From: Aestuariivivens insulae | Lineage (GTDB): Bacteria > Bacteroidota > Bacteroidia > Flavobacteriales > Flavobacteriaceae | Length of the DNA: 64,000 nt | Assembly: GCF_022662195.1 (NCBI RefSeq) | Contig: NZ_JAKMCS010000013.1 | Location: 1-64,000, forward strand | Direction: 5' to 3' | Shown here: positions 1-64,000 of the stretch, one piece after another | How positions within the stretch are numbered: position 1 is the stretch's first letter | Layout: every line of letters begins with the position of its first letter | Made by a program: the position numbers and the translations under genes | The notes under the pieces: model-generated | Seen by the model: only the letters and a program-made list of their open reading frames with translations | Database searches by the model: none | Told to the model about the DNA's origin: nothing

Positions 1-1260
1 GGATGCAGCCCCGAGGGCAGTGACCTTAGCGGTTACAGCGCACCGGTACTGTGCGAGGGCGGATCGGTAGAGGTGACCTTGAGCGTTACCGACCTATGCG
101 AGAACGGAAGCGATACGGCGACCTTTAGTATAAGTGCTTTACCTGAAATAGCAATTACATTACCAAATGTGGAGACAACTATTTGTAATGTTGGGTTCCC
201 AGAAGAATTAATCGCTAGCTACACAGGGTGTGTTCCTGGGACATTGAATGTTGGACCAACAAACGTAAGAGAGAGTGAAGATGGTTGTGCAGAACTGGCA
301 GATTATGTATTTATAACGCCAATGGATGCTTGTGGTAATTATGATACCAAAACGGTGACTATTACTCGCGAAATGGACAAAATAGGCCACTGCGAAACCG
401 CATTCGCTAAAGCCGATGAAGGATCAGAATGCTTCATCCCAGACTTTAAGCGTTGGGGTTGGACTAACCGTTTTGATTGTGAAGGTACTTATGAATTACC
501 TTTATATGCCGGAGCAGCTCATTGTAACGTTATGAAAGGTACAGAAGTAGGTACTGTTACTGTAGATTATACAGGCGGACAGGTTACTGTAACTTATGGT
601 AATCTTGCTCCTGGATATGTGATGACAGAAGCTCATGTGTATATTGGTTGTAACCCATATCCAATGAAGAATGGAGAATACACAGTGGCTCCAGGGCAAT
701 ATCCATTTAACCCATCTAACTTAGGAATTGTACAGAACTATTCGGTACAGGTAACCGATGTTAGCGGACCAATATATGTGATAGCCCATGCCGTGACTTG
801 TCAAGTGGTTTGTATGTGCTCTCCTGATGTGAGTGAATTACTTTCAGATAACGAAGGAGGTACATCTGTATTCAATGAAACGGTTGATTGTCCATTTGAT
901 GATAGTGATGAAGATGGTATAGCAGATACTTGTGACCCATGTCCAGAAGACCCAACCAACGCATGTGTTTTGGCTAAAACAACAAGTACTAAAGAAGTAT
1001 CATTTACAGCCTATCCAGTACCATTCGATCAAGAAGTAAACATTAAGTATTCATTCGATTATGATACCGATGTGACTATAGAAGTGTACGATATGAAAGG
1101 TGCGTTAATCAGAGCATCTGAAAACAAACAGTACATTAAAGGAACTGTGGAAACAACTAAGCTTGATCTCTCTAGAACAGATAACCAAATGTTCTTTGTA
1201 AGAGTGACAACTAAGGAAGGTACGGCTATTAAGAAAGTAGTATCTTCAACACCACAATAA
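1..1260 (+). CDS. C-terminal part of a large T9SS-secreted modular protein (5' end outside window)
   Basis: The frame is open back to base 1, so the gene begins upstream and the GTG at 73 is not a real start. The visible part is rich in cysteine and has adhesin-like beta-sandwich modules. Next comes an acidic Asp-rich stretch (DSDEDGIADTCDPCPEDP) like a thrombospondin type-3 calcium-binding repeat. The last ~80 residues begin AYPVPFDQEVNIKYSF and match a type A T9SS sorting domain, so the protein should be cell-surface bound or secreted. The first ~125 bases are about two-thirds G+C, while the rest is near 42%. A strong terminator follows. The ligand or enzymatic role, if any, lies upstream and cannot be judged. 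Confidence 0.85.
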   Translation, partial: GCSPEGSDLSGYSAPVLCEGGSVEVTLSVTDLCENGSDTATFSISALPEIAITLPNVETTICNVGFPEELIASYTGCVPGTLNVGPTNVRESEDGCAELADYVFITPMDACGNYDTKTVTITREMDKIGHCETAFAKADEGSECFIPDFKRWGWTNRFDCEGTYELPLYAGAAHCNVMKGTEVGTVTVDYTGGQVTVTYGNLAPGYVMTEAHVYIGCNPYPMKNGEYTVAPGQYPFNPSNLGIVQNYSVQVTDVSGPIYVIAHAVTCQVVCMCSPDVSELLSDNEGGTSVFNETVDCPFDDSDEDGIADTCDPCPEDPTNACVLAKTTSTKEVSFTAYPVPFDQEVNIKYSFDYDTDVTIEVYDMKGALIRASENKQYIKGTVETTKLDLSRTDNQMFFVRVTTKEGTAIKKVVSSTPQ

Positions 1261-1283
1261 CCAATTCAATAAATATGTTAACC

Positions 1284-1316
1284 AAAAAAGAGCGGCAATG
1301 AGCCGCTCTTTTTTTC
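1284..1316 (+). terminator. Rho-independent terminator
   Basis: A perfect 8-bp stem (AGAGCGGC at 1289-1296, GCCGCTCT at 1302-1309) with a 5-base loop is followed by a T run. It lies 28 bases after the stop of the T9SS protein. The A run before the stem may let it also serve the convergent minus-strand gene. Confidence 0.9.
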
Positions 1317-1338
1317 TATCAATAAAATTAGAAAGCCC

Positions 1339-2160
1339 TTAATACTTAATAAATTTTATAGTATGTCCTTTATCTTCAATCTCCATATGGGCAATATATA
1401 TGCCATCCTTTAGAGTTGACAGGTTTATGGTTTCTTTGCTGTTATTTGACCTTTTAGACAATACATGTTTTCCTAGCATATTGTAGATTTCAATAGTATC
1501 GATAGGAGTATTGGCTGAGTTAAGTGTTAAAACATCGTTTTCTCTATTATAATAATGTGTAATGGGATTGGTATTAAAATCATCAATGCCAAGAGTACCT
1601 GTGGTTATGGATAGTTCGTCTATATTGATGGCGGATTGATTGGTAGTATTATGATGTCTAAATGCAATATAGGCTGAATTACCTGCTAAGTCTGAAATAT
1701 CTATACTTCGGGTTACAAATACACCAGCGCCTCCTATTTCATCAGTATATTCACTTCTTTGAATAGCACTAGATTCAAAATCGCTGGTTTGATTCCCTAA
1801 TGCAGCATAAACGGTGTAATATTCATGTGCCGCATAAGATAATTCACCTCTCACTTTCCAGGACAACGTAATATTATCACCCGTACTAAAAGAGCTTAGG
1901 TCAATGGCATGGGAAATAATCCAATTATCTGGGGTAATGCTAGATTGTGAGTGTGAGGCAATGACCTTATGGCCTCCATAATAGGATGAAAACTCCCACC
2001 ACATCCAATTATAACTATCACCATCTTGATCCTCAACATCCCAACAAACATTTATAACATTTGTATCAAATGTTTCTAATACTGGTAATGTATTGTCACA
2101 TTGAGCTATCAAGGTATGGCTTACTAATAGAAAACAAGTTAAAAGTAGTACTCTTTTCAT
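1339..2160 (-). CDS. Secreted choice-of-anchor J / cleaved-adhesin-like protein with T9SS tail
   Basis: Start placed at the ATG giving MKRVLLLTCFLLVSHTLIAQ, a clean 20-residue signal peptide; an ATG seven codons upstream would spoil it. 273 residues. Residues ~28-190 carry an aromatic-rich beta-sandwich (ETFDTNVINVCWDVEDQDGD, then WIISHAIDLSS) typical of the choice-of-anchor J / gingipain-adhesin fold, usually carbohydrate or protein binding. The C-terminal ~75 residues (IEIYNMLGKHVLSK to IKFIKY) are a T9SS type A sorting domain. It faces the giant T9SS protein across a terminator. Function beyond surface binding is unknown. Confidence 0.8.
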   Translation of the reverse strand: MKRVLLLTCFLLVSHTLIAQCDNTLPVLETFDTNVINVCWDVEDQDGDSYNWMWWEFSSYYGGHKVIASHSQSSITPDNWIISHAIDLSSFSTGDNITLSWKVRGELSYAAHEYYTVYAALGNQTSDFESSAIQRSEYTDEIGGAGVFVTRSIDISDLAGNSAYIAFRHHNTTNQSAINIDELSITTGTLGIDDFNTNPITHYYNRENDVLTLNSANTPIDTIEIYNMLGKHVLSKRSNNSKETINLSTLKDGIYIAHMEIEDKGHTIKFIKY

Positions 2161-2579
2161 AATCAAGTAGGTTAAATTCATGCTAAAGATAAAAAATATT
2201 GTCTTTTTAGCGAATAAAAAAGCATTTTATCGATTAATTGTTATTAATTGTAAGTTATAGAATACGCAAAAATGCAGTTCATCGATATTTAAAGTTTCAT
2301 ATACGTGTCGTTCAAAGCCTTGGATCTTATTTATTGAAACTAATCTTGTTAAATAAATAGCAAAATGCCTCAATATTAATTCCAAACAGATCTCATTTAT
2401 AAGCATTTGGGTAGGCTCCTTCATAGCTCCTCCCTATCTAAGAGCACTCTAAGTGCACTCTAATTGCACTTAAAGGCATATAAACAACGAAAAGTTGTTG
2501 ATATCCTATAATAATTTTACCGCTTTCATTCTTTAAAAACCCTTTAAAGATGTTATTTTTGCACATTACAATTTTTTTT
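2161..2579. other. Intergenic region, AT-rich
   Basis: About 420 bases between divergent genes. Short open frames here (2227-2424 and 2438-2623, minus) have poor composition and I do not accept them as genes. At 2444-2473 a loosely repeated GCACT motif occurs about 12 bases apart. The helicase promoter is at the right end. Confidence 0.6.
2554..2561 (+). promoter_or_regulatory. Bacteroidota -7 promoter element TATTTTTG
   Basis: Matches the TAnnTTTG consensus of the flavobacterial housekeeping sigma factor and lies 18 bases before the ATG at 2580. It overlaps the longer open frame from 2550, which argues for the 2580 start. Confidence 0.6.
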
Positions 2580-4133
2580 ATGGGGATTTCAACATTAGAA
2601 TTAGAAGAACGCAAAACAGGCAAGGATTTATACAGTTATCAAAAAGGGGCAATAAATAAAATTTTTAAAGCTTTCGAGGAATCTCCAGAAGATTACCATT
2701 TGTTGTACCAATTACCAACCGGAGGCGGGAAAACGGTTATTTTCTCGGAAATAGTAAGGCAATATCTAAAGCACCATAACAAAAAGGTGTTGGTCATGAC
2801 GCACCGTATAGAGCTTTGTAAACAAACCTCTAAAATGCTTACCGAATTTGGTGTGGTTAACAAAGTGGTTGATAGTAAAGCAGACCTTAGCGATCAAAAG
2901 GAATACAGTTGTTTTGTGGCTATGGTGGAAACCCTTAACAATAGGTTGAATGACGACAAGCTAGATATTTCAGATATTGGCTTGGTTATTATAGACGAGG
3001 CTCATTACAATTCCTTCACCAAACTATTTAAGTTCTTTAGCAAGTCTTTTATCCTGGGGGTTACGGCTACTCCGTTAAGTTCCAGTATTGAATTACCTAT
3101 GACCGATAATTACGATGAACTTATTGTTGGTGAGAGCATAGAATCCTTGATTGAAAATGGCTTTTTGTCCCGTGCCCAAATGTACTCGTACAATGTGGGA
3201 TTGACTTCTTTAGTGGTTGGAGCCAATGGTGACTATACCGTAAAGTCATCGGAAGATCTATATACAGCCGACGATATGCTGTCTAAATTAATACAGGCTT
3301 ACGAAGAACGTTCTAAAGGCAAGAAAACCTTAATCTTTAATAACGGGATCAATACCTCGCTATATGTATATGAAACCTTTAGAAGGGCAGGCTATAAAAT
3401 AGCACATCTCGATAATACCAATACCAAAAAGGAGCGGGCCATGATCTTAAAATGGTTTAAGAATACACCAGATGCCATTTTAACCTCGGTAAGTATTCTA
3501 ACCACAGGATTTGATGAGCCTACCGTTGAAAGCATCATTTTAAATCGGGCAACAAAATCGCTAACCCTCTATTATCAGATGATTGGTAGGGGATCTCGGG
3601 TCTTAAAAGATAAAAAAACCTTTACGGTTATCGATTTAGGAAACAATTTCCACCGCTTTGGCCCTTGGGGCGATAATTTGGACTGGCAACGCATTTTCAA
3701 ATCACCAAACTATTATCTGGATACCTTGTTAAGTGATGAAGAACTGGAAAGCAATTTTAGATATGAAATGCCAGATGAGTTGCGTGCAGAGTTTTCCAAT
3801 TCTAAAGAAGTCTATTTCGATATCCAAAAAACCTATGTGGATTGTATTAGAAGCGGGAAATCTTCAAAAGCGGTGCTGGAGCAATCTATAGAGCAGCATG
3901 CTAAAATATGTATTGAAAATAGTGAGGATGTTTATGATGCTATTGCCTTGGCTAAAAAATTGGGTGATGATATCGATTTTAGAATTGGGCGCTATACCAA
4001 ATGTATAAGTAAGAGTACGTTTAATTTTGTGGAATGGCTTAAGGGCGATTACAGAAAAAAATTAAACGCCTATTTACGATTAAATTTCGATGATGTCTTT
4101 GAAGCGATACATGGTTATCCGCCAGAGGATTAA
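2580..4133 (+). CDS. DEAD/DEAH-box superfamily 2 helicase
   Basis: 517 residues from ATG 2580. Superfamily 2 motifs are all visible: Walker A PTGGGKT (46-52), motif Ia-like MTHRIEL, motif II DEAH (139-142), motif III VTATP (161-165) and motif VI QMIGRGSR (333-340). The two RecA-like domains are followed by ~150 residues of less conserved sequence. This is an ATP-dependent helicase of the ResIII/SSL2-like type, probably acting in DNA or RNA repair and turnover. No restriction or methylase partner is adjacent, so a restriction role is unlikely. It has its own promoter and stands alone. The ATG at 2550 lies upstream of the inferred transcription start and is rejected. Confidence 0.9.
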   Translation: MGISTLELEERKTGKDLYSYQKGAINKIFKAFEESPEDYHLLYQLPTGGGKTVIFSEIVRQYLKHHNKKVLVMTHRIELCKQTSKMLTEFGVVNKVVDSKADLSDQKEYSCFVAMVETLNNRLNDDKLDISDIGLVIIDEAHYNSFTKLFKFFSKSFILGVTATPLSSSIELPMTDNYDELIVGESIESLIENGFLSRAQMYSYNVGLTSLVVGANGDYTVKSSEDLYTADDMLSKLIQAYEERSKGKKTLIFNNGINTSLYVYETFRRAGYKIAHLDNTNTKKERAMILKWFKNTPDAILTSVSILTTGFDEPTVESIILNRATKSLTLYYQMIGRGSRVLKDKKTFTVIDLGNNFHRFGPWGDNLDWQRIFKSPNYYLDTLLSDEELESNFRYEMPDELRAEFSNSKEVYFDIQKTYVDCIRSGKSSKAVLEQSIEQHAKICIENSEDVYDAIALAKKLGDDIDFRIGRYTKCISKSTFNFVEWLKGDYRKKLNAYLRLNFDDVFEAIHGYPPED

Positions 4134-4284
4134 ATTTTGACTGGTTACGTCATTGTAAAATAACACGCTAGCGATGGGCTTCATATTGAGATTCCAAAGC
4201 ACTTATAAATAATTCGTTTGTATGGTAATGTGCATTAAAAATTAAGTGTACATTTACTAAACTAATTTTAAAAATCCTTATACC

Positions 4285-4292
4285 TAACTTTG
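4285..4292 (+). promoter_or_regulatory. -7 promoter element TAACTTTG next to start codon
   Basis: A TAnnTTTG element ends only four bases before the ATG at 4297. If used, transcription would begin at or almost at the start codon, giving a leaderless or nearly leaderless mRNA. Confidence 0.55.
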
Positions 4293-4296
4293 TGCT

Positions 4297-5214
4297 ATGG
4301 GAGTGTCTCGTAAAACCGTTTCCATCATACTTGCTTTTTTTGCAATCTATGTTATTTGGGGATCAACCTACCTTTTAAATAAAATAGCGGTTACCGAATT
4401 ACCCCCCTTTAAATTAGCCGCCATTCGGTTTTTGGTAGCCAGCATGTTCATTTTTATCATCGCAAAAATCCTAAAAGTTGATATTTCAATAACCAAGCTA
4501 CAACTTAAAAACACCATCATTGCCGGGTTTTTGTTTTTAACCTTTGGCAATGGAGTAGTGGTATGGGCGCTTAAATACGTAGATAGTGGTTTTGCTGCTT
4601 TGGAAATTTCGGCACAACCCTTGGTCGTGCTTATTTTAATGCGGATACTTCAAGGAAAAAAAATAGCAGCCATGTCTTATATAGGTGTGGTTTTAGGTTT
4701 TATTGGAATTTACCTTTTGGTGAGTCAAAAGACCTTGATAAACCAAGAAAACCAAATTATTGGTATGCTCATGATTTTTACGTGTATGCTAAGTTGGGCT
4801 TACGGCAGTTTATTTGTAGGGAAGGCCAATTTGCCTTCCAATTACTTTGTTAATACGGGCTACCAAATGTTAACGGGAGGTATTATGCTGGGTATTGCCA
4901 GCTTGTGTTTTGGTGAAACATGGACATGGCCATCGGCGTGGAGTACAGAGGTACAATGGTCTATGCTGGGGCTAATAGTATTTGGCAGCATTATAGCCTT
5001 TACAGCATTTAACTATTTACTTAAGGAAGTATCGCCCGAAAAAGTATCGACCAACACTTATGTGAACCCCATAATAGCCTTACTATTGGGGTGGTGGGTC
5101 TTAAACGAACAAATTACATTACAGTCCATTATAGCGGCCATTGTGTTGCTTACTGGAGTTTATTTTATCAATTCAAAACGCGTCATCACCAGACCCAGAG
5201 GGATGGGGCGCTAA
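4297..5214 (+). CDS. EamA/DMT-family permease
   Basis: 305 residues with ten hydrophobic segments in two repeated halves, the usual architecture and length of the drug/metabolite transporter (EamA) family. The N-terminal signature FFAIYVIWGSTYLLNKIAV and the second-half segment ending FTAFNYLLKEVSPEKVSTNTYVNPIIALLLGWW fit this family well. It is a cytoplasmic-membrane exporter or exchanger of small metabolites. The substrate cannot be read from sequence. Single gene with its own promoter. Confidence 0.9.
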   Translation: MGVSRKTVSIILAFFAIYVIWGSTYLLNKIAVTELPPFKLAAIRFLVASMFIFIIAKILKVDISITKLQLKNTIIAGFLFLTFGNGVVVWALKYVDSGFAALEISAQPLVVLILMRILQGKKIAAMSYIGVVLGFIGIYLLVSQKTLINQENQIIGMLMIFTCMLSWAYGSLFVGKANLPSNYFVNTGYQMLTGGIMLGIASLCFGETWTWPSAWSTEVQWSMLGLIVFGSIIAFTAFNYLLKEVSPEKVSTNTYVNPIIALLLGWWVLNEQITLQSIIAAIVLLTGVYFINSKRVITRPRGMGR

Positions 5215-5292
5215 AACTTCGGTAAAGTTGAAGGCTACCTTGCTATAACAATACATTTATTATTTGTAATTTGCGCCCTTTCAAAAATTAAG

Positions 5293-6342
5293 ATGAAAGT
5301 ACCACGTTCCATAAATAACTTCCGAAGAAAGGTAATGCACAGCATTACCAAAAATGTTGGCCGCTCCTATAAAGAACCAGAACCTGGATCCCTAAAAATT
5401 GAAGACATCAAAAAAGTACTGATAGTAAGACCTAACCATCGTTTGGGAAATCAGTTATTGTTAACCCCTATTGTACAAGAAGTTATAAACACCTTTCCAG
5501 ATTGTAAAATTGATTTGTTTGTAAAAGGAGGCGTGGCTTATCCCGTTTTTGAAAACTATACGCAAATCAATAACATCATCCAACTACCCAAAAAACCATT
5601 CAATAACCTGTTTAAATATGCTGGCAAATGGGTGGCCCTAAAACGTAAACGTTACGACCTGGTTATTAATGGTGATAAAGATTCATCGTCAGGGCGGTTG
5701 CTCACACAATTGAGCATAGCTAAGTTTAAGGTGTTTGGCGATGTGGATGAAGACATCCAGAAGGCCTATCCAGATTACAAACATATTTCCAAATACCCTA
5801 TCTATAATTTAAGGCACTACATGCATAAATTGGGTTTTGAAAAAAATACCAGTGAGATACCGCTTTTGGATATTAAACTGAACCAAGAAGAAATAACCAA
5901 GGGAAAACAGATTCTTGACGACATTATAAAGAACGACAAAAAAACCATATGTATCTATACCAATGCCACAGGGGCAAAGTGTTATTCTGAAACATGGTGG
6001 AACACATTTTATGAAAGGCTCTTAGCCGAATATCCAAACCATAACATCATTGAAATGTTGCCCATAGAGAACATTTCAAAGATCAATTTTAGGGCCCCTA
6101 ACTTTTACAGTAAGGACATTAGGGAAATGGGGGCTATAATAAAGAATACAGCTATTTTTATTGCAGCAGATAACGGCGTGATGCATTTGGCCAGTGCGTC
6201 CTTAACCCCAACCATAGGGTTCTTTTCGGTTACCAACCCGTTAGTTTATGCACCTTATGGTAATGGCAGTAGGGCCCTTCATACCAACGAGACCACTATA
6301 GACGATTGGATAAAGGCCATCAATACCATTTTGCTTGATTAA
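5293..6342 (+). CDS. Glycosyltransferase family 9 (heptosyltransferase-like)
   Basis: 349 residues, GT-B fold. The N-terminal motif VLIVRPNHRLGNQLLLTPIV is typical of ADP-heptose:LPS heptosyltransferases. The C-terminal nucleotide-sugar region has AADNGVMHLASA, corresponding to the family's TxDSGxxHxA motif. It probably adds a sugar to the lipopolysaccharide core at the inner face of the cytoplasmic membrane. The actual donor is unknown because flavobacterial GT9 enzymes are poorly characterised. It overlaps the convergent small gene at its stop codon by four bases. Confidence 0.88.
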   Translation: MKVPRSINNFRRKVMHSITKNVGRSYKEPEPGSLKIEDIKKVLIVRPNHRLGNQLLLTPIVQEVINTFPDCKIDLFVKGGVAYPVFENYTQINNIIQLPKKPFNNLFKYAGKWVALKRKRYDLVINGDKDSSSGRLLTQLSIAKFKVFGDVDEDIQKAYPDYKHISKYPIYNLRHYMHKLGFEKNTSEIPLLDIKLNQEEITKGKQILDDIIKNDKKTICIYTNATGAKCYSETWWNTFYERLLAEYPNHNIIEMLPIENISKINFRAPNFYSKDIREMGAIIKNTAIFIAADNGVMHLASASLTPTIGFFSVTNPLVYAPYGNGSRALHTNETTIDDWIKAINTILLD

Positions 6343-6611
6343 GCACTTCGAGGACCACGAAAGGTTACGTTGTTTTTAATATGCAATAGGTGGTTAACTA
6401 TAGCCGATAATTCAAACTGAAGATAACGTTTGTTCTTTTTGCTTAAGTTATTGATCTTGTGGGTATATAGAATGTCTTGGCCTTTTTTCACTCTAATGAA
6501 ATAAGAATCGGCTTCTGCATTTAATTTTACGGAACTTTTGTAATTACTTTCCAGTAACAACCAATAAGACAAACTATTAATTTGATTGAATAAAGAAAAA
6601 TTAGTATCCAT
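6339..6611 (-). CDS. Small conserved-looking protein, unknown function
   Basis: 90 residues, no signal peptide and no membrane segment. Middle part is basic (KKGQDILYTHKINNLSKKNK). It converges on the GT9 gene with a 4-base overlap. Composition and codon use look like a real gene, but I do not recognise the family. Confidence 0.55.
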   Translation of the reverse strand: MDTNFSLFNQINSLSYWLLLESNYKSSVKLNAEADSYFIRVKKGQDILYTHKINNLSKKNKRYLQFELSAIVNHLLHIKNNVTFRGPRSA

Positions 6612-6846
6612 AATAATAGGTTTTTAAGATTTGGTATTTTAAAGCTAGAACAAGATGCTTTTGAAAGCAAAATTTATTGACGGAAAGCTTTTAATTTCGT
6701 TAAAATACTGATACAATGCATTTTAACCCTGTGTTTGTGCGTTTTATGGATAGAAGTGAAGTTAGGGGAATTAGTGTTAAAAAGGAATAAGACTACATTT
6801 ATATCTCTATTATTTTGTAAATTAGAGAGGATTAATCTTTTTTAAA

Positions 6847-7395
6847 ATGAAACTTGTTTTAACATATATCGGGGTTTGCGCTTTTTTTCTGGTGTCCTGT
6901 TCATCCGCTAAGCCTTATGTTACCGAGGAGCAAAAAAAGGCCATGGAAACGCTTGTTAACAGCAAGCAGTTCCAAATAGAATCCAATTGGGCTTACCCAC
7001 AGGTCACCAATGCAGTACAGCAAGTACTCAATTCGGGATTGCTACAGCAAGGAAGTTCTTCGGGAGGCATAAACCTTATTGGTAATACCAACTTTTTAAA
7101 ATTATCTAAGGACAGCATAAGTTCGTATTTACCCTATTATGGTGAACGCACCATGAATGCCGGCTATAATTCAAGTAACGATGGGGCTATAAGGCTGGAA
7201 GGCACAGTGAGCAATTATGAGGTTACCCTTAATAAAGATGGCAGCTATAGTATTTCTTTCGATGCTAAAAGCCGTTCAGAAAGCTATAGCGTATATTTAC
7301 GATTATTTCCTAATATGCGAACCGATTTGCTGTTAAATGGAGTTTATAGAATGCCCATAAGGTATTCTGGTAATGCAGCTCCTTTAAGGGAGTAA
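6847..7395 (+). CDS. DUF4251-type lipoprotein
   Basis: 182 residues. The signal MKLVLTYIGVCAFFLVSC ends in a lipobox with Cys18. The mature part begins with a helix (EEQKKAMETLVNSKQFQIESNWAYP) and then a beta-rich domain ending VYLRLFPNMRTDLLLNGVYRMPIRYSG. This pattern matches DUF4251 proteins of Bacteroidota, which fold like an outer-membrane-associated beta sandwich of unknown role. It should be a periplasm-facing lipoprotein. Single gene. A near-consensus -7 element (TTATTTTG) lies about 30 bases upstream. Confidence 0.8.
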   Translation: MKLVLTYIGVCAFFLVSCSSAKPYVTEEQKKAMETLVNSKQFQIESNWAYPQVTNAVQQVLNSGLLQQGSSSGGINLIGNTNFLKLSKDSISSYLPYYGERTMNAGYNSSNDGAIRLEGTVSNYEVTLNKDGSYSISFDAKSRSESYSVYLRLFPNMRTDLLLNGVYRMPIRYSGNAAPLRE

Positions 7396-7603
7396 TTTTG
7401 GCTGATATATGCCTTAAAATGTGATTTTTGCAATCCTAATTCTGATAGTTAAAAAACCATTTTATCCGACAAACGAAAACCAGCTTTTTTTCACAAATGG
7501 GGATTTGAACATTTCATCGTGTATTTTTAGAGTTCATGAGATTTTTTAGGTATTAATGTGCTGAATTATATAGCTTTAATGGAGAATTGAAAATGTGTTC
7601 CCC

Positions 7604-8227
7604 ATGAAAAAGCTAATCGCCATAATTGGTTTCGTAACCATTTTAAGTGCCAATAGTATACTTTTTGCTCAAGAAGAGGCACGTAGTCCGTTATACGATT
7701 ATTCAGAGCTTCAATTGAACAGTACCGATACCATTCCCGGGTTTGAAGATCAAGATAACAAACTAAAAATTACAGGAACTATTTTCTATAACGATGGCGT
7801 TACCCCAGCAAAGGATGTTATTATTTACATATACCAACCTAATGCTGAAGGGAGTTTTGAAACCCAAAAAAACAACGACAAAAAATACATAACACACCGC
7901 GCATGGGTAAAAACCGATGCTGATGGAAAATACACCTTTTACACGTTTATACCAGGAGCGCCTTATGTGCCACTAACATTCCCGCGAACAAGGGGTATGA
8001 AACAAATCCTTCCTGTTATAAAAGAACCTGGCAAACCGGAATACGACTTCGATGCATTTATTTTTGATGACGATCCAGCCATAAGCAGCCGATGTAGAAA
8101 AAAATTAGACCGTATAGGCTATAAAGGCATGCTTAGCTTGGTGAAAAAAGAGGATATGTACGTTGCCACAAAAGATATTGTTATAAGCCAGAGTAACCCT
8201 TCCCATATAGCTGTGGCAGCATTATAG
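7604..8227 (+). CDS. Intradiol ring-cleavage dioxygenase-like secreted protein
   Basis: Start at the ATG giving MKKLIAIIGFVTILSANSILFAQ, a signal peptide; the upstream GTG at 7595 is less likely. 207 residues. The core TGTIFYNDGVTPAKDVIIYIYQ followed by VKTDADGKYTFYTFIPGAPY is the beta-sandwich of protocatechuate 3,4-dioxygenase-type proteins. Many secreted Bacteroidota members of this fold have no shown ring-cleavage activity. The Tyr/His iron ligands are not clearly placed here, so I name it by fold only. Single gene. Confidence 0.7.
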   Translation: MKKLIAIIGFVTILSANSILFAQEEARSPLYDYSELQLNSTDTIPGFEDQDNKLKITGTIFYNDGVTPAKDVIIYIYQPNAEGSFETQKNNDKKYITHRAWVKTDADGKYTFYTFIPGAPYVPLTFPRTRGMKQILPVIKEPGKPEYDFDAFIFDDDPAISSRCRKKLDRIGYKGMLSLVKKEDMYVATKDIVISQSNPSHIAVAAL

Positions 8228-8540
8228 TTATGGCATAGTCCTAAACCCATTTCATTTATTCGATTTACCCATTCATGATTAGTTAATAATCATCATACCT
8301 ATCTAACACGATAACATTGTTTGTGCCCTCTTTTTATAAAATGGCTTAGATGAAAAAGAGCCATTCTGCTTTTGATGCATTTAGCTTTTCACCATTTTTC
8401 GTAAAAAGAATGACGATATTTCAATAATATACGATATTACGTAAGTGCAGGGAACAGCTAAATTTATTTAATAAACTGATTTTAAATGAATTAAATTTTT
8501 GGTATATTAATGGTAATTAAATCATACAGCTAAAACTCAC
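8228..8540. other. Intergenic region
   Basis: About 310 AT-rich bases. A weak stem (AATGGCT at 8340-8346 with AGCCATT at 8359-8365) precedes a short T-rich stretch and could end the preceding transcript. Nothing else found. Confidence 0.4.
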
Positions 8541-9140
8541 ATGATTATGAAACCCTTATTCAACCAAAAATCTGTTGCAACATTCTTACTGAGCCTGCTC
8601 TTAAGTTTTATATTAATATCCTGCAAAGACCATAAAAGGGAAGCAGCCAATGTTTCCAATAACATTATTACAGATAGCCCAGTAAAAGCTCCAATGTTTG
8701 AACTCGTATCTACCACTGGTCAAACCATAAGCATGGAGGATTATAAAGGCAAAACCTTAGTGATCCATATTGCAACCACCTGGTGTCCTTACTGTAATGC
8801 CGAAGCACCGCACTTGGAACAATTAAGTAAAGACTATAAAAATAGAGGGGTAGAAGTCCTTATTATTGATGTTAAAGAACCTAAAGACTTAATAATCGAT
8901 AAGTTGGTAAACACCCATAAGTTAAGCTTTCCTGTTTTATTGGATTCCGATGGTGCTGTAGCTGCTAGTTTTGCCCCAAAGGATGTGCTGCCCGAATTAT
9001 CACGAGACGAAATTATGCTAGCTTCCAATATTATAATAGACCAACAGGGTGCCATACAATTTATGAGTTTGTTGGATACCAAAAACTTCGATTCCAAATT
9101 AATTCATCTTAAAAAGAAACTTGATGAACTCTTACAATAA
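8541..9140 (+). CDS. TlpA-family thiol-disulfide oxidoreductase lipoprotein
   Basis: 199 residues; start at 8541 or two codons later at 8547. The signal ends in a lipobox (ILISC, Cys28-29). The thioredoxin-like domain follows, with active site WCPYC (Cys82, Cys85) and the cis-proline region near residues 145-165. The family reduces or isomerises periplasmic disulfides, often for cytochrome c maturation or in stress. It overlaps the next gene by 17 bases, so the two are translationally coupled, and the neighbour is a DsbD-alpha-like domain, a natural redox partner. Confidence 0.85.
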   Translation: MIMKPLFNQKSVATFLLSLLLSFILISCKDHKREAANVSNNIITDSPVKAPMFELVSTTGQTISMEDYKGKTLVIHIATTWCPYCNAEAPHLEQLSKDYKNRGVEVLIIDVKEPKDLIIDKLVNTHKLSFPVLLDSDGAVAASFAPKDVLPELSRDEIMLASNIIIDQQGAIQFMSLLDTKNFDSKLIHLKKKLDELLQ

Positions 9141-9630
9141 ATGGTTGGCATGCATGCTATTGACCCTATTTTGTTCATGTCTTCATAAAGAAAAGACAGA
9201 CCAACAGCTTCAGTTAAATGCAAGTAAAAATTATGATAAAAATTTTGTGGATTTTGTTGATTATAAGATGTTTAAAGAAAGTAATCTAAACATAAAATTG
9301 AAACTTAATTTCACCATCGATTCTGGGTATCACATACAACCAGATACCGTTACCAACTCCAATTTCATTGCAACCCATTTCAGTATTGAGGATTCCGAAA
9401 CATATGATGTCACTGCTGTTAAGTTTGACTATAAGCCTAAGCGCTGGACTTTAGATAGCACCACCTATTTTAAAGTCATTTCTGAAAATTTTAGTATATG
9501 GTTGACTATAGCTCCCCATAAAGCTAGCCCAAAATCTTCAACAACCAATGCGATATTATATTATCAGGCATGCGACGCTAAAAAATGCTACTTTCCCAGA
9601 TCCTTAACCATACCTATAAGTCTTGAATAA
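9124..9630 (+). CDS. Stand-alone DsbD N-terminal (alpha)-domain-like lipoprotein
   Basis: ATG 9124 is chosen over the TTG at 9121. 168 residues. Signal with lipobox LFCSC (Cys19). The C-terminal motif YYQACDAKKCYFP matches the redox-active CxxxxC strand of the DsbD alpha domain / PF11412 fold, with the usual beta-rich run before it. In DsbD this domain passes electrons from the membrane part to periplasmic acceptors. Here it is a separate lipoprotein that overlaps a TlpA gene, so it may hand electrons to or take them from that TlpA. No DsbD membrane domain lies nearby. Confidence 0.75.
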   Translation: MNSYNKWLACMLLTLFCSCLHKEKTDQQLQLNASKNYDKNFVDFVDYKMFKESNLNIKLKLNFTIDSGYHIQPDTVTNSNFIATHFSIEDSETYDVTAVKFDYKPKRWTLDSTTYFKVISENFSIWLTIAPHKASPKSSTTNAILYYQACDAKKCYFPRSLTIPISLE

Positions 9631-9654
9631 TTATAGAATACAAGGCTATTTCCG

Positions 9655-9662
9655 TATTTTTG
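9655..9662 (+). promoter_or_regulatory. -7 promoter element TATTTTTG
   Basis: TAnnTTTG match 22 bases before the ATG of the DODA-type dioxygenase gene; no clear -33 TTG at the expected distance. Confidence 0.5.
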
Positions 9663-9684
9663 AATAACAGATGTCGTTATTGCT

Positions 9685-10500
9685 ATGGATTTACATACCC
9701 TATACCGTGAAACCCAAAATTGGAGACCCACTCCCAAAATGCCAGTTTTGTTTTTAGGTCATGGCAGTCCAATGAATGCCATTGAGGACAATCCATTTGT
9801 ACAGGGTTTTAAAAATGTGGTCAAGCAGATCCCCGAGCCCATGGCTATTTTGTGTGTCTCGGCACATTGGGAAACCAAGGGCACTAAGGTTACCGCAATG
9901 GACATGCCAAGAACCATCCACGATTTTAGTGGTTTTCCATTAGCCTTGTACGAGGTGCAATACCCTGCTCAAGGTAGTCCCGCTTTAGCTTACAAAACTG
10001 TACAGGCCTTGGCGCCCGTTCCGGTGGACTTAGACTACGACTGGGGCTTGGATCACGGGGCATGGAGTGTTATTAAACACCTTTACCCTAAGGCCAACAT
10101 TCCTGTTATCCAATTGAGCTTGGACCGTACCAAAACACCAGCAGCACATTTTGAATTGGCACAGCAATTGGAACCTTTAAGGCACAAAGGCATCCTAATT
10201 GTAGGCAGTGGTAACATGGTACATAATTTAAGGCGATTGAATTTTAGTAGGGCAGAGGGTTACGATTGGGCCATAGAAGCCAGGCACCTTATAAACCAAC
10301 ATATAAAGCATCGAGATTATAAAGCCTTATGCCATTACCATAGCCATAGTGCCCTGCAATTGGCCATTCCCACACCAGAGCATTTTTTGCCCTTGCTCTA
10401 TACCCTAGCGGTGAGTAACACCGACAATGAAGTACTTAGTTTGTTTAATGACGAACTCGTTATGGGCAGTATTGGCATGACCTCGGTATTTATTGGCTAA
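9685..10500 (+). CDS. ygiD: DODA-type extradiol dioxygenase (LigB fold)
   Basis: 271 residues, the normal length of the YgiD / 4,5-DOPA extradiol dioxygenase family. The metal and substrate histidines lie in the expected places: LFLGHGSPMNAIEDNPF near the N-terminus, CVSAHWETKG, DWGLDHGAWSVIKHLYP, and GSGNMVHNLRRL. Cytoplasmic, zinc- or iron-dependent. The family opens catechol rings such as DOPA, though physiological substrates in bacteria are uncertain. Single gene. Confidence 0.88.
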   Translation: MDLHTLYRETQNWRPTPKMPVLFLGHGSPMNAIEDNPFVQGFKNVVKQIPEPMAILCVSAHWETKGTKVTAMDMPRTIHDFSGFPLALYEVQYPAQGSPALAYKTVQALAPVPVDLDYDWGLDHGAWSVIKHLYPKANIPVIQLSLDRTKTPAAHFELAQQLEPLRHKGILIVGSGNMVHNLRRLNFSRAEGYDWAIEARHLINQHIKHRDYKALCHYHSHSALQLAIPTPEHFLPLLYTLAVSNTDNEVLSLFNDELVMGSIGMTSVFIG

Positions 10501-10512
10501 TCCCTATAACAA

Positions 10513-11052
10513 TCAAGTGTTGTTTAGGGGGAGGCTTATTTTTATCCCAATACTGAAATTAGGTCTGTATGGCAATTTTTCGCCGTAGATTTCTTTAAGA
10601 TCTGTTCGTTTAACAACTTCGTATTTACAACTTATTGCCACCGATTTAAAAATAGGGTAACTCAGTTCGTTAGTTAATGAATAGGACAATAAACCATCGG
10701 TATTTACATAGCCACTCCTGTGGATTACTCCAACCCCAAGCCCTATACCAGCTACCAATTTAGGAATTATTAACCGATTGAAGTTCCACATCCCATTAAC
10801 GGAATAACGATACAATTTTCCGCCTTTAAGATTGGCATATTCAAATTGTGTTTTAATTGAGAAATAGTACGTTTCAAATGGTTTACCTTCCCAGTCCATA
10901 TTAAAAATAAGGTCTGTAGTTAAGGCATCGTTGCCTTTGTCATCGCCAGTAATAAGTAATTTGGCATCATGAAAAACAGAAAAAGAAATATGGCTTTGGG
11001 CAAGGCATGTTAAGCCTGTAACCAGCAGTATGGTAAGTATGTATTTTTTCAT
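10513..11052 (-). CDS. Predicted outer-membrane beta-barrel protein, unknown
   Basis: 179 residues. Signal peptide MKKYILTILLVTGLTCLAQ. The rest alternates amphipathic strands (TYYFSIKTQFEYANLKGGKLYRY, LVAGIGLGVGVIHR) like a small 8-strand outer-membrane barrel. No specific family recognised. It converges on the dioxygenase gene with 12 bases between the stops. Confidence 0.65.
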   Translation of the reverse strand: MKKYILTILLVTGLTCLAQSHISFSVFHDAKLLITGDDKGNDALTTDLIFNMDWEGKPFETYYFSIKTQFEYANLKGGKLYRYSVNGMWNFNRLIIPKLVAGIGLGVGVIHRSGYVNTDGLLSYSLTNELSYPIFKSVAISCKYEVVKRTDLKEIYGEKLPYRPNFSIGIKISLPLNNT

Positions 11053-11420
11053 TAAACAGTTAAGTGATTCTTTGGGGCTACGCTTTTTGTTTATCCCTAT
11101 GTTTTATTTATGGCTACTATTTTCACTTGGCCTTTGGATCGTTTTGCGCTACCAAAACGGGGATAAGTTATTAATTATGTGGATGATGCATTATGATTTG
11201 GGCAGTGTTGTCTTTAAATAGTCTTATTCTTGTCATATCATTAAAAAAACTTGTGGTATCAGGTATGTCTCAGAGATGGCCTTATCTTTTAAATTCTATG
11301 TTTTGAAAAGAAAATAGGTTAGTACTTCATATTTCTGAATAGCAAATCACTACTATTCATTAATAGCTTTTTCGTTTTTAAAATATTGACATACAATTGA
11401 ATAATAAAAATAAGTAACAA

Positions 11421-11437
11421 ACTATGTAGTTAACTAA
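11421..11437 (+). promoter_or_regulatory. Overlapping palindromes, candidate MarR operator
   Basis: AACTATGTAGTT (11421-11432) and TAGTTAACTA (11428-11437) are overlapping perfect inverted repeats. They sit 12-29 bases upstream of the -7 element of the marR-like gene. That is the usual place and symmetry for MarR-dimer autoregulation; no experimental support. Confidence 0.4.
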
Positions 11438-11449
11438 TTAATAAATTTT

Positions 11450-11457
11450 ATCTTTGT
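11450..11457 (+). promoter_or_regulatory. -7 promoter element TATCTTTG
   Basis: TAnnTTTG match 19 bases upstream of the MarR-family ATG, just downstream of the palindromic candidate operator. Confidence 0.6.
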
Positions 11458-11476
11458 AGTATTCTGATGATTAAGT

Positions 11477-11980
11477 ATGGAAAGAGATTTTATAAAAGGG
11501 CTAGGCTATAGGGCATTGGATAATAGGTTAAAACGCATTAGCGATAGGATGTCCCACGATACAAGAAAATTTTTTAAGCAAATCGATATCGATGTCGAAC
11601 CAAGTTGGCATTTGGTATTTAAACTATTAAGGAAAAACGATACCTTAACCATGGCCGAAATAGCCGAACAATTAGGCTACACGCATCCTTCAATGGTGGT
11701 GATGCTTAAAAAAATGGCCGCCAAGGACTATATCGTTTCAGAGCGGGACCCTTTGGACAAGCGAAAACAAAACATCAAGCTCACCCAAAAATCCTTGGAT
11801 CTGATGCCGCAGTTGGAACACATCTGGCACAGTTGCGAACAGGCCATTTTTGACATGCTAAACCAAGACCTTTCCATAATCAAATACCTCGATGACATAG
11901 AAGCTTCCTTAAAGGCCGTTCCTTTTAACGAACGCTTTTATGAAGCCTATCGCAAGACAAAACAAGAAAAGATAAATTAA
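11477..11980 (+). CDS. MarR-family transcriptional regulator
   Basis: 167 residues. Winged helix-turn-helix region about 50-115: DTLTMAEIAEQLGYTHPSM is the helix-turn-helix and KDYIVSERDPLDKRKQNIKL is the wing. The flanking helices would form the dimer interface. First gene of a likely three-gene operon, with only 18 bases to the cupin gene. It likely responds to a small ligand related to the substrate of the downstream enzymes and may autoregulate through the palindromes upstream. Confidence 0.9.
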   Translation: MERDFIKGLGYRALDNRLKRISDRMSHDTRKFFKQIDIDVEPSWHLVFKLLRKNDTLTMAEIAEQLGYTHPSMVVMLKKMAAKDYIVSERDPLDKRKQNIKLTQKSLDLMPQLEHIWHSCEQAIFDMLNQDLSIIKYLDDIEASLKAVPFNERFYEAYRKTKQEKIN

Positions 11981-11998
11981 CTTAAAACAAAGGACGCT

Positions 11999-12733
11999 AT
12001 GGACACCACTAAAAAAAACAACACAGACCTATCACGAAGGGGAATGATCAAGACCCTAGGGGCAGGATTGAGTATGGCGGCGCTTCCGTCCTTTATGAGA
12101 GCAGATATGACAGAAGTCTCCCCGGAAGCCCTAGACCATGGCGAACGTATTATTCCCGTGGAGGAAAAGGAACTTATGGATATGCAAAAATTTATAGAAG
12201 CCTGTATTGCGGCCAATAAGGACTCCAATCCGCAAGAAGCCGTAAAAGAAGTTTTGGCCAGGGGCGTATCGAATCCATCGGTCATGCTAAAGGCTGTAGG
12301 AGAACCCAAGGAGGCCGGTTTAAAGGTGTTCCTGCGTTCTGAGGAACTTACCATATTTGCTGCCACATGGACACCACAAATGAACCTCATGCCCCATAAC
12401 CACCTCATGTGGGCCAATATAGGCATCTATACTGGGCGTGAAGACAATATCCTGTGGGACCGAACCAAACACAGTTTAGGTTTAGAGGCCCATAAAGCAA
12501 GGTGTTTGTTTGCGGGCGATGTAGCAACCTTAAAGTCTAATGCCATCCATTCGGTAACCAATCCGTTACAACGGTTTACCGGAGGGGTTCATATTTATGG
12601 GGGTGATTTTTTTGCCACAGAGCGCAGCCAATGGGATCCTGAAACCCTTAAAGAAGAGCCTTCCAATGGCGAGGTAATACGCAATATCTTTAAGCTGGCC
12701 AACGAGCAAATGCGCCGTATGAAAACCAATTAA
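11999..12733 (+). CDS. Tat-exported cupin-fold protein (cysteine-dioxygenase-like)
   Basis: 244 residues. The N-terminus carries a twin-arginine signal (SRRGMIKTL at 12-20, then a hydrophobic stretch to ~33), so a folded, probably metal-loaded protein is exported. The cupin metal-site pattern is visible: PHNHLMWANIGIYTGREDN supplies His133 and His135, and GGVHIYGGDFF supplies a third His (198). This looks like the cysteine dioxygenase / thiol dioxygenase-like cupin group. The substrate is unknown. It lies between a MarR regulator and a RidA protein. Confidence 0.75.
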   Translation: MDTTKKNNTDLSRRGMIKTLGAGLSMAALPSFMRADMTEVSPEALDHGERIIPVEEKELMDMQKFIEACIAANKDSNPQEAVKEVLARGVSNPSVMLKAVGEPKEAGLKVFLRSEELTIFAATWTPQMNLMPHNHLMWANIGIYTGREDNILWDRTKHSLGLEAHKARCLFAGDVATLKSNAIHSVTNPLQRFTGGVHIYGGDFFATERSQWDPETLKEEPSNGEVIRNIFKLANEQMRRMKTN

Positions 12734-12771
12734 TTGTAATTTATGCCTTTAACCCCTAAAATTTGGAATAT

Positions 12772-13161
12772 ATGAAGCGACTGCTCATAACAAGTGGAAG
12801 CCCGTACGAAGACCGTCTAGGGTTTAGTCGCGCCGTACGTGTTGGCCCCTATATAAGCATTGGCGGCACGGCACCAATAGATGCCCATGGCAATACCGTA
12901 GGCATAGGCGATATAAGGGCTCAAACCCAACACTGTTTGGAAACTATTAAACTGGCCCTGGAAAAAGCAGGATCGAGCCTAAACGATGTGGTACGAACAC
13001 GTATGCTCTTAATCAATATCGATGATTGGGAAGCCTCTGCCGAAGTCAAGGCCTCCTATTTTAAAACCATTAAGCCTGCCGATACCATCATGCAGGTTTC
13101 CCGCTTTATTAACCCAGAATGGTTAATAGAAATTGAAGTGGATGCGGTTGTGGCTTCGTAA
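12772..13161 (+). CDS. RidA-family (Rid/YjgF) protein
   Basis: ATG 12772 preferred over a TTG three codons upstream. 129 residues, typical Rid length. Conserved stretches include GFSRAVRVGPYISIGGTAP near the N-terminus, the helix CLETIKLALEKAGSSLNDVVRTRM with the conserved arginine, and the C-terminal LIEIEVDAVVAS. RidA trimers deaminate reactive enamine/imine intermediates; some relatives act in aromatic or amino-acid catabolism. It is the last gene of the MarR-cupin-Rid operon, so it may clear an imine made or taken up by that pathway. Confidence 0.88.
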   Translation: MKRLLITSGSPYEDRLGFSRAVRVGPYISIGGTAPIDAHGNTVGIGDIRAQTQHCLETIKLALEKAGSSLNDVVRTRMLLINIDDWEASAEVKASYFKTIKPADTIMQVSRFINPEWLIEIEVDAVVAS

Positions 13162-13805
13162 AGACTTGACTACAAGCGTTCTCGACTAACCCGTTTAAAA
13201 TAGGGTAGCTTAACCTTTTATATGGCCAAAGAAACAAGCCATAGGGCTTTCATAGTCACCACAATGGATAACACCAATGCCAATCTCCAGCAAGCAATCA
13301 ATAAACGGCCGAACTATCAAATACCGCTAATAGAGTAGTGGTAAAAATTATTACCTTCAATATTGATATACAACATACGCAAATTGAATTTATAACAGCT
13401 AAGCTGTTCTTTTACAAAACTAGACTATAGAGGTGATAGAAATACGTCTAAAACACGATTAAGTTGAAATATTTTTCCTATATTTAAGAGTTGATTATTT
13501 ATCAAATAATTTTACCTCCCTTTTTTTTAATTACAGCAGTTTATTTTGCCAATTCTTTTGGTGCAGTTTCTTGTAAGTTTTTTTGAAAGATTACAAATCA
13601 TCAAAGCATATTCAAGAAAAATATTTTCAGTCCCGTCTAATTAATTTAAATAAAATGTATTAGTTAGAAGCTTATTGATAAATTGATTTCAAAACGACAG
13701 GAAGTGTAGCATTAGAAGTGGTAATAGGCTTGGTTTATATAAGCTTACTTTATAATACCAGAGGCGTTTAGTTTTAATATTTAATCACTTGATAACCAGC
13801 ACATC
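13162..13805. other. Large intergenic region, no supported gene
   Basis: About 640 bases, AT-rich especially after 13440. A 38-codon ATG frame (13222-13338, plus) with reasonable composition is the only open frame of note and cannot be supported alone. No repeat, hairpin or consensus promoter stood out. Confidence 0.5.
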
Positions 13806-15275
13806 ATGAAAACAACAAAAAATCACATTGAAGAGCTTCAAAACCGTTTAGCAGCAAACCATACACTACAATCCGATATCGAGTATATCCTAAATTATTT
13901 AGCGTACTGCGAATACGAGCTCATTTTATACATGGTTAAAAAAAATATATGGTCGGGAATAATACCACCACCTCCGGACGATTTTGTAAAAGGGGAAGGG
14001 ACCGTAGAATTGGGACTGTTCTCCTATTGGTTTCATAATGTAAACCTGCTGGACTTATCCATGTTTACACCAGCCCAACAAGAGGACATTAAACGCCTTA
14101 TTTATGTTGCCAATCTTTTTCTCGGTAAAACCCAATTTAATTCAATTAATTATAATGCACTTAAAACGGCCGATTTAATTTATGAAGATGGCAGTGTTCT
14201 AAGTATGGAACGCTATGCCACTTACGATCAGGGGTGGTTTATCGCCTTTCTTAATTTATTGCAAACCGTAATAAATACCGCATGGTATAATAACGGTACA
14301 TTTCCAACCGTAAAACCCCCGGTAATTCCTTTAGTAGGGAAGATGCCACATATGGTAAAAATTGCCATTATAGGAGACTGGGGCGCAGGAAACCCAAACG
14401 CAAAAGCGGTCATGGATCTGCTCATCAAACAAGATGTCGATTATATTATCCATGTAGGGGACGTGTACTACGGTGGCACACCTTTGGCAACAGACCCTAA
14501 CGGAACACTATATTATGATCCCGGAGAGGAAGTTAATAATTTGATAAATCTTTGGCCCTCGGGATTTAATGGAAAGTCGTTCACTTTAAATTCCAATCAC
14601 GAAATGTATAGTGGTGCCAACGGATTATTCTATAACGCTTATGGCGTTAATGGCACAAGCACACCGTTCTCGGCACACCAGGGCTCCAGTTGTTTTGCAC
14701 TAACCTTCGGGGATTGGACCTTGCTAGGCCTCGATTCGGCCTTCGAATCCAAGGTGGCAGATGCGTTTATGACAGGAAGTTTGGGCGATGCTAACGGCAC
14801 CCAGGTCAATTGGATAAAAAGCCTTAAGCTCAATCCCAATAAAACCATAGTATTGACCCATCATAATGGCTTTGCAGACGACACCACCTCGGGGTCGCCT
14901 TTATGGGCCGAACTTCGTAATGCGCTTGGCGGCGATCCCTTTGCCTGGTATTGGGGGCATGTACACAACGGTATTGTATATAAGATGCCCATTACCATTC
15001 CTTCATCCAGCAAAGTGCCCGGGTTTACCACCAGAACTTATGCCCGCTGTTTGGGCCATGCCGCATTGCCCTATGGGGTGGCCAGTAATTTAGTAGGTAA
15101 ACCCATTGATTATAAAGCCGACAATGTAAAACCAAACTCGAACGAACTCTATAACGGTTTTGCAGTTATTAGCCTTAGCACCAACAGCAATGGTATTATG
15201 GAAAATATATCCGAAGGATTTTATGATGTATGCGGATCGCCATCGCAACCCAGATATTATAGGCGGTTGTTATAA
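13806..15275 (+). CDS. Calcineurin-like metallophosphoesterase with N-terminal extension
   Basis: 489 residues, no signal peptide. The phosphoesterase motifs occur in order: GDWG (190-193), GDVYY (218-222), NSNHE (262-266, replacing GNHE), THH (351-353) and GHVH (384-387). GDVYY with a following NHE resembles the purple-acid-phosphatase-like branch. The first ~170 residues are an unrecognised, partly helical extension. A dinuclear metal phosphohydrolase is expected; the substrate is unknown. It stands alone after a long AT-rich gap. Confidence 0.85.
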   Translation: MKTTKNHIEELQNRLAANHTLQSDIEYILNYLAYCEYELILYMVKKNIWSGIIPPPPDDFVKGEGTVELGLFSYWFHNVNLLDLSMFTPAQQEDIKRLIYVANLFLGKTQFNSINYNALKTADLIYEDGSVLSMERYATYDQGWFIAFLNLLQTVINTAWYNNGTFPTVKPPVIPLVGKMPHMVKIAIIGDWGAGNPNAKAVMDLLIKQDVDYIIHVGDVYYGGTPLATDPNGTLYYDPGEEVNNLINLWPSGFNGKSFTLNSNHEMYSGANGLFYNAYGVNGTSTPFSAHQGSSCFALTFGDWTLLGLDSAFESKVADAFMTGSLGDANGTQVNWIKSLKLNPNKTIVLTHHNGFADDTTSGSPLWAELRNALGGDPFAWYWGHVHNGIVYKMPITIPSSSKVPGFTTRTYARCLGHAALPYGVASNLVGKPIDYKADNVKPNSNELYNGFAVISLSTNSNGIMENISEGFYDVCGSPSQPRYYRRLL

Positions 15276-15461
15276 TTGGTGAAAAAGTTGGTCATCCAGA
15301 ACGAAACGTAGTGAGGTGAATGCCTTAATTTAGAGCGTGGTAATAGTATTAGCAATTGGTCATTTTCAAGTATAAATTAGCATCTATTTCAATATGACCA
15401 ATGTCATAAAAAATGGCAGGATCCTTTTTTACCTTTAAATCATTCTAAAGTTAATGTAATC

Positions 15462-15482
15462 ATGAAAAATGTAAACCGATGA
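15462..15482 (+). other. Six-codon upstream open frame overlapping the next start
   Basis: ATG AAA AAT GTA AAC CGA TGA: its stop overlaps the ATG of the repeat lipoprotein (ATGA). It could couple translation or be chance. Confidence 0.25.
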
Positions 15483-16636
15483 AAAATTCAACCCTACCAT
15501 CCGTTAAAAGCACATGCTATAAAGTATTTATTCTTGGTTTTATGTTTTTGGCTATGGCCTGTAACAATGGGCCTTCAAAAGCTAAATCCAATACAACTGA
15601 AACGACTAACACACCAAAATTTGAGACCATTTATTGGAACGTTAAGGCCATCCATCCCGACGGACAAAGCTTAGACGTTAAAATGTTTGACAATGCAGGT
15701 GAAGGTTTTGATATCAAGGCCATTCAAAACGCCGATCAAGATAATTTACTGGACGTTAAAGCCATGGTGAATGATGAAATCTTACCCGTTAAGATATTGG
15801 TGAGCGACAATCAATTTACGCCCGTGGTAGCCATTACCGACTCTGGTAGTGCCTACAAACTCAAAGCCATAACTCCAGAAGGGGAGCAAATTGAAATAAT
15901 AGGAGTTGCTAGATTTGGCAATATTGTAATTATGAAAGCCCTTACCAAAAAAGGAAAGTTCTATGGTGTAAAAGCCATTTCACCAACGGGACAACTTAAT
16001 GATATTAAAGGTATAAAAATTAATTCCCAGGACAGGGAGATGACCTTAAGGGGCCATAGCATCTATGCCCATGTTAAAGCCATGCATCCATCAGACGATG
16101 AAGATAACTTTGCGCTACCTAAGAAAAACATAGCCAAAGGCCCTTATAATAGTAATTTTGAAACCATTTCATGGAACATTAAAGCGATAACCCCCGATGG
16201 TAAAAATCTGGATATTAAAGCTATTGATCCCAAAGGCAATACCTTTGATGTTAAAGCGCTACAAGACTCCAAACAACATAGCTTCATGGATATTAAGGCC
16301 TTTGTAGATGGGGCCGTATTACCAGTTAAAATAATACAAAGGGAAGCTTCCGATACCTATTCGCCCATTAAGGCCATTGGAGCAGACGGCACTATTTACG
16401 ACATCAAGGCCTTAACGGAAGACCAGCAAAAACTGGACGTTAAAGGTATTAGTAGGTCTGGTAATATTGTTCATGTTAAAGCGGTTAATGAAAATGGAGA
16501 CCTTTATGCGGTTAAGGCTTTTGCTCCAGACGGCAAACTTAATGCCGTAAAAGGGATTAAGATTTTTGATAGAGCCGTGGAAATGAATGTTCAAGGCCAT
16601 CCTGTTTATGCGCATTTAAAGGCGATTAGTCAATAA
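15479..16636 (+). CDS. VKAI-repeat lipoprotein (DUF7486-like), unknown function
   Basis: 385 residues. Signal ends in a lipobox (FLAMAC, Cys28). The mature part is two tandem copies of a ~190-residue module (about 45-205 and 220-385). Each is built from many short strands of the form D-(I/V)-K-A-(I/M/L) spaced 9-20 residues apart, and each ends with a G-H-x-(I/V)-Y-A-H-(V/L)-K-A motif. This resembles a domain of unknown function found in Flavobacteriia. The repeated beta-strands suggest a propeller or solenoid exposed in the periplasm or on the cell surface. No catalytic motif is evident. A strong hairpin follows the gene. Confidence 0.75.
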   Translation: MKNSTLPSVKSTCYKVFILGFMFLAMACNNGPSKAKSNTTETTNTPKFETIYWNVKAIHPDGQSLDVKMFDNAGEGFDIKAIQNADQDNLLDVKAMVNDEILPVKILVSDNQFTPVVAITDSGSAYKLKAITPEGEQIEIIGVARFGNIVIMKALTKKGKFYGVKAISPTGQLNDIKGIKINSQDREMTLRGHSIYAHVKAMHPSDDEDNFALPKKNIAKGPYNSNFETISWNIKAITPDGKNLDIKAIDPKGNTFDVKALQDSKQHSFMDIKAFVDGAVLPVKIIQREASDTYSPIKAIGADGTIYDIKALTEDQQKLDVKGISRSGNIVHVKAVNENGDLYAVKAFAPDGKLNAVKGIKIFDRAVEMNVQGHPVYAHLKAISQ

Positions 16637-16671
16637 GTTTTATATCTGATACAGAACTTTTATAGCTTCAA

Positions 16672-16718
16672 TTATGGACAATAGTGTAATTATATGCTAT
16701 TGTCCATAAATGTTTTTG
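16672..16718 (+). terminator. Long hairpin terminator
   Basis: A perfect 13-bp inverted repeat (TTATGGACAATAG at 16672-16684, CTATTGTCCATAA at 16697-16709, 12-base loop) followed by a T-rich stretch. It lies 36 bases after the repeat lipoprotein and marks the left edge of the AT-rich island. Confidence 0.6.
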
Positions 16719-16739
16719 GTCTATAATGTTCTCGTGTAA

Positions 16740-17413
16740 GGTAGTTTTGCTTTGGTTAATAGTGAAAGTTGTTACCGCAGTTTCTTGAAAAAGTTTATTC
16801 CAGAATTACCATCTACTGATTATGATGTAAGTAAAGATTACATTGAAAACTTGATTCATTTCCCTATAAGAATCCCCTCTATGAGTGAATCAGAATTTGA
16901 AACTTACACAAATTTACTATTCGCAAAACTACATCTTAAATCTACTGAATTTAAAGAGTTAATTTACAAAGTATTTAACGAAACCTCTGACGATATAATT
17001 ACCGCAAAATTAAGTTCAGAAAATATTTCAGAATATTTAAGTAATGTTCCTGAAGAATTAAAACAAGATTTGATTCTTTCAAAGCAAATTAATTCAATAT
17101 TGGATTCAATATTAAGTGGTAATCCTAGACAATGCAAGCGATTTTTGAATATGTTGATAATTAGGATTAACATGGCTAAATCTAAAGGGATTGATTTAAA
17201 AAAGAATGTTCTAGCAAAATTATGTTGTTGGAGTATTTTAAAACAGAATCTTTTAATCAACTTGTAAAAGCATCATATGAGAAAGATAAAAACATTCTTA
17301 AGAGCGTGGAGAATATTGAGGAAGGAAAAGAAAGTATTGACAATACATTTGATGTCTGGTTAAGTGATATGTGGTTGAAAAAGTGGGTTAATACAGAACC
17401 AAAAAATGCGTAG
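16740..17413 (+). pseudogene. KAP-family P-loop NTPase remnant (QatA-like), frameshifted
   Basis: Two overlapping frames make one protein when joined near 17222. Frame 1 contains DYIENLIHFPIRIPSMSESE and SGNPRQCKRFLNMLIIRIN, features of the KAP NTPase C-terminal half. Frame 2 continues as LLEYFKTESFNQLVK and ends DVWLSDMWLKKWVNTEPKNA. A single lost base around AAAATTATGTTG explains the break. There is no start codon, and the Walker A/B half is missing. The frame also stops where full-length relatives usually carry on into a conserved C-terminal region. KAP NTPases are membrane-associated ATPases; QatA is the ATPase of the Qat anti-phage system. No other Qat gene is present. Confidence 0.7.
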
Positions 17414-17574
17414 CATTCATGAGCACCAATAAAAAGAAATATAAACCTCACGAGAATCGCATATTTAAAAATTTCTGGAGGATTGTACAGAATATTAAAA
17501 TTATGAGCGTGTCGTTTTTATTATAATTCTTGTAAATAATGTATGCTTACTTAGATAATGATCCGTAGGCCGTA

Positions 17575-17662
17575 AAATGGCTGTAACATAATGGTTAACG
17601 ATATAGAACACTAGCGTGTCGCTATATCTACAATTATGTTAAATACGCAGTATTCGCCATTT
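17575..17662. other. Branched long hairpin with an exact XerD-arm match
   Basis: Outer stem AAATGGC (17575-17581) pairs with GCCATTT (17656-17662). Inside are two arms. One has nested stems TAACATAAT/ATTATGTTA (17584-17592, 17633-17641), GATATAG/CTATATC (17600-17606, 17622-17628) and ACAC/GTGT around a TAGC loop. The other is AATAC-GCA-GTATT (17642-17654). TTATGTTAAAT (17634-17644) equals the XerD-binding arm of E. coli dif. It may be a recombination site that folds as single-stranded DNA, or a structured RNA. Confidence 0.5.
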
Positions 17663-17690
17663 CACTCAGATAACACATTTGTTCTATAAT

Positions 17691-17709
17691 TTATATTATG
17701 TAAAATAGA
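17691..17709 (+). repeat. 19-bp direct repeat, left copy (dif-like)
   Basis: TTATATTATGTAAAATAGA, identical to 18293-18311. It contains TTATGTAAAAT, one mismatch from the E. coli XerD arm, preceded by TTTATA (dif centre TGTATA) and by ATAA, the usual inner end of the XerC arm. Confidence 0.65.
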
Positions 17710-17733
17710 GTTTTTACACTTCCATAATCTACT

Positions 17734-17910
17734 CTATACCCTTATTCCTACTGGGTTCAAAGAATTAACATACAAAAAAGTAAAAACTAGATATTGTTTG
17801 TATTCAATAAAGGAAACCGCCACTTTTCTGGGAAATTTTCGATGTAGGTAATCTAAGTTTTGGTTAAAAGTTTCACTAGATAGCTTTGAGGCTTTAATCT
17901 TATAAATCAT
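17734..17910 (-). pseudogene. Truncated RelE/ParE-like toxin
   Basis: 58 codons from the ATG at 17910, which overlaps the antitoxin-like gene by 11 bases, a classic toxin-antitoxin arrangement. MIYKIKASKLSSETFNQNLD followed by a basic second helix and ending NSLNPVGIRV resembles the N-terminal helix hairpin and following turn of RelE/ParE toxins. Those are normally ~90-100 residues with catalytic or gyrase-binding residues in the missing C-terminal sheet. The frame stops 25 bases before the 19-bp repeat, so truncation at that boundary is likely. Assignment is by pattern only and is moderately uncertain. Confidence 0.4.
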
Positions 17911-18226
17911 ACTTTTTCTTAGCAGCCGAAAGGACTTCTTCAAAGTCGACTGTTTGCCCTTTGATTATCTGTCCTTTCGATTTTTCTAACAAGGCTAATA
18001 TAGTATTTTCTTTATGTTCTTCAAATTCCTTAGGATAGAGGTACTTTGATATTTTTTTCATTTCTTCACTAGTAAACCTTTTCTCATTCATTTTCTTGTA
18101 AAACAGCCCTCTTTTAAGTCCAAGTAGGCCCATAAAATATTGCAACTTGTAATTGCTGTTTTTTATATCGTCTGCTAGCCTATCAAGTATTTTATCATAC
18201 TCATTAATTATGTCAACTGTGTTCAT
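17900..18226 (-). CDS. Putative antitoxin / small HTH protein
   Basis: 108 residues. The centre (YFMGLLGLKRGLFYKKMNEK and following SEEMKKISKYL) looks like a helix-turn-helix of the Cro/phage type. The C-terminal tail GQTVDFEEVLSAAKKKYDL is charged and typical of an antitoxin's toxin-binding end. It overlaps the truncated toxin-like frame. It would bind DNA and autoregulate the pair. Whether it still neutralises anything is doubtful because the partner is cut short. Confidence 0.5.
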   Translation of the reverse strand: MNTVDIINEYDKILDRLADDIKNSNYKLQYFMGLLGLKRGLFYKKMNEKRFTSEEMKKISKYLYPKEFEEHKENTILALLEKSKGQIIKGQTVDFEEVLSAAKKKYDL

Positions 18227-18292
18227 ATATATGACTATTTTATTTATATTTACGGTAAATATACAAATATTTTTATGACAAATCTATTATCA

Positions 18293-18311
18293 TTATATTA
18301 TGTAAAATAGA
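18293..18311 (+). repeat. 19-bp direct repeat, right copy
   Basis: Perfect copy of 17691-17709, 602 bases away, lying just upstream of the antitoxin-like gene. Beside it, TGCAAT (18318-18323) and ATTGCA (18329-18334) form a small perfect stem. Confidence 0.65.
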
Positions 18312-18377
18312 ATATTTTGCAATATAACATTGCATTAAGATAATATCCATTTCTTAAACCTACTTTGTTGCACCCTT

Positions 18378-18593
18378 CTACGCTTCAAGATTTTCATCTT
18401 CTAATTGTTGTGGGCTGTCTTTTTTCAATTTTAAATAGCCATTACCCTTAACCTTAAACGCTTTGTATTCTTCCTTACTGTACGACATAAAGTTAGACGA
18501 TCGTCTGTAAGCATCTTGAAAATCGGCGTGCTTTTTGGTGCGGCTTGTCCTTTTTCTGGTTTCCATAATGCGTATTACTTTTGAGGTTGACAC
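18378..18593 (-). CDS. Small basic protein, unknown function
   Basis: 71 residues, or 62 from the internal ATG at 18566 (METRKRTSRTKKHADFQDAY). Very basic N-terminus, acidic C-terminus (DSPQQLEDENLEA). No signal or membrane segment. It could bind nucleic acid. Family not recognised. It lies at the right border of the decayed island with normal flavobacterial composition. Confidence 0.5.
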   Translation of the reverse strand: MSTSKVIRIMETRKRTSRTKKHADFQDAYRRSSNFMSYSKEEYKAFKVKGNGYLKLKKDSPQQLEDENLEA

Positions 18594-18671
18594 TTATAAT
18601 TTAGCAAAAGTTTGAAGCAGTTTAATTGCTAAATTCATCATAAATATAGTATTTATTCTTTTAACCTGCTT

Positions 18672-18679
18672 TATATTTG
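18672..18679 (+). promoter_or_regulatory. -7 promoter element TATATTTG
   Basis: TAnnTTTG match 22 bases upstream of the ATG of the VTT-domain gene. Confidence 0.55.
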
Positions 18680-18701
18680 CCGTTTTAAATGCCTTAAGTC
18701 G

Positions 18702-19319
18702 ATGAAAAACCCGTCAAAAGATAAAAGTTCTAAAACCAGATTACAGCTCTTACACCAGTACTATAATTATACTGGGTTTTATAGCTTTGTTTGGCAGGCG
18801 GTAAAAAAAGCAATCCCAATTATAGCAGCTGTAGTGCTTGCTATTATTGTTATAAATAGTTTTTTTAACATCAACGAAGGGCTGGTATATTTAACAGAAA
18901 CCTTACCTCCCTTGGGTGTTTTAGGCTTCTTTTTTGTTTCGGAAACGTTTTTGGGGCTTATTCCGCCAGAAATATTTATAGCATGGTCTGGTAAGATGGA
19001 TCTGCCTTGGCTGTTCTTGGGCTTATTGGCGGTCTTGTCTTATATAGGTGGTTTAATTAGCTATGTTATAGGTGTTAGTATTACTAAGCTGCCTAAAGTA
19101 CATCGCTATATGGAAGCGAAACTGGAAAAGCAATTAAAGCAGTCCCGCAAATGGGGTGGTTTTTTAATTGTAGTGGGTGCCCTATTGCCACTACCCTTTT
19201 CTATTTCGTGTTTAACGGCTGGGCTAATTCATTTTCCATTTCGGGGTGTGGTACTTTATGGGGCCTTACGCTTGTTGCGCTTTTTAATATACGGTCTGGT
19301 TATTTTCCATGTGGTGTAA
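18702..19319 (+). CDS. VTT/SNARE-associated (DedA-like) membrane protein
   Basis: 205 residues. A hydrophobic N-terminal anchor is followed by the VTT-domain pattern: FFFVSETFLGLIPPEIFIAW as the re-entrant helix, GGLISYVIGVSI, and GALLPLPFSISCLTAGLIHF near the end. DedA/VTT proteins are integral cytoplasmic-membrane proteins involved in lipid scrambling and undecaprenyl-phosphate recycling. This short one is of the small-protein branch rather than classic DedA. Single gene with its own promoter. Confidence 0.8.
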   Translation: MKNPSKDKSSKTRLQLLHQYYNYTGFYSFVWQAVKKAIPIIAAVVLAIIVINSFFNINEGLVYLTETLPPLGVLGFFFVSETFLGLIPPEIFIAWSGKMDLPWLFLGLLAVLSYIGGLISYVIGVSITKLPKVHRYMEAKLEKQLKQSRKWGGFLIVVGALLPLPFSISCLTAGLIHFPFRGVVLYGALRLLRFLIYGLVIFHVV

Positions 19320-19697
19320 TGAAGACAGAAGACGGAAGACCCAAGTACGAAGAAGAAACGTTTAGTAATGTTTTACCTCCTCGTCTTATCCTTTGCAAAA
19401 GTCTGTTTTATAGAACTATATTAATTGCATGCGGCATTGCTAATCACGCTTTTTTTGAGTGATGTGGCAATCTCTTCATAATTAAAGCCTGCCCAAAACC
19501 CTTGCTTTAAGTTGTTTGCTCTCGGTGATGCAATATAGTGGTTTTACCACCTCGCCTTTATCCTTATGCTTAGGATAAAGCCACTCCTCCTTTAAAAGGA
19601 GGAGAATTTTTTATTTACCCTTAATATCTTATTAACCAATAACTAAATACTAATAATCCATTGTCTATCGACTGAAGGCTAAAGACCAAAGAAAAAA
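19320..19697. other. Intergenic region between convergent genes
   Basis: About 380 bases. The left part is a purine-rich, loosely repetitive stretch (GAAGAC and GAAG runs around 19320-19360). The right part carries two hairpins, described as a terminator. Open frames here have no support. Confidence 0.5.
19556..19614. terminator. Double hairpin, terminator-like
   Basis: First stem CTTTATCCT (19556-19564) with AGGATAAAG (19572-19580). Second stem CTCCTCCTTT (19584-19593) with AAAGGAGGAG (19595-19604), followed by a T run. The position between convergent genes fits transcription termination. Confidence 0.65.
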
Positions 19698-20078
19698 CTA
19701 AAGCCATTCCCTAAAGAAATCCATCATTTCCTCTTTTAGGTCGTAATGTAATTTAATATAGGTACGCATATCGTCTTTTAGGGTGTTTTGCTCATTTTGT
19801 AAGCGACCATCAATATTTTCGTTATAATCGGCTTTATGGATATTTGCCATTTTATTTCTACAGCGGTGCATTAATTTAGATATGGCGGCCTTCTCTATCA
19901 TTATCCTATTTTGGAAATTCTCTATAGACATAGTCGCCCGTTTATCGAATTCGCGGCTTGCGATTTCTTCCAACTTTTCTTCAAAGGTATCCATTTCATT
20001 AAAATGAAAACGTAGTTCTCTTTTCCAGGTGTCTAAATTAAACTTAAGATCGCTTAAATAATTTGCTTTTACTATCAT
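19698..20078 (-). CDS. Coiled-coil helical protein, unknown function
   Basis: 126 residues, nearly all helical with heptad-like charged patterns (LSDLKFNLDTWKRELRFHFN, later YDLKEEMMDFFREWL). No signal peptide. It lies 17 bases downstream of the EF-G-like gene on the same strand, so it is probably co-transcribed and may act with it or with ribosomes. That link is inference; no family recognised. Confidence 0.6.
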   Translation of the reverse strand: MIVKANYLSDLKFNLDTWKRELRFHFNEMDTFEEKLEEIASREFDKRATMSIENFQNRIMIEKAAISKLMHRCRNKMANIHKADYNENIDGRLQNEQNTLKDDMRTYIKLHYDLKEEMMDFFREWL

Positions 20079-20095
20079 GGCTTTCGATTAAAAAA

Positions 20096-22204
20096 TTATA
20101 CTTCTGCTTTAACTAGTTGTTTTTGTATGTTATTAGGTACCAATTGGTACGATGAAAATTTCGAACTAAATGTGGCCTTGCCTTGGGTTAACGAGCGTAA
20201 ATCTGTAGAATAGCCATATAACTCTGCAGCGGGAATGGTACATTTAAGGATTTGGTAATGGTCTAAATTATCAAAGCCTTGGATGATGGAGCGTCTGGAC
20301 TGTAAATCGGTCATGACATTACCTACCATATCTTCCGGCACTTTAACGGTCAATTCGTTGGTTGGCTCCAATAACTTAGGGTTGGCATTTAAAAAGGCTT
20401 CCTTAAAGGCGTGGGCACCAGCAATTTTAAAGGATATGTCGTTAGAGTCGACAGGATGCATCTTACCATCGTAAACCATAACGCGTACGTCCCTAATGTA
20501 CGATCCTGTAAGCGGCCCCTCTTCCATTACTTCCATAACGCCTTTCATTATGGATGGCAAATAACGCAAATCGATTACACCGCCTACAATGCAGTTGTAA
20601 AATACGAGCTTACCACCCCATGGTAAATCGACTTCCTCCTTGCCCCTAATATTGAAGCCTTCTGGTTCTGGCATACCCTCTATCCAAGGCTCTATTTTAA
20701 GGTGTACCTGGGCAAACTGTCCCGAACCTCCCGATTGCTTTTTATGACGGTAATTGGCCGTAGACGACCGCTGAATGGTTTCCCTATACTTAATCTTGGG
20801 CTTACTGTAAGTAGCTTCTATATTATAATCGTGCTTTAAGGTCCAATCTATAATAGCTAGGTGCAACTCGCCCTGGCAACCCAATATTTGCTCTTTGGAT
20901 TCTTTGGAATAATTTATTACTACAGTGGGGTCTTGCTTATGAATGCGACGGAGGGCTTCACTAAGCTTTTCGTCATCGGCTTTGTTGGTTACCGAAACGG
21001 CTTTTTGAATACGAGACTCTGGATATTGGATGGGCTTAATGCTAATGGGCTTACTACCGCTGTACAGGGTGTCGTTGGTTTTGGTAAACTTTAGTTTTAA
21101 GGTGGCTCCAATATCGCCAGTGGTTAACTTTTTTACGGGGTTTCTGTTTTTTCCGTCCATAATGAACAGTTGGTTAATGACTTCTACTTCGTCCGTTCTG
21201 GAATTGGTGAGTTTGTCATTTACATTAACCTCTCCCGATGTCACTTTAAAGAACGTGATTTGCCCCAAGTTAGACTGGTATAAGGTTTTAAAAATAAAAA
21301 GCGATGTTGGGGCATCTACTTTTGGGGATACCTCCTCGCCTTCTATACTCTGCTCTGGTTTTAGATCGGCTGCAGCCGGTGCCACATTGTCAATAAAACC
21401 CATAAGGCGGCCACTGCCCATATCCTGCAATGCAGAGACACAAAAAACAGGGAACAAATCGTGGTTTAACATCCCCAATTTAATTCCCTGTCGCATTTCA
21501 TCTTCACTAAGGGTGCCTTTGTCGAAGTAGAGTTCCATTAAGGCCTCATCGTTTTCGGCCGCTTTTTCAACCAATTCGTTGTGGAGAAAGTCGGCCGTTT
21601 CCTTTTCGCTATCGGGAATGGCTATTTTTTCTGGTTTTCCGCCATCTGGTCCAAATTTGTAGCATTTCATTTTAAGCACATCAATAATACACTGTGCGCC
21701 TTCTAACTTTATAGGATACTGAATTTGAACCGCATTATTACCAACCAACGATTTTATGCTTTTAAAGGCATCGTCGAAGTTGCAGTCTGAGTGATCAATC
21801 TGATTGATAATAAATAAGGTTGGCTTGTTATATTTATCGGTATAATTCCAGATAATTTCAGTGCCAACCTCTACGCCGTGCTTGCCATTTATAACGGTGG
21901 CGACCGTGTCTCCCACCCTGATGGCCGAAACAATTTCACCTATAAAGTCATCCAATCCAGGCGTATCAATAATGTTAATCTTGTAATTACGCCATTCGGT
22001 GTGTAGTGGTGTTGCAAATACCGACGCTTGACGCTCCTGCTCGATGTCATGATGGTCCGATGTCGTATTCTTATCTTCTATGGTACCACGTCTATTTATG
22101 AGTCCCGCTTCAAATAACATGGTTTCTGCTAAAGTAGTTTTGCCACTGTCGTGGGCACCCACAAAAACTACATTTTTAATGTGTTTGTCGTCAAATACTT
22201 TCAT
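20096..22204 (-). CDS. EF-G-like translational GTPase paralogue
   Basis: 702 residues with the full EF-G domain order: G domain, domain II, domain III, domain IV with its SGGSGQFAQVHLKIEP stretch, and domain V. G1 is GAHDSGKTTL (16-25), G3 DTPG (80-83), G4 NQID (134-137, canonical NKxD). The switch-I core reads ERQASV rather than the canonical ERGITI. The departures from canonical EF-G place it with the EF-G-like/EF-G2 paralogues. These bind ribosomes but need not do standard translocation. It is not the main fusA, which would sit in a ribosomal-protein operon. Confidence 0.88.
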   Translation of the reverse strand: MKVFDDKHIKNVVFVGAHDSGKTTLAETMLFEAGLINRRGTIEDKNTTSDHHDIEQERQASVFATPLHTEWRNYKINIIDTPGLDDFIGEIVSAIRVGDTVATVINGKHGVEVGTEIIWNYTDKYNKPTLFIINQIDHSDCNFDDAFKSIKSLVGNNAVQIQYPIKLEGAQCIIDVLKMKCYKFGPDGGKPEKIAIPDSEKETADFLHNELVEKAAENDEALMELYFDKGTLSEDEMRQGIKLGMLNHDLFPVFCVSALQDMGSGRLMGFIDNVAPAAADLKPEQSIEGEEVSPKVDAPTSLFIFKTLYQSNLGQITFFKVTSGEVNVNDKLTNSRTDEVEVINQLFIMDGKNRNPVKKLTTGDIGATLKLKFTKTNDTLYSGSKPISIKPIQYPESRIQKAVSVTNKADDEKLSEALRRIHKQDPTVVINYSKESKEQILGCQGELHLAIIDWTLKHDYNIEATYSKPKIKYRETIQRSSTANYRHKKQSGGSGQFAQVHLKIEPWIEGMPEPEGFNIRGKEEVDLPWGGKLVFYNCIVGGVIDLRYLPSIMKGVMEVMEEGPLTGSYIRDVRVMVYDGKMHPVDSNDISFKIAGAHAFKEAFLNANPKLLEPTNELTVKVPEDMVGNVMTDLQSRRSIIQGFDNLDHYQILKCTIPAAELYGYSTDLRSLTQGKATFSSKFSSYQLVPNNIQKQLVKAEV

Positions 22205-22287
22205 TCGTTAAAATTTTATTAATTATGTGATAATAATCTAATTATAAAATTAAGAACTCATGCAAGCACTCGTTGCACTCGTTCTCA

Positions 22288-22343
22288 CATTAAAAATTTT
22301 AAAATACTATCTTTTGTAAAAAGTATTCTTAAAATTTTTAATG
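22288..22343. repeat. Long inverted repeat (hairpin, MITE-like)
   Basis: Arms 22288-22308 and 22322-22343 are 21 and 22 bases. They are complementary except for one extra base, with a 13-base loop (22309-22321). Too strong to be chance in intergenic DNA. Confidence 0.75.
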
Positions 22344-22561
22344 TTCGTTTCATTGTTTATTGTTTTAATAGCCACGCCTGTATGCCGACAGGCAGACGCA
22401 ACCAATAGTTTAATAGTGTTAACATCTTGCCTCTATACTATAGAATTTGAGGCCCAAATAGATGACATAAAAATACTTTCTTAATTTACGAAAAAATATG
22501 ATTAAAATCAGCTACTAAATATTCTTAATGGAATCATAACAAAAATGTATGTTAACTTTAG

Positions 22562-22591
22562 TTGTTTATTGCTGGGGCTGTCCTATTTTTG
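22562..22591 (+). promoter_or_regulatory. Promoter: TTG, 19 bases, TATTTTTG
   Basis: Both flavobacterial promoter parts are present: TTG at 22562-22564 and TATTTTTG at 22584-22591 with 19-base spacing. It lies 14 bases before the ATG at 22606 and rules out the ATG at 22549 as the start. Confidence 0.7.
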
Positions 22592-22605
22592 CAAAAAAAA
22601 ATAGT

Positions 22606-22896
22606 ATGTCATTTTTAAGTATTTTTAGAATTGTAGCGTTGTTGGAAGGGATATCATATATTTTATTGCTTTTTATTGCAACCCCTATAAAGTACACGAT
22701 GGGCGATCCGCAGTATGTGAAATTATTAGGCATGCCCCACGGTTTGTTGTTTGTGGCTTACATAGCTATAGCCCTTATGTTAAGGCCTAGCTTGAACTGG
22801 AGTGGCAAACAGTTTAAATACGTACTTTTAGCAGCTATTATCCCATTTGGGACATTTTATGTAGATAAAAAAATATTAAGTTCTAAGTATGAATAA
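22606..22896 (+). CDS. DUF3817-family membrane protein
   Basis: 96 residues from ATG 22606. Three hydrophobic segments; the conserved pattern FRIVALLEGISYILLLFIAT, then a G-H in GMPHGLLFVAYIAIAL, is that of DUF3817 integral membrane proteins of unknown role. It overlaps the MscS gene by eight bases, so the two form an operon, perhaps both concerned with membrane stress (inference). Confidence 0.82.
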   Translation: MSFLSIFRIVALLEGISYILLLFIATPIKYTMGDPQYVKLLGMPHGLLFVAYIAIALMLRPSLNWSGKQFKYVLLAAIIPFGTFYVDKKILSSKYE

Positions 22897-24136
22897 CATT
22901 AGACACAGCATATACGATTACTTGATTGAAGAGGGAGTTTCTGCAACCATGGCAGAATATCTTAATATGCTTGTGTTTTTGGCAGGCTTGCTCGTTATTG
23001 TATTTGTTGTCGATTTTATAATTAGAAAATTAATTAGGGTAACCTTTATTAAATTGGCCCATAAGACCAAAACAAATTTTGATGATTTGTTGATAACCAA
23101 TAAGGTCCCCAGAAACATAGCCCATATTTTTCCGCTTTTAATTGTGATTGAATTTGTGCCCGTTGTTTTCTATGATTTCCCAAATTTTGAAAACCCCGTT
23201 GAAAAGGCACTTAAGGTCTTTGCCATAATATTAACCTTATGGGTGGTTAGAAGCTTACTAAATACGGTTAAGGATTACCTAAAAACCTTACCGCGTTATA
23301 AGGACAAACCTATAGACAGCTACATACAGGTATTTATGATTTTTGCCTGGGTTCTAGGCCTCTTTGTGGCGGTTGCTATTGTAAGTGGCATTACTTTTTT
23401 TAAGTTTATTACGGCTTTAGGTGCTGGTTCTGCAGTTATTATTTTGGTGTTTAAGGATACCATTTTAGGGTTTGTGGCCAGTATTCAAGTATCCATTAAC
23501 GATATGGTACGTATTGGTGACTGGATTACGTTTGAAAAATATGGTGCCGATGGTGATGTAATAGAAATCAATTTGGCGACGGTAAAAGTGCAAAACTTCG
23601 ATAAAACCATTACTACCATTCCTACCTACGCTCTTATTTCCGATTCGTTTAAGAACTGGCGTGGCATGGTGAATTCAGACGGACGCCGTATTAAGCGTGC
23701 CCTTTTAATTAAACAAGAAGGCATTAAGTATTTAACGACAGACCATGTGGAGCGTCTTAAAGAAATACAGTTGCTCACCTCTTATTTGGAATCCCGTCAA
23801 CAAGATATTAGTAAATACAATGCCGACCATAAAGCCAATAAAGAATTACTTTTGAACGGTAGAAACCTAACCAATATTGGCGTATTCAGAAAATATATTG
23901 ATTCTTATTTGAAGCAACATTCGGCTATTAATAAGGACATGATGATTATGGCGCGTCAATTGGCGCCAACCTCGCAAGGTATTCCTATGGAAATCTATGC
24001 CTTTAGCAGCGATAAACGTTGGGAAAATTACGAGTATATTATGTCTGATATTTTCGATCACCTCTTGGCTGCCCTACCCTATTTTGACTTAGAGGTGTTT
24101 GAATTGCCTACAGGTGCTATAGCTATTAAAAATTAA
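22889..24136 (+). CDS. MscS-family mechanosensitive channel (YbdG-like)
   Basis: 415 residues. Several N-terminal membrane helices precede the pore helix FFKFITALGAGSAVIILVFK. The MscS beta domain follows (VSINDMVRIGDWITFEKYGA, then IPTYALISDSFKNWRGM). Length and the long C-terminal cytoplasmic part resemble YbdG/MscM-type channels. It should protect against hypo-osmotic shock. Translationally coupled to the DUF3817 gene. Confidence 0.88.
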   Translation: MNNIRHSIYDYLIEEGVSATMAEYLNMLVFLAGLLVIVFVVDFIIRKLIRVTFIKLAHKTKTNFDDLLITNKVPRNIAHIFPLLIVIEFVPVVFYDFPNFENPVEKALKVFAIILTLWVVRSLLNTVKDYLKTLPRYKDKPIDSYIQVFMIFAWVLGLFVAVAIVSGITFFKFITALGAGSAVIILVFKDTILGFVASIQVSINDMVRIGDWITFEKYGADGDVIEINLATVKVQNFDKTITTIPTYALISDSFKNWRGMVNSDGRRIKRALLIKQEGIKYLTTDHVERLKEIQLLTSYLESRQQDISKYNADHKANKELLLNGRNLTNIGVFRKYIDSYLKQHSAINKDMMIMARQLAPTSQGIPMEIYAFSSDKRWENYEYIMSDIFDHLLAALPYFDLEVFELPTGAIAIKN

Positions 24137-24187
24137 ACAACATTTAGGGCTAACTCATTCCAAACGCTACTAAACTAAAATTAATAT

Positions 24188-24285
24188 TAACCCTCGTCAT
24201 TACGAGGGAGCGCATTGACCGAAGTAATCTCTATGTTTAGGCTGTGGAACTAACAGGTTGCTTCGCTACGCTCGCAATGATCTTT
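24188..24285. repeat. Degenerate dispersed inverted repeat
   Basis: TCATTACGAG near the left end pairs with CTCGCAATGA at the right end with one mismatch. The rest is GC-rich relative to its surroundings. It resembles the dispersed extragenic TCATTGCGAG-type repeat common in flavobacterial genomes. Confidence 0.55.
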
Positions 24286-24290
24286 TTAAC

Positions 24291-25184
24291 TTATTCTCCC
24301 TTGAAAAGATGCATTAATCCCTCGTAGTTCTTTTTTAGAATAACTTCTGGATCGCCTCCTTTTACATGCCCCAGTATATTAAAAAGGCCTTTATAGTTTA
24401 AATCCAATAGCCGTTGGATCATGTCTTTTTCTAAGTTGCCCTTTCCAATGGTTATAATTTTGGGGCCTTCGGCTTTCATGCCATTTAAGCTTACTGCCCA
24501 TAAATAAGGCATCAATTTTTTAATATTTTCAGAATAGTCTTCTAAATCATGATGGGCATGGTGGAAATTAAAAACAATACCAATCTCTTCACCAGGTAAA
24601 GCTTTTATGATTTTAAGTTGATTTTCTGGCCTCCCAAACCATCCGCCATGATTGTACAAAGCTATTTTACACCCTAAAGATTTTGCCCTTTTAGACAAGT
24701 ATGAAACCATTGCAATAGCTTCTTGTAATGATTCCGCTTCGGTTAAGCTTTCAAAATATGTAGGTTCAAAACCCACCCATATTTGGGTTTTTAAATCAAC
24801 GCGTTTCAGGTTTTTAAATACAACTTCTCTATCTGGGTTTAAATGATTGGGCTTGTCCTTCCTTAAGTTAATGTATAACCAAACGGCTTTTATAGCTATT
24901 CCCTTTTCTTTTGCAAGCTCCCATTCTTCTTTCATTGTTGGAATATGCTCAGGTCTATGGCCATAGGCATATTGTTTATAGCCTAAACGTTCTAACATGT
25001 CCAAACGTTCTTTGGGTGTTCGTTCTTTTGCATCGAAACCTACAATGGACCACGGGGTAAGATTATCTTTATTAAATAGGCCAGCGTTACTTTCTTGCTT
25101 GGTTACTTTACAAGCTATAAGCGTTAAGCTCATTATTAGAACAGCTAAAATATATTTTTTTAAAACCATGTTCTGTCTCAACAT
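24291..25184 (-). CDS. Sugar phosphate isomerase/epimerase-like lipoprotein (TIM barrel)
   Basis: 297 residues; the ATG at 25169 (MVLKKYILAVLIMSLTLIAC) is an equally good start. The lipobox ends LIAC. The mature protein is a xylose-isomerase-like TIM barrel (AP endonuclease 2 fold): GYKQYAYGHRPE, KIALYNHGGWF, IGIVFNFHHAHHD and FNILGHVKGGDPE with likely metal His/Glu residues. It is the last gene of the PUL operon. Such secreted epimerase-like lipoproteins are frequent in PULs; their reaction is generally unknown. Confidence 0.8.
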   Translation of the reverse strand: MLRQNMVLKKYILAVLIMSLTLIACKVTKQESNAGLFNKDNLTPWSIVGFDAKERTPKERLDMLERLGYKQYAYGHRPEHIPTMKEEWELAKEKGIAIKAVWLYINLRKDKPNHLNPDREVVFKNLKRVDLKTQIWVGFEPTYFESLTEAESLQEAIAMVSYLSKRAKSLGCKIALYNHGGWFGRPENQLKIIKALPGEEIGIVFNFHHAHHDLEDYSENIKKLMPYLWAVSLNGMKAEGPKIITIGKGNLEKDMIQRLLDLNYKGLFNILGHVKGGDPEVILKKNYEGLMHLFKGE

Positions 25185-25448
25185 TTAGTTTAAAATTATT
25201 TTTTTGGTTAGGCTTAATCCGTCTTCAGAATTAATCCTTATAAAATAAATACCTGTTGCCCCCTTTATGGTTATTTTTTTTTTTGAAAATGTATCAAAGG
25301 CAAAGGTTTGTGTGCGTTGCCCAAGGATATTAATTACATCAATACCAACATTGTTGTATGTTTTCTGAAGGTCAATATTCAACAAACCTTTTGATGGGTT
25401 AGGGTATATACGGCTCCTCCTTCGGAGAAAATATGCAGTTTGTATGTT
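25185..25448 (-). pseudogene. Orphan T9SS sorting domain after the sulfatase
   Basis: The minus-strand frame reads RIYPNPSKGLLNIDL and continues to GIYFIRINSEDGLSLTKKIIL, a complete type A T9SS sorting domain. It has no start codon except TTG. It lies in the same frame as the upstream sulfatase but is separated from it by stops at 25458-25460, 25452-25454 and 25449-25451. Either the sulfatase lost its tail, or it is the end of a deleted gene. See findings. Confidence 0.75.
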
Positions 25449-25457
25449 TTATTACCC

Positions 25458-27149
25458 TTAAAAACCTTCAACTTGTATATCGCTTGTCTTAAACCCAATA
25501 CGCTCTGCAATAGCATAAACAAATTGTCCCTGGTTGATTTTAAATGGTTTGGTGTACAACTGCCAACCACTATTTAAATCAAATTGTTCATTTGGTTTGT
25601 CTGATACAATATAGGCGATGGATGCACCTTTCGTTGGGCATGAAAGCGATATGGTTTTGCCTTGGGACGTTTCGACCACATTCAATGTGACAGGTTTAGT
25701 GGTAGGCTGTACAAAATTGGGCCACATCTCGTTAATAAGCTGTGATTCGGGTACCAGACCTAAATCTGGTCTTTGTGCCATATGCTCCTTTAGTGTTTGA
25801 CGCATTTTGGACAAGATTGAAGCGTACTTTGGATCTTTAGCCAAATTGTTCAAATTATGAGGGTCTTTTGTACAATCGTAAAGCTCTTCGTTTGTTTTGG
25901 TTTCAAACCAAATGTGCTGAACAGCATCCAATTTGCCTTCATCCCTTAGCTTTAAGAAAGTTGGCATCATCGGTACATTTTTTCTATAGGCCACATCTTT
26001 GTATTTGGTAAGTTCGGGAAAGTCATTTCGCAAGTACAAATAGCTTTTATCCCTAACAGCCCTTATCCTATCGGTATGCTCATCAAATCGGTCTGATGTC
26101 CCAAAAATATAATCTCTTTCTTCTGATTTATAGGCTCCTAAAAAAGCATTTCCTTCCATATATTCCGGAGGTTTAACCCCTGCTAAACTCAGCATGGTTG
26201 GTGCCAGGTCTACAAACGAGATCATACGATCGGTACGTCCGTTATTGGTGTTTATTCCTTTGACCATAAACGGCACTTTTAACCCAGAATCATAAATTTC
26301 ACGTTTTTGTCTTGGTAATGGACCACCATGGTCGCTGTAAAAGAAAATAATGGTATTATTATACAGGCCGTCGTCCTTTAACTGTTTGATAAAAGCCCCT
26401 ACTTCGGCATCCATTAATTCTATATTACTGTAATGCCTTGCTATGGTTTCGCGTGTGGCTTCATTATCTGGAAAATAAGGAGGCACAGGAACAGTATTTG
26501 GATCAACAGTTAATGGTAGGTCGCTTTTTTTCCAAAGTTGACTTTCGTGGGTTGTCCCTATGTTGAATACCGCAAAGAAAGGTTTGTCCTTTGGTGCATG
26601 TCTCCAATGCGCTTTATTATTGTTTTCATCCCAAGCGGTTACGGGTGCCGCAAATTGATAATCGGTCTTTTGATTGTTCGTACAGTAATACCCCGCTGCT
26701 CGCATGTATTCAGTATAACACTTTACATACTCGGGAATAACCGCCGAATATTGAATAATGGAATCGCCTTGTAAATCGGTACGGTCTACTTTATGGTACT
26801 CTCGTATGCCCCAAGACATAACATCCTGCCCGGTTCGCATATGCATTGTACCTATGCTGGTAGGATACATCCCCGTAATGATTGAAGAGCGTGTTGGCGC
26901 ACATACCCCTACTACTGCAAAAGCATTGTCGTAAATAAGGCTTTCTTTGGCAAGGGCATCTAAATTTGGCGTTTTAGCGGTATGATCGCCATAAAATGAT
27001 AGGTTTGGACTAATATCTTCTGTAACAATCCATAGGATGTTGGGACGTTTATTTAGCTCAACCTTTTTTTTCTGTGATTCTTGTATATGAAGTTTGGCAT
27101 ATAATGTGCAACCCAAAATACTTATCCAAAATAGAAAAACTATTCTCAT
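25458..27149 (-). CDS. Formylglycine-dependent sulfatase 1 (S1 family) with C-terminal beta domain
   Basis: 563 residues. A hydrophobic N-terminal signal precedes the alkaline-phosphatase-like sulfatase domain. The start motif is PNILWIVTEDISP with metal Asp45, and the catalytic motif is CAPTR (Cys83-Arg87). Cys83 would be oxidised to formylglycine; Thr in place of Ser in CxPSR is a common variant. FFYSDHGG supplies later metal residues. The last ~75 residues are a small beta-sandwich like the chitobiase/FN3 C-terminal domain. A periplasmic sulfatase related to N-sulfoglucosamine sulfohydrolases; the sulfate position is unknown. Confidence 0.88.
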   Translation of the reverse strand: MRIVFLFWISILGCTLYAKLHIQESQKKKVELNKRPNILWIVTEDISPNLSFYGDHTAKTPNLDALAKESLIYDNAFAVVGVCAPTRSSIITGMYPTSIGTMHMRTGQDVMSWGIREYHKVDRTDLQGDSIIQYSAVIPEYVKCYTEYMRAAGYYCTNNQKTDYQFAAPVTAWDENNNKAHWRHAPKDKPFFAVFNIGTTHESQLWKKSDLPLTVDPNTVPVPPYFPDNEATRETIARHYSNIELMDAEVGAFIKQLKDDGLYNNTIIFFYSDHGGPLPRQKREIYDSGLKVPFMVKGINTNNGRTDRMISFVDLAPTMLSLAGVKPPEYMEGNAFLGAYKSEERDYIFGTSDRFDEHTDRIRAVRDKSYLYLRNDFPELTKYKDVAYRKNVPMMPTFLKLRDEGKLDAVQHIWFETKTNEELYDCTKDPHNLNNLAKDPKYASILSKMRQTLKEHMAQRPDLGLVPESQLINEMWPNFVQPTTKPVTLNVVETSQGKTISLSCPTKGASIAYIVSDKPNEQFDLNSGWQLYTKPFKINQGQFVYAIAERIGFKTSDIQVEGF

Positions 27150-27161
27150 AACATACGATGA

Positions 27162-28586
27162 TTAAAAATTAGCCTTCCAATCGTTCAGTTTTGTTAGCAA
27201 TGCTTGGGCCAATTTTGGTTTTTCATTTATTAAATTATATGTTTCTGAAGGATCTTCAGCTATATTATATAGTTCTGTTCTGCCTTCTTCATACCAATGA
27301 ATCAATTTATAATCACCTTCCCTAATGGCTGATGACTTTGTATCTCCCGTATTAACAGGGCGCGCTTTTGAGGAATGCCAATATACGGTTCTATCGTTCC
27401 AATGTGTTTTGTTCTTAAGTACAGGTAGAAAACTTTTACCATCGGTTTGTAAAGTCTCTCCTGAAACGACATCGAGCAAGGTAGGAAATACATCCATGAG
27501 CATGACCAAAGACTGGTTGTCTTCACGAGCCTGTAATTGTCCCTTCCATTTTACAAACAGCGGGACTTTAATTCCTCCATCATACAGCCATCCTTTTCCG
27601 GCACGCAATGGGTAATTCGAGGTCGCCAAGTGACGCTTCTTAGTACCATCGTTCGATAGCCCGCCATGATCGGATGATAATACAACAATCGTATTACCTT
27701 CTATGTCCAAGGTTTTCAAAAGATTAAGTAATTTACCAACATTAGCATCCATGTTTTCTACCATAGCGGCATACGTGGCATTATCTCGTCTCATTTTTGT
27801 GCGACCGGTGCCTTCTAAAATGTATTCTGGCCGATTCCCATAATCGAATGCATTGATTTCTTCTCTGTTACGTTTAATATCTTCTGCTTTGGCTTCTAAT
27901 GGCTGATGCACAGCATAAAAGGCTAACATAGCCATAAATGGTTTGCTTTGATCTCTTTCCTTTATATATTTTATAACTTGATTGGTAAGCACATCGGTTA
28001 AATAGTCACCTTCATTACTTATCGCTTCCAAATCCTTTATAGGCGCTTTTTTATTGATGCCTTTATGCTTTGGGGTATTAAATGGGTAGATAAAGCTAAT
28101 AGGAGAACCGGCATGACCTGCAGCTACACTCGTGTTAAAGCCCAAATCTTTTGGGTCTTCTCCTAAATGCCATTTACCAAAATAAGCCGTTTGGTAACCC
28201 GAGGCATTGATGTGCTTTATAAAGTTTTTACTATCTGGTATATTTGTCATTTCGAAACCATCGTCTGGAACGTCTCCGTCTTGAACGGGATAGTTCCCTG
28301 TCATCATCGCAAAACGGGACGGTACACACCGTGGATAATTAGCGTAGGCCTTACCAAATACAACAGATTCCTTAGAAAGTGCATCTATGTGTGGCGTTTG
28401 GTATATTTTAGACCCATTACAGCTTAAATCATGATAGCCTAAATCGTCTATATGTATGATTAAAATATTAGGTTTTTGATTATTGGGTTGTAGCTCGGTA
28501 GATTTATTTGTCTTACAAGAAACTATAAATACTAATAGGACAAAATTAATAACATAAAGTAATTTAATTTGCTTTAAAATCTTCAT
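27162..28586 (-). CDS. Formylglycine-dependent sulfatase 2 (S1 family), lipoprotein
   Basis: 474 residues. Lipobox FIVSC (Cys24). PNILIIHIDDLGYHDLSCNG carries the metal aspartates. Catalytic motif CVPSR (Cys87-Arg91), then SSDHGGLSNDG. It is clearly paralogous to sulfatase 3 on the far side of GH10, with long near-identical blocks such as NPLRAGKGWLYEGGI versus NYPLRAGKGWLYDGGI. It overlaps the GH10 stop by four bases. A periplasmic desulfatase within the PUL. Confidence 0.9.
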   Translation of the reverse strand: MKILKQIKLLYVINFVLLVFIVSCKTNKSTELQPNNQKPNILIIHIDDLGYHDLSCNGSKIYQTPHIDALSKESVVFGKAYANYPRCVPSRFAMMTGNYPVQDGDVPDDGFEMTNIPDSKNFIKHINASGYQTAYFGKWHLGEDPKDLGFNTSVAAGHAGSPISFIYPFNTPKHKGINKKAPIKDLEAISNEGDYLTDVLTNQVIKYIKERDQSKPFMAMLAFYAVHQPLEAKAEDIKRNREEINAFDYGNRPEYILEGTGRTKMRRDNATYAAMVENMDANVGKLLNLLKTLDIEGNTIVVLSSDHGGLSNDGTKKRHLATSNYPLRAGKGWLYDGGIKVPLFVKWKGQLQAREDNQSLVMLMDVFPTLLDVVSGETLQTDGKSFLPVLKNKTHWNDRTVYWHSSKARPVNTGDTKSSAIREGDYKLIHWYEEGRTELYNIAEDPSETYNLINEKPKLAQALLTKLNDWKANF

Positions 28587-29665
28587 GATCTACTTGCTTT
28601 TAACGCTCTTTTGATACTAAAATATGCCGAGGTAGGCTGAAACTTTTTGTTGTAAATAGACTGAAAATCGCCTGTCCCTTTTTTGTGCCTTACCCCTAAA
28701 TCCCAAAGGTTAAGTGTCACTTCGCCTTGTTTGCTTTTCTCTATAAGTAAATCTACTATTTTATTGTATAATTTCTTTTGGTTTTCGCGTTCTGTCTTTA
28801 ATTCCTTTTTGAACTGGTCCTTGACCAAATAATCCAATTCCGTTACATGGAAGGCTAAATTATTCGCATGGGCCCAATCGATTAAATCGGACATTCTTTT
28901 GATGGTGGCATCCATATTATCTATAAAGTCTTTCCTTTTTGCTCCCAGTTGAATATGTCCTTGCCAACCAATGCCATCTACACGATAGCCCTTGGAGCGT
29001 AAGTACAGAACCGTTTCTTTAACTTTATTCCATAACACATCTTCCATTCCTGCATTTTGGTTATAAACCAATTCGATATTTGGAGCATATCGGGTAGCTA
29101 GTGCAAAGGCCTTTAGGATATAAAGAGGATAGCCGTTTTTATCTAAGCCCATTTTGAGCCAAGGGTTCTCCCATTGATCCACTCCTTCCTTTGGTCCAAA
29201 CCAATCGCCATTAGCCAAGATGGTTTCATTGACTACATCCATATATTTAATACATTTCTCCGCGTTAAACCTCTTGGAAACCGCCAACATGTACTCTTCC
29301 ATGTTCTTTGATAGCTCTTCTGCAGTTCTGTCATCGGCTTTTGCCCATTTTGAGGCTTGCGGGCTTACTGGGGAATGCATGCGAACGATTAAGTCATTCT
29401 TATTGGCAAAATCAATAAAATCGTTGATTTTCTTCCATTGCCATTTACCAGGTTCTGGATGAATAGCACTCTGCTTAGCGGCATTGGCAGGTGTTAAATA
29501 TTTAAAATCTTTAAGAAATAATTTTTCTTTAATGGTGTTAAGCTCTTCATGATTTAATGTAGCTCCAACGAGCAAGGACTTTCCGGTAGCAGGATTTGTT
29601 TTTTTTTGCTGAGCTGTAATCAACAAGCTATACAACAAAATAAAATATAGGAACAAATACTTCAT
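28583..29665 (-). CDS. Divergent GH10 glycoside hydrolase
   Basis: 360 residues from ATG 29665, giving the signal peptide MKYLFLYFILLYSLLITAQ; the longer frame would place basic residues before it. Catalytic acid/base Glu147 is in DVVNETIL and the nucleophile Glu276 in HVTELDYL, so a retaining GH10 is likely active. But the normal subsite residues are altered: TxENxMKW is TPANAAKQ (56-64 region) and RGHTLVWH is RMHSPVSP (95-102). The C-terminal W motif is also changed. It lies between two paralogous sulfatases. It is probably an endo-acting hydrolase on a xylan-like or sulfated chain, with changed specificity. Confidence 0.82.
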   Translation of the reverse strand: MKYLFLYFILLYSLLITAQQKKTNPATGKSLLVGATLNHEELNTIKEKLFLKDFKYLTPANAAKQSAIHPEPGKWQWKKINDFIDFANKNDLIVRMHSPVSPQASKWAKADDRTAEELSKNMEEYMLAVSKRFNAEKCIKYMDVVNETILANGDWFGPKEGVDQWENPWLKMGLDKNGYPLYILKAFALATRYAPNIELVYNQNAGMEDVLWNKVKETVLYLRSKGYRVDGIGWQGHIQLGAKRKDFIDNMDATIKRMSDLIDWAHANNLAFHVTELDYLVKDQFKKELKTERENQKKLYNKIVDLLIEKSKQGEVTLNLWDLGVRHKKGTGDFQSIYNKKFQPTSAYFSIKRALKASRS

Positions 29666-29675
29666 AGTATGGCTT

Positions 29676-31112
29676 TTATTTTTTGTCTTTGTTAGACTTT
29701 TTCTTTCCTTTATTTTTACCAATGTCCATTTTAGAGGACACTAAATATTCCTTTTTCCATGCTTTTAAAAGCGATTTCATCTCGGCTAGTTTAGCAGGGT
29801 TTTCAGATGAAATGTCATGAGACTCACTAATATCCTCTTTTAGATTATATAATTCGTAGGTGTTAGTGTCTTTAAAAAACATGAGTTTATAATCTCCCGA
29901 CCTTACAGCAGATTCTTTAGGGTCTCCCGTGCTATGTGGACGTGCTTTATTGGAGTTCCAAAAGACAGATCTATTCTCCCAAGACACTTTACCATTTAGT
30001 ACATTTTTATAGCTCTCGCCATCAATACCTTTCACTTGTTTGTCGATAGCTAAATCTAAAAGCGTTGGGAAAATGTCCATTCCCATCACGATAGAGTTTT
30101 CGTTTATATGGGGTTTGAAATTTTTGCCAAAGTGCCATATTAAAGGCACCCGAATACCGCCTTCATACAACCAACCTTTACCAGCTCTTAGAGGGTTATT
30201 TGTTGTGGCAAGGTTACGTTGGCCTTTAAAGCCATCGTTTGAAAGCCCTCCATGGTCTGAGGTTAGCACGATAATCGTATTGTCCAGTAATTTTTTGTCT
30301 TTTAGCATTTTAAAGATCCTGCCTAAGTTTTCATCTACATTTTCTACCATAGCCGCATAAACAGGATTGTCCTGACGCATCTTTCTGCGTCCTGCCCCCT
30401 CTTTAATATATTCTGGTATGTCACCAAAATCTATAGCTTTTAACTGCTCTTTATTGCGTTCAATATCCTTTTCTTTGGCCTCAAGAGGTGTGTGTACAGC
30501 GTAGTAAGCCAATACCCCCATAAACGGTTCTCCTTTTGGCGTGTCCTTAATAAGCTGTATCACTTTGTTGGTCAATAAATCTGAAGCGTAATCGCCTGCT
30601 TTACCTTCTTCTTCCAAATCTTCGACAGGCTCTTTTGCAGGTTTTCCATTTTTTTGAGTATTGAATGGATAGAATCTACTTCCCAACCCGCCTGATCTAC
30701 CAGCTGCATAAGTGGTTTTGAAGCCAAAATTTTTAGGATGTGCACCACCATCTCCTAAATGCCATTTGCCTACGTAAAAGGTATGGTATCCTTCTTCATT
30801 AAAAAGAGATATGAAGTTTTTTTCTTTAGGTAGTGCCGCCAAGTTGCCCTTATTTTCGTTTACGGGATAAGTCCCCGTTAACATGGCATACCTTGAAGGC
30901 GTGCATCTTGGGTAACTACTGTAGGCATTTGTAAATATTATAGCGTTTTTGGCCAGATTATCAACATTTGGGGTATTGTATAATTTTGAGCCATTGTAAC
31001 TCAAATCATGATATCCCCAATCGTCTGTAATGATGAACAGGACATTGGGTTTCGTTTGTGAATAATTATAAAACGAAACACAAAATAATATGATGTGCGC
31101 TATCTTTTTCAT
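29676..31112 (-). CDS. Formylglycine-dependent sulfatase 3 (S1 family)
   Basis: 478 residues. Signal peptide MKKIAHIILFCVSFYNYSQ. PNVLFIITDDWGYHDLSYNG has the metal aspartates. Catalytic motif CTPSR (Cys70-Arg74) and TSDHGGLSNDG follow. The C-terminal 20 residues are strongly basic (IGKNKGKKKSNKDKK). A close paralogue of sulfatase 2, so the pair arose by duplication and may act on neighbouring positions of one sugar. The GH10 start is ten bases after its stop. Confidence 0.9.
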   Translation of the reverse strand: MKKIAHIILFCVSFYNYSQTKPNVLFIITDDWGYHDLSYNGSKLYNTPNVDNLAKNAIIFTNAYSSYPRCTPSRYAMLTGTYPVNENKGNLAALPKEKNFISLFNEEGYHTFYVGKWHLGDGGAHPKNFGFKTTYAAGRSGGLGSRFYPFNTQKNGKPAKEPVEDLEEEGKAGDYASDLLTNKVIQLIKDTPKGEPFMGVLAYYAVHTPLEAKEKDIERNKEQLKAIDFGDIPEYIKEGAGRRKMRQDNPVYAAMVENVDENLGRIFKMLKDKKLLDNTIIVLTSDHGGLSNDGFKGQRNLATTNNPLRAGKGWLYEGGIRVPLIWHFGKNFKPHINENSIVMGMDIFPTLLDLAIDKQVKGIDGESYKNVLNGKVSWENRSVFWNSNKARPHSTGDPKESAVRSGDYKLMFFKDTNTYELYNLKEDISESHDISSENPAKLAEMKSLLKAWKKEYLVSSKMDIGKNKGKKKSNKDKK

Positions 31113-31143
31113 AGAATTTATAACAGGTAATCTTGACTTATTT

Positions 31144-32724
31144 CTATTGGTTCTGTTTTTTTGTTAAATGAGACTTTAACTTTGCTTTTAGTTCGGTTAC
31201 AACTGTTTTATATTTCGCGTCATTGACCCAGTTTATTGTTTCTAACGGATCATTTTTATAGTCATACAATTCACGACCTACAATGTTGTTTCCATCATAA
31301 GCTTTATAGCTTCTGTAATCGTTGTCATGCCATTCTGTGTAGCGGTAATGGTCTGTACGAATGGAATACCCCATGCGTTTACCTCTTGCATACTGATGGT
31401 AAGCATAATCCATGCTTAGTGTTGTAGCAGGATTGTTATCCAACAACGGCACCAATGATTTACCATCTGTTTGGTTACTTTGTGGTACGTTTGCCAATTC
31501 AAAAACTGTAGGGAATAAATCGACCAGGTTTACGGGGTTGTCTAGCTTTTTATTTTTAGAAACTCCAGGGCCTGAAAACATGAACGGAATTCGTGTGGCC
31601 TGTTCGAAATTTGAATGTTTGCACCATTCGGTATGGTCTCCTAAATGCCAACCATGATCACCCCAAAGTACAATTATGGTATCATCTAAAATACCTTTGG
31701 TTTCCAAGGCATCCAAAAGTTTTCCTATTTGAGCATCGATATAGGATACACAGGCCATATAGCCATGAATTAATTCCCGCTGTTTTGCTTCGGGTAATTT
31801 ATCGCCGATATTCAGATTGCTATCGATATCGGAAAAAGCCCTTAGCTCTCCAAAGGAATGGTAAGCCAATTTAGGAGTGCCTTCTGCCAACTCTTGAAAC
31901 TTGGCTAATTCTATTTTATCTCTATCATACAAATCCCAATACTTCTTAGGGGCTACAAATGGTAAATGTGGCTTTTGATAACCAACACCTAAGAACCAAG
32001 GCTTTCCTGTTGCCTCTAAATCTGCAAGCTGCTTAAGTGCTGTTTGGGTATATAAACCATCCTGATAAGCTTCATCACTTACATCGGCATTTTCCGTACT
32101 AGGCTTTAAGCGCTTAAACACATAACTACGAAGCTTACCTCCCTTTAGACCTTTGGCTTCCCCTTTAGCCTTTAATGAGGCTAGTTGTTTTTTGTTGTCG
32201 GGATCTTGGTAATACTCAAATGCAGCCGCTCCATATTTAGGATCGTAATTTTTAGGCAATCGGTGCGGTTGGCTCCAACTCTTCCCATCGTGTCCAGGTG
32301 AAGAAGACCCTTTATGATAGATTTTACCAACGGCAGTTGTTTCATAACCTTGCGAAATTAAATATTCGGGCATGGAAATTAAATCGGGGGCAGATTCCCG
32401 AAAATCGGTATGCAAATCCCAAACTTTTGTTCTATCGGGGTTTGTTCCCGTCATGACACTAGCTCTGGAGGGACCACATACAGCATACTGCACATGGGCA
32501 TTAGTAAAACTAACCCCCATTTCTGCCAAGCGATCAAAATTAGGCGTAACCATTTCTGGGTGTCCGTAATTTGAAAGCAACGGCTTTAAATCATCAACAG
32601 CAATAAAAAGAATATTCTTTTTGCTAGAATCCATTTGTGAATCTAGCAGTGTACTTGTTTGTTGTGCCTTACATGTAAATAGCGCCAAACAAGCGATAAA
32701 GCCTAAATATTTAGTTATTTTCAT
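31144..32724 (-). CDS. Formylglycine-dependent sulfatase 4 (iduronate-2-sulfatase-like)
   Basis: ATG 32724 preferred over a GTG three codons earlier. 526 residues. Lipobox LFTC (Cys18). NILFIAVDDLKPLLSNYGHP is typical of iduronate-2-sulfatase-like enzymes. Catalytic motif CGPSR (Cys83-Arg87) is followed by DLHTDFRE and VGKIYHKG, also of that branch. The stop is 31 bases from sulfatase 3 and the start overlaps sulfatase 5 by 14 bases. Periplasmic. Substrate may be a 2-O-sulfated uronic or pentose residue by family analogy only. Confidence 0.88.
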   Translation of the reverse strand: MKITKYLGFIACLALFTCKAQQTSTLLDSQMDSSKKNILFIAVDDLKPLLSNYGHPEMVTPNFDRLAEMGVSFTNAHVQYAVCGPSRASVMTGTNPDRTKVWDLHTDFRESAPDLISMPEYLISQGYETTAVGKIYHKGSSSPGHDGKSWSQPHRLPKNYDPKYGAAAFEYYQDPDNKKQLASLKAKGEAKGLKGGKLRSYVFKRLKPSTENADVSDEAYQDGLYTQTALKQLADLEATGKPWFLGVGYQKPHLPFVAPKKYWDLYDRDKIELAKFQELAEGTPKLAYHSFGELRAFSDIDSNLNIGDKLPEAKQRELIHGYMACVSYIDAQIGKLLDALETKGILDDTIIVLWGDHGWHLGDHTEWCKHSNFEQATRIPFMFSGPGVSKNKKLDNPVNLVDLFPTVFELANVPQSNQTDGKSLVPLLDNNPATTLSMDYAYHQYARGKRMGYSIRTDHYRYTEWHDNDYRSYKAYDGNNIVGRELYDYKNDPLETINWVNDAKYKTVVTELKAKLKSHLTKKQNQ

Positions 32725-34366
32725 TGTTACCACTTCTGTTTGTTAATACGTCCTGTACGGAAGTTTCATCATCTTTCTTATCTACGATAGATCCAAAATC
32801 GGTATCAGTTATGGCTCTAAAATCAGCTAAAGACTTATTGTTTTCATACTTTGCCATTAATCCTTTCAATTGTTGCTTTAAGTCTTCAACAACATGAGCA
32901 TACTCGGGATCATTAATAATGTTATTTAACTGCATTGGGTCTTTTTCCAGATCGTAAAGTTCCCATACATCAATATTATAATAAAAATGTGCCAAAGTAT
33001 ATTTTTGGGTTCTTATGCCATAATGTGGTTGCACATGATGCCAATATGGGAATTCATAATAATGATAGTACATGGCCTGTTGCCAATTTTTAGGTGTATG
33101 CCCAGATAATAATGCTTTAAAGCTTTCCCCTTGCATCGGTTGCTCAGTGTCAATATTAGCAAGATCTAAAAGCGTTGGTGCAAAATCTATATTGGTAACA
33201 ATATCTTCATTTATGGTTCCTGATTTCACCAGCTTAGGATACTTCACAATAAAAGGCATCCTTAGAGACTCTTCATAAATGAAACGTTTATCGAAAAAGC
33301 CATGATCGCCTAAATAAAAACCTTGATCTGATGTCAATACTATTACCGTATTGTCTGTTAAGCCATTATCGTCTAAATATTTCAACACACGGCCAATATT
33401 ATCATCAACCGATTTCACGCATGCCAAATAATCTTTAATATAGGTTTGATAACGCCATTTTTTGCCTTCTTCTGCAGTCATGCCTTCTGGCTGTACCACT
33501 TCACCCGGTTTGGCTCCATAAAAAGCCCATTTTATTTTTTCCAGCCCTTCAAGGTTAGCTGGCTCTTCGTACTTCATATCACGACGCGAAAAATAATCCA
33601 TGGTCATTTCGGTATCTCCCGCTGTTAGTTCCCTACCTTTATAATCATCATTAAAAGTAGCCGGATATGGCATTTCTATATCCTCCCACAACTGTTCATA
33701 TTTAGTATCGGGTTGCCATGGTCTATGTGGTGCTTTGTACTGAAGTACCATCATAAAAGGAGCGTCTTGCTTTCGCTTTTTTTCCAACCAATCTATAGCA
33801 AAATCGGTGCTTAAATTGGTAGCATAGCCTTTCTCCTTTACATCTTCCCCATTTTCATTATATACAGGATCCCAGTAATGCCCTTGTTGTCCCGCCGAAT
33901 TATGATATTTAAATACATCGAATCCCTTCGGTTCGGTTCCTAAATGCCATTTACCAAATAAGCTGGTTTGGTAACCGTGCTTTTGAAACTCTTGTGGAAA
34001 GGTCCATTGTGTATCATCGAACTTTCCGCCACTTTCGTTTTTATAGTAACCATTTTTATTGCTATAGTTACCTGTAAGAATAGCGGCTCTTGAAGGGCCA
34101 CATATGGCATTGGTACATAACACATCCTGAAATAGCATGCCTTCTTTTGCCAGTCTATCTATATTGGGCGTGGGAGCAATATCTTTATAGATGCCACCAT
34201 AGGCACTAATGGCCTGGGTTGTTAAATCATCTGCCATTATATAAATGATATTGGGTTTTTGCCCATTATTAGCTTCCACAACATGGTGAGCCTGTTTTTT
34301 TGGAGTGTCTTTACAGGACACCAAAAATAATGAGCAAATAAGAACTGTGTTTAAAATCCTTAACAT
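32711..34366 (-). CDS. Formylglycine-dependent sulfatase 5 (S1 family), lipoprotein
   Basis: 551 residues. Lipobox FLVSC (Cys18). PNIIYIMADDLTTQAISAYG supplies the metal Asp residues. Catalytic motif CGPSR (Cys89-Arg93), KWHLGTEPKGF and TSDQGFYLGDHGFFDKR fit a large S1 sulfatase of the N-acetylglucosamine-6-sulfatase/choline-sulfatase-like branch. A ~35-residue C-terminal tail (ADFRAITDTDFGSIV) is outside the domain. It overlaps sulfatase 4 by 14 bases, so the two are translationally coupled. One base separates it from GH3. Confidence 0.88.
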   Translation of the reverse strand: MLRILNTVLICSLFLVSCKDTPKKQAHHVVEANNGQKPNIIYIMADDLTTQAISAYGGIYKDIAPTPNIDRLAKEGMLFQDVLCTNAICGPSRAAILTGNYSNKNGYYKNESGGKFDDTQWTFPQEFQKHGYQTSLFGKWHLGTEPKGFDVFKYHNSAGQQGHYWDPVYNENGEDVKEKGYATNLSTDFAIDWLEKKRKQDAPFMMVLQYKAPHRPWQPDTKYEQLWEDIEMPYPATFNDDYKGRELTAGDTEMTMDYFSRRDMKYEEPANLEGLEKIKWAFYGAKPGEVVQPEGMTAEEGKKWRYQTYIKDYLACVKSVDDNIGRVLKYLDDNGLTDNTVIVLTSDQGFYLGDHGFFDKRFIYEESLRMPFIVKYPKLVKSGTINEDIVTNIDFAPTLLDLANIDTEQPMQGESFKALLSGHTPKNWQQAMYYHYYEFPYWHHVQPHYGIRTQKYTLAHFYYNIDVWELYDLEKDPMQLNNIINDPEYAHVVEDLKQQLKGLMAKYENNKSLADFRAITDTDFGSIVDKKDDETSVQDVLTNRSGNNENN

Positions 34367-34367
34367 A

Positions 34368-36740
34368 TTAATTCACTTTTTCTATTATAAAACCATCTGC
34401 AACGGAAAGCGTTACCTTATTTAAATCTTTGTCTGCAGATGAATTTCCAGTCATAATTATAAAATCCCCAGGCTCCACAACAAAATTGAAATCCTTGTCG
34501 TACATGGCTAAACTTTCGGCCGTAATAGGAATTTGTACCGTTTCTGTTTTCCCTGCCTTTACTAAAATTCGCTTGTAACCTTTTAGTTCTTTTAAAGGTC
34601 TGGTGTATGAACTTATGTCATCTCGAATATAGAGCTGAACAACTTCTTCCCCATCTACATTACTAATGTTATTTACTGAAACCTCGACAATAACCTCATC
34701 GTCTTTTCCATTGAATGCTGTTTTGGAAAGTTTTGGTTCGGACAGTTCAAACTTGGCATAGCTTAAACCAAACCCGAATGGATGTAATGGCACTTTCTTT
34801 TCGGTATTGTACTTATGGATATAAGCTGTTGGTTTATGGTTATACACCATTTGTAACTGCCCTACGCTACGTGGGATGGTTAATGGCAATTTACCCGATG
34901 GGTTTACTTCTCCAAAAATAACTTCTGCTGTGGCCTGTCCGGCAAAAGCACCACTTTCCCATGTATTGACAACTGCTGCAACGCGTTGCTCCAACCAAGG
35001 CTCTGCTATAGGGCTGCCACTTACGTAAACAACAATTACCGGTTTACCTTGGGCCAGGATTTTATCTGCCAATTTCATTTGATTACCTGATAGCTTTAAT
35101 GTAGCCCTGTCTATGTTCTCTCCCGTTGTTTTACGTTTCCAATCGTGACGAAATGAATTCTCTCCTAAAACCAACACACATATATCGGCTTGTTTGGCTT
35201 TTTGTGCCGCAGTTTCAATATTGGCATCGGTAATTTCCTTAGAGCGATCTCCGGAATCAAAGTAATTTATTTTATATCCGTTTTTCTCTCCTAAAGCAGT
35301 CAGTCCTTCCAGAATGGTTACAATATTTTCTTCGGGTTGCGGAGACACCCAATCGCCTAATGTGGTTTGGTTATCGGCATTAGGTCCAGTAATAAAAATG
35401 GTCTTTCCGTTTCCATTTCCCGATAGTGGCAGGAATTGTGCCTTGTTCTTTTGCAATACAATGGAACGTCTCGCCTGTTCCAGTGCCACCTTTTGATGGG
35501 CTTCCGTAAAGTTTAATGCTTTAGCTTTATCGATATCCACAAACGGGTTTTCGAACAAACCTAGCTTGAACTTTGCTTCCAAAATCTTGCGACATGCATA
35601 GTCTACACGCGATTGATCAACCTTACCTTCTTTAACCAATTCTATTAAAAGCTTATCGAAAACTGGGCCATGCATATTCATGTCCATTCCTGCATTTACC
35701 GAAAACTCTATGGCTTGCTTAAAATCTTTTGCCACATGATGCCAAAGTGCTATTCTAGATACATCGTTCCAATCGCTTACATAAAACCCTTTAAACCCCC
35801 AACGATCACGCAACAAATCGTTCATCATAAATTTGTCCATATGGCCTGGCATACCAGCCACTTCATTATGGGCGGCCATAATAGAAAATACATTGGCTTC
35901 CTGCACCGCACGACGGTAAGGAGGCAAGAAAATTTCGAATAAGGTACGTTCGGACACATCGGTTGGTGAGGCATTTAACCCATTTATGGAAGAGCTTCCT
36001 GCAATAAGGTGTTTTGCACAGGCAATAACAGACTCCTCACCCGTAAAATCATTAGATTGTAATCCCTTGATAGTGGCTATTCCCATATTGCCTACCAGGT
36101 AAGGGTCTTCGCCATAGGTTTCCCCAGTACGTCCCCAACGTGGATCTCTTAGTACATCAATATTTGGTGTAAACGACCAGTGCATACCATTGGCGCGCAT
36201 CTCTAAAGCAGTTTGCCTACTCCCTTCTTGTATTAATGCATCATCAAAAGTAGCTGCCTGGGATATTGGTGACGGATAAATTGTAGAGCCGCTTACCAAA
36301 CCATTGCCGTGAATAGCATCAATACCTATGAGCAATGGTATTTTTAAAGGTGACTCTTGGGCCAACTTTTGCAATTCGTTGGCTTCTTCTGGAGTTACTA
36401 CATGTAAAAAAGAGCCTATTTTCCCTTCTCTTGCAAGTTGGGCCACATCTTTACTAAGCATACCTGGGTAGAACCCTAAGGCATCATTTTTTTCTAAATC
36501 GGCCGCAGTAATATTATTTTCTGCGTGCTTCATATGCTCCAAGCCTACATACTGACACATTTGGTAAACCTTGTCTTCCAAGGTCATGCGCGACATAAGG
36601 TCTTCAATTCTGTCTTCAACGGAAGCCATAGCATCTAAATAGACTAGGGTGTCCTTATTAGATGCCTCATGGCTACCATCTTTACAGGATATTGAAAACA
36701 ATATCAACACTAAAACCAATAAACGGTTCATATAGTTCAT
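34368..36740 (-). CDS. GH3 beta-glycosidase lipoprotein
   Basis: 790 residues (or 787 from the ATG at 36731). Lipobox SISC (Cys19). The GH3 barrel has NGLVSGSTIYPSPISQA, DPRWGRTGETYGEDPYL, KHLIAGSSSINGLN and the nucleophile Asp323 in GFYVSDWNDV. The alpha/beta domain follows, then a C-terminal FN3-like domain after YAKFELSEPK. It would remove single beta-linked residues such as xylose or glucose from oligosaccharides after the endo-enzyme and sulfatases. Between SusD and the sulfatases in the operon. Confidence 0.9.
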   Translation of the reverse strand: MNYMNRLLVLVLILFSISCKDGSHEASNKDTLVYLDAMASVEDRIEDLMSRMTLEDKVYQMCQYVGLEHMKHAENNITAADLEKNDALGFYPGMLSKDVAQLAREGKIGSFLHVVTPEEANELQKLAQESPLKIPLLIGIDAIHGNGLVSGSTIYPSPISQAATFDDALIQEGSRQTALEMRANGMHWSFTPNIDVLRDPRWGRTGETYGEDPYLVGNMGIATIKGLQSNDFTGEESVIACAKHLIAGSSSINGLNASPTDVSERTLFEIFLPPYRRAVQEANVFSIMAAHNEVAGMPGHMDKFMMNDLLRDRWGFKGFYVSDWNDVSRIALWHHVAKDFKQAIEFSVNAGMDMNMHGPVFDKLLIELVKEGKVDQSRVDYACRKILEAKFKLGLFENPFVDIDKAKALNFTEAHQKVALEQARRSIVLQKNKAQFLPLSGNGNGKTIFITGPNADNQTTLGDWVSPQPEENIVTILEGLTALGEKNGYKINYFDSGDRSKEITDANIETAAQKAKQADICVLVLGENSFRHDWKRKTTGENIDRATLKLSGNQMKLADKILAQGKPVIVVYVSGSPIAEPWLEQRVAAVVNTWESGAFAGQATAEVIFGEVNPSGKLPLTIPRSVGQLQMVYNHKPTAYIHKYNTEKKVPLHPFGFGLSYAKFELSEPKLSKTAFNGKDDEVIVEVSVNNISNVDGEEVVQLYIRDDISSYTRPLKELKGYKRILVKAGKTETVQIPITAESLAMYDKDFNFVVEPGDFIIMTGNSSADKDLNKVTLSVADGFIIEKVN

Positions 36741-36748
36741 AAAATTTA

Positions 36749-38431
36749 TTATTCGCTTATTAAATTGTTCGTTGAAACCTCAGACAAAGGAATGGGTAAG
36801 GTCATCTCAGTTTCTACATCGTTAAAAATAAAATCCTTATTACCTGAAGACTTGTAAAAGTTTACAGCTGCATTATGGTGGTCTATTTGCTCTTGAAAAC
36901 GCCCTAAACCTCGCCTTCTCATATCAAACCATTCGTGACCTTCACCATTTAATTCGTATTCACGTTCTTTCATAATGCGTTCTCTAAAAGTATCTTGGTC
37001 GGGAACAGAAGTTGCATCCCAATTTGCAGGTTCTAAGGTTGTGCCAGTACTTGTCGTTCTAGCTCTAGTTAGTACCTGGTTAACATAAGCATAGGCTGAA
37101 CTAGGGCCATTTAACTCATTCTCCACCTCTGCTCTTAACAATAATACATCTGCATATCTTAACATAATGTGATTGTTGGTTGTAGTGATCCCATCATAAT
37201 TAGATTCTTTGTACTTTTTTAAATGAGCGTAGGCATTATTTCCTTTATTTACTCTCGGGAACAGGTTTACATTTTTACCATTATTTGTTCTTGTATAATT
37301 ATTATACATGTAAGTTTCTTCAATTCTTGGGTCAGCTAAAGCTGGATCTAGTGTAATGATATTGCCAGCTTTTCCTGCTGGAATAAAATCAACACCAGTA
37401 TAATCCATTCCAGAATACTGAATAATATGATCACTGAACATTTCTTTATTAGGTCTTATACGGCCAAATGTATTAGCACCTTTAGGAACAAGGTAAGAGT
37501 CTTTAAGTACAACATCTCTAATGATGTCGTTGGTTCTTATGGCGCTATTTTGTCCGTATTGTAATTCGAAAATCGACTCGGAAGAGTTTCGGCCAACTGT
37601 TCCATCTTCCCAAAGTTCACCAAAAGTTGCTGTTAAACTGTACCCACCATTATTGATTACATAATCCAATTCAGTTTTAGATTCTTCCCAAAAATTAGAA
37701 ATAGAAGCTACTGTAATTTCAGATTCTGTAACACTATCAAAACCTGTTGGTTGTATTGTCGCATCATTTTCGCCTGCAAGGGTAATATAAACTTTAGCCA
37801 AAAAGGCATTAGCAGCATATTTTAAGGGCCTACCTTCTATTTGTTCACTACGATCTGGCAATAAATCTGCTGCTAGTTTAAAATCTTTAATTACCTGATT
37901 ATACAAGGTTTCCCTAGAACTTTTTGCCAAATGAAGGTCATCCACAGTACTTTGCTTGTTTCTTAGAGGCACTTCCCCAAACATGCGAACCAAATCAAAG
38001 TAGACCACACCACGTATAAAGTAAGCTTGCCCTAAAGCAGAAGCTTCATTGTTTAAGCCACTACCTTCTACATTTTCTATAATGATATTGGCGATATTAA
38101 TGGTTTGGTACATACCCAACCATAATTTATCCAAATTGATATTAGTATTGGTTATATCCAATTGGTTTGCATCATTATTAGCGCCTTGCTTAGATTGGTA
38201 CTTACCTGAATGTGGCCATAACAATAAACGCATACGAGACCCATAATAATCATAGCCCTGCAAATTGATATACATTCCGTTAACAGCTGTTTCAACACCT
38301 TCTTCTGAAGAAAATGTTTGCACTTGTGAATACCTGTTTTTTGGTATTTCTGCTTCTAAAACATCATTACAGCTTATGAAACCGAATGCTGTTAGCACTA
38401 ATAGTATTAAGATTTTATTTATATTTTTCAT
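36749..38431 (-). CDS. SusD/RagB-family surface glycan-binding lipoprotein
   Basis: 560 residues. Lipobox FISC (Cys21). TPR-like helices and the family pattern YFIRGVVYFDLVRMFGEVPL are present, with the C-terminal block REYELNGEGHEWFDMRRRGLG. SusD forms the outer-membrane lid over SusC and binds the oligosaccharide. It starts 12 bases after the SusC stop and ends eight bases before GH3. Ligand specificity cannot be inferred. One segment reads FIPAGKAGNI; see rejected items. Confidence 0.92.
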   Translation of the reverse strand: MKNINKILILLVLTAFGFISCNDVLEAEIPKNRYSQVQTFSSEEGVETAVNGMYINLQGYDYYGSRMRLLLWPHSGKYQSKQGANNDANQLDITNTNINLDKLWLGMYQTINIANIIIENVEGSGLNNEASALGQAYFIRGVVYFDLVRMFGEVPLRNKQSTVDDLHLAKSSRETLYNQVIKDFKLAADLLPDRSEQIEGRPLKYAANAFLAKVYITLAGENDATIQPTGFDSVTESEITVASISNFWEESKTELDYVINNGGYSLTATFGELWEDGTVGRNSSESIFELQYGQNSAIRTNDIIRDVVLKDSYLVPKGANTFGRIRPNKEMFSDHIIQYSGMDYTGVDFIPAGKAGNIITLDPALADPRIEETYMYNNYTRTNNGKNVNLFPRVNKGNNAYAHLKKYKESNYDGITTTNNHIMLRYADVLLLRAEVENELNGPSSAYAYVNQVLTRARTTSTGTTLEPANWDATSVPDQDTFRERIMKEREYELNGEGHEWFDMRRRGLGRFQEQIDHHNAAVNFYKSSGNKDFIFNDVETEMTLPIPLSEVSTNNLISE

Positions 38432-38443
38432 TTTGATTTTTTT

Positions 38444-41400
38444 TTAGAATGTTACATTTACACCAAGCGAGAATGAGCGTTGGTTAGGAAATGACCCCCA
38501 ATCGACACCTAAACGGGTTGGGTCGTAAGCAAAACTGTCTACTTCTGGGTCGAAACCAGAATAATCAGTCAGTAACCATAAGTTTTGACCTGACAATGTT
38601 AACTTCAAGCTATCTATAAATCGTATTTGTTCTACTGGTACATTATACCCTAAAGACACATAACTTAGCCTTAAAAAACTTCCATCTTCAACCATTCTAT
38701 CGTTAAACTCTTTGGAATAGTCTGTACCAATACCACCAACACCTATACTAGGATAAGTCCCGTTAGGATTATTGGTTGCATCAAAGGCATTATAATACGC
38801 TTCTTTTCGTACATTCTTTAACGTATTGTTGGCATAGCCCGTTTCGAATAAGTTCCCGTTGGCTATATCGTTGCCATATACACCATTAAACATGGCATTT
38901 ATTGAGAAATTCTTGTACTCAAATGAAGTTCCAAAACCGAATGTGAAATCTGGATTAGGATTTCCAATTATAGTTTTATCAGCTTCGGTGATATTACCAT
39001 CACCATTTTGGTCTACAAAATAAACATCACCAACCCTTAAATCTGTTCCTCCATATTCAAGAGGATCTCCAGATGGGGTATCTGTTAACTGTGCATCGGT
39101 TCGTATTATCCCATTAGTTTGGTAACCGTAGAACAATCCAGCTTGTTCTCCTTCTATAAATATGTTAGCTGGTTGTTTAAAGTAAGTTCCTCCTGCAATT
39201 TGAGTACCTGTATAAGCTACGATCTCACCTAAATTCCCCCATTGCGTTGGCAATATAGTACCTAAGTCGGTAATCTCATTTCTATTGATAGATACATTTC
39301 CAAACAAGTTCCACCTTACATTTTCATTGCTAATGATATCTCCACTTAAAGAGATCTCCAGTCCTTTGTTTTCAAGGCCACCTTGATTAGCTATAACATT
39401 TGCAAACCCATTACTTGGCGGAATACTAACATTTAATAATAAATCTGAGCTTGTTTTCTGATAAGCTTCCACAGTACCTGTTATACGGTCATTAAACAAC
39501 CCAAAATCAATACCTGCATTGTATTGGTTAGACGTTTCCCAAATTAATTCTGGGTTACTTAAGAATTCTGGAAAAACTGGAACTAAATTACCGCCATTGG
39601 CATCAGATAGAATTAAACCATTGGGGTTGCTAAATATGCTTAAGAACCTGTAAGAAGGTATGTTTTGATTACCAACTTCACCATATCCTATGCGTACTTT
39701 TAAATCTGAAATGGTATTACTATCCTTTAAGAAACTTTCTTCCTTAACTTTCCAGGCAAAAGAAGCCGCAGGAAAATAACCCCATTGGTTTCCTGCTGGG
39801 AAATTACTACTACCGTCTGCCCTAAAAGTTCCAGTAAATAAATACCTGTCTAAAAGCGTATAGTTAAGTCGTCCTATAAAGGATACTATTGTATTTTGTT
39901 GGCTATCTATAGTTAAAGGTGTGAAAGCACTACCAAACGATATTCCTTCTGCTCTTAGCGATTTATCTGCAAAATTTGAAGCAGAGTACCCCGTAGTTTC
40001 TAATTTTCTTTTGTCTAAAAGCACACCTACAGTACCATCGATTCTATGGGTTTTGTTAAATCGCTTCCTGAACATTAATGTGTTATCAATGTTATACCTA
40101 AATCTAGAAAGGGATGCAACTCCAGCAAGTCCGTCGGGCTGTCCTTTCCTTAACGCTGGACCATACCAAAAACTACGGTCTTTTTTTCTGTAATCGGATC
40201 CGAAACGTAATCTATATGTAAATACTTTAGATATTTTATAATCCAGATCTATAGCTCCTAATAGACGAATTTCTTCAGCTAAGTCATCATAATCACTAGT
40301 CCAGGCTCTTGGCCCATCTAATGCTTGCTCCACATCTTCAACATCTTGATTGTTTTCAGCAAAATTGATTATTGGCGCCGCTAAAATAACCTGGCGCACC
40401 ATACTGTTATTTGCACCACCGTTTTCATCAGGTCCCTTTGATGATGATAATTCAGTATATGTAGCTGAAATTTTAGCCTTTAATTTAAGTTTATCTGTTA
40501 ACTCTTGATTAAGGTTTAAATTAAAGTCTGTTGATTTAGCTAAAGCATTAGGAAATGTTCCTTGGTTGCTTGTAAAACCTCCAGCGATATAATAATTACC
40601 CAATTCACCACCACCTGAGATGGACAATCTGTGCTTTTTTATAATCGAATTTCTATAGGTATCCTCTGCCCAATTAACACCTTCAACCAATACCGGTTGA
40701 TCATCTGTAGTGTAAATTGAACCATTTGCATTGACAGTATAAGTAGGATCTTGCCCTAAAGCCGTCCTCATATCATTTTGATAATTGGCATAGCCTTCAG
40801 TATCTAAAACATCAATATTACGTACTACACTTCCTGTACTTATTGAGCTGGTGAGATTAAACTTTGCGTTTCCTTTTTTACCCTTCTTTGTGGTAATAAT
40901 AATAACACCGTTTGCCGCTCTTGACCCATAAATTGCTGTAGCAGAAGCATCTTTTAAAACATCAATACTTTCAATATCGGCAGGATTAACGCCGGCAATA
41001 CCACCTCCTTGTGGTGGTGCATATCCCGAAATGGGGTTAACCACATCTTCAGCTGCTGAGTCCATAATAATACCATCTACAACATATAATGGTTCTGAAT
41101 TACCAGACAAACTACTAAATCCTCTGATTTTTACAGATACAGAGCCTCCCGGTTCTGCACTATTAGCACTTACTTGAACACCGGCAGAACGACCTCTTAG
41201 TACATCCTCAATTGTTTTGGATTGTTCTACTGCAGCTTCTGTTGGTTTTATAGAAACCACAGACCCCGTTAAATCTTTTTTGTTTACAGACCCATACCCA
41301 ATCACCACCACTTCATCCAGCTGTTGTTGGTCGGCCTCTAAAACCACCGTTATGGATTTTTGGTCGGTTATTGTGATCTCTTTGGAAACATACCCCAAGA

Positions 41401-41614
41401 AACTCACTTTTAAAACTGCTGGTGTCGCATCTACATCAATTGTAAAAGCACCATCAAAATCTGTAACCGCTCCCTTGGTAGTTCCCTTTACAATAATTGA
41501 AGCACCGGGCAATGGCAAACTTTGATTATCTGTAACCAAACCCTTCACGGTTTGTTGCGCCAAGAGTACTGTAGGCGTTAAAAATAGAATTAATAATAAT
41601 TTAATCTGTTTCAT
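38444..41614 (-). CDS. SusC/RagA-family TonB-dependent outer-membrane transporter
   Basis: 1056 residues from ATG 41614 (MKQIKLLLILFLTPTVLLAQ, a good signal peptide). A carboxypeptidase-like regulatory domain follows (VKGLVTDNQSLPLPGASIIV). The TonB box region is DEVVVIGYGSVNKKDLTGSV, then the plug (RGRSAGVQVSANSAEPGG, and ASATAIYGSRAANGVIIITT) and the 22-strand barrel ending SLGVNVTF. It imports oligosaccharides using the proton-motive force. Longer frames from 41701 would translate a dispersed palindromic repeat and are rejected. First gene of the catabolic operon. Confidence 0.93.
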   Translation of the reverse strand: MKQIKLLLILFLTPTVLLAQQTVKGLVTDNQSLPLPGASIIVKGTTKGAVTDFDGAFTIDVDATPAVLKVSFLGYVSKEITITDQKSITVVLEADQQQLDEVVVIGYGSVNKKDLTGSVVSIKPTEAAVEQSKTIEDVLRGRSAGVQVSANSAEPGGSVSVKIRGFSSLSGNSEPLYVVDGIIMDSAAEDVVNPISGYAPPQGGGIAGVNPADIESIDVLKDASATAIYGSRAANGVIIITTKKGKKGNAKFNLTSSISTGSVVRNIDVLDTEGYANYQNDMRTALGQDPTYTVNANGSIYTTDDQPVLVEGVNWAEDTYRNSIIKKHRLSISGGGELGNYYIAGGFTSNQGTFPNALAKSTDFNLNLNQELTDKLKLKAKISATYTELSSSKGPDENGGANNSMVRQVILAAPIINFAENNQDVEDVEQALDGPRAWTSDYDDLAEEIRLLGAIDLDYKISKVFTYRLRFGSDYRKKDRSFWYGPALRKGQPDGLAGVASLSRFRYNIDNTLMFRKRFNKTHRIDGTVGVLLDKRKLETTGYSASNFADKSLRAEGISFGSAFTPLTIDSQQNTIVSFIGRLNYTLLDRYLFTGTFRADGSSNFPAGNQWGYFPAASFAWKVKEESFLKDSNTISDLKVRIGYGEVGNQNIPSYRFLSIFSNPNGLILSDANGGNLVPVFPEFLSNPELIWETSNQYNAGIDFGLFNDRITGTVEAYQKTSSDLLLNVSIPPSNGFANVIANQGGLENKGLEISLSGDIISNENVRWNLFGNVSINRNEITDLGTILPTQWGNLGEIVAYTGTQIAGGTYFKQPANIFIEGEQAGLFYGYQTNGIIRTDAQLTDTPSGDPLEYGGTDLRVGDVYFVDQNGDGNITEADKTIIGNPNPDFTFGFGTSFEYKNFSINAMFNGVYGNDIANGNLFETGYANNTLKNVRKEAYYNAFDATNNPNGTYPSIGVGGIGTDYSKEFNDRMVEDGSFLRLSYVSLGYNVPVEQIRFIDSLKLTLSGQNLWLLTDYSGFDPEVDSFAYDPTRLGVDWGSFPNQRSFSLGVNVTF

Positions 41615-42133
41615 CTGTTTAATTTTTTGTTTTTCATCGGTCAGACCTGCCTTGCCGGCAGGCAGGTGTAATTCGCCAATAATCATCTTGGTTAATATCA
41701 AGATTTGTTATGGCTCATTTCATGTTAATGTTTAATTAGTTTAATTGTTGTAGGCTAAATTACCTAACAACTATTCATGAAGGGTCTTAAAAAACATCAT
41801 AAAAGGTATAAAAATTGTCAATGCCATTAAAAACAAATCCATTTAACATTGTGGTAACCTCTTTAAATAATACGTCCTTACTCTCTGTTTTTCAATGCTT
41901 TAAAACAGAACAACCCTAACTATTGACTATTTTTTAACCTTTTTGGATTTTATACATACTAGCATGAAAGGTTTACAAAAGGTAAACAGGTAGATACATA
42001 TTAGAAGTTAGAAGATACATAGTGGATAGTCACGGTCTCGGATATAAAAAATGAAGAAAGAAAGATTTATAACTAATGACCAAAATACAGCAAAAGTGAC
42101 AGGGTACTTTTTTAGTGTTTTTGATACTATTAA
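41615..42133. other. PUL control region
   Basis: About 520 bases between the regulator gene and susC. It holds a GC-rich palindrome (41645-41667) and an inverted repeat GTTTAC-N5-GTAAAC (41971-41987). A binding site for the hybrid regulator should be here, but no clear TAnnTTTG element for susC was found. Confidence 0.5.
41645..41667. repeat. GC-rich dispersed palindrome
   Basis: ACCTGCC (41645-41651) pairs with GGCAGGT (41661-41667), with TGCCGGCA (41653-41660) in the loop. A degenerate copy lies at 22376-22395. This is the flavobacterial extragenic repeat that translates as PAGKAG when included in an overlong start. Confidence 0.7.
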
Positions 42134-45100
42134 TTAGCCTTGCCTAAGACTATCCAAAAAACCACTAGGTGTCATTTTATAAAACTTTTTAAAGGAGGTA
42201 CTAAAGTATTTAGGATTTGAAAAACCGGACCGGTAGGCTACTTCTTTAATACTATGTTCCCCTTCTATTAAAAGCTTTTTGGCATATTTTAATTTGGTAT
42301 GTATGATAAAATCCTGTGGCGATAAATCAACTAAGTTTTTTAGTTTCATATACAATGATGTCCTGCTCATACCAAAACAACTAGACAGGTCGTGCACAGA
42401 AAAGGATTCGTTCTCAATGTTTTCAATAACTGAATTCTCTAAATTCTCAAGAAATTCCTGGTCGTTCTTATTTCTAAACAACAATGCATTATCGGCTTCA
42501 TTATCGTGAACATACTTTTCGCGAAGTTGTTTTTGCCATTTAAGGGTATTTACCATTTTGGCCAATAAAAATTTTATATCTACTGGCTTTTCAATATACT
42601 CAGATATACCCGCTTCTATGCTCTCTAGCTTTTGTGCCGAATTTTGTAAAACGGTCAACATAAATACAGGAATATGGTTTAGATTGATATCTTCTTTTAA
42701 CGTTTTGGCCATTTGCATACCATCCATCTCTGGCATGATTAAATCTGTTAATATCATATCTGGGAAGACTTGCATGGCCTTATCCAATCCTTCTTTACCA
42801 TTACTGGCTTCAAACACCTGAAAGTAAACCCCTAAGGTTTTAACCAATACATCTCGCAACTCATCATTGTCCTCTACGATAAGAATCTTACTATCACTAT
42901 AATCATCTAATTCTTGTTGGTCTTCAATTAAATGATCGTCCAATTTTAATTCGCTTTCTTTTAAACTCAGTTTTTTATCATATTCAAACTTTAGGTTTTT
43001 AAGTACTATTGTGAATTTAGTCCCTTTGTTTTCTTCACTGTAAAAATCGATGGTTCCTTCTGTTTTCTCCAACAGCTTTTTAACCATCATCAAACCTAAG
43101 CCCGTTCCTGGTCTTTGGCTATTAATGGCATTGCGCGCCCGATAATAGCGTTTTAAAATGAATTTTTGTTGGTCTTTTGGAATTCCCAAACCTTCATCAA
43201 TAATTTCTATCTTTAATTCTTTCTTGGTGGTCTTTAAAAGGTTGATATATATATATCCGTTTTCAAATGAATATTTTATGGCATTGGATATTAAGTTTAG
43301 TAATATCTTATCCAAAACGTCCTTATCGAAATAAAACTCTGGTTCTGGCCATTCGTTATTTACAATGATCTCTAAATTTCGTTCTTCTGTTAAAGGTTTA
43401 AAATTATTAACACGCTTGGCCAAGTGCGTGCTTAAATCAATTTTAGTGACATCTATGGAAAGTTTATCTTCAGTAGTAAACTTCTGGAAATTAAGCATTT
43501 GCTCAAACAGGGAGTTGATGCGCTTTACCGTTGTTTTTATTCTTTTTTTAGATTCTACTCCTGTATCATCCCTTTCGGTAATGTTATCTAAAGAAGAAAT
43601 TAAGATCGTAAGGGGTGTTTTTATTTCGTGGGTTATATTGTTAAAGAAATCAATTTGTTCATCAGCATTTTTCTTCTTCATAATCATACTGGTAAAATGT
43701 ATAATCGATAAGATAATTATAACTACCAATATAATATAAATGGCATAAGCTTGATTGGTCGCCCACCAAGGCGCTAAAATGGTTAGATTTAAAGTTCTTA
43801 CTTGACTTTCATTCCCAAATTTGTTGTATGCCTTAACTTTAAACGTATATTCGCCTGAGGGTAAATTAGTGTAAGTAGCTTGATTGCTAACAGATGGTTT
43901 CGACCATGCTTCATCAAAGCCTTCAAGTTTATAGGCATATTTAACCTTAGAAGCCGAACTGTATAAAACGCCCGTATAGAGTAATTCTACCGAGTTTTCA
44001 TTATGCTTAAGGACTATTTCTTTGGTTTGGTTAATGTGCTGTGCTAAAGGCCCTTCTCCTGGCATTAGCTTTTTATTAAACAGTTTGAATTCATCTAAAA
44101 CCAACATTGGCACTGCTTTTTCATCCTTAATGCTTAAAGGGTTAAAAAAGGTTACTCCGTTAGTTCCCCCAAAGGCAAATAAGGAATCATTAATTTTTCT
44201 ATAGCTACCATAGTTAAATTCGGTACTGGCCAAACCATCTTTTTCATCAAAAACATTAATTATGGTATCTTTTTCGGTTAATTTTATTTTAACGAGTCCT
44301 TTTGTTGTACTTGCCCAAAGGTTTGAATCTGAAGCAATGAGTACCGATTGCACTATATCTGAAGGCATGCCCTCGTTAATTGTAAGTTTATTTACTTGCT
44401 TATTGGAAGGGTTATAAAACACAAGCCCTTCTCCATTTGTAGCCAATATTAAAAGCCCTTGATTATTTTCTACAATATTGTTGATGGTTGCATAGGACAG
44501 GGTATTTAATTCGGGTTTTAATCCTTCTATGGATTCGAAAAATTTCGTTTTAGGATCTATTTTATAAACACCAAACCTACCCGTAGTTAAGATATACCCG
44601 TCTTTAGTTTCGTATATGGACTTAACCTGTTGAATTGGATAATATTCAATATGGTTATTTTTATCTATCACCGCTAAATCGTCATCTATTCCTCCAACCC
44701 AAATACTGCCCCTGCTATCTTTAAACAGGGCATAAACTTTTTTAACTAAATCGGCATTGTTTTTGTTGTAATTAACCCGTTTTAGAGTATGTATATCAAC
44801 CATAAACAAGCCATTATTATAAGTCCCCACCCACATGTTGTCACCATCTGGCTCTAATGCCAAAACAATATCCTTTACATTTTTTTTATTGGCATCCAAA
44901 TAGGGAATATGGGTCCAATTATTATTGGATTGGTTCCAAATACTAATGCCTTTTTTTGTTCCAAACCAATATTTCCCTCTAGTATCCTGTGCAATCGCTC
45001 TTGTAAAATTGGCCACTATACTATTTGGATTATTAAATTGGTGCCGTATTTTTTTAAAGGGAAGCCTACTAGGGTCAAAGTAATTGATTCCTCCTCCATA

Positions 45101-46042
45101 AGTCGCTATCCAAAGAATGTTTTCATTTCCTATGAATAAATCGTAAATACCATTACTTGAAAGGGAATTGGTATTGTTTGCGTCTTCAGTCCAATGATCA
45201 ATTAGAGAAAAATCCTTGGTTGCAAGATATAATCCATTCCCATCTGTAGCGATATATAGATTTCCTTCACCATTCTTAACAATATCATTTATTGGGTTAA
45301 CTATTGGTATCTTAAAAAGAACTTCCTTTTTTAAACTTAAAGTTAAATCAAGCACAAAAATCTGCCCGGATTTTGTGCCTATATATATTTCAGAATCAAT
45401 AAGACGAACGGTACTAATGTCGTTACTTTTTCCGTTTAAATCGACTTCCTTAAGTTTATCATTATAACTGTTATAAACGTATAATCCTTTTGAAGTACCA
45501 TAGATTATATGCTTGCCAACAGCAGCCATATCCTGGATGTCTTGGGCGCTAACTATTCTTGCTATTTTAGCACTTTGTGATTCCTCGTTTAAACGCCATA
45601 AACCATTGAAACCTGCTACCCAAATATGGTTGTCCTCGTCTTCGATGATGGTTGTTATTAATGACGGATTAATATCTATTGTACTTTCAATAGTCTTAAA
45701 AACATCAAGTGCTTTATCGTAAACGCCCACGCCCTTTTCCAAACCAATCCAAATACGTTGCTTAGAATCTATAAATATCTCAGTAGTTCGATTTCCAAAA
45801 ATTTCCGGTAGGCCATTATAGGTATTGTAAATTCTAAAGAATTTTGAGTTATGTTTTAGGACCCCTTCCTCTGAAGCGACCCATAAGTTTCCTATACTAT
45901 CTTGGGCAACAGCATAGGTAATGCTTTGTGTCGAAACATTCTCTCCTTTTAATTGCTGAAACTCTATATTATTTTGGGATGCACCAAGTAAAGACACAAG
46001 GCTTGTAATCACCGGAAATATAAGTTTTAAAAAAAATTTCAT
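42134..46042 (-). CDS. Hybrid two-component system regulator of the PUL
   Basis: 1302 residues from the ATG at 46042. N-terminal periplasmic propeller repeats (~30-650) precede a Y_Y_Y domain (~690-760) and a membrane helix (~768-790). Next are the histidine kinase dimerisation helix with NITHEIKTPLT (phospho-His ~805) and the ATPase lobes with DEGLGIP and GTGLGLMMVK. The receiver domain has the phospho-Asp in LTDLIMPEMDG (~1100). An AraC-type DNA-binding domain ends the protein (MSRTSLYMKLKNLV, FSNPKYFSTSFKKFYKMTP). It senses an oligosaccharide in the periplasm and turns on the adjacent SusC operon. All catalytic residues are intact. Confidence 0.95.
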   Translation of the reverse strand: MKFFLKLIFPVITSLVSLLGASQNNIEFQQLKGENVSTQSITYAVAQDSIGNLWVASEEGVLKHNSKFFRIYNTYNGLPEIFGNRTTEIFIDSKQRIWIGLEKGVGVYDKALDVFKTIESTIDINPSLITTIIEDEDNHIWVAGFNGLWRLNEESQSAKIARIVSAQDIQDMAAVGKHIIYGTSKGLYVYNSYNDKLKEVDLNGKSNDISTVRLIDSEIYIGTKSGQIFVLDLTLSLKKEVLFKIPIVNPINDIVKNGEGNLYIATDGNGLYLATKDFSLIDHWTEDANNTNSLSSNGIYDLFIGNENILWIATYGGGINYFDPSRLPFKKIRHQFNNPNSIVANFTRAIAQDTRGKYWFGTKKGISIWNQSNNNWTHIPYLDANKKNVKDIVLALEPDGDNMWVGTYNNGLFMVDIHTLKRVNYNKNNADLVKKVYALFKDSRGSIWVGGIDDDLAVIDKNNHIEYYPIQQVKSIYETKDGYILTTGRFGVYKIDPKTKFFESIEGLKPELNTLSYATINNIVENNQGLLILATNGEGLVFYNPSNKQVNKLTINEGMPSDIVQSVLIASDSNLWASTTKGLVKIKLTEKDTIINVFDEKDGLASTEFNYGSYRKINDSLFAFGGTNGVTFFNPLSIKDEKAVPMLVLDEFKLFNKKLMPGEGPLAQHINQTKEIVLKHNENSVELLYTGVLYSSASKVKYAYKLEGFDEAWSKPSVSNQATYTNLPSGEYTFKVKAYNKFGNESQVRTLNLTILAPWWATNQAYAIYIILVVIIILSIIHFTSMIMKKKNADEQIDFFNNITHEIKTPLTILISSLDNITERDDTGVESKKRIKTTVKRINSLFEQMLNFQKFTTEDKLSIDVTKIDLSTHLAKRVNNFKPLTEERNLEIIVNNEWPEPEFYFDKDVLDKILLNLISNAIKYSFENGYIYINLLKTTKKELKIEIIDEGLGIPKDQQKFILKRYYRARNAINSQRPGTGLGLMMVKKLLEKTEGTIDFYSEENKGTKFTIVLKNLKFEYDKKLSLKESELKLDDHLIEDQQELDDYSDSKILIVEDNDELRDVLVKTLGVYFQVFEASNGKEGLDKAMQVFPDMILTDLIMPEMDGMQMAKTLKEDINLNHIPVFMLTVLQNSAQKLESIEAGISEYIEKPVDIKFLLAKMVNTLKWQKQLREKYVHDNEADNALLFRNKNDQEFLENLENSVIENIENESFSVHDLSSCFGMSRTSLYMKLKNLVDLSPQDFIIHTKLKYAKKLLIEGEHSIKEVAYRSGFSNPKYFSTSFKKFYKMTPSGFLDSLRQG

Positions 46043-46401
46043 TACCAAATTTAATTTGAGAGACCCAGCCTAAATATAGCATAAATATTTTATGCATAGA
46101 GAAGCGACCTAAACCATTATCGTAAACGACCCTCTGTAACAAAGTTACATTTTCACTACTAAAATTAGGTCTACTAATATTCCATATAGGTTTAATAATT
46201 GTCAATATTGGATATTATTTATCTGAATTCGGATAATAGCCACTTCTAATCCACACATTATAGATTAATTAACAAAATATCACGAGCATAATCAGAACCA
46301 ATGTTTATATAAAAAACCCCTTCCCAATTAATGAAAGGGGTGAAAAGAGCCTTTTAGAACTACAGGATAGTAACCAACCAAATTTTAACCCTAACTTAAA
46401 A
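46043..46401. other. Intergenic region upstream of the hybrid regulator
   Basis: About 360 bases. TAAATTTG (minus strand, 46046-46053) is a -7-type match only three bases before the regulator ATG. GTAAC-AAA-GTTAC (46136-46148) is a short perfect palindrome. The terminator of the MscS gene is at 46311-46340. Confidence 0.5.
46311..46340 (-). terminator. Rho-independent terminator of the small MscS gene
   Basis: Stem CCCCTT (46317-46322) with AAGGGG (46335-46340); read on the minus strand it is followed by six T. It ends the sigma factor-MscS transcript before the PUL regulator. Confidence 0.75.
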
Positions 46402-47235
46402 TTACTCCTGTATCCTTACTCGGCTCTCTACTATGTCTTTTATTGGCACTACTAATTTTCCTTTATCTGTTTTTAAAGTCACCGATATACTATTAATGGT
46501 TTCCACCTCCCCTTTTATATCATGGAATTCTATGACTTGACCTATTTCGTATGTCCTTCTCGTGTAAAATGTTTTTAATAAATCGCTTACTACTTTTTGC
46601 GCTCCAAAACCAAAAGCCAATGCGAAAGCCAATAAAAAGGCCGCAAGTATCATGGTAATGTTATTGGTAATAATATTAGTGTCTACTCCTGCCTGATTTA
46701 AAGCGGTAATGGTAACAAAGGTTAGAATGATAATAAATACGATTTGACTGATTAGCTTAGCACCAGACAATTCCATAGACTCAAAAAACGAACGTACGCC
46801 TTTCTTAATAAGGTTTGAAAAAATTAGTCCTACAGTAAAAATGATAAGGGCCGTGAAAAGCTGGGGCAAGTAACTTAAAATATCGCTTATTCTTTCAGAA
46901 ACCATGTTAAGATTCATGATATCCAAAACCATAACTATCAATATAATATACAACACCCACTTGACGAAGTTTGAAACAATCTTAATGGTATCAAAGTTTA
47001 GTTTTCTGCCTTCAATGATTTCAATATCGTTTAATGTATCATCTAGTTTATTGGCATTTGCCAATTTTAATGCCTTTTTTACAATTTTAATTATAAGTTT
47101 AGTAAACAACCAGCCAAAAATTAATAGCAAAAGGCTTCCTAACAGGCTAGGAAATACTTGGGCAACTTCTTTCCATATCGATGTTAACGTTTCTAAAGCC
47201 ATATCTTTCCATTGTGTAGCTTTTTCCATAATCAA
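46402..47235 (-). CDS. Small MscS-family mechanosensitive channel
   Basis: 277 residues (275 from the second ATG). Three to four N-terminal helices precede the pore helix ILAAFLLAFALAFGFGAQKV and the beta domain EIGQVIEFHDIKGEVETINS. Length and layout match short MscS channels. It lies 29 bases downstream of the 58-residue gene and the sigma factor on the same strand, so this stress channel is probably in the sigma factor's operon. Confidence 0.88.
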   Translation of the reverse strand: MIMEKATQWKDMALETLTSIWKEVAQVFPSLLGSLLLLIFGWLFTKLIIKIVKKALKLANANKLDDTLNDIEIIEGRKLNFDTIKIVSNFVKWVLYIILIVMVLDIMNLNMVSERISDILSYLPQLFTALIIFTVGLIFSNLIKKGVRSFFESMELSGAKLISQIVFIIILTFVTITALNQAGVDTNIITNNITMILAAFLLAFALAFGFGAQKVVSDLLKTFYTRRTYEIGQVIEFHDIKGEVETINSISVTLKTDKGKLVVPIKDIVESRVRIQE

Positions 47236-47264
47236 ATATTTTAGTTAGAGTATAAGGTTAAATG

Positions 47265-47441
47265 TTATTTATCTTTTCTTTGTTTGGTAACTGTTTCAAT
47301 AATATAACCAATATCATACGAAAATAAAACGGCAAGCTCCATGATAAGCTTAGCTATAGCAATATCGTTCATTACTTTAGATTTAAGTTCTGGCGGAACT
47401 TCTTTTAGCGGTCTATCTATATGCTTAAACGGGTTCTCCAT
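47265..47441 (-). CDS. 58-residue protein co-transcribed with ECF sigma factor
   Basis: ATG at 47441, TAA at 47265-47267, 58 codons. The sequence starts MENPFKHIDRPLKEVPPELK, continues with a hydrophobic helix (IAKLIMELAVLFSYDIGYII) and ends in basic residues (ETVTKQRKDK). It begins six bases after the sigma factor stop. The VPPELKSKVM segment resembles the cytoplasmic part of small anti-sigma-like or membrane-associated proteins. Tight spacing and good codon use make it a real gene; its function, perhaps modulating the sigma factor, is inferred. Confidence 0.7.
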   Translation of the reverse strand: MENPFKHIDRPLKEVPPELKSKVMNDIAIAKLIMELAVLFSYDIGYIIETVTKQRKDK

Positions 47442-47447
47442 GATACA

Positions 47448-48020
47448 CTATTTATTATCAGCATATATTTTAGCTAATTTATCTTTTGCCCTTTTAATGC
47501 GCATTTTTACAGCACTTTCACTTATTCCTAAAACCGATTCGATTTCTTTAATAGTTAGTGAATCTTGATATTTAAGTAATAATATCATTTTCTCTTCTGG
47601 CGAAATTAAATCCATAGCTAATTTTAGCTTATTTACTTTCATCTTAAGAAAACTCTTGTCGTCTATCTCATCATCCGATATGTTTTCAATGTCCTGATAA
47701 TTTACAGATTGTTTTTCAATTTTCTTGGCAGCATTCCTAGTTACATAATTGACACTATGGTTATAAGTAAACGCATATAACCAAGTAGAAAACTTTGCCT
47801 TTCCTTTAAAACTGGCCAATTTAACAAAGAGTTTTAAAAAGATGTCTTGTGTTAAATCTTCGGCTTCATCAGCATTTTTAGTAAACCCCAAACATTTATT
47901 ATACACTACCGTAGCATACCTATCATATAATTCCTCAAACAGCAATGTGTCGTTAGTCGCAACAATTGCGTCTACAAGCTTTTCATCTGTTAGTTCATTA
48001 ATATTGCCTAGGGTTTTCAA
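47448..48020 (-). CDS. ECF-type RNA polymerase sigma factor
   Basis: 190 residues. Region 2 is YDRYATVVYNKCLGFTKNAD followed by AEDLTQDIFLKLF; region 4 is SPEEKMILLLKYQDSLTIKE and the helix-turn-helix IESVLGISESAVKMRIKRAK. It directs RNA polymerase to a stress or envelope regulon. It heads an operon with a 58-residue protein and an MscS channel. No classic anti-sigma gene is adjacent, so the small gene may serve that purpose. Confidence 0.92.
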   Translation of the reverse strand: MKTLGNINELTDEKLVDAIVATNDTLLFEELYDRYATVVYNKCLGFTKNADEAEDLTQDIFLKLFVKLASFKGKAKFSTWLYAFTYNHSVNYVTRNAAKKIEKQSVNYQDIENISDDEIDDKSFLKMKVNKLKLAMDLISPEEKMILLLKYQDSLTIKEIESVLGISESAVKMRIKRAKDKLAKIYADNK

Positions 48021-48182
48021 ATGTAGCTGGGTACTTTACTGTCTTGTTTATTTTAAGACACACATTACTAATAAAAGTCACACATAATTTCAATTAATTA
48101 CAAAAACCCTAAAATTTTTATTTTTTTTGATTTTTCGTATCTTATAACCTTCTAAAAAACAACTAACTAAAATATATTTAAC

Positions 48183-49892
48183 ATGAAAAACATAGTACAA
48201 ATTCTAATGTTAGTATTGTTGTTTATTTCTTGCAAAAATGAAAACAAGCAACCCAAGGAAGTTATATTAACAACCACTTACTCAAGTAAATATACGTGTG
48301 TACCACAAATCACAGATGCCGAATGGTATAAGAAAGACAATATTGCTCCTCTTTTTGAAGGTTACGATGTCATAGATTACCCTATTTCGACTAAAGATAC
48401 TTTAGTTCAGCGCTATTTCAATCAGGGCATGGCTTTAGCATACGCCTTTAACCATGCTGAAGCGGCACGATCGTTTTACTATGCTACAAAGCTAGATCCA
48501 GACTGTGCTATGGCCTATTTTGGCTACGCCTATGTGTTAGGACCTAATTATAATGCTGGCATGGAACCAGATAACTACGACCGCGCCTATAAAGCCATTC
48601 AAAAGGCTAAAACATTATCGGTTAATGCTACTGCTAAGGAACAAGATTTTATAAATGCCATGGCTCTTCGTTACGCTCCCGAAGCACCTGAAGATAGAAG
48701 TCAGTTGGATGTTGATTATTCCAAAGCAATGAAACAATTATATAACAAATATCCAACAGATACCGAAATAAGTGCTTTGTATGCCGAATCGATAATGAAT
48801 TTACACCCATGGGATTTATATGAAAAGGATTACTCTCCCAAACCCTGGACCCCTGAAATTATAACGCTTTTAGAAAATCTTATGGAACAACACCCCAAAC
48901 ACCCTGGGGCCCATCATTTTTATATCCATGCTGTTGAAGCTTCTAAAACACCAGAACGCTCCTACCAGTCTGCTAAACTTTTTGATGATGGGCTGGTCTC
49001 AGGTTCGGGGCATTTATTGCACATGCCGTCCCATACCTATATTAGAACGGGCGATTACCATAAAGGTACCCTAGCCAATATAGCTGCGGTAAAGGCAGAT
49101 AGCACTTACGTTACTGCCTGCCATGCACAAGGTGCTTATCCCCTAGCTTATTACCCACACAATTATCATTTTATGGCGGCCACAGCAACTTTAGAGGGTA
49201 ACAGCCATTGGGCCATGATTGGTGCCAATAAAGTGTCTGAACACGTACATCCTGAAATTATGAAAACTCCCGGATGGGGTACTTTACAGCATTATTACAC
49301 CATCCCCTATTATGTGGCTGTAAAATTTAAGCAATGGGATGACATATTGAACCTAAACCTAGATACTTACGATTTAAAGTACCCTATGGCCATTAAGCAT
49401 TATGCTGAAGGTATGGCCCATTTGGGTAAAGGCAACATTGAAAAAGCAAAAGCAGAACTGAATTTCTTAGGAACGCTTGCTAAAGATGAATCGTTAAGCG
49501 AGATTACCGTTTGGGACATTAACTCTGTTTTCCAATTGGTTCAAATTGCTGAAAAGGTTTTGAAAGCTGAAATTTTAGCATATGAAGGTGATTTAAACTC
49601 CAGTATCGCCTTACTAAAAACAGCAGTAGAACTAGAAGACGCCCTTAATTATAATGAACCCCCGGATTGGTTTTTTTCCATACGTCACCACTTGGGAGCC
49701 GTTCAGTTAAAGGCCAAACAGTATAATGAGGCTATTGTTACCTTCAACGAAGATTTGGAGCACTTACCCAAAAATGGTTGGGCCTACCATGGCTTAAAAA
49801 CAGCCTATGAAGGTTTAGGTGATATTGAACAAGCCAAAACTTATGGCGCCTTATTCAAAGATAGTTGGCAGCATGCCGATTATGATATATAA
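48183..49892 (+). CDS. TPR-repeat lipoprotein
   Basis: 569 residues. Lipobox LFISC (Cys17). Helical repeats with TPR character occur throughout: RYFNQGMALAYAFNHAEAAR at ~80 and YHGLKTAYEGLGDIEQAKTY at the C-terminus. Between them lie conserved histidine-rich stretches (GAHHFYIHAVEAS, HLLHMPSHTYIRTGDYHKG) seen in a large Bacteroidota family of unknown function. Periplasmic. The histidines could bind a metal (inference). It stands alone, divergent from the sigma factor. Confidence 0.8.
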   Translation: MKNIVQILMLVLLFISCKNENKQPKEVILTTTYSSKYTCVPQITDAEWYKKDNIAPLFEGYDVIDYPISTKDTLVQRYFNQGMALAYAFNHAEAARSFYYATKLDPDCAMAYFGYAYVLGPNYNAGMEPDNYDRAYKAIQKAKTLSVNATAKEQDFINAMALRYAPEAPEDRSQLDVDYSKAMKQLYNKYPTDTEISALYAESIMNLHPWDLYEKDYSPKPWTPEIITLLENLMEQHPKHPGAHHFYIHAVEASKTPERSYQSAKLFDDGLVSGSGHLLHMPSHTYIRTGDYHKGTLANIAAVKADSTYVTACHAQGAYPLAYYPHNYHFMAATATLEGNSHWAMIGANKVSEHVHPEIMKTPGWGTLQHYYTIPYYVAVKFKQWDDILNLNLDTYDLKYPMAIKHYAEGMAHLGKGNIEKAKAELNFLGTLAKDESLSEITVWDINSVFQLVQIAEKVLKAEILAYEGDLNSSIALLKTAVELEDALNYNEPPDWFFSIRHHLGAVQLKAKQYNEAIVTFNEDLEHLPKNGWAYHGLKTAYEGLGDIEQAKTYGALFKDSWQHADYDI

Positions 49893-49900
49893 AGCTATTA

Positions 49901-51757
49901 TTATTGTTTAATCAGTTTTTTGGTTATTTTACCTTGAGAGGATTGCAAATTCATTATATATACGCCCTTGGCTATTGAGGATACATCTATTTCATTAATC
50001 CCAGAAGTTAAATGCCCCTTAAGCATTTCTTGCCCCTGAATATTTAGTAAGTTATATTCAGTATTTGCAAAAGGTTCAATAAATAAGCTATGCTTTGTAG
50101 GGTTGGGATAAATAGAAATATTGGATGGATAGAAATCATCAATCCCTAGTGTGCAATCTGTACTGTAATATTCTGATCCGTTAATTCTCCAGTCGTCGGC
50201 AATCGTTTTATTATTGGCATAGGTTACATCATCTACTTGTATACAATTTAGGCTGGGATTATCATCGGCCCACATCCACATTAAATTGGAATTGTTTCCA
50301 TTTTTTAAGTTAAGCGTTGTTAGCTGATTTTGATTGCAATAAAACTGGTATAGGTTTGGCAACATGCTCACATCTGCTTCTGTAAATTGGTTAATACCTA
50401 TGTCCAAATTTACCAACGCAGTATATTCATTATAATTTAAAGAAGATAAATCCATGTTATAGGCCCATAAAGACTCTAATGCTGTTTTATTACTTGGCAA
50501 AGTTAATGTCGATAATGATGTATTGTTTCCTGGTTCAACATAAACCAAAACAGAACTATTGGTTAAATCTAAAGTAGTAAGGTCGCAATTCCAAAGACCA
50601 AAATCTATCAAACCTGTTAAGCTTAACGTATTATTCAAAGTTGTTAACATTGGACTGTTATTGCAATACAAGTATTTAAGAACAGGGTTATTAAATGTAA
50701 TTGATGTCATGACGCTATTATGATGGCAGTAAAGCTCTTGCAATAAACTACAGGAGGAAACATCTAAACTTATCAAACTATTATACTGGCATTCCATATA
50801 GGTCAACCCAGTACAGCCTCCTAAATTCAAACTTGGAATCATATTGTTATTGCAATAAATTTCAGATAGATTAGATGGATCTGGAAGGGTTAGGCCACTT
50901 AAATCATTATTACTACAATCTAAATAAAAAAGCAAGTTATTATTGGCCAAGTTCAAAGTATTTTGTAAACCACTACTAGGAATATTCAAACTATAAAGAT
51001 TTTCATTGTTTGAAACATCCAGGCTGGTCAAACTATCACAATTAACACAATCAATTGTAATCAAGGATGTGGTATCGGGCAAGGTTAAATTGGTCATATT
51101 AACACAACTGTCACAATTAAGGGTAACTAAGGATGTATTATTCGTTAGATCTAACATAGACAGATTGTTATCTTTACAATTTAAAGTCTGTAACAGAGCA
51201 TTATTGGAGAGATCAAGACTTGTTAAACCGTTACGGTAACAGTCTAAAAAGGTTAAAGCTGTATTGTTTGCAAGACTTAGATTGCTTATTGAATTGTCAT
51301 AAACATCCAAATACTGTAAATTAACATTGGCATCTACGTTTAAACTGCTAACATTACCATATTTAATATCAATTTTTGTTAGTGCCGGATGTGCGGAAAC
51401 GACATCTACATTAGTTATACTTGGCCCTTGACAAATCAATTCCAAGAGGTTATCCCCATTAGGTAACATCAAAGTTGAAAAGGAGTTAAACGAACAATTA
51501 AATGTTTGTAATGCTGCAAAATCTTCAATTCCCGTTAAGTCTGCAATACTCTTGTTGTTAATGCTCAGAGAGGTGATTCCATTTATATTTGATGTTAAGA
51601 CCCGGCCATCTGGACTTCCTGAATCGTGACCCAAATCTATTAAGGCCTGCTCAAAATTAGCATCGGGAATACATGTATAGCCTGCAGCAGGACATTGTGC
51701 CGAAAGCATATAAGTAGCAAATAATAGGGCGACGAATAGGCATAATCGTGTTTTCAT
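49901..51757 (-). CDS. Leucine-rich-repeat protein with T9SS tail
   Basis: 618 residues. Signal peptide MKTRLCLFVALLFATYMLSA followed by Q. About 20 repeats of the bacterial LRR type (LTSLDLSNNALLQTLNCKDN, and similar) fill residues ~55-520. A T9SS sorting domain (ISIYPNPTKHSLFIEP) ends the protein. It should be surface-attached and mediate protein or glycan contacts. It converges on the TPR lipoprotein with an 8-base gap. Confidence 0.9.
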   Translation of the reverse strand: MKTRLCLFVALLFATYMLSAQCPAAGYTCIPDANFEQALIDLGHDSGSPDGRVLTSNINGITSLSINNKSIADLTGIEDFAALQTFNCSFNSFSTLMLPNGDNLLELICQGPSITNVDVVSAHPALTKIDIKYGNVSSLNVDANVNLQYLDVYDNSISNLSLANNTALTFLDCYRNGLTSLDLSNNALLQTLNCKDNNLSMLDLTNNTSLVTLNCDSCVNMTNLTLPDTTSLITIDCVNCDSLTSLDVSNNENLYSLNIPSSGLQNTLNLANNNLLFYLDCSNNDLSGLTLPDPSNLSEIYCNNNMIPSLNLGGCTGLTYMECQYNSLISLDVSSCSLLQELYCHHNSVMTSITFNNPVLKYLYCNNSPMLTTLNNTLSLTGLIDFGLWNCDLTTLDLTNSSVLVYVEPGNNTSLSTLTLPSNKTALESLWAYNMDLSSLNYNEYTALVNLDIGINQFTEADVSMLPNLYQFYCNQNQLTTLNLKNGNNSNLMWMWADDNPSLNCIQVDDVTYANNKTIADDWRINGSEYYSTDCTLGIDDFYPSNISIYPNPTKHSLFIEPFANTEYNLLNIQGQEMLKGHLTSGINEIDVSSIAKGVYIMNLQSSQGKITKKLIKQ

Positions 51758-51913
51758 ACTAAAGTGGCTTTTAAAAGATTAAAAATGACCACAACAAGAG
51801 TATCCGTACAAAAACGTTTATTTGAGACCGCTAGTAATCAGAATATAACAGTTATTGAAAGAGAATCCCTAATTTAGTAAATATCAAAGACTTACACAAA
51901 TAAATTCTGCATA

Positions 51914-51942
51914 CAAAAAAAGCGAGCTAATTAGCTCGCTTT
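51914..51942 (-). terminator. Terminator of lpdA
   Basis: AGCGAGCTAATTAGCTCGCT (51921-51940) is a perfect 20-base palindrome; on the minus strand it is followed by a T run. It lies ~27 bases beyond the lpdA stop. Confidence 0.9.
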
Positions 51943-51967
51943 CATAATCTATATGGCATACCATAAA

Positions 51968-53368
51968 TTAAATATGCAGTGCTCTATCTTCAGTTGCTGC
52001 TAAAGCCGCTTCCTTAATGGCTTCGGTGAAGGTAGGATGTGCATGTGACATACGGGAAACATCCTCTGCACTTGCACGATATTCCATAGCCACAACCGCC
52101 TCAGCAATCATATCTGCTGCCCGGGCACCAATCATGTGTACCCCTAAAATTTCATCGGTGTTTTTATCGGCCAAGATTTTCACAAAACCATCCAAGTCCA
52201 TACTTGCTCTACTTCTACCTAAAGCACGCATTGGGAAGGACCCAGTTTTATATGCTACACCAGCTTCCTTTAATTGCTCTTCAGTTTTACCAACGGCAGC
52301 AACTTCTGGCCATGTGTATACAACACCTGGGATTAAGTTATAATCTATATGTGGTTTTTGTCCTGCTAAAGTTTCTGCAACAAATACGCCTTCTTCTTCA
52401 GCTTTATGGGCTAACATAGCGCCTTTCACCACATCCCCAATAGCATAGATGTTTGAAGCGCTAGTCTGTAAGTGGTCGTTAACTTCAATCTGTCCCCTTT
52501 CATTTACTTTTACACCGGCTGCTTCGGCATTTAATCCATCTGTATATGGGCGACGACCAACAGATACTAAACAGTAGTCGCCTTTAAACTCTACTTCTTC
52601 CCCTTTTTTGTTATCTGCCTTAACAATAACTTCATCACCTACACTTTCAACAGACTTTACTTTGTGGGACGTATTGATTTTAAACTTGGACTTTTTCAAT
52701 ACTTTATTAAGCTCTTTGGATAAACCGGCGTCCATAGTTGGGATAATCCTGTCCATAAACTCAACCACGCTAACTTCTGCTCCCAAACGTTTATACACTT
52801 GGCCTAACTCCAATCCAATTACGCCCCCACCAATAACAATTAGGTGTTTAGGAATTTCTTTAAGTTTTAAAGCTTCGGTAGACGTAATGATGCGCTCTTT
52901 GTCAATATTGATAAATGGTAAGCTCGATGGTTTACTTCCTGTTGCTATAATGGTGTTTTTGGCTTCTATCTCGGTCGTTTTGTCTCCTTCAATAGTGATA
53001 TGCGTAGCATCTTTAAAACTTCCAAGGCCTTGGTAAACATCTATTTTATTTTTTTTCATTAAAAAATCAATCCCTCCGGTAGTTTGATCGACCACCGCTT
53101 GTTTACGGGCTATCATTTTTTCCAGATTCACCTTAACATCTCCAGGGATTTCAATACCGTGCTCTTCAAAATGTTTCACGGCATCTTCGTAGTGATGGGA
53201 CGAATCTAATAATGCTTTACTTGGTATACACCCTACATTTAAGCAAGTACCTCCTAAGGTTGAATATTTTTCAATTATTGCAGTTTTCATGCCCAATTGT
53301 GCGCAACGAATGGCTGCAACATATCCTCCAGGACCAGAACCTATAACGGCTACATCGTATGAACTCAT
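51968..53368 (-). CDS. lpdA: Dihydrolipoyl dehydrogenase
   Basis: 466 residues, the family length. FAD-binding GSGPGGYVAAI (10-20), redox disulfide GGTCLNVGCIPSK (Cys42, Cys47), NAD-binding VIGGGVIGLELG, and the C-terminal active-site HAHPTFTEA. The E3 subunit of pyruvate and 2-oxoglutarate dehydrogenase complexes (and glycine cleavage), cytoplasmic. It stands alone with its own promoter and terminator. Confidence 0.95.
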   Translation of the reverse strand: MSSYDVAVIGSGPGGYVAAIRCAQLGMKTAIIEKYSTLGGTCLNVGCIPSKALLDSSHHYEDAVKHFEEHGIEIPGDVKVNLEKMIARKQAVVDQTTGGIDFLMKKNKIDVYQGLGSFKDATHITIEGDKTTEIEAKNTIIATGSKPSSLPFINIDKERIITSTEALKLKEIPKHLIVIGGGVIGLELGQVYKRLGAEVSVVEFMDRIIPTMDAGLSKELNKVLKKSKFKINTSHKVKSVESVGDEVIVKADNKKGEEVEFKGDYCLVSVGRRPYTDGLNAEAAGVKVNERGQIEVNDHLQTSASNIYAIGDVVKGAMLAHKAEEEGVFVAETLAGQKPHIDYNLIPGVVYTWPEVAAVGKTEEQLKEAGVAYKTGSFPMRALGRSRASMDLDGFVKILADKNTDEILGVHMIGARAADMIAEAVVAMEYRASAEDVSRMSHAHPTFTEAIKEAALAATEDRALHI

Positions 53369-53400
53369 ATTTCAAATTTGAATTTTAAAAAATCGAAAAT

Positions 53401-53430
53401 CAAAAATACAAATGTTTTACGGGAAGACAA
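53401..53430 (-). promoter_or_regulatory. lpdA promoter: TTG, 19 bases, TATTTTTG
   Basis: On the minus strand TTG (53428-53430) and TATTTTTG (53401-53408) are separated by 19 bases and lie 33 bases upstream of the lpdA start. Confidence 0.65.
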
Positions 53431-53578
53431 GCAAAACAACCGTTTATAATACCCCTTTTCAAATTTTTATATAAATATCAATTATCGCTTTCAAAAACAC
53501 AAAGTTTGAAATTATAGCAATTAATTCCTTCATTTTTTGTATTTTAATACTTTAACCCATCACTAAAACATTTACATC

Positions 53579-53785
53579 ATGGAAGATCATATTTACAAAA
53601 TTGTTGAGATTGTTGGCACTTCGGAAACATCAAGTGATGATGCTGTAAGAAATGCTTTAAAGAAAGCGTCACAAACCATTCAAAACCTTCGTTGGTTTAA
53701 AGTTATAGACTCTAGGGGTAGCATCAAAGACGGTGATGTTCAGCATTGGCAAGTCACCATTAAGCTGGGCTTCACGATGAAATAA
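53579..53785 (+). CDS. Dodecin-family flavin-binding protein
   Basis: 68 residues, exact dodecin length. Pattern YKIVEIVGTSETSSDDAVRN, then ALKKASQTIQNLRWFKVIDS with the flavin-stacking Trp, then DGDVQHWQVTIKLGFTM. Dodecin forms a dodecamer that stores or buffers FMN/riboflavin in the cytoplasm. A MITE-like element begins seven bases after the stop. Confidence 0.92.
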   Translation: MEDHIYKIVEIVGTSETSSDDAVRNALKKASQTIQNLRWFKVIDSRGSIKDGDVQHWQVTIKLGFTMK

Positions 53786-53791
53786 TATTTC

Positions 53792-53944
53792 AACTCGTTG
53801 TGCATTTTGATGAAATTTTGTAAACCTGCCCGTCCGGCTGTTAAGAATTTTAGGTTTTGAATTAGTTCTCGATACGTCTCGCCTTTGGCGGACACTCGAA
53901 CTGACATTTTTTAAACTGGTTTGACCCAAAATGCACAACGGGTT
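53792..53944. mobile_element. 153-bp MITE-like element with 18-bp inverted ends
   Basis: Ends 53792-53809 and 53927-53944 are inverted repeats with one mismatch in 18; CGTTGTGCATTTTG and CAAAATGCACAACG are perfect. ATTTC occurs directly outside both ends (53787-53791 and 53945-53949), a probable target duplication. The interior contains a GC-rich palindromic segment (CGCC-TTT-GGCG, ~53880). No coding capacity. Confidence 0.75.
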
Positions 53945-53985
53945 ATTTCAATTTAAAGCATTCTTGGGGCAACAAGATTTAAGAT

Positions 53986-54840
53986 TTAGATTTTGTAAGC
54001 CACCAAGGTGAGTTCTGGTTCTTTTACAGTTAAGGATTTTACTTTATCATTTTCAAACTGAAAGCTTATAGAAACCGAAGGAAACTTGTTATATCTAAAC
54101 TCATAACCCTTGACTTTGTATAAAGCACCTCCAAATTTACCTATGGCGCCTAATGTTAGCATCTTGCGCATATTCAGTTTAACCGAAAAACCTTCATGGG
54201 TACCATCACCATATTTATAATCTCCTAAAAATATCTCTTTATCAACGGTAAGTTCCGGAAATTTAGTGCCGCTGGCATTACCTAAACCTTCTAAATAGTT
54301 TATTAGCTTCTTTGAATCTGAGATTTCATTTGAAGTCATTTTTGCCTGCATCCTCGAACCTGCTTGGGCATGTTCAAGTAAACTAATTCCGTGTGGCCCG
54401 TAGTTTTCTTGTATTCCAGGATAAAACTCCACCATAGATTTAATGGCTTCATATGCCCCCAAAGTGGCAAAAGTAAATATATTGGCTTTAGCCCCCTTAC
54501 TTAGTAAATACGTAATAATGTCTCTTCTTCCCACATGAGATGCCGCCCCAATGGCAGACTCCCAATCGCCAAACCCCCAATCCCAAGTAGCCCTAGATAG
54601 CTCAGGACGTTTATCTACTAATTGCCTAACCCTGTCTAAATCGAAATGGGACTTATCCACCACTTCACTCACAACGTCATCGTCAATGCCTGGGTAACGG
54701 TTAGGCAGGCCTTCTTTTATTGGTTTATTTTCAAGCTCTTGAATGTTCGTAGCATATAAGACACTTGGAACCGAAACGGCCAAAACTCCAAAAATTGAAC
54801 TTTTAACCAATGCCCTTCTTGATATATGATGTGCTTTCAT
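53986..54840 (-). CDS. Tat-exported ankyrin-repeat protein
   Basis: 284 residues. Twin-arginine signal SRRALVKSSIFGVLAVSVP at the N-terminus. Ankyrin repeats ~70-140 (WESAIGAASHVGRRDIITYL, LSKGAKANIFTFATLG). The C-terminal ~100 residues form a beta-rich unknown domain ending TLVAYKI. It should mediate protein interactions in the periplasm; no enzymatic motif. Divergent from smpB. Confidence 0.75.
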   Translation of the reverse strand: MKAHHISRRALVKSSIFGVLAVSVPSVLYATNIQELENKPIKEGLPNRYPGIDDDVVSEVVDKSHFDLDRVRQLVDKRPELSRATWDWGFGDWESAIGAASHVGRRDIITYLLSKGAKANIFTFATLGAYEAIKSMVEFYPGIQENYGPHGISLLEHAQAGSRMQAKMTSNEISDSKKLINYLEGLGNASGTKFPELTVDKEIFLGDYKYGDGTHEGFSVKLNMRKMLTLGAIGKFGGALYKVKGYEFRYNKFPSVSISFQFENDKVKSLTVKEPELTLVAYKI

Positions 54841-54890
54841 TATCTTTTATTTCAAGTAATATAAGCCAATCTATCACTATGGGAAAAAAC

Positions 54891-54912
54891 TTTAACATTG
54901 TATTATGTTAAA
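54891..54912. promoter_or_regulatory. Perfect palindrome in the smpB divergent region
   Basis: TTTAACAT (54891-54898), six bases, ATGTTAAA (54905-54912). It lies between the divergent ankyrin and smpB genes and could be an operator. It is not followed by a T run. Confidence 0.4.
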
Positions 54913-54945
54913 ACATAAAAGCTTTGTTTAATGAAAATAATTAGT

Positions 54946-54979
54946 TTGAAGTTTAACTTCATAAAATTGTTTAGTTTTG
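54946..54979 (+). promoter_or_regulatory. smpB promoter: TTG, 23 bases, TAGTTTTG
   Basis: TTG (54946-54948) and TAGTTTTG (54972-54979); the -7 element ends six bases before the smpB ATG. Confidence 0.6.
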
Positions 54980-54985
54980 TGAGCC

Positions 54986-55444
54986 ATGCAAAAGACCATA
55001 AACATACAAAACAAAAAAGCCAGGTTTCAATATGACATACTAGATAAGTATACGGCTGGCATTGTGTTAACAGGTACTGAAATTAAATCCATTAGAAATA
55101 GCAAGGCATCTATTGCCGAAAGTTTTTGTGAGTTTAATGATCGTGGTGAACTATTTGTCGTTAACATGACCATTGAAGAATATCTTTACGGCACTTACTA
55201 CAACCACAAACCTAAAGCTGTTAGAAAGTTATTGCTTAACAAAAAGGAACTTAAAAAACTAAATAAAGAAGTACAGAATACTGGACTCACCATTATCCCC
55301 TTACGGTTATTTATTAACGAAAAAGGTTATGCTAAACTTGACATTGCTTTAGCAAAAGGTAAAAAACTCTACGATAAGCGCGAAACCATTAAAGACCGCG
55401 ACAACAAACGCAACCTAGATAGGATAAAGAAAATCTATAAATAA
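54986..55444 (+). CDS. smpB: SsrA-binding protein SmpB
   Basis: 152 residues. The conserved N-terminal block [20 protein letters not shown], then [18 protein letters not shown], and the basic C-terminal tail [20 protein letters not shown] are all present. It binds tmRNA and delivers it to stalled ribosomes for trans-translation. The tmRNA gene is not in this window. Confidence 0.96.
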
Positions 55445-55504
55445 TTTGTAGGTTTGCTATTGTCTGTTTTATTTGTTTAATTTTAAAAGTTTAAAATTAT
55501 CACT

Positions 55505-56050
55505 ATGCAAAAACTATTTACATTTCTATTGGTATGCTGTTTAACCATTGTTAGTTATGCACAAGAAGAGACCAATGACGAAAAGCCTAAAGAACTAGCT
55601 TTGGATACTACAGCTGTGTTAACCATCGATAAAACCATTAAATCTTTATATGCTGCTATTTCTGGCGAAAAAGGAGAAGCACGCCATTGGAAACAGTTCA
55701 ACTACCTCTTTAATCCCAATGCCAAATTAATTCCTACTGGGAAAGACGAGTTTGGGGAATACAAAGTACACTACATGTCGCCCCAAGACTATAAAAAAAA
55801 TTCAAAAGACTGGCTTGAGGAACATGGTTTTATAGAAAAGGAAATTTATAGAAAAACAGAGGTCTTTGGCCCAATAGCCCATGTGTTCAGTACTTACGAA
55901 TCGTATCATAGTGCAACCGATGAAGAACCCTTTATGAGGGGCATTAACAGCATCCAGTTGTTTTATGATGGAAAACGCTGGTGGATTACCAATATCTCTT
56001 GGTCCCAAGAATCAAGACTGAATCCTATTCCAAAACAATACTTACCTTAA
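55505..56050 (+). CDS. Secreted NTF2-like / SnoaL-fold protein
   Basis: 181 residues. Signal peptide MQKLFTFLLVCCLTIVSYAQ. The pattern of an N-terminal helix (TIDKTIKSLYAAISGEKGEA), then VFGPIAHVFSTYESYH and INSIQLFYDGKRWWITNISW is the cone-shaped NTF2 fold. Most such secreted members lack a known substrate. It lies just before the dipeptidyl-peptidase gene and could be co-transcribed with it (30-base gap). Confidence 0.75.
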   Translation: MQKLFTFLLVCCLTIVSYAQEETNDEKPKELALDTTAVLTIDKTIKSLYAAISGEKGEARHWKQFNYLFNPNAKLIPTGKDEFGEYKVHYMSPQDYKKNSKDWLEEHGFIEKEIYRKTEVFGPIAHVFSTYESYHSATDEEPFMRGINSIQLFYDGKRWWITNISWSQESRLNPIPKQYLP

Positions 56051-56080
56051 CCAAATATTAATCTAAAACTTAAATTAATA

Positions 56081-57928
56081 ATGTGTAAATCATTAAAAAC
56101 AAACATGTTATTAAAGTTATTTGTTTTTTCTTTAATAACCCTATCTACCAACGCCCAAGAACCAACCGTTCCTATTTTTAAAGATGGTGAGGCTCAAATT
56201 GTAGATGCCTTCAATACCCCTGAAAAATGGATACGTCACGACTTATTTGTTGAAACCACTTTTGATACCGATGGCGATGGAAAACTCGATCGTATGCATG
56301 TGGATGTCACAAGGCCCTACCAAACCGATACTGAAGGCTTAAAACTTCCTGTAATTTACGAGTCCAGTCCATATTATGCTGGCGTTGCTCCAGACGTAGA
56401 TGGACTCTTTTGGGATGTTAACCATGAGCTTGGACAAATGTCCCCCAAAGAACGTGTACACCCAGAAGTTGTGCGCACGGGCGAACGTCCTATCATCTCT
56501 AATTCACAAATAACGACATGGGTACCAAGAGGCTATATTGTTGTGCATTCTTCATCGCCGGGAACTGGCCTTTCACAAGGATCGCCTACAGTAGGTGGTG
56601 ACAATGAATCCCTGGCGCCTAAAGCAGTAATCGATTGGTTAAACGGACGTGCCAAAGGCTACACAGAACCTTATGGTGGTGAGGAGGTAAACGCTTACTG
56701 GAGTACTGGTAAAGTAGGTATGACAGGCACATCGTATAATGGTACCATTCCATTAGCTGCTGCTACAACAGGTGTTGAAGGTTTGGAAGTTATTATTCCT
56801 GTAGCTCCTAACACGTCCTATTACCACTACTACCGTTCTAACGGATTGGTACGCTCTCCCGGAGGATACCTAGGAGAGGATATTGATGTTCTATACGACT
56901 TCATTCATAGTGGTGATGAATCTAAACGTGCTTATAACAATGCCAAAATTCGAGATACCGAAATGAAAAATGGTATGGATAGAATTACTGGCGATTATAA
57001 TGCATTTTGGGCGAAGCGCGATTACCTTAAAGATATGGGGCCCATGAAAGCCGCCTTATTGATGTCGCACGGTTTTAACGATTGGAACGTCATGCCCGAG
57101 CACAGTTATCGCATCTACAAAAAAGCCAAGGAAATGGGGCTAGAAACAGCTATATACTACCATCAATTTGGTCATGGAGGACCACCGCCGGTAAGCATGA
57201 TGAACAAATGGTTTACCCACTATTTACATGGAATTGACAACGGTATAGAAAATGAATCGAATAAGGCATGGATTGTTCGTGAAGATGATAAAGTAAGTGA
57301 ACCAACACCTTATGCAGATTACCCTAATCCTGATGCTGAAGATGTCACATTACATCTAGTAGCCGGAGCACCGGAAATAGGAGGCTTATCGACTATAAAA
57401 GTTCCCAACCAAGAAGCTGAAACGCTAATTGACAACTATTCTTTTAATGGGGAAGCCTTAGCAAAAGCTGAAATTACCAGCCATAGGTTATTATATGTAA
57501 CACCAAAACTGTCTCAGGACATCCATATTTCAGGGGCACCTAAAATTACGGTTAAACTAGCAAGTAGCAAACCAGCTGTAAACCTATCGGTATGGTTAGT
57601 ATCCTTACCGTGGAATAAGGGTCGAAGCGCAAGAATTACAGATAATATCATTACCCGTGGTTGGGCAGACCCACAAAACCATGAATTGCTAACAAAAAGC
57701 GAACCTTTAAAAATAGGACAGTTTTATGAAGTAACGTTTAACCTGCAGCCAGACGACCAAGTAATTAAAGCTGGGCAGCAAATAGGTTTGATGATTTTTT
57801 CCAGTGATAAAGATTTTACATTGCACCCAAAGCCAGGGACAAAGCTAGCTATAGATTTAGATGGAACCAGTTTAAACTTACCAATAGTTGGCGGTAGTGA
57901 CGCTTTTGAAAAAGCAACGAGCAACTAA
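56081..57928 (+). CDS. Xaa-Pro dipeptidyl-peptidase-like (CocE/S15 family), secreted
   Basis: 615 residues; the ATG at 56105 (MLLKLFVFSLITLSTNAQ) would give a neater signal peptide. Alpha/beta-hydrolase with catalytic Ser218 in GMTGTSYNGTIP, the acid in LMSHGFNDWNVMPEHSY and His in HQFGHGGPP, then the C-terminal jelly-roll with WVRE-like sequences (IVREDDKVSEP). It probably removes Xaa-Pro dipeptides from peptides in the periplasm; some family members are acyl esterases. Confidence 0.85.
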   Translation: MCKSLKTNMLLKLFVFSLITLSTNAQEPTVPIFKDGEAQIVDAFNTPEKWIRHDLFVETTFDTDGDGKLDRMHVDVTRPYQTDTEGLKLPVIYESSPYYAGVAPDVDGLFWDVNHELGQMSPKERVHPEVVRTGERPIISNSQITTWVPRGYIVVHSSSPGTGLSQGSPTVGGDNESLAPKAVIDWLNGRAKGYTEPYGGEEVNAYWSTGKVGMTGTSYNGTIPLAAATTGVEGLEVIIPVAPNTSYYHYYRSNGLVRSPGGYLGEDIDVLYDFIHSGDESKRAYNNAKIRDTEMKNGMDRITGDYNAFWAKRDYLKDMGPMKAALLMSHGFNDWNVMPEHSYRIYKKAKEMGLETAIYYHQFGHGGPPPVSMMNKWFTHYLHGIDNGIENESNKAWIVREDDKVSEPTPYADYPNPDAEDVTLHLVAGAPEIGGLSTIKVPNQEAETLIDNYSFNGEALAKAEITSHRLLYVTPKLSQDIHISGAPKITVKLASSKPAVNLSVWLVSLPWNKGRSARITDNIITRGWADPQNHELLTKSEPLKIGQFYEVTFNLQPDDQVIKAGQQIGLMIFSSDKDFTLHPKPGTKLAIDLDGTSLNLPIVGGSDAFEKATSN

Positions 57929-57939
57929 CATATGAAATC

Positions 57940-58383
57940 ATGAAACCAATTGCATTTCTGCTATTATTTGTGTTATCCCTTTATTCCTGTAATCAAACCA
58001 AAAAAGACAACCAGGAGCAAATGGAGATTTGGAAAAATGAAGTTACCCAAACCGAACTGGATTTTTCTAAAATGGCTCAAAAGGAAGGAATGAACAAGGC
58101 TTTTTTGACTTATGTAGCGGATAATGCTGTGCTTTTAAGAAATGACAGCCTTATAAAAGGAAGAAGTGCCATTGCTGATTTTATGAAAAATTCAACCTCT
58201 AAAGGGCTTAAATGGTCGCCCGATTTTGTTGATGTTGCATCATCGGGCGACTTAGCTTATACATACGGTAAATACACATATACATACCAAGACTCTACTG
58301 GTGCAGAAAAAATGTCATCAGGCATTTTTCATACCGTTTGGAAACGACAAAAAGACGGCTCCTGGAAATTTGTTTGGGACTAA
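57940..58383 (+). CDS. SnoaL/DUF4440-like lipoprotein
   Basis: 147 residues. Lipobox LYSC (Cys17). KNEVTQTELDFSKMAQKEGM followed by AFLTYVADNAVLLRNDSLIK and SGIFHTVWKRQKDGSWKFVW is the DUF4440 NTF2-like pattern. Starts 11 bases after the peptidase stop; likely the same operon. Confidence 0.8.
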   Translation: MKPIAFLLLFVLSLYSCNQTKKDNQEQMEIWKNEVTQTELDFSKMAQKEGMNKAFLTYVADNAVLLRNDSLIKGRSAIADFMKNSTSKGLKWSPDFVDVASSGDLAYTYGKYTYTYQDSTGAEKMSSGIFHTVWKRQKDGSWKFVWD

Positions 58384-58406
58384 AGCAAGTAGGTTTACAG
58401 CAAAGA

Positions 58407-58943
58407 ATGAATCCCATTTCACAAATAATAGAGTCCCTTAATAACGAATATTTATGGGATAACACTGTCGTGCTAAACCGAAATGACTTCTTAGCCGAAA
58501 GTGGAACTATCAATACCAACTTATATTGGGTTGTTGAAGACAGTTTTAGAATTTATGTTATTGAAGAACACGAAGAGCAAACCATTAGATTTGGCTATAA
58601 AAACAATTTAATCGCTGCTCTTGATTCATTCTTAAATGAAAAACCTACCGATTTTTACATCCAAGCCTTAAAACAGTCTACCGTTAAGGTATTGAACAAA
58701 CCCAAATTTATGGACTTTATTAGGTCCTCTTCAGAAAACACAAAAATTTGGCAACTTATGTTAGAGCAATTTGTACTTCAGCAAATGGAACGTGAGCGTG
58801 ATATTTTAACGGCATCCCCTATCGATCGCTACAATCGTGTTTTAAAAAGAAGTCCTCAATTATTCCAAGAAATCCCCAATAAGTATATTGCTTCTTATTT
58901 GCGTATGACCCCAGAAACGCTTTCTCGAATTAAAAAATCTTAA
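58407..58943 (+). CDS. Crp/Fnr-family transcriptional regulator
   Basis: ATG 58407 chosen because the longer frame from 58338 runs through the end of the previous gene. 178 residues. N-terminal cyclic-nucleotide-binding-like beta barrel (NTNLYWVVEDSFRIYVIEEH), dimerisation helix (MLEQFVLQQMERERDIL) and a C-terminal helix-turn-helix (YIASYLRMTPETLSRIKKS). The usual effector-binding Arg/Ser are not evident, as is common in flavobacterial members. It may regulate the preceding genes; its targets are not apparent. Confidence 0.85.
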   Translation: MNPISQIIESLNNEYLWDNTVVLNRNDFLAESGTINTNLYWVVEDSFRIYVIEEHEEQTIRFGYKNNLIAALDSFLNEKPTDFYIQALKQSTVKVLNKPKFMDFIRSSSENTKIWQLMLEQFVLQQMERERDILTASPIDRYNRVLKRSPQLFQEIPNKYIASYLRMTPETLSRIKKS

Positions 58944-58997
58944 TTTCAATCAATTTTTGAATCCGCTTAATTTTCAATCTTTGCAGAAAGAATACCC

Positions 58998-59561
58998 ATG
59001 AAAATAAAAGCAGACACCTTTATATTTGAATTAATCAATTTAACCAAGGGGCATATCGACCAGGCAAAAGCTTTATATCAAAATAAAGTAGACAAACTCA
59101 ACTGGAAAGCTAACGACAGCACATGGAGCGCCTTAGAATGTTTAGAACACTTAAATAGATATGGTGATTTTTACTTGCCCGAAATTGAAAGATGCATTGA
59201 CAAAAGCCAAGTAGCACCGGAAACCTACTTTAAACCAGGGCTATTAGGGGATTATTTTGCCAAAAGCATGCTTCCCAAAGAAAAACTGAACAAAATGAAA
59301 ACCTTTAAAAGTAAGAACCCTAATGGCAGTAAGCTGAACCACAGCACCATTAGTCGCTTTATAGAACAGCAAGAACAAATGCTAAACCTTTTAAATGAAG
59401 CAAAAACCATTAACCTGAATAAGGTAAAAACCGCAACTACACTGGGAAAGTTAATTTCTTTACGATTAGGCGACACCTTTAGAGTGGTAATCAATCACAA
59501 TATAAGACACTTATTGCAGGCTCAAAATGCACTCGATAAAGCAAAGACCCAACCTAATTAG
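58998..59561 (+). CDS. DinB-like four-helix protein
   Basis: 187 residues. KVDKLNWKANDSTWSALECLEHL, with the conserved W-S-x-x-E-x-x-x-H signature, then RVVINHNIRHLLQAQNAL at the end with a metal-site His. The DinB/YfiT superfamily is mostly metal-dependent thiol transferases. It overlaps the convergent pcm gene by four bases. Confidence 0.8.
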   Translation: MKIKADTFIFELINLTKGHIDQAKALYQNKVDKLNWKANDSTWSALECLEHLNRYGDFYLPEIERCIDKSQVAPETYFKPGLLGDYFAKSMLPKEKLNKMKTFKSKNPNGSKLNHSTISRFIEQQEQMLNLLNEAKTINLNKVKTATTLGKLISLRLGDTFRVVINHNIRHLLQAQNALDKAKTQPN

Positions 59562-60199
59562 TTCTTATCCCCCAATAAAGGTACAAACCGAAACTCACCG
59601 TATTCGTGCTGTTCAAACTCCTTGGGACCTTTTCTAATAAAAAGGGTCATGATCTGTACATCATCCCCCACAGGAATAACGAGCCTACCTCCTATTTTTA
59701 ATTGAGATAATAATGGCTTGGGAACAAAAGGAGCTCCAGCAGTTACAATAATGCCATCAAACGGAGCCTCTTCTTTAAGTCCAATGTAACCGTCTCCAAA
59801 AACTAGCTTTTTGGCACGATATCCTAGTTTGGGCAAAAACTTACTGGTTTTTTTAAACAGTTCATTTTGGCGTTCTATGCTATACACGCGAGCGCCCATC
59901 TCGCAAAGCACAGCCGTTTGATAACCACTCCCCGTACCTATTTCCAAAATTTTGTCATTAGGCTTGATTTGCAACAATTCCGTTTGGAAAGCTACAGTAA
60001 AAGGTTGTGAAATTGTTTGGTCTGCAGCAATAGGAAACGCCTTATCTTGATAAGAATGATCCAAAAAACTAGAATCCATAAACAAATGTCGGGGAATTTT
60101 ACCTATAGCCTTTAAAACCTTTTCATCTTTTATTCCTTTGCTTTTCACTGTATTAACCAGTTGCTGGCGTAATCCCTTATGTTTAAAAGTATCTTTCAA
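59558..60199 (-). CDS. pcm: Protein-L-isoaspartate O-methyltransferase
   Basis: 213 residues, the family length. SAM motif I ILEIGTGSGYQTAVL, the N-terminal PRHLFMDSSFLDHSYQDKAF and IAADQTISQPFTVAFQTELL with the family's Ser, and FDGIIVTAGAPFVPKPLLSQL. It repairs isoaspartyl residues in aged proteins. A -7 element (TAATTTTG on the minus strand, 60222-60229) lies 23 bases upstream. Confidence 0.93.
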   Translation of the reverse strand: MKDTFKHKGLRQQLVNTVKSKGIKDEKVLKAIGKIPRHLFMDSSFLDHSYQDKAFPIAADQTISQPFTVAFQTELLQIKPNDKILEIGTGSGYQTAVLCEMGARVYSIERQNELFKKTSKFLPKLGYRAKKLVFGDGYIGLKEEAPFDGIIVTAGAPFVPKPLLSQLKIGGRLVIPVGDDVQIMTLFIRKGPKEFEQHEYGEFRFVPLLGDKN

Positions 60200-60221
60200 T
60201 GTTTGGTGTGGTTTGGTTGTC

Positions 60222-60255
60222 CAAAATTAATTAAACATTTGAAAGCCCGAAACAA
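60222..60255 (-). promoter_or_regulatory. pcm promoter: TTG, 23 bases, TAATTTTG
   Basis: Minus strand TTG (60253-60255) and TAATTTTG (60222-60229), 23 bases apart. Confidence 0.5.
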
Positions 60256-60374
60256 TTTATAGGTAATTTATTTTTAATAAAATTCAATTAAAAAATTCAC
60301 TCTAATTACCTTATTTTTCTTCTGTAAAAGAACTAAATTTTGTGATTTATTAGATACAAAATTTAGTTTTACCT

Positions 60375-60455
60375 CAGTAACCATACTTCGACGTCGCTCA
60401 GTAACCATACTTCGACGTCGCTCAGTAACCATACTTCGACGTCGCTCAGTAACCA
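60375..60455. repeat. 24-bp tandem repeat, 3.4 copies
   Basis: Units at 60375-60398, 60399-60422 and 60423-60446 are identical and begin CAGTAACCATACTTCG; a partial fourth unit follows. The core ACTTCGACGTCGCT contains the palindrome CGACGTCG. Minus-strand translation gives repeated VTERRRSM, not a believable protein. Confidence 0.9.
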
Positions 60456-60516
60456 CCTCGTTAGTACATATAATTTTTTTCATTTGTTTTGTAAATTTCA
60501 AATGAAAAAATTCATG

Positions 60517-60524
60517 TACTTTTG
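60517..60524 (+). promoter_or_regulatory. -7 promoter element TACTTTTG
   Basis: TAnnTTTG match 17 bases before the Gfo/Idh ATG. Confidence 0.5.
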
Positions 60525-60541
60525 TTGAAAACGTAACAATT

Positions 60542-61501
60542 ATGCTAAACGCAGGAGTTCTTGGTGCTGGTCACCTTGGAAAAATTCATTTAAGACTTCT
60601 TAAACAATCAAAAAAATATAATCTGGTAGGGTTTTATGATGCCGATGAAGCTAACGGAAAGCATGTAGAAGAAGAATTTGGATATAAATTCTTCAATTCC
60701 ATCGAGGCTCTTATTGATGCTGTAGATATGGTAGATATTGTAACACCTACATTATCGCATTACGAGTGTGCCAAACAGGCCATAGCCAAAGGCAAACATA
60801 TTTTTATTGAAAAGCCCATTACCAACACCGTCGAAGAGGCAGAACACATTAGGCAACTATTGGCTGAAAACAACCTTCGTGGTCAAGTAGGTCATGTAGA
60901 ACGTTTTAATCCCGCTTTTGTTGCGGTTAAACACGACATTAAATCACCCATGTTCATTGAAACGCACCGTTTGGCCGAATTCAACCCTCGTGGAACCGAT
61001 GTGCCTGTTGTGCTGGATTTAATGATTCATGATATCGATATTGTTTTAAGCATTGTAAAATCTAAGGTAAAACATATTTCAGCCAGCGGTGTTGCTGTAA
61101 TTAGTGATACTCCAGATATTGCCAATGCCCGTATTGAATTTGAAAATGGCTGTGTTGCCAATTTAACGGCCAGTAGAATTTCACTAAAAAAAATGAGAAA
61201 AGCACGATTCTTTCAAAAGGACGCTTATATATCGGTAGATTTTTTAACCAAAAAATGTGAAGTGGTTAAAATGAAAGATGCTCCCGAAACCCCAGGTGAT
61301 TTTGATATGATCCTACAAAACGCTGAAGGCATTAAAAAGCAAATCTATTTCGATAACCCAAAAATTGAAGATACCAATTCTATTTTGGATGAACTGGAAA
61401 CTTTTGCCGATGCCATAAATAATGATACCACACCCGTTGTAACACTTCACGATGGCACTGAAGCCTTACGTGTTGCAACCCAAATAATAGATTGTTTTTA
61501 A
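60542..61501 (+). CDS. Gfo/Idh/MocA-family oxidoreductase
   Basis: 319 residues. N-terminal Rossmann motif GVLGAGHLGKIHLRLL, then FIEKPITNTVEEAEHI with the family's EKP motif, and HDIDIVLSIVKSKV with the catalytic His region. NAD(P)-dependent dehydrogenase acting on a sugar or cyclitol; the specific substrate is unknown. Upstream of the 3-hydroxyacyl-CoA dehydrogenase by 80 bases. Confidence 0.9.
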   Translation: MLNAGVLGAGHLGKIHLRLLKQSKKYNLVGFYDADEANGKHVEEEFGYKFFNSIEALIDAVDMVDIVTPTLSHYECAKQAIAKGKHIFIEKPITNTVEEAEHIRQLLAENNLRGQVGHVERFNPAFVAVKHDIKSPMFIETHRLAEFNPRGTDVPVVLDLMIHDIDIVLSIVKSKVKHISASGVAVISDTPDIANARIEFENGCVANLTASRISLKKMRKARFFQKDAYISVDFLTKKCEVVKMKDAPETPGDFDMILQNAEGIKKQIYFDNPKIEDTNSILDELETFADAINNDTTPVVTLHDGTEALRVATQIIDCF

Positions 61502-61582
61502 TTAGCCATGAATCTACCTCTCATAGGTATGCAGCTAGTGATCTAACATAAAAGTATGGCTTCACCATAAAATATTTTAACT

Positions 61583-62470
61583 ATGAAAAACATAGCGGTA
61601 ATAGGTGCTGGAACCATGGGAAATGGTATTGCACATACATTTGCGCAAAGCGGATTTAAAGTACAATTGATTGATGTTAACAAAGCGGCATTAAATCGAG
61701 GTATGGAAACCATTACTAAAAATTTGGATAGAATGGTGGCCAAGGAAAAAATCACCGAAGTAGATAAAGTCGAAACTTTAAGTAATATTACCACTTTCAC
61801 CAATTTAACCGAAGGTGTTGAGCATGCTAGCTTGGTTGTAGAAGCTGCGACCGAAAATGTGGATTTAAAGCTCAATATTTTTAAGCAACTTAATGAGGCC
61901 TGTCCAGAAGATACTATTTTAGCGACGAACACCTCCTCTATTTCCATTACACAAATAGCAGCTGTAACATCTAGACCAGAAATGGTAATAGGTATGCATT
62001 TTATGAATCCTGTTCCTATCATGAAGTTGGTTGAAATTATAAGAGGTTATAATACCAGTGGTGAAGTAACACAAACCATTATGGAACTATCCAAAGCCTT
62101 AGGTAAAATTCCTGTTGAGGTTAACGATTATCCTGGTTTTGTTGCCAACCGCATTTTAATGCCCATGCTCAATGAATCTATTGAGACCCTATACAATGGT
62201 GTGGCGGGCGTTGAAGAAATAGATACAGTCATGAAATTGGGAATGGCACACCCTATGGGCCCTTTACAATTGGCCGATTTTATAGGTTTGGATGTATGTC
62301 TTTCTATATTAAATGTCATGTACGAAGGCTTTAAAAATCCTAAATATGCGCCTTGCCCCTTATTGGTAAATATGGTTCGCGCCGGAAAATTGGGCGTGAA
62401 ATCTGGTGAAGGGTTTTATGACTATTCAGAAAGCAAAAAAGCAGAAACGGTGGCTAAACAGTTTATATAG
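61583..62470 (+). CDS. 3-hydroxyacyl-CoA dehydrogenase (3-hydroxybutyryl-CoA dehydrogenase type)
   Basis: 295 residues. NAD-binding GAGTMGNGIAHTFAQSGFKV, VVEAATENVDLK, the catalytic His motif GMHFMNPVPIMKLVEII, then GFVANRILMPMLNE and AHPMGPLQLADFIGLDV in the C-terminal domain. It oxidises 3-hydroxyacyl-CoA in fatty acid or butanoate metabolism. The following four-helix-bundle gene lies within a repeat-bounded insertion, so the original next gene may have been the DUF1015 gene. Confidence 0.93.
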   Translation: MKNIAVIGAGTMGNGIAHTFAQSGFKVQLIDVNKAALNRGMETITKNLDRMVAKEKITEVDKVETLSNITTFTNLTEGVEHASLVVEAATENVDLKLNIFKQLNEACPEDTILATNTSSISITQIAAVTSRPEMVIGMHFMNPVPIMKLVEIIRGYNTSGEVTQTIMELSKALGKIPVEVNDYPGFVANRILMPMLNESIETLYNGVAGVEEIDTVMKLGMAHPMGPLQLADFIGLDVCLSILNVMYEGFKNPKYAPCPLLVNMVRAGKLGVKSGEGFYDYSESKKAETVAKQFI

Positions 62471-62474
62471 TAAT

Positions 62475-62941
62475 CAGTGTTCAGTATTCAGTGTTCAGTA
62501 ATAAATAATTTAGTATGAAGTTTCAAGATTTGACTGCTTATAAAAAAGGTTTTGATTTAGCGATGGAGATACTAGCCATAACAAAAACTTTTCCAAAAGA
62601 AGAAAGATATTCACTCACAGGCCAAATACGCAGATCATCAAGAAGTGTTTGTGCTAACATAGCAGAGGCTTATAGAAAAAGATTATATCCAAAGCATTTT
62701 GTTAGTAAACTTACCGATAGCGATGCTGAAAATTCAGAAACCCAAACTTGGTTAGAATTTTCTTTGGCATGTGAGTATATAAATAAAAATGAGTTTGATA
62801 AATTAACAATAGAGAGTATGGAAATTGGAAAATTGTTAAATTTCATGATTAGAAATTCTGATAAATCTGGCTCATCCAAAATCTCTTGATAACTTATTTC
62901 TAAAAAAACACCGAACACCGAACACTGAATACTGAACACTG
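62475..62941. mobile_element. Four-helix-bundle gene in 22-bp inverted repeats
   Basis: Perfect 22-base inverted repeats at 62475-62496 and 62920-62941 (each made of GTTCAGT-type units) enclose the four-helix-bundle gene. This arrangement is typical of the 23S-IVS-type protein genes scattered in Bacteroidota. TAATC is present outside both ends (62471-62475 and 62947-62951). Confidence 0.7.
62515..62889 (+). CDS. Four-helix-bundle protein (23S rRNA intervening-sequence family)
   Basis: 124 residues. MKFQDLTAYKKGFDLAMEIL, then FPKEERYSLTGQIRRSSRSV and CANIAEAYRKRLYPKHFVSKL and a helix WLEFSLACEYINKNEFDKL, the pattern of TIGR02436-type proteins. These form pentameric helical bundles; function is not established, and they occur both inside 23S rRNA genes and as dispersed repeat-flanked cassettes. 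Confidence 0.88.
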   Translation: MKFQDLTAYKKGFDLAMEILAITKTFPKEERYSLTGQIRRSSRSVCANIAEAYRKRLYPKHFVSKLTDSDAENSETQTWLEFSLACEYINKNEFDKLTIESMEIGKLLNFMIRNSDKSGSSKIS

Positions 62942-62952
62942 AATACTAATCC

Positions 62953-64000
62953 ATGGCTAAAATAAAACCATTTAAAGCAGTAAGACCAACAAGGGACAAA
63001 GTAAGCCTAGTAGCATCACGTTCTTATCAAACCTATACCAAAGCTGAAATTGAAGCCCGATTAAACTACAATCCGTTTTCTTTCCTACATATTATAAACC
63101 CTGGCTATAAATACGAGCATAAGATAAATGGCAAAGATCGCTACGAATTGGTTAGGAACCGCTATTTAGAATTTAAAGAAGATCACATTTTTATCCAGGA
63201 TAAAAAGCCTTGCTATTATGCATACAAAATAGTTAACAGAGAAGGACATGTATTTTCGGGAATAATAGCAGCCGCAAGCACGGCAGACTACGAACAAGAT
63301 ATTATTAAAAGGCACGAAGATACTATTGAGTATCGTGAACAGATATTTAAAGAATACCTAAAAACAACTGGATTTAATGCAGAGCCTGTACTTCTTACCT
63401 ATCCAGATAATAAGACTATTGCCAACATAATAAAAGTAACACAAGCCGTTCGTCCCGAATTTGAGTTTACTACAACCTATCGCGACACCCATTATTTATG
63501 GCTAATACATGATGACAAAACAATTAAGACTATTGAAAAGGAATTTGAATCTATTTCCACAATATATATTGCAGATGGTCACCATCGGTTGGCGTCATCA
63601 TATTTGCTTTCCAATGAAATGAAATCTGAAAGCGAAAAAGACTCTTACCATTTTTTTATGGGCTATTTAATTCCCGAATCCGATTTAAGGATTTTTGAAT
63701 TCAATAGACTGATCAAAGATTTAAACGGTTTGAGCAAGGAAGAATTTCTGGTTAAATTAGACACCTATTTTAGAATAGAAAACAGAGGAAAAACTTTATA
63801 TCAACCTTCAAAAAAACATCATTTTAGCATGTATCTGGATGGTGATTTCTATTCGTTGTTTTTAAGAAGTATTTACAATTTTAATTCGGCTTTAGATTCG
63901 CTTGACACCCAAATTCTTTATAAAACCATTTTAGAGCCCATTTTAGGTATAACTGATTTACGTAACGATACACGTATAACTTATTGCCATGGAAAAAATA
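62953..64000 (+). CDS. DUF1015-family protein, 3' end outside window
   Basis: Open from ATG 62953 to the window end (349 codons), so incomplete. MAKIKPFKAVRPTRDKVSLV is the family's N-terminus; FLHIINPGYKYE, YYAYKIVNREGHVFSGIIAA and YIADGHHRLASSYLL with the conserved D-G-H-H-R are typical. DUF1015 proteins often lie beside serine-biosynthesis genes in anaerobes and Bacteroidota; biochemical role not settled. Confidence 0.88.
   Translation, partial: MAKIKPFKAVRPTRDKVSLVASRSYQTYTKAEIEARLNYNPFSFLHIINPGYKYEHKINGKDRYELVRNRYLEFKEDHIFIQDKKPCYYAYKIVNREGHVFSGIIAAASTADYEQDIIKRHEDTIEYREQIFKEYLKTTGFNAEPVLLTYPDNKTIANIIKVTQAVRPEFEFTTTYRDTHYLWLIHDDKTIKTIEKEFESISTIYIADGHHRLASSYLLSNEMKSESEKDSYHFFMGYLIPESDLRIFEFNRLIKDLNGLSKEEFLVKLDTYFRIENRGKTLYQPSKKHHFSMYLDGDFYSLFLRSIYNFNSALDSLDTQILYKTILEPILGITDLRNDTRITYCHGKN

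Follow-up and report, generated by a model that had tools for sequence, protein, structure and literature searches.

A toxin-antitoxin-like unit of 602 bp at the primary dif site of a flavobacterial chromosome, probably inserted by Xer recombination

In this study, we analysed a stretch of 64,000 nucleotides from Aestuariivivens insulae (the whole stretch is called the window) and found a 602-bp unit at the primary dif of the chromosome, bounded by two direct copies of a dif-derived repeat. As judged from sequence comparison, this unit is probably a small toxin-antitoxin element that entered via XerC/XerD recombination at dif. It shows that toxin-antitoxin cargo of non-phage type can be present at the primary site of chromosome dimer resolution, and another genus provides a second example together with its empty site. 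A dif consensus can now be given for the whole family Flavobacteriaceae. Together, these data suggest that dif can capture small addiction genes.

Results

Two direct repeats bound a 602-bp unit

The sequence TTATATTATGTAAAATAGA occurs twice on the plus strand with a start-to-start distance of 602 bp (Table 1), and no further exact copy is present anywhere in the 4.23-Mb genome. A genome scan returned 13 further places resembling it, each with three mismatches, and eight places for the reversed control pattern. Shuffled versions of the window contained on average 0.13 matches at up to three mismatches, and two such matches were present in 2 of 100 shuffles. A chance repeat was therefore rejected by the window shuffles and the genome-wide scan. 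Common to both copies are the XerD arm, the AGA that follows it and five of the six spacer bases. The right copy consists of five spacer bases, the XerD arm TTATGTAAAAT (18298-18308) and AGA, and its spacer reads ATTATA. With a position-weight model trained on 81 dif sites of the family (window excluded), the left copy scored 54.8 bits and the right copy -15.4 bits, the family median being 51.6 and the lowest family site 9.7. Pfam recognised no phage or plasmid family in the ORFs inside the 602 bp, and none of these ORFs is large enough for a recombinase (integrase). Rfam gave nothing in ten loci at gathering score, nor in window positions 16600-18700 at E up to 1, and a reading as an Rfam element was rejected on this ground.

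Table 1. Features of the dif region of the window.
Feature	Position	Strand	Basis or remark
Inverted XerD-arm-like pair, can form a stem/hairpin	17584-17645		just left of dif, outside the unit
Complete chromosomal dif, left boundary of the unit	17679-17706	+	family-wide core, skew change, single copy in congeners
XerC arm of dif, TTGTTCTATAA	17679-17689		
Spacer of dif, TTTATA	17690-17695		
XerD arm of dif, TTATGTAAAAT	17696-17706		
Left 19-bp repeat copy	17691-17709	+	exact match
Body of the putative inserted unit	17710-18292		absent at this place in G001, G002 and G003
ParE-like toxin remnant, N-terminal part only	17734-17910	-	weak profile match and position
Antitoxin, intact, 108 aa	17900-18226	-	in several relatives it overlaps or adjoins a ParE-like toxin gene
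Right 19-bp repeat copy, right boundary	18293-18311	+	without XerC arm

The left copy belongs to the chromosomal dif

Based on its conservation, the left repeat almost certainly sits in the chromosome's own dif, CTATAATTTATATTATGTAAAATA. This 24-base core was detected at up to two mismatches in 359 of 395 Flavobacteriaceae genomes, and the other 36 were without a match. It occurs once in the genome of the window and once in the other carriers, except for two genomes (G324 and G366) where it is present twice; the reversed control gave five matches. A 22-base core taken from two congeners, G001 and G003, was found at up to three mismatches in 278 of 299 family genomes, and in 242 of the 249 good ones. 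Across the core, the consensus over 81 family sites is identical to the left copy. For the Bacteroidetes, dif was predicted in 19 of 19 cases by Kono et al., according to the accessible part of that paper (PMC3025954).

The left dif lies at the replication terminus as judged from local skew, the GC signal being noisy in the 33-contig genome of the window. Along the contig of the window, the AT skew has opposite signs in the 12-16 and 16-20 kb bins. The GC skew is about zero at 8-24 kb and negative from 24 kb, and it becomes positive again at 60-80 kb. Both AT and GC skew change at the own dif of G003, and G001 shows a GC change with noise beyond. In the closed genome G017, where dif is at 2.998 Mb, GC skew falls from +0.072 (2.80 Mb) to -0.020 (2.95 Mb), which places the GC change about 50-180 kb from dif. 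The genome of the window encodes XerD, whose score of 337 bits exceeds the curated cut-off; another Xer-like gene is present and scores 258 bits, below the cut-off.

Congeners carry an empty dif

Three genomes of the same genus (G001, G002 and G003) possess one dif each and no toxin-antitoxin unit there. In BLAST comparisons, both window copies map to the single dif of each of these congeners; in G001, positions 1496-1525 align to the left copy and positions 1487-1530 to the right copy. In G001 and G003 a 385-aa gene is kept in one flank, and the opposite flank keeps 71-aa-type and VTT genes; in G002 related genes are kept further out and the VTT gene is without a match. The flanks next to the site have diverged: the alignment with the congeners ends about 1 kb left of the window dif and restarts about 110 bp beyond the right copy. 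The XerC side of the family (ATTTGTnCTATAA) is present at the left window copy only. The XerD-side flank of the right copy, AGAATAT, equals the flank of G001 and G003, and that of the left copy is AGAGTTT. When the left XerC side and the right XerD side were joined, the resulting site scored 58.5 bits, compared to -19.2 for the reciprocal join. Among family sites, 35% have an outer XerD-side flank that scores as low as that of the left copy and 17% one as high as that of the right copy; since the left flank is no outlier, the partition of the XerD-side flanks rests mainly on the congeners. The XerD arm reads TTATGTCAAAT in G001 and G003 and TTATGTAAAAT in G002 and both window copies. A XerC flank on the left, together with a XerD flank on the right that is without a XerC arm, would be the pattern expected after Xer insertion at dif. 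An apparent insertion at dif with an empty site in relatives is one of the features expected of an integrative element exploiting Xer (IMEX).

The first-pass annotation had described the repeats as resembling Xer/dif sites, and had made this reading depend on the true flavobacterial dif and on the boundary in relatives. Both points came out in its favour: the left repeat lies within the primary dif of the family and matches its consensus, and the repeats mark the border between presence and absence of the unit in three congeners.

Left of dif and outside the unit, a remnant of a QatA/KAP ATPase defence gene is located at 16752-17264 on the plus strand, within a stretch of 16752-17413 (PADLOC QatA, E 1.7e-29). 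In G001, G002 and G003, the corresponding interval contained nothing that could be aligned to it. A different gene, of 395 aa, occupies this interval in G003, and the dif neighbourhood is therefore variable on both sides.

The cargo resembles a toxin-antitoxin pair

The antitoxin obtained no credible family from Pfam, NCBIfam or PADLOC, and its structure model is all-helical at low confidence (mean pLDDT 63). The toxin remnant overlaps the 3' end of the antitoxin gene by 11 bp, and toxins occupy the same position in the operons of G042, G188 and G231. A toxin profile was searched against 4246 fragments, taken from the 900 bp on the right side of the studied dif sites, with G270 excluded as one of the sources of the profile. 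The remnant ranked second with a weak match (E 1.5e-4 at a search space of 100, about 0.006 when scaled to 4246), and the two best matches were a fragment of G330 and the window ORF. The remnant has no Pfam match and was not found with the intact toxin of G042 as query. The toxins of the relatives scored above the PF05016 cut-off in G270 and G231 and below it in G188, and that of G042 had no match. The cargo thus resembles a toxin-antitoxin pair whose toxin is truncated, as had been assumed at first, with a weak ParE-like match for the toxin. It shares with ParE/RelE type II systems that its relatives are overlapping antitoxin and toxin genes, several of them ParE-like (PF05016), but it differs in that the antitoxin family is without a curated model and the window toxin is truncated. 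No antitoxin homologues were detected in the viral contigs, plasmids and phages searched, and these gave no support for a known plasmid or phage carrier.

A second unit in another genus and antitoxin loci beside dif

Among 299 family genomes, 11 contained a match to the antitoxin. In one of them, G270, which belongs to another genus, the antitoxin and an intact ParE toxin (PF05016 above cut-off) lie directly right of a perfect dif. The pair ends at a XerD-arm-like copy 794 bp away, a weak copy with three mismatches in 16 that, by eye, is also without a XerC arm. A congener of G270, G049, has an empty dif: its positions 1447-1522 align to G270 911-986 and positions 1498-2939 to G270 1756-3195, and the alignment breaks and restarts inside the dif site. 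The dif of a further congener, G401, is likewise empty. G270 may therefore be regarded as a second clean case, in a genus other than that of the window.

A profile search of 395 genomes identified 20 antitoxin loci at E <1e-20 in 18 genomes. Four of these are located at most 1 kb right of dif (window, G270, G330 and G380). For 15 of the other 16, no dif at up to four mismatches was found in the fetched flanks, three of which were shortened by contig ends. This flank scan left out G321 C1, and a variant dif of the G380 type would escape it; the dif of G380 was noticed via a nearby half-site. In G330 the order is dif, C-terminal toxin remnant, antitoxin, and dif keeps the consensus XerD-side flank. 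In G380 a variant dif with one extra base is followed by a 92-aa toxin ORF and the antitoxin. No right half-site was seen in G330 or G380; for this reason, and in view of the consensus flank of the former and the extra base of the latter, both count as beside dif only. Leaving out the window, 3 of 19 loci are linked to dif (P 1.5e-8 for uniform and independent placement, calculated post hoc), a value that shared descent would weaken.

The antitoxin tree contains 18 sequences, with G374 (stop) and G321 C1 left out, and has few firm branches. The window antitoxin groups with that of G042, which is not at dif (96/93). The four dif-linked antitoxins are not one clade, and the dif label is unclustered, 93 of 500 shuffles being as low. 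The starred branches of the tree force two changes of dif linkage, which could be two separate gains or one gain and one loss. Relative to dif, all four linked antitoxins are encoded on the minus strand. A truncated toxin is present in the window and in G330. The toxins of G270, G330 and G380 are convergent and that of the window is operonic, and therefore the unit is not one conserved cassette. A scan of genome contigs with three antitoxins gave three loci among the matches listed, with no dif in the fetched flanks, one of which ends just past the gene. ParD/ParE-like pairs, named by eye, were observed in G193 (L135) and G052 (L148), where they lie about 80-660 bp to the left of dif. They have another type of antitoxin and the half-site scan found none there, so that they were not counted as cases.

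Half-sites around dif in the family

We compared 147 dif regions, of which 138 were among the matches listed in the dif searches and nine were added for other reasons (window, G001, G003, G270, G049, G401, G134, G324 and G429). The left side is crowded: at a distance of 150-1000 bp from dif, XerD-arm half-sites are present there in plus orientation in 24 and in minus orientation in 25 of the 147 genomes. Right of dif, half-sites occur in 3 of 147, namely in the window and in two genomes (L114 and L115) where they lie in a 662-aa ORF. At least ten of the left half-sites are situated within about 25 bp of the ends of different large ORFs. For the left half-sites, 19 congener pairs were aligned. 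In L098/L099 the half-site aligns to the dif of the congener (77.8% over 54 bp, extending into the XerC-side flank), and in L110/L222 and L086/L085 it does so for 20-21 bp. These three alignments are as would be expected of a former dif. The other 16 of the 19 pairs gave no alignment of the half-site to the congener dif. In L109/L221 and L232/L136 the entire stretch from half-site to dif is common to both congeners, which speaks against a recent insertion there.

Discussion

From the end states described above, we infer the following course of events for the window unit. The attachment site of the element would have a XerD arm and the greater part of the dif spacer, but a poor XerC arm. Host XerC/XerD would then join a small circle carrying this spacer and XerD arm to dif. 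The left product would be a complete dif composed of the native XerC arm and the XerD arm of the element, and the right product a half-site in which the poor XerC arm of the element is followed by the native XerD arm and its flank. As one complete dif stays, chromosome dimer resolution would still be possible. With an incomplete right site, the unit would not be readily excised and its excision would be unlikely. The toxin-antitoxin pair would punish early loss, probably acting as an addiction cassette. Once the second site is inert the toxin would be free to decay, as may have happened in the window. The unit would thus work like an IMEX, and an IMEX-type insertion at the primary dif appears to fit the data better than a pdif module.

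Several known elements use chromosomal dif in a comparable way. Like TLC-phi, GGI and EludIMEX-1, as far as these are covered by the accessible text on them, the window unit is inserted at chromosomal dif, no integrase gene is seen, and one of two site copies is degenerate. It differs from these IMEX in its size of about 0.6 kb and in a cargo that consists of toxin-antitoxin genes only. In the accessible part of PMC5357621, TLC-phi, GGI and EludIMEX-1 are described with a conserved XerC arm, and TLC-phi and GGI with a divergent XerD arm. The window unit shows the reverse, with XerD arm and spacer conserved and a divergent XerC arm, so that the two bounded units (window and G270) have a polarity opposite to that of these elements. 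The same part of that paper attributes the stable integration of GGI to one degenerate site, the degenerate arm being that of XerD (PMC5357621). In the first-pass annotation, the poor XerC arm of the right copy was correctly noted and was taken to weaken the case for dif sites. The arm is indeed poor, but GGI provides a parallel to it, although a different arm is degenerate in GGI. A mobile element, LME-1, revealed the dif of the Legionellales (PMC9765430, accessible part). Bacteroidetes also harbor ssDNA proviruses at dif-type sites, of which BMV/Alpavirinae (PMC3091885) and PhiCjT23-like elements (PMC9719478) are described in the text available for these papers. They share with the window unit the phylum, a dif-type site and the lack of an integrase. 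However, on the same textual basis they span about 6-8 kb and carry replication and capsid genes, none of which was seen in the window unit. Searches of the open PMC literature listed no toxin-antitoxin unit at a flavobacterial dif, as judged from titles and abstract openings; subscription papers were outside the scope of this search.

Alternatively, the unit might be the remainder of a larger Xer-integrated element, such as an ssDNA prophage or a small plasmid, that was mostly deleted, with a single pair of cargo genes staying behind between the two site copies. We consider this unlikely. Elements integrated at dif do occur in the family. In G324, 8 kb between two direct dif copies (L386 2312-10322) encode a rolling-circle initiator and an endolysin, and this stretch is, from its gene content, probably an ssDNA-type prophage; PhiCjT23-like prophages are also found at dif in Flavobacterium, according to the accessible part of PMC9719478. 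However, no phage or plasmid Pfam family is left in the ORFs of the 602 bp, and the search of viral contigs, plasmids and phages did not yield the antitoxin. The polarity of the G324 prophage is the opposite one as well: in its left copy the XerD arm is altered and the XerC arm intact, as in TLC-phi and GGI. In addition, G270 contains another unit of about this size, which also argues against a remnant.

XerD-only binding sites have been described for SMC unloading in Bacillus. The right XerD arm could accordingly be an independent site of this kind, beside which the toxin-antitoxin genes arrived by an illegitimate or homologous event. The frequency of half-sites of either orientation left of dif is in favour of such sites, and half-sites without a XerC arm could function alone. 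Against this, the half-site of the window is the only convincing one right of dif, the matches in L114 and L115 lying inside an ORF. Moreover, a single congener site is matched by both window copies, and the G270/G049 alignment breaks inside the site. An independent XerD site therefore seems improbable.

The weakest alternative is a canonical pdif-type module that was exchanged with a plasmid, and the first-pass annotation had compared the unit to such modules of Acinetobacter. In the accessible parts of the respective papers, pdif modules have complete sites in inverse orientation and form C and D modules (PMC13141974), and Acinetobacter strain M10 has chromosomal dif modules, among them a dif-higA-higB module, away from the main dif (PMC12907356). 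The likeness lies in small Xer-bounded units with toxin-antitoxin cargo, dif-higA-higB measuring 762 bp by its coordinates (PMC12907356). In contrast to these modules, which as far as described have inverse sites and reside on plasmids or off the main dif, the window unit has direct sites, one of them incomplete, and is located at the main dif. As both copies are on the plus strand, the right one is without a XerC arm and the antitoxin had no match in the plasmids searched, a canonical pdif module is highly improbable and was rejected, and the equation with Acinetobacter modules is not supported.

Insertion of a small toxin-antitoxin element by XerC/XerD thus remains the favoured explanation for the window unit. 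A more far-reaching interpretation, which we regard as possible though rather doubtful, is that the flavobacterial dif serves as a capture site for toxin-antitoxin genes, anchored on the XerD arm. The pair would lock the insertion until one site decays, and the left half-sites would be scars of repeated captures. Under this wider interpretation, capture might be the mirror image of the XerC-arm-anchored IMEX, and attachment might need spacer and XerD arm only. The location of addiction genes at a site used for dimer resolution during cell division raises the question whether the pair shields its own insertion from excision by XerCD-FtsK, and whether the toxin is lost once the second site is dead.

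Further elements with similarity to Xer sites were observed around flavobacterial dif. In CTX-phi the attP is folded, and CTX-phi-type phages contain two inverted attP sites. The possible hairpin left of the window dif (Table 1) recalls the folded attP of CTX-phi. The pattern of one arm of this stem element is present left of dif in 47 of 147 genomes and right of dif in none. In several regions (L127, L129, L093, L063 and others), two inverted dif-like elements with apparent 7-bp spacers lie about 60-300 bp left of dif. Their patterns were found left of dif in 45 of 147 genomes (CTGGGATATTTTACATAAT) and in 28 of 147 (GCTATTTTACATAACGnnnAATTATAGATACAAAT), and right of dif in 0 and 1, respectively. 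The viral contigs gave no match to the exact patterns for the first inverted element or the stem element. Repeated TATAATGTAAATTATGTAAAAT sites were noticed in G075 (C7, C48 and C54), G020 (C9), G022 (C26) and G324 (C15), about 7-15 kb apart where they are on one contig, and possibly represent a second family of Xer-type sites. Finally, in two viral contigs (L321 and L352) the flavobacterial dif core occurs in inverted pairs at a distance of 83-111 bp, which resemble the attP pairs of CTX-phi-type phages.
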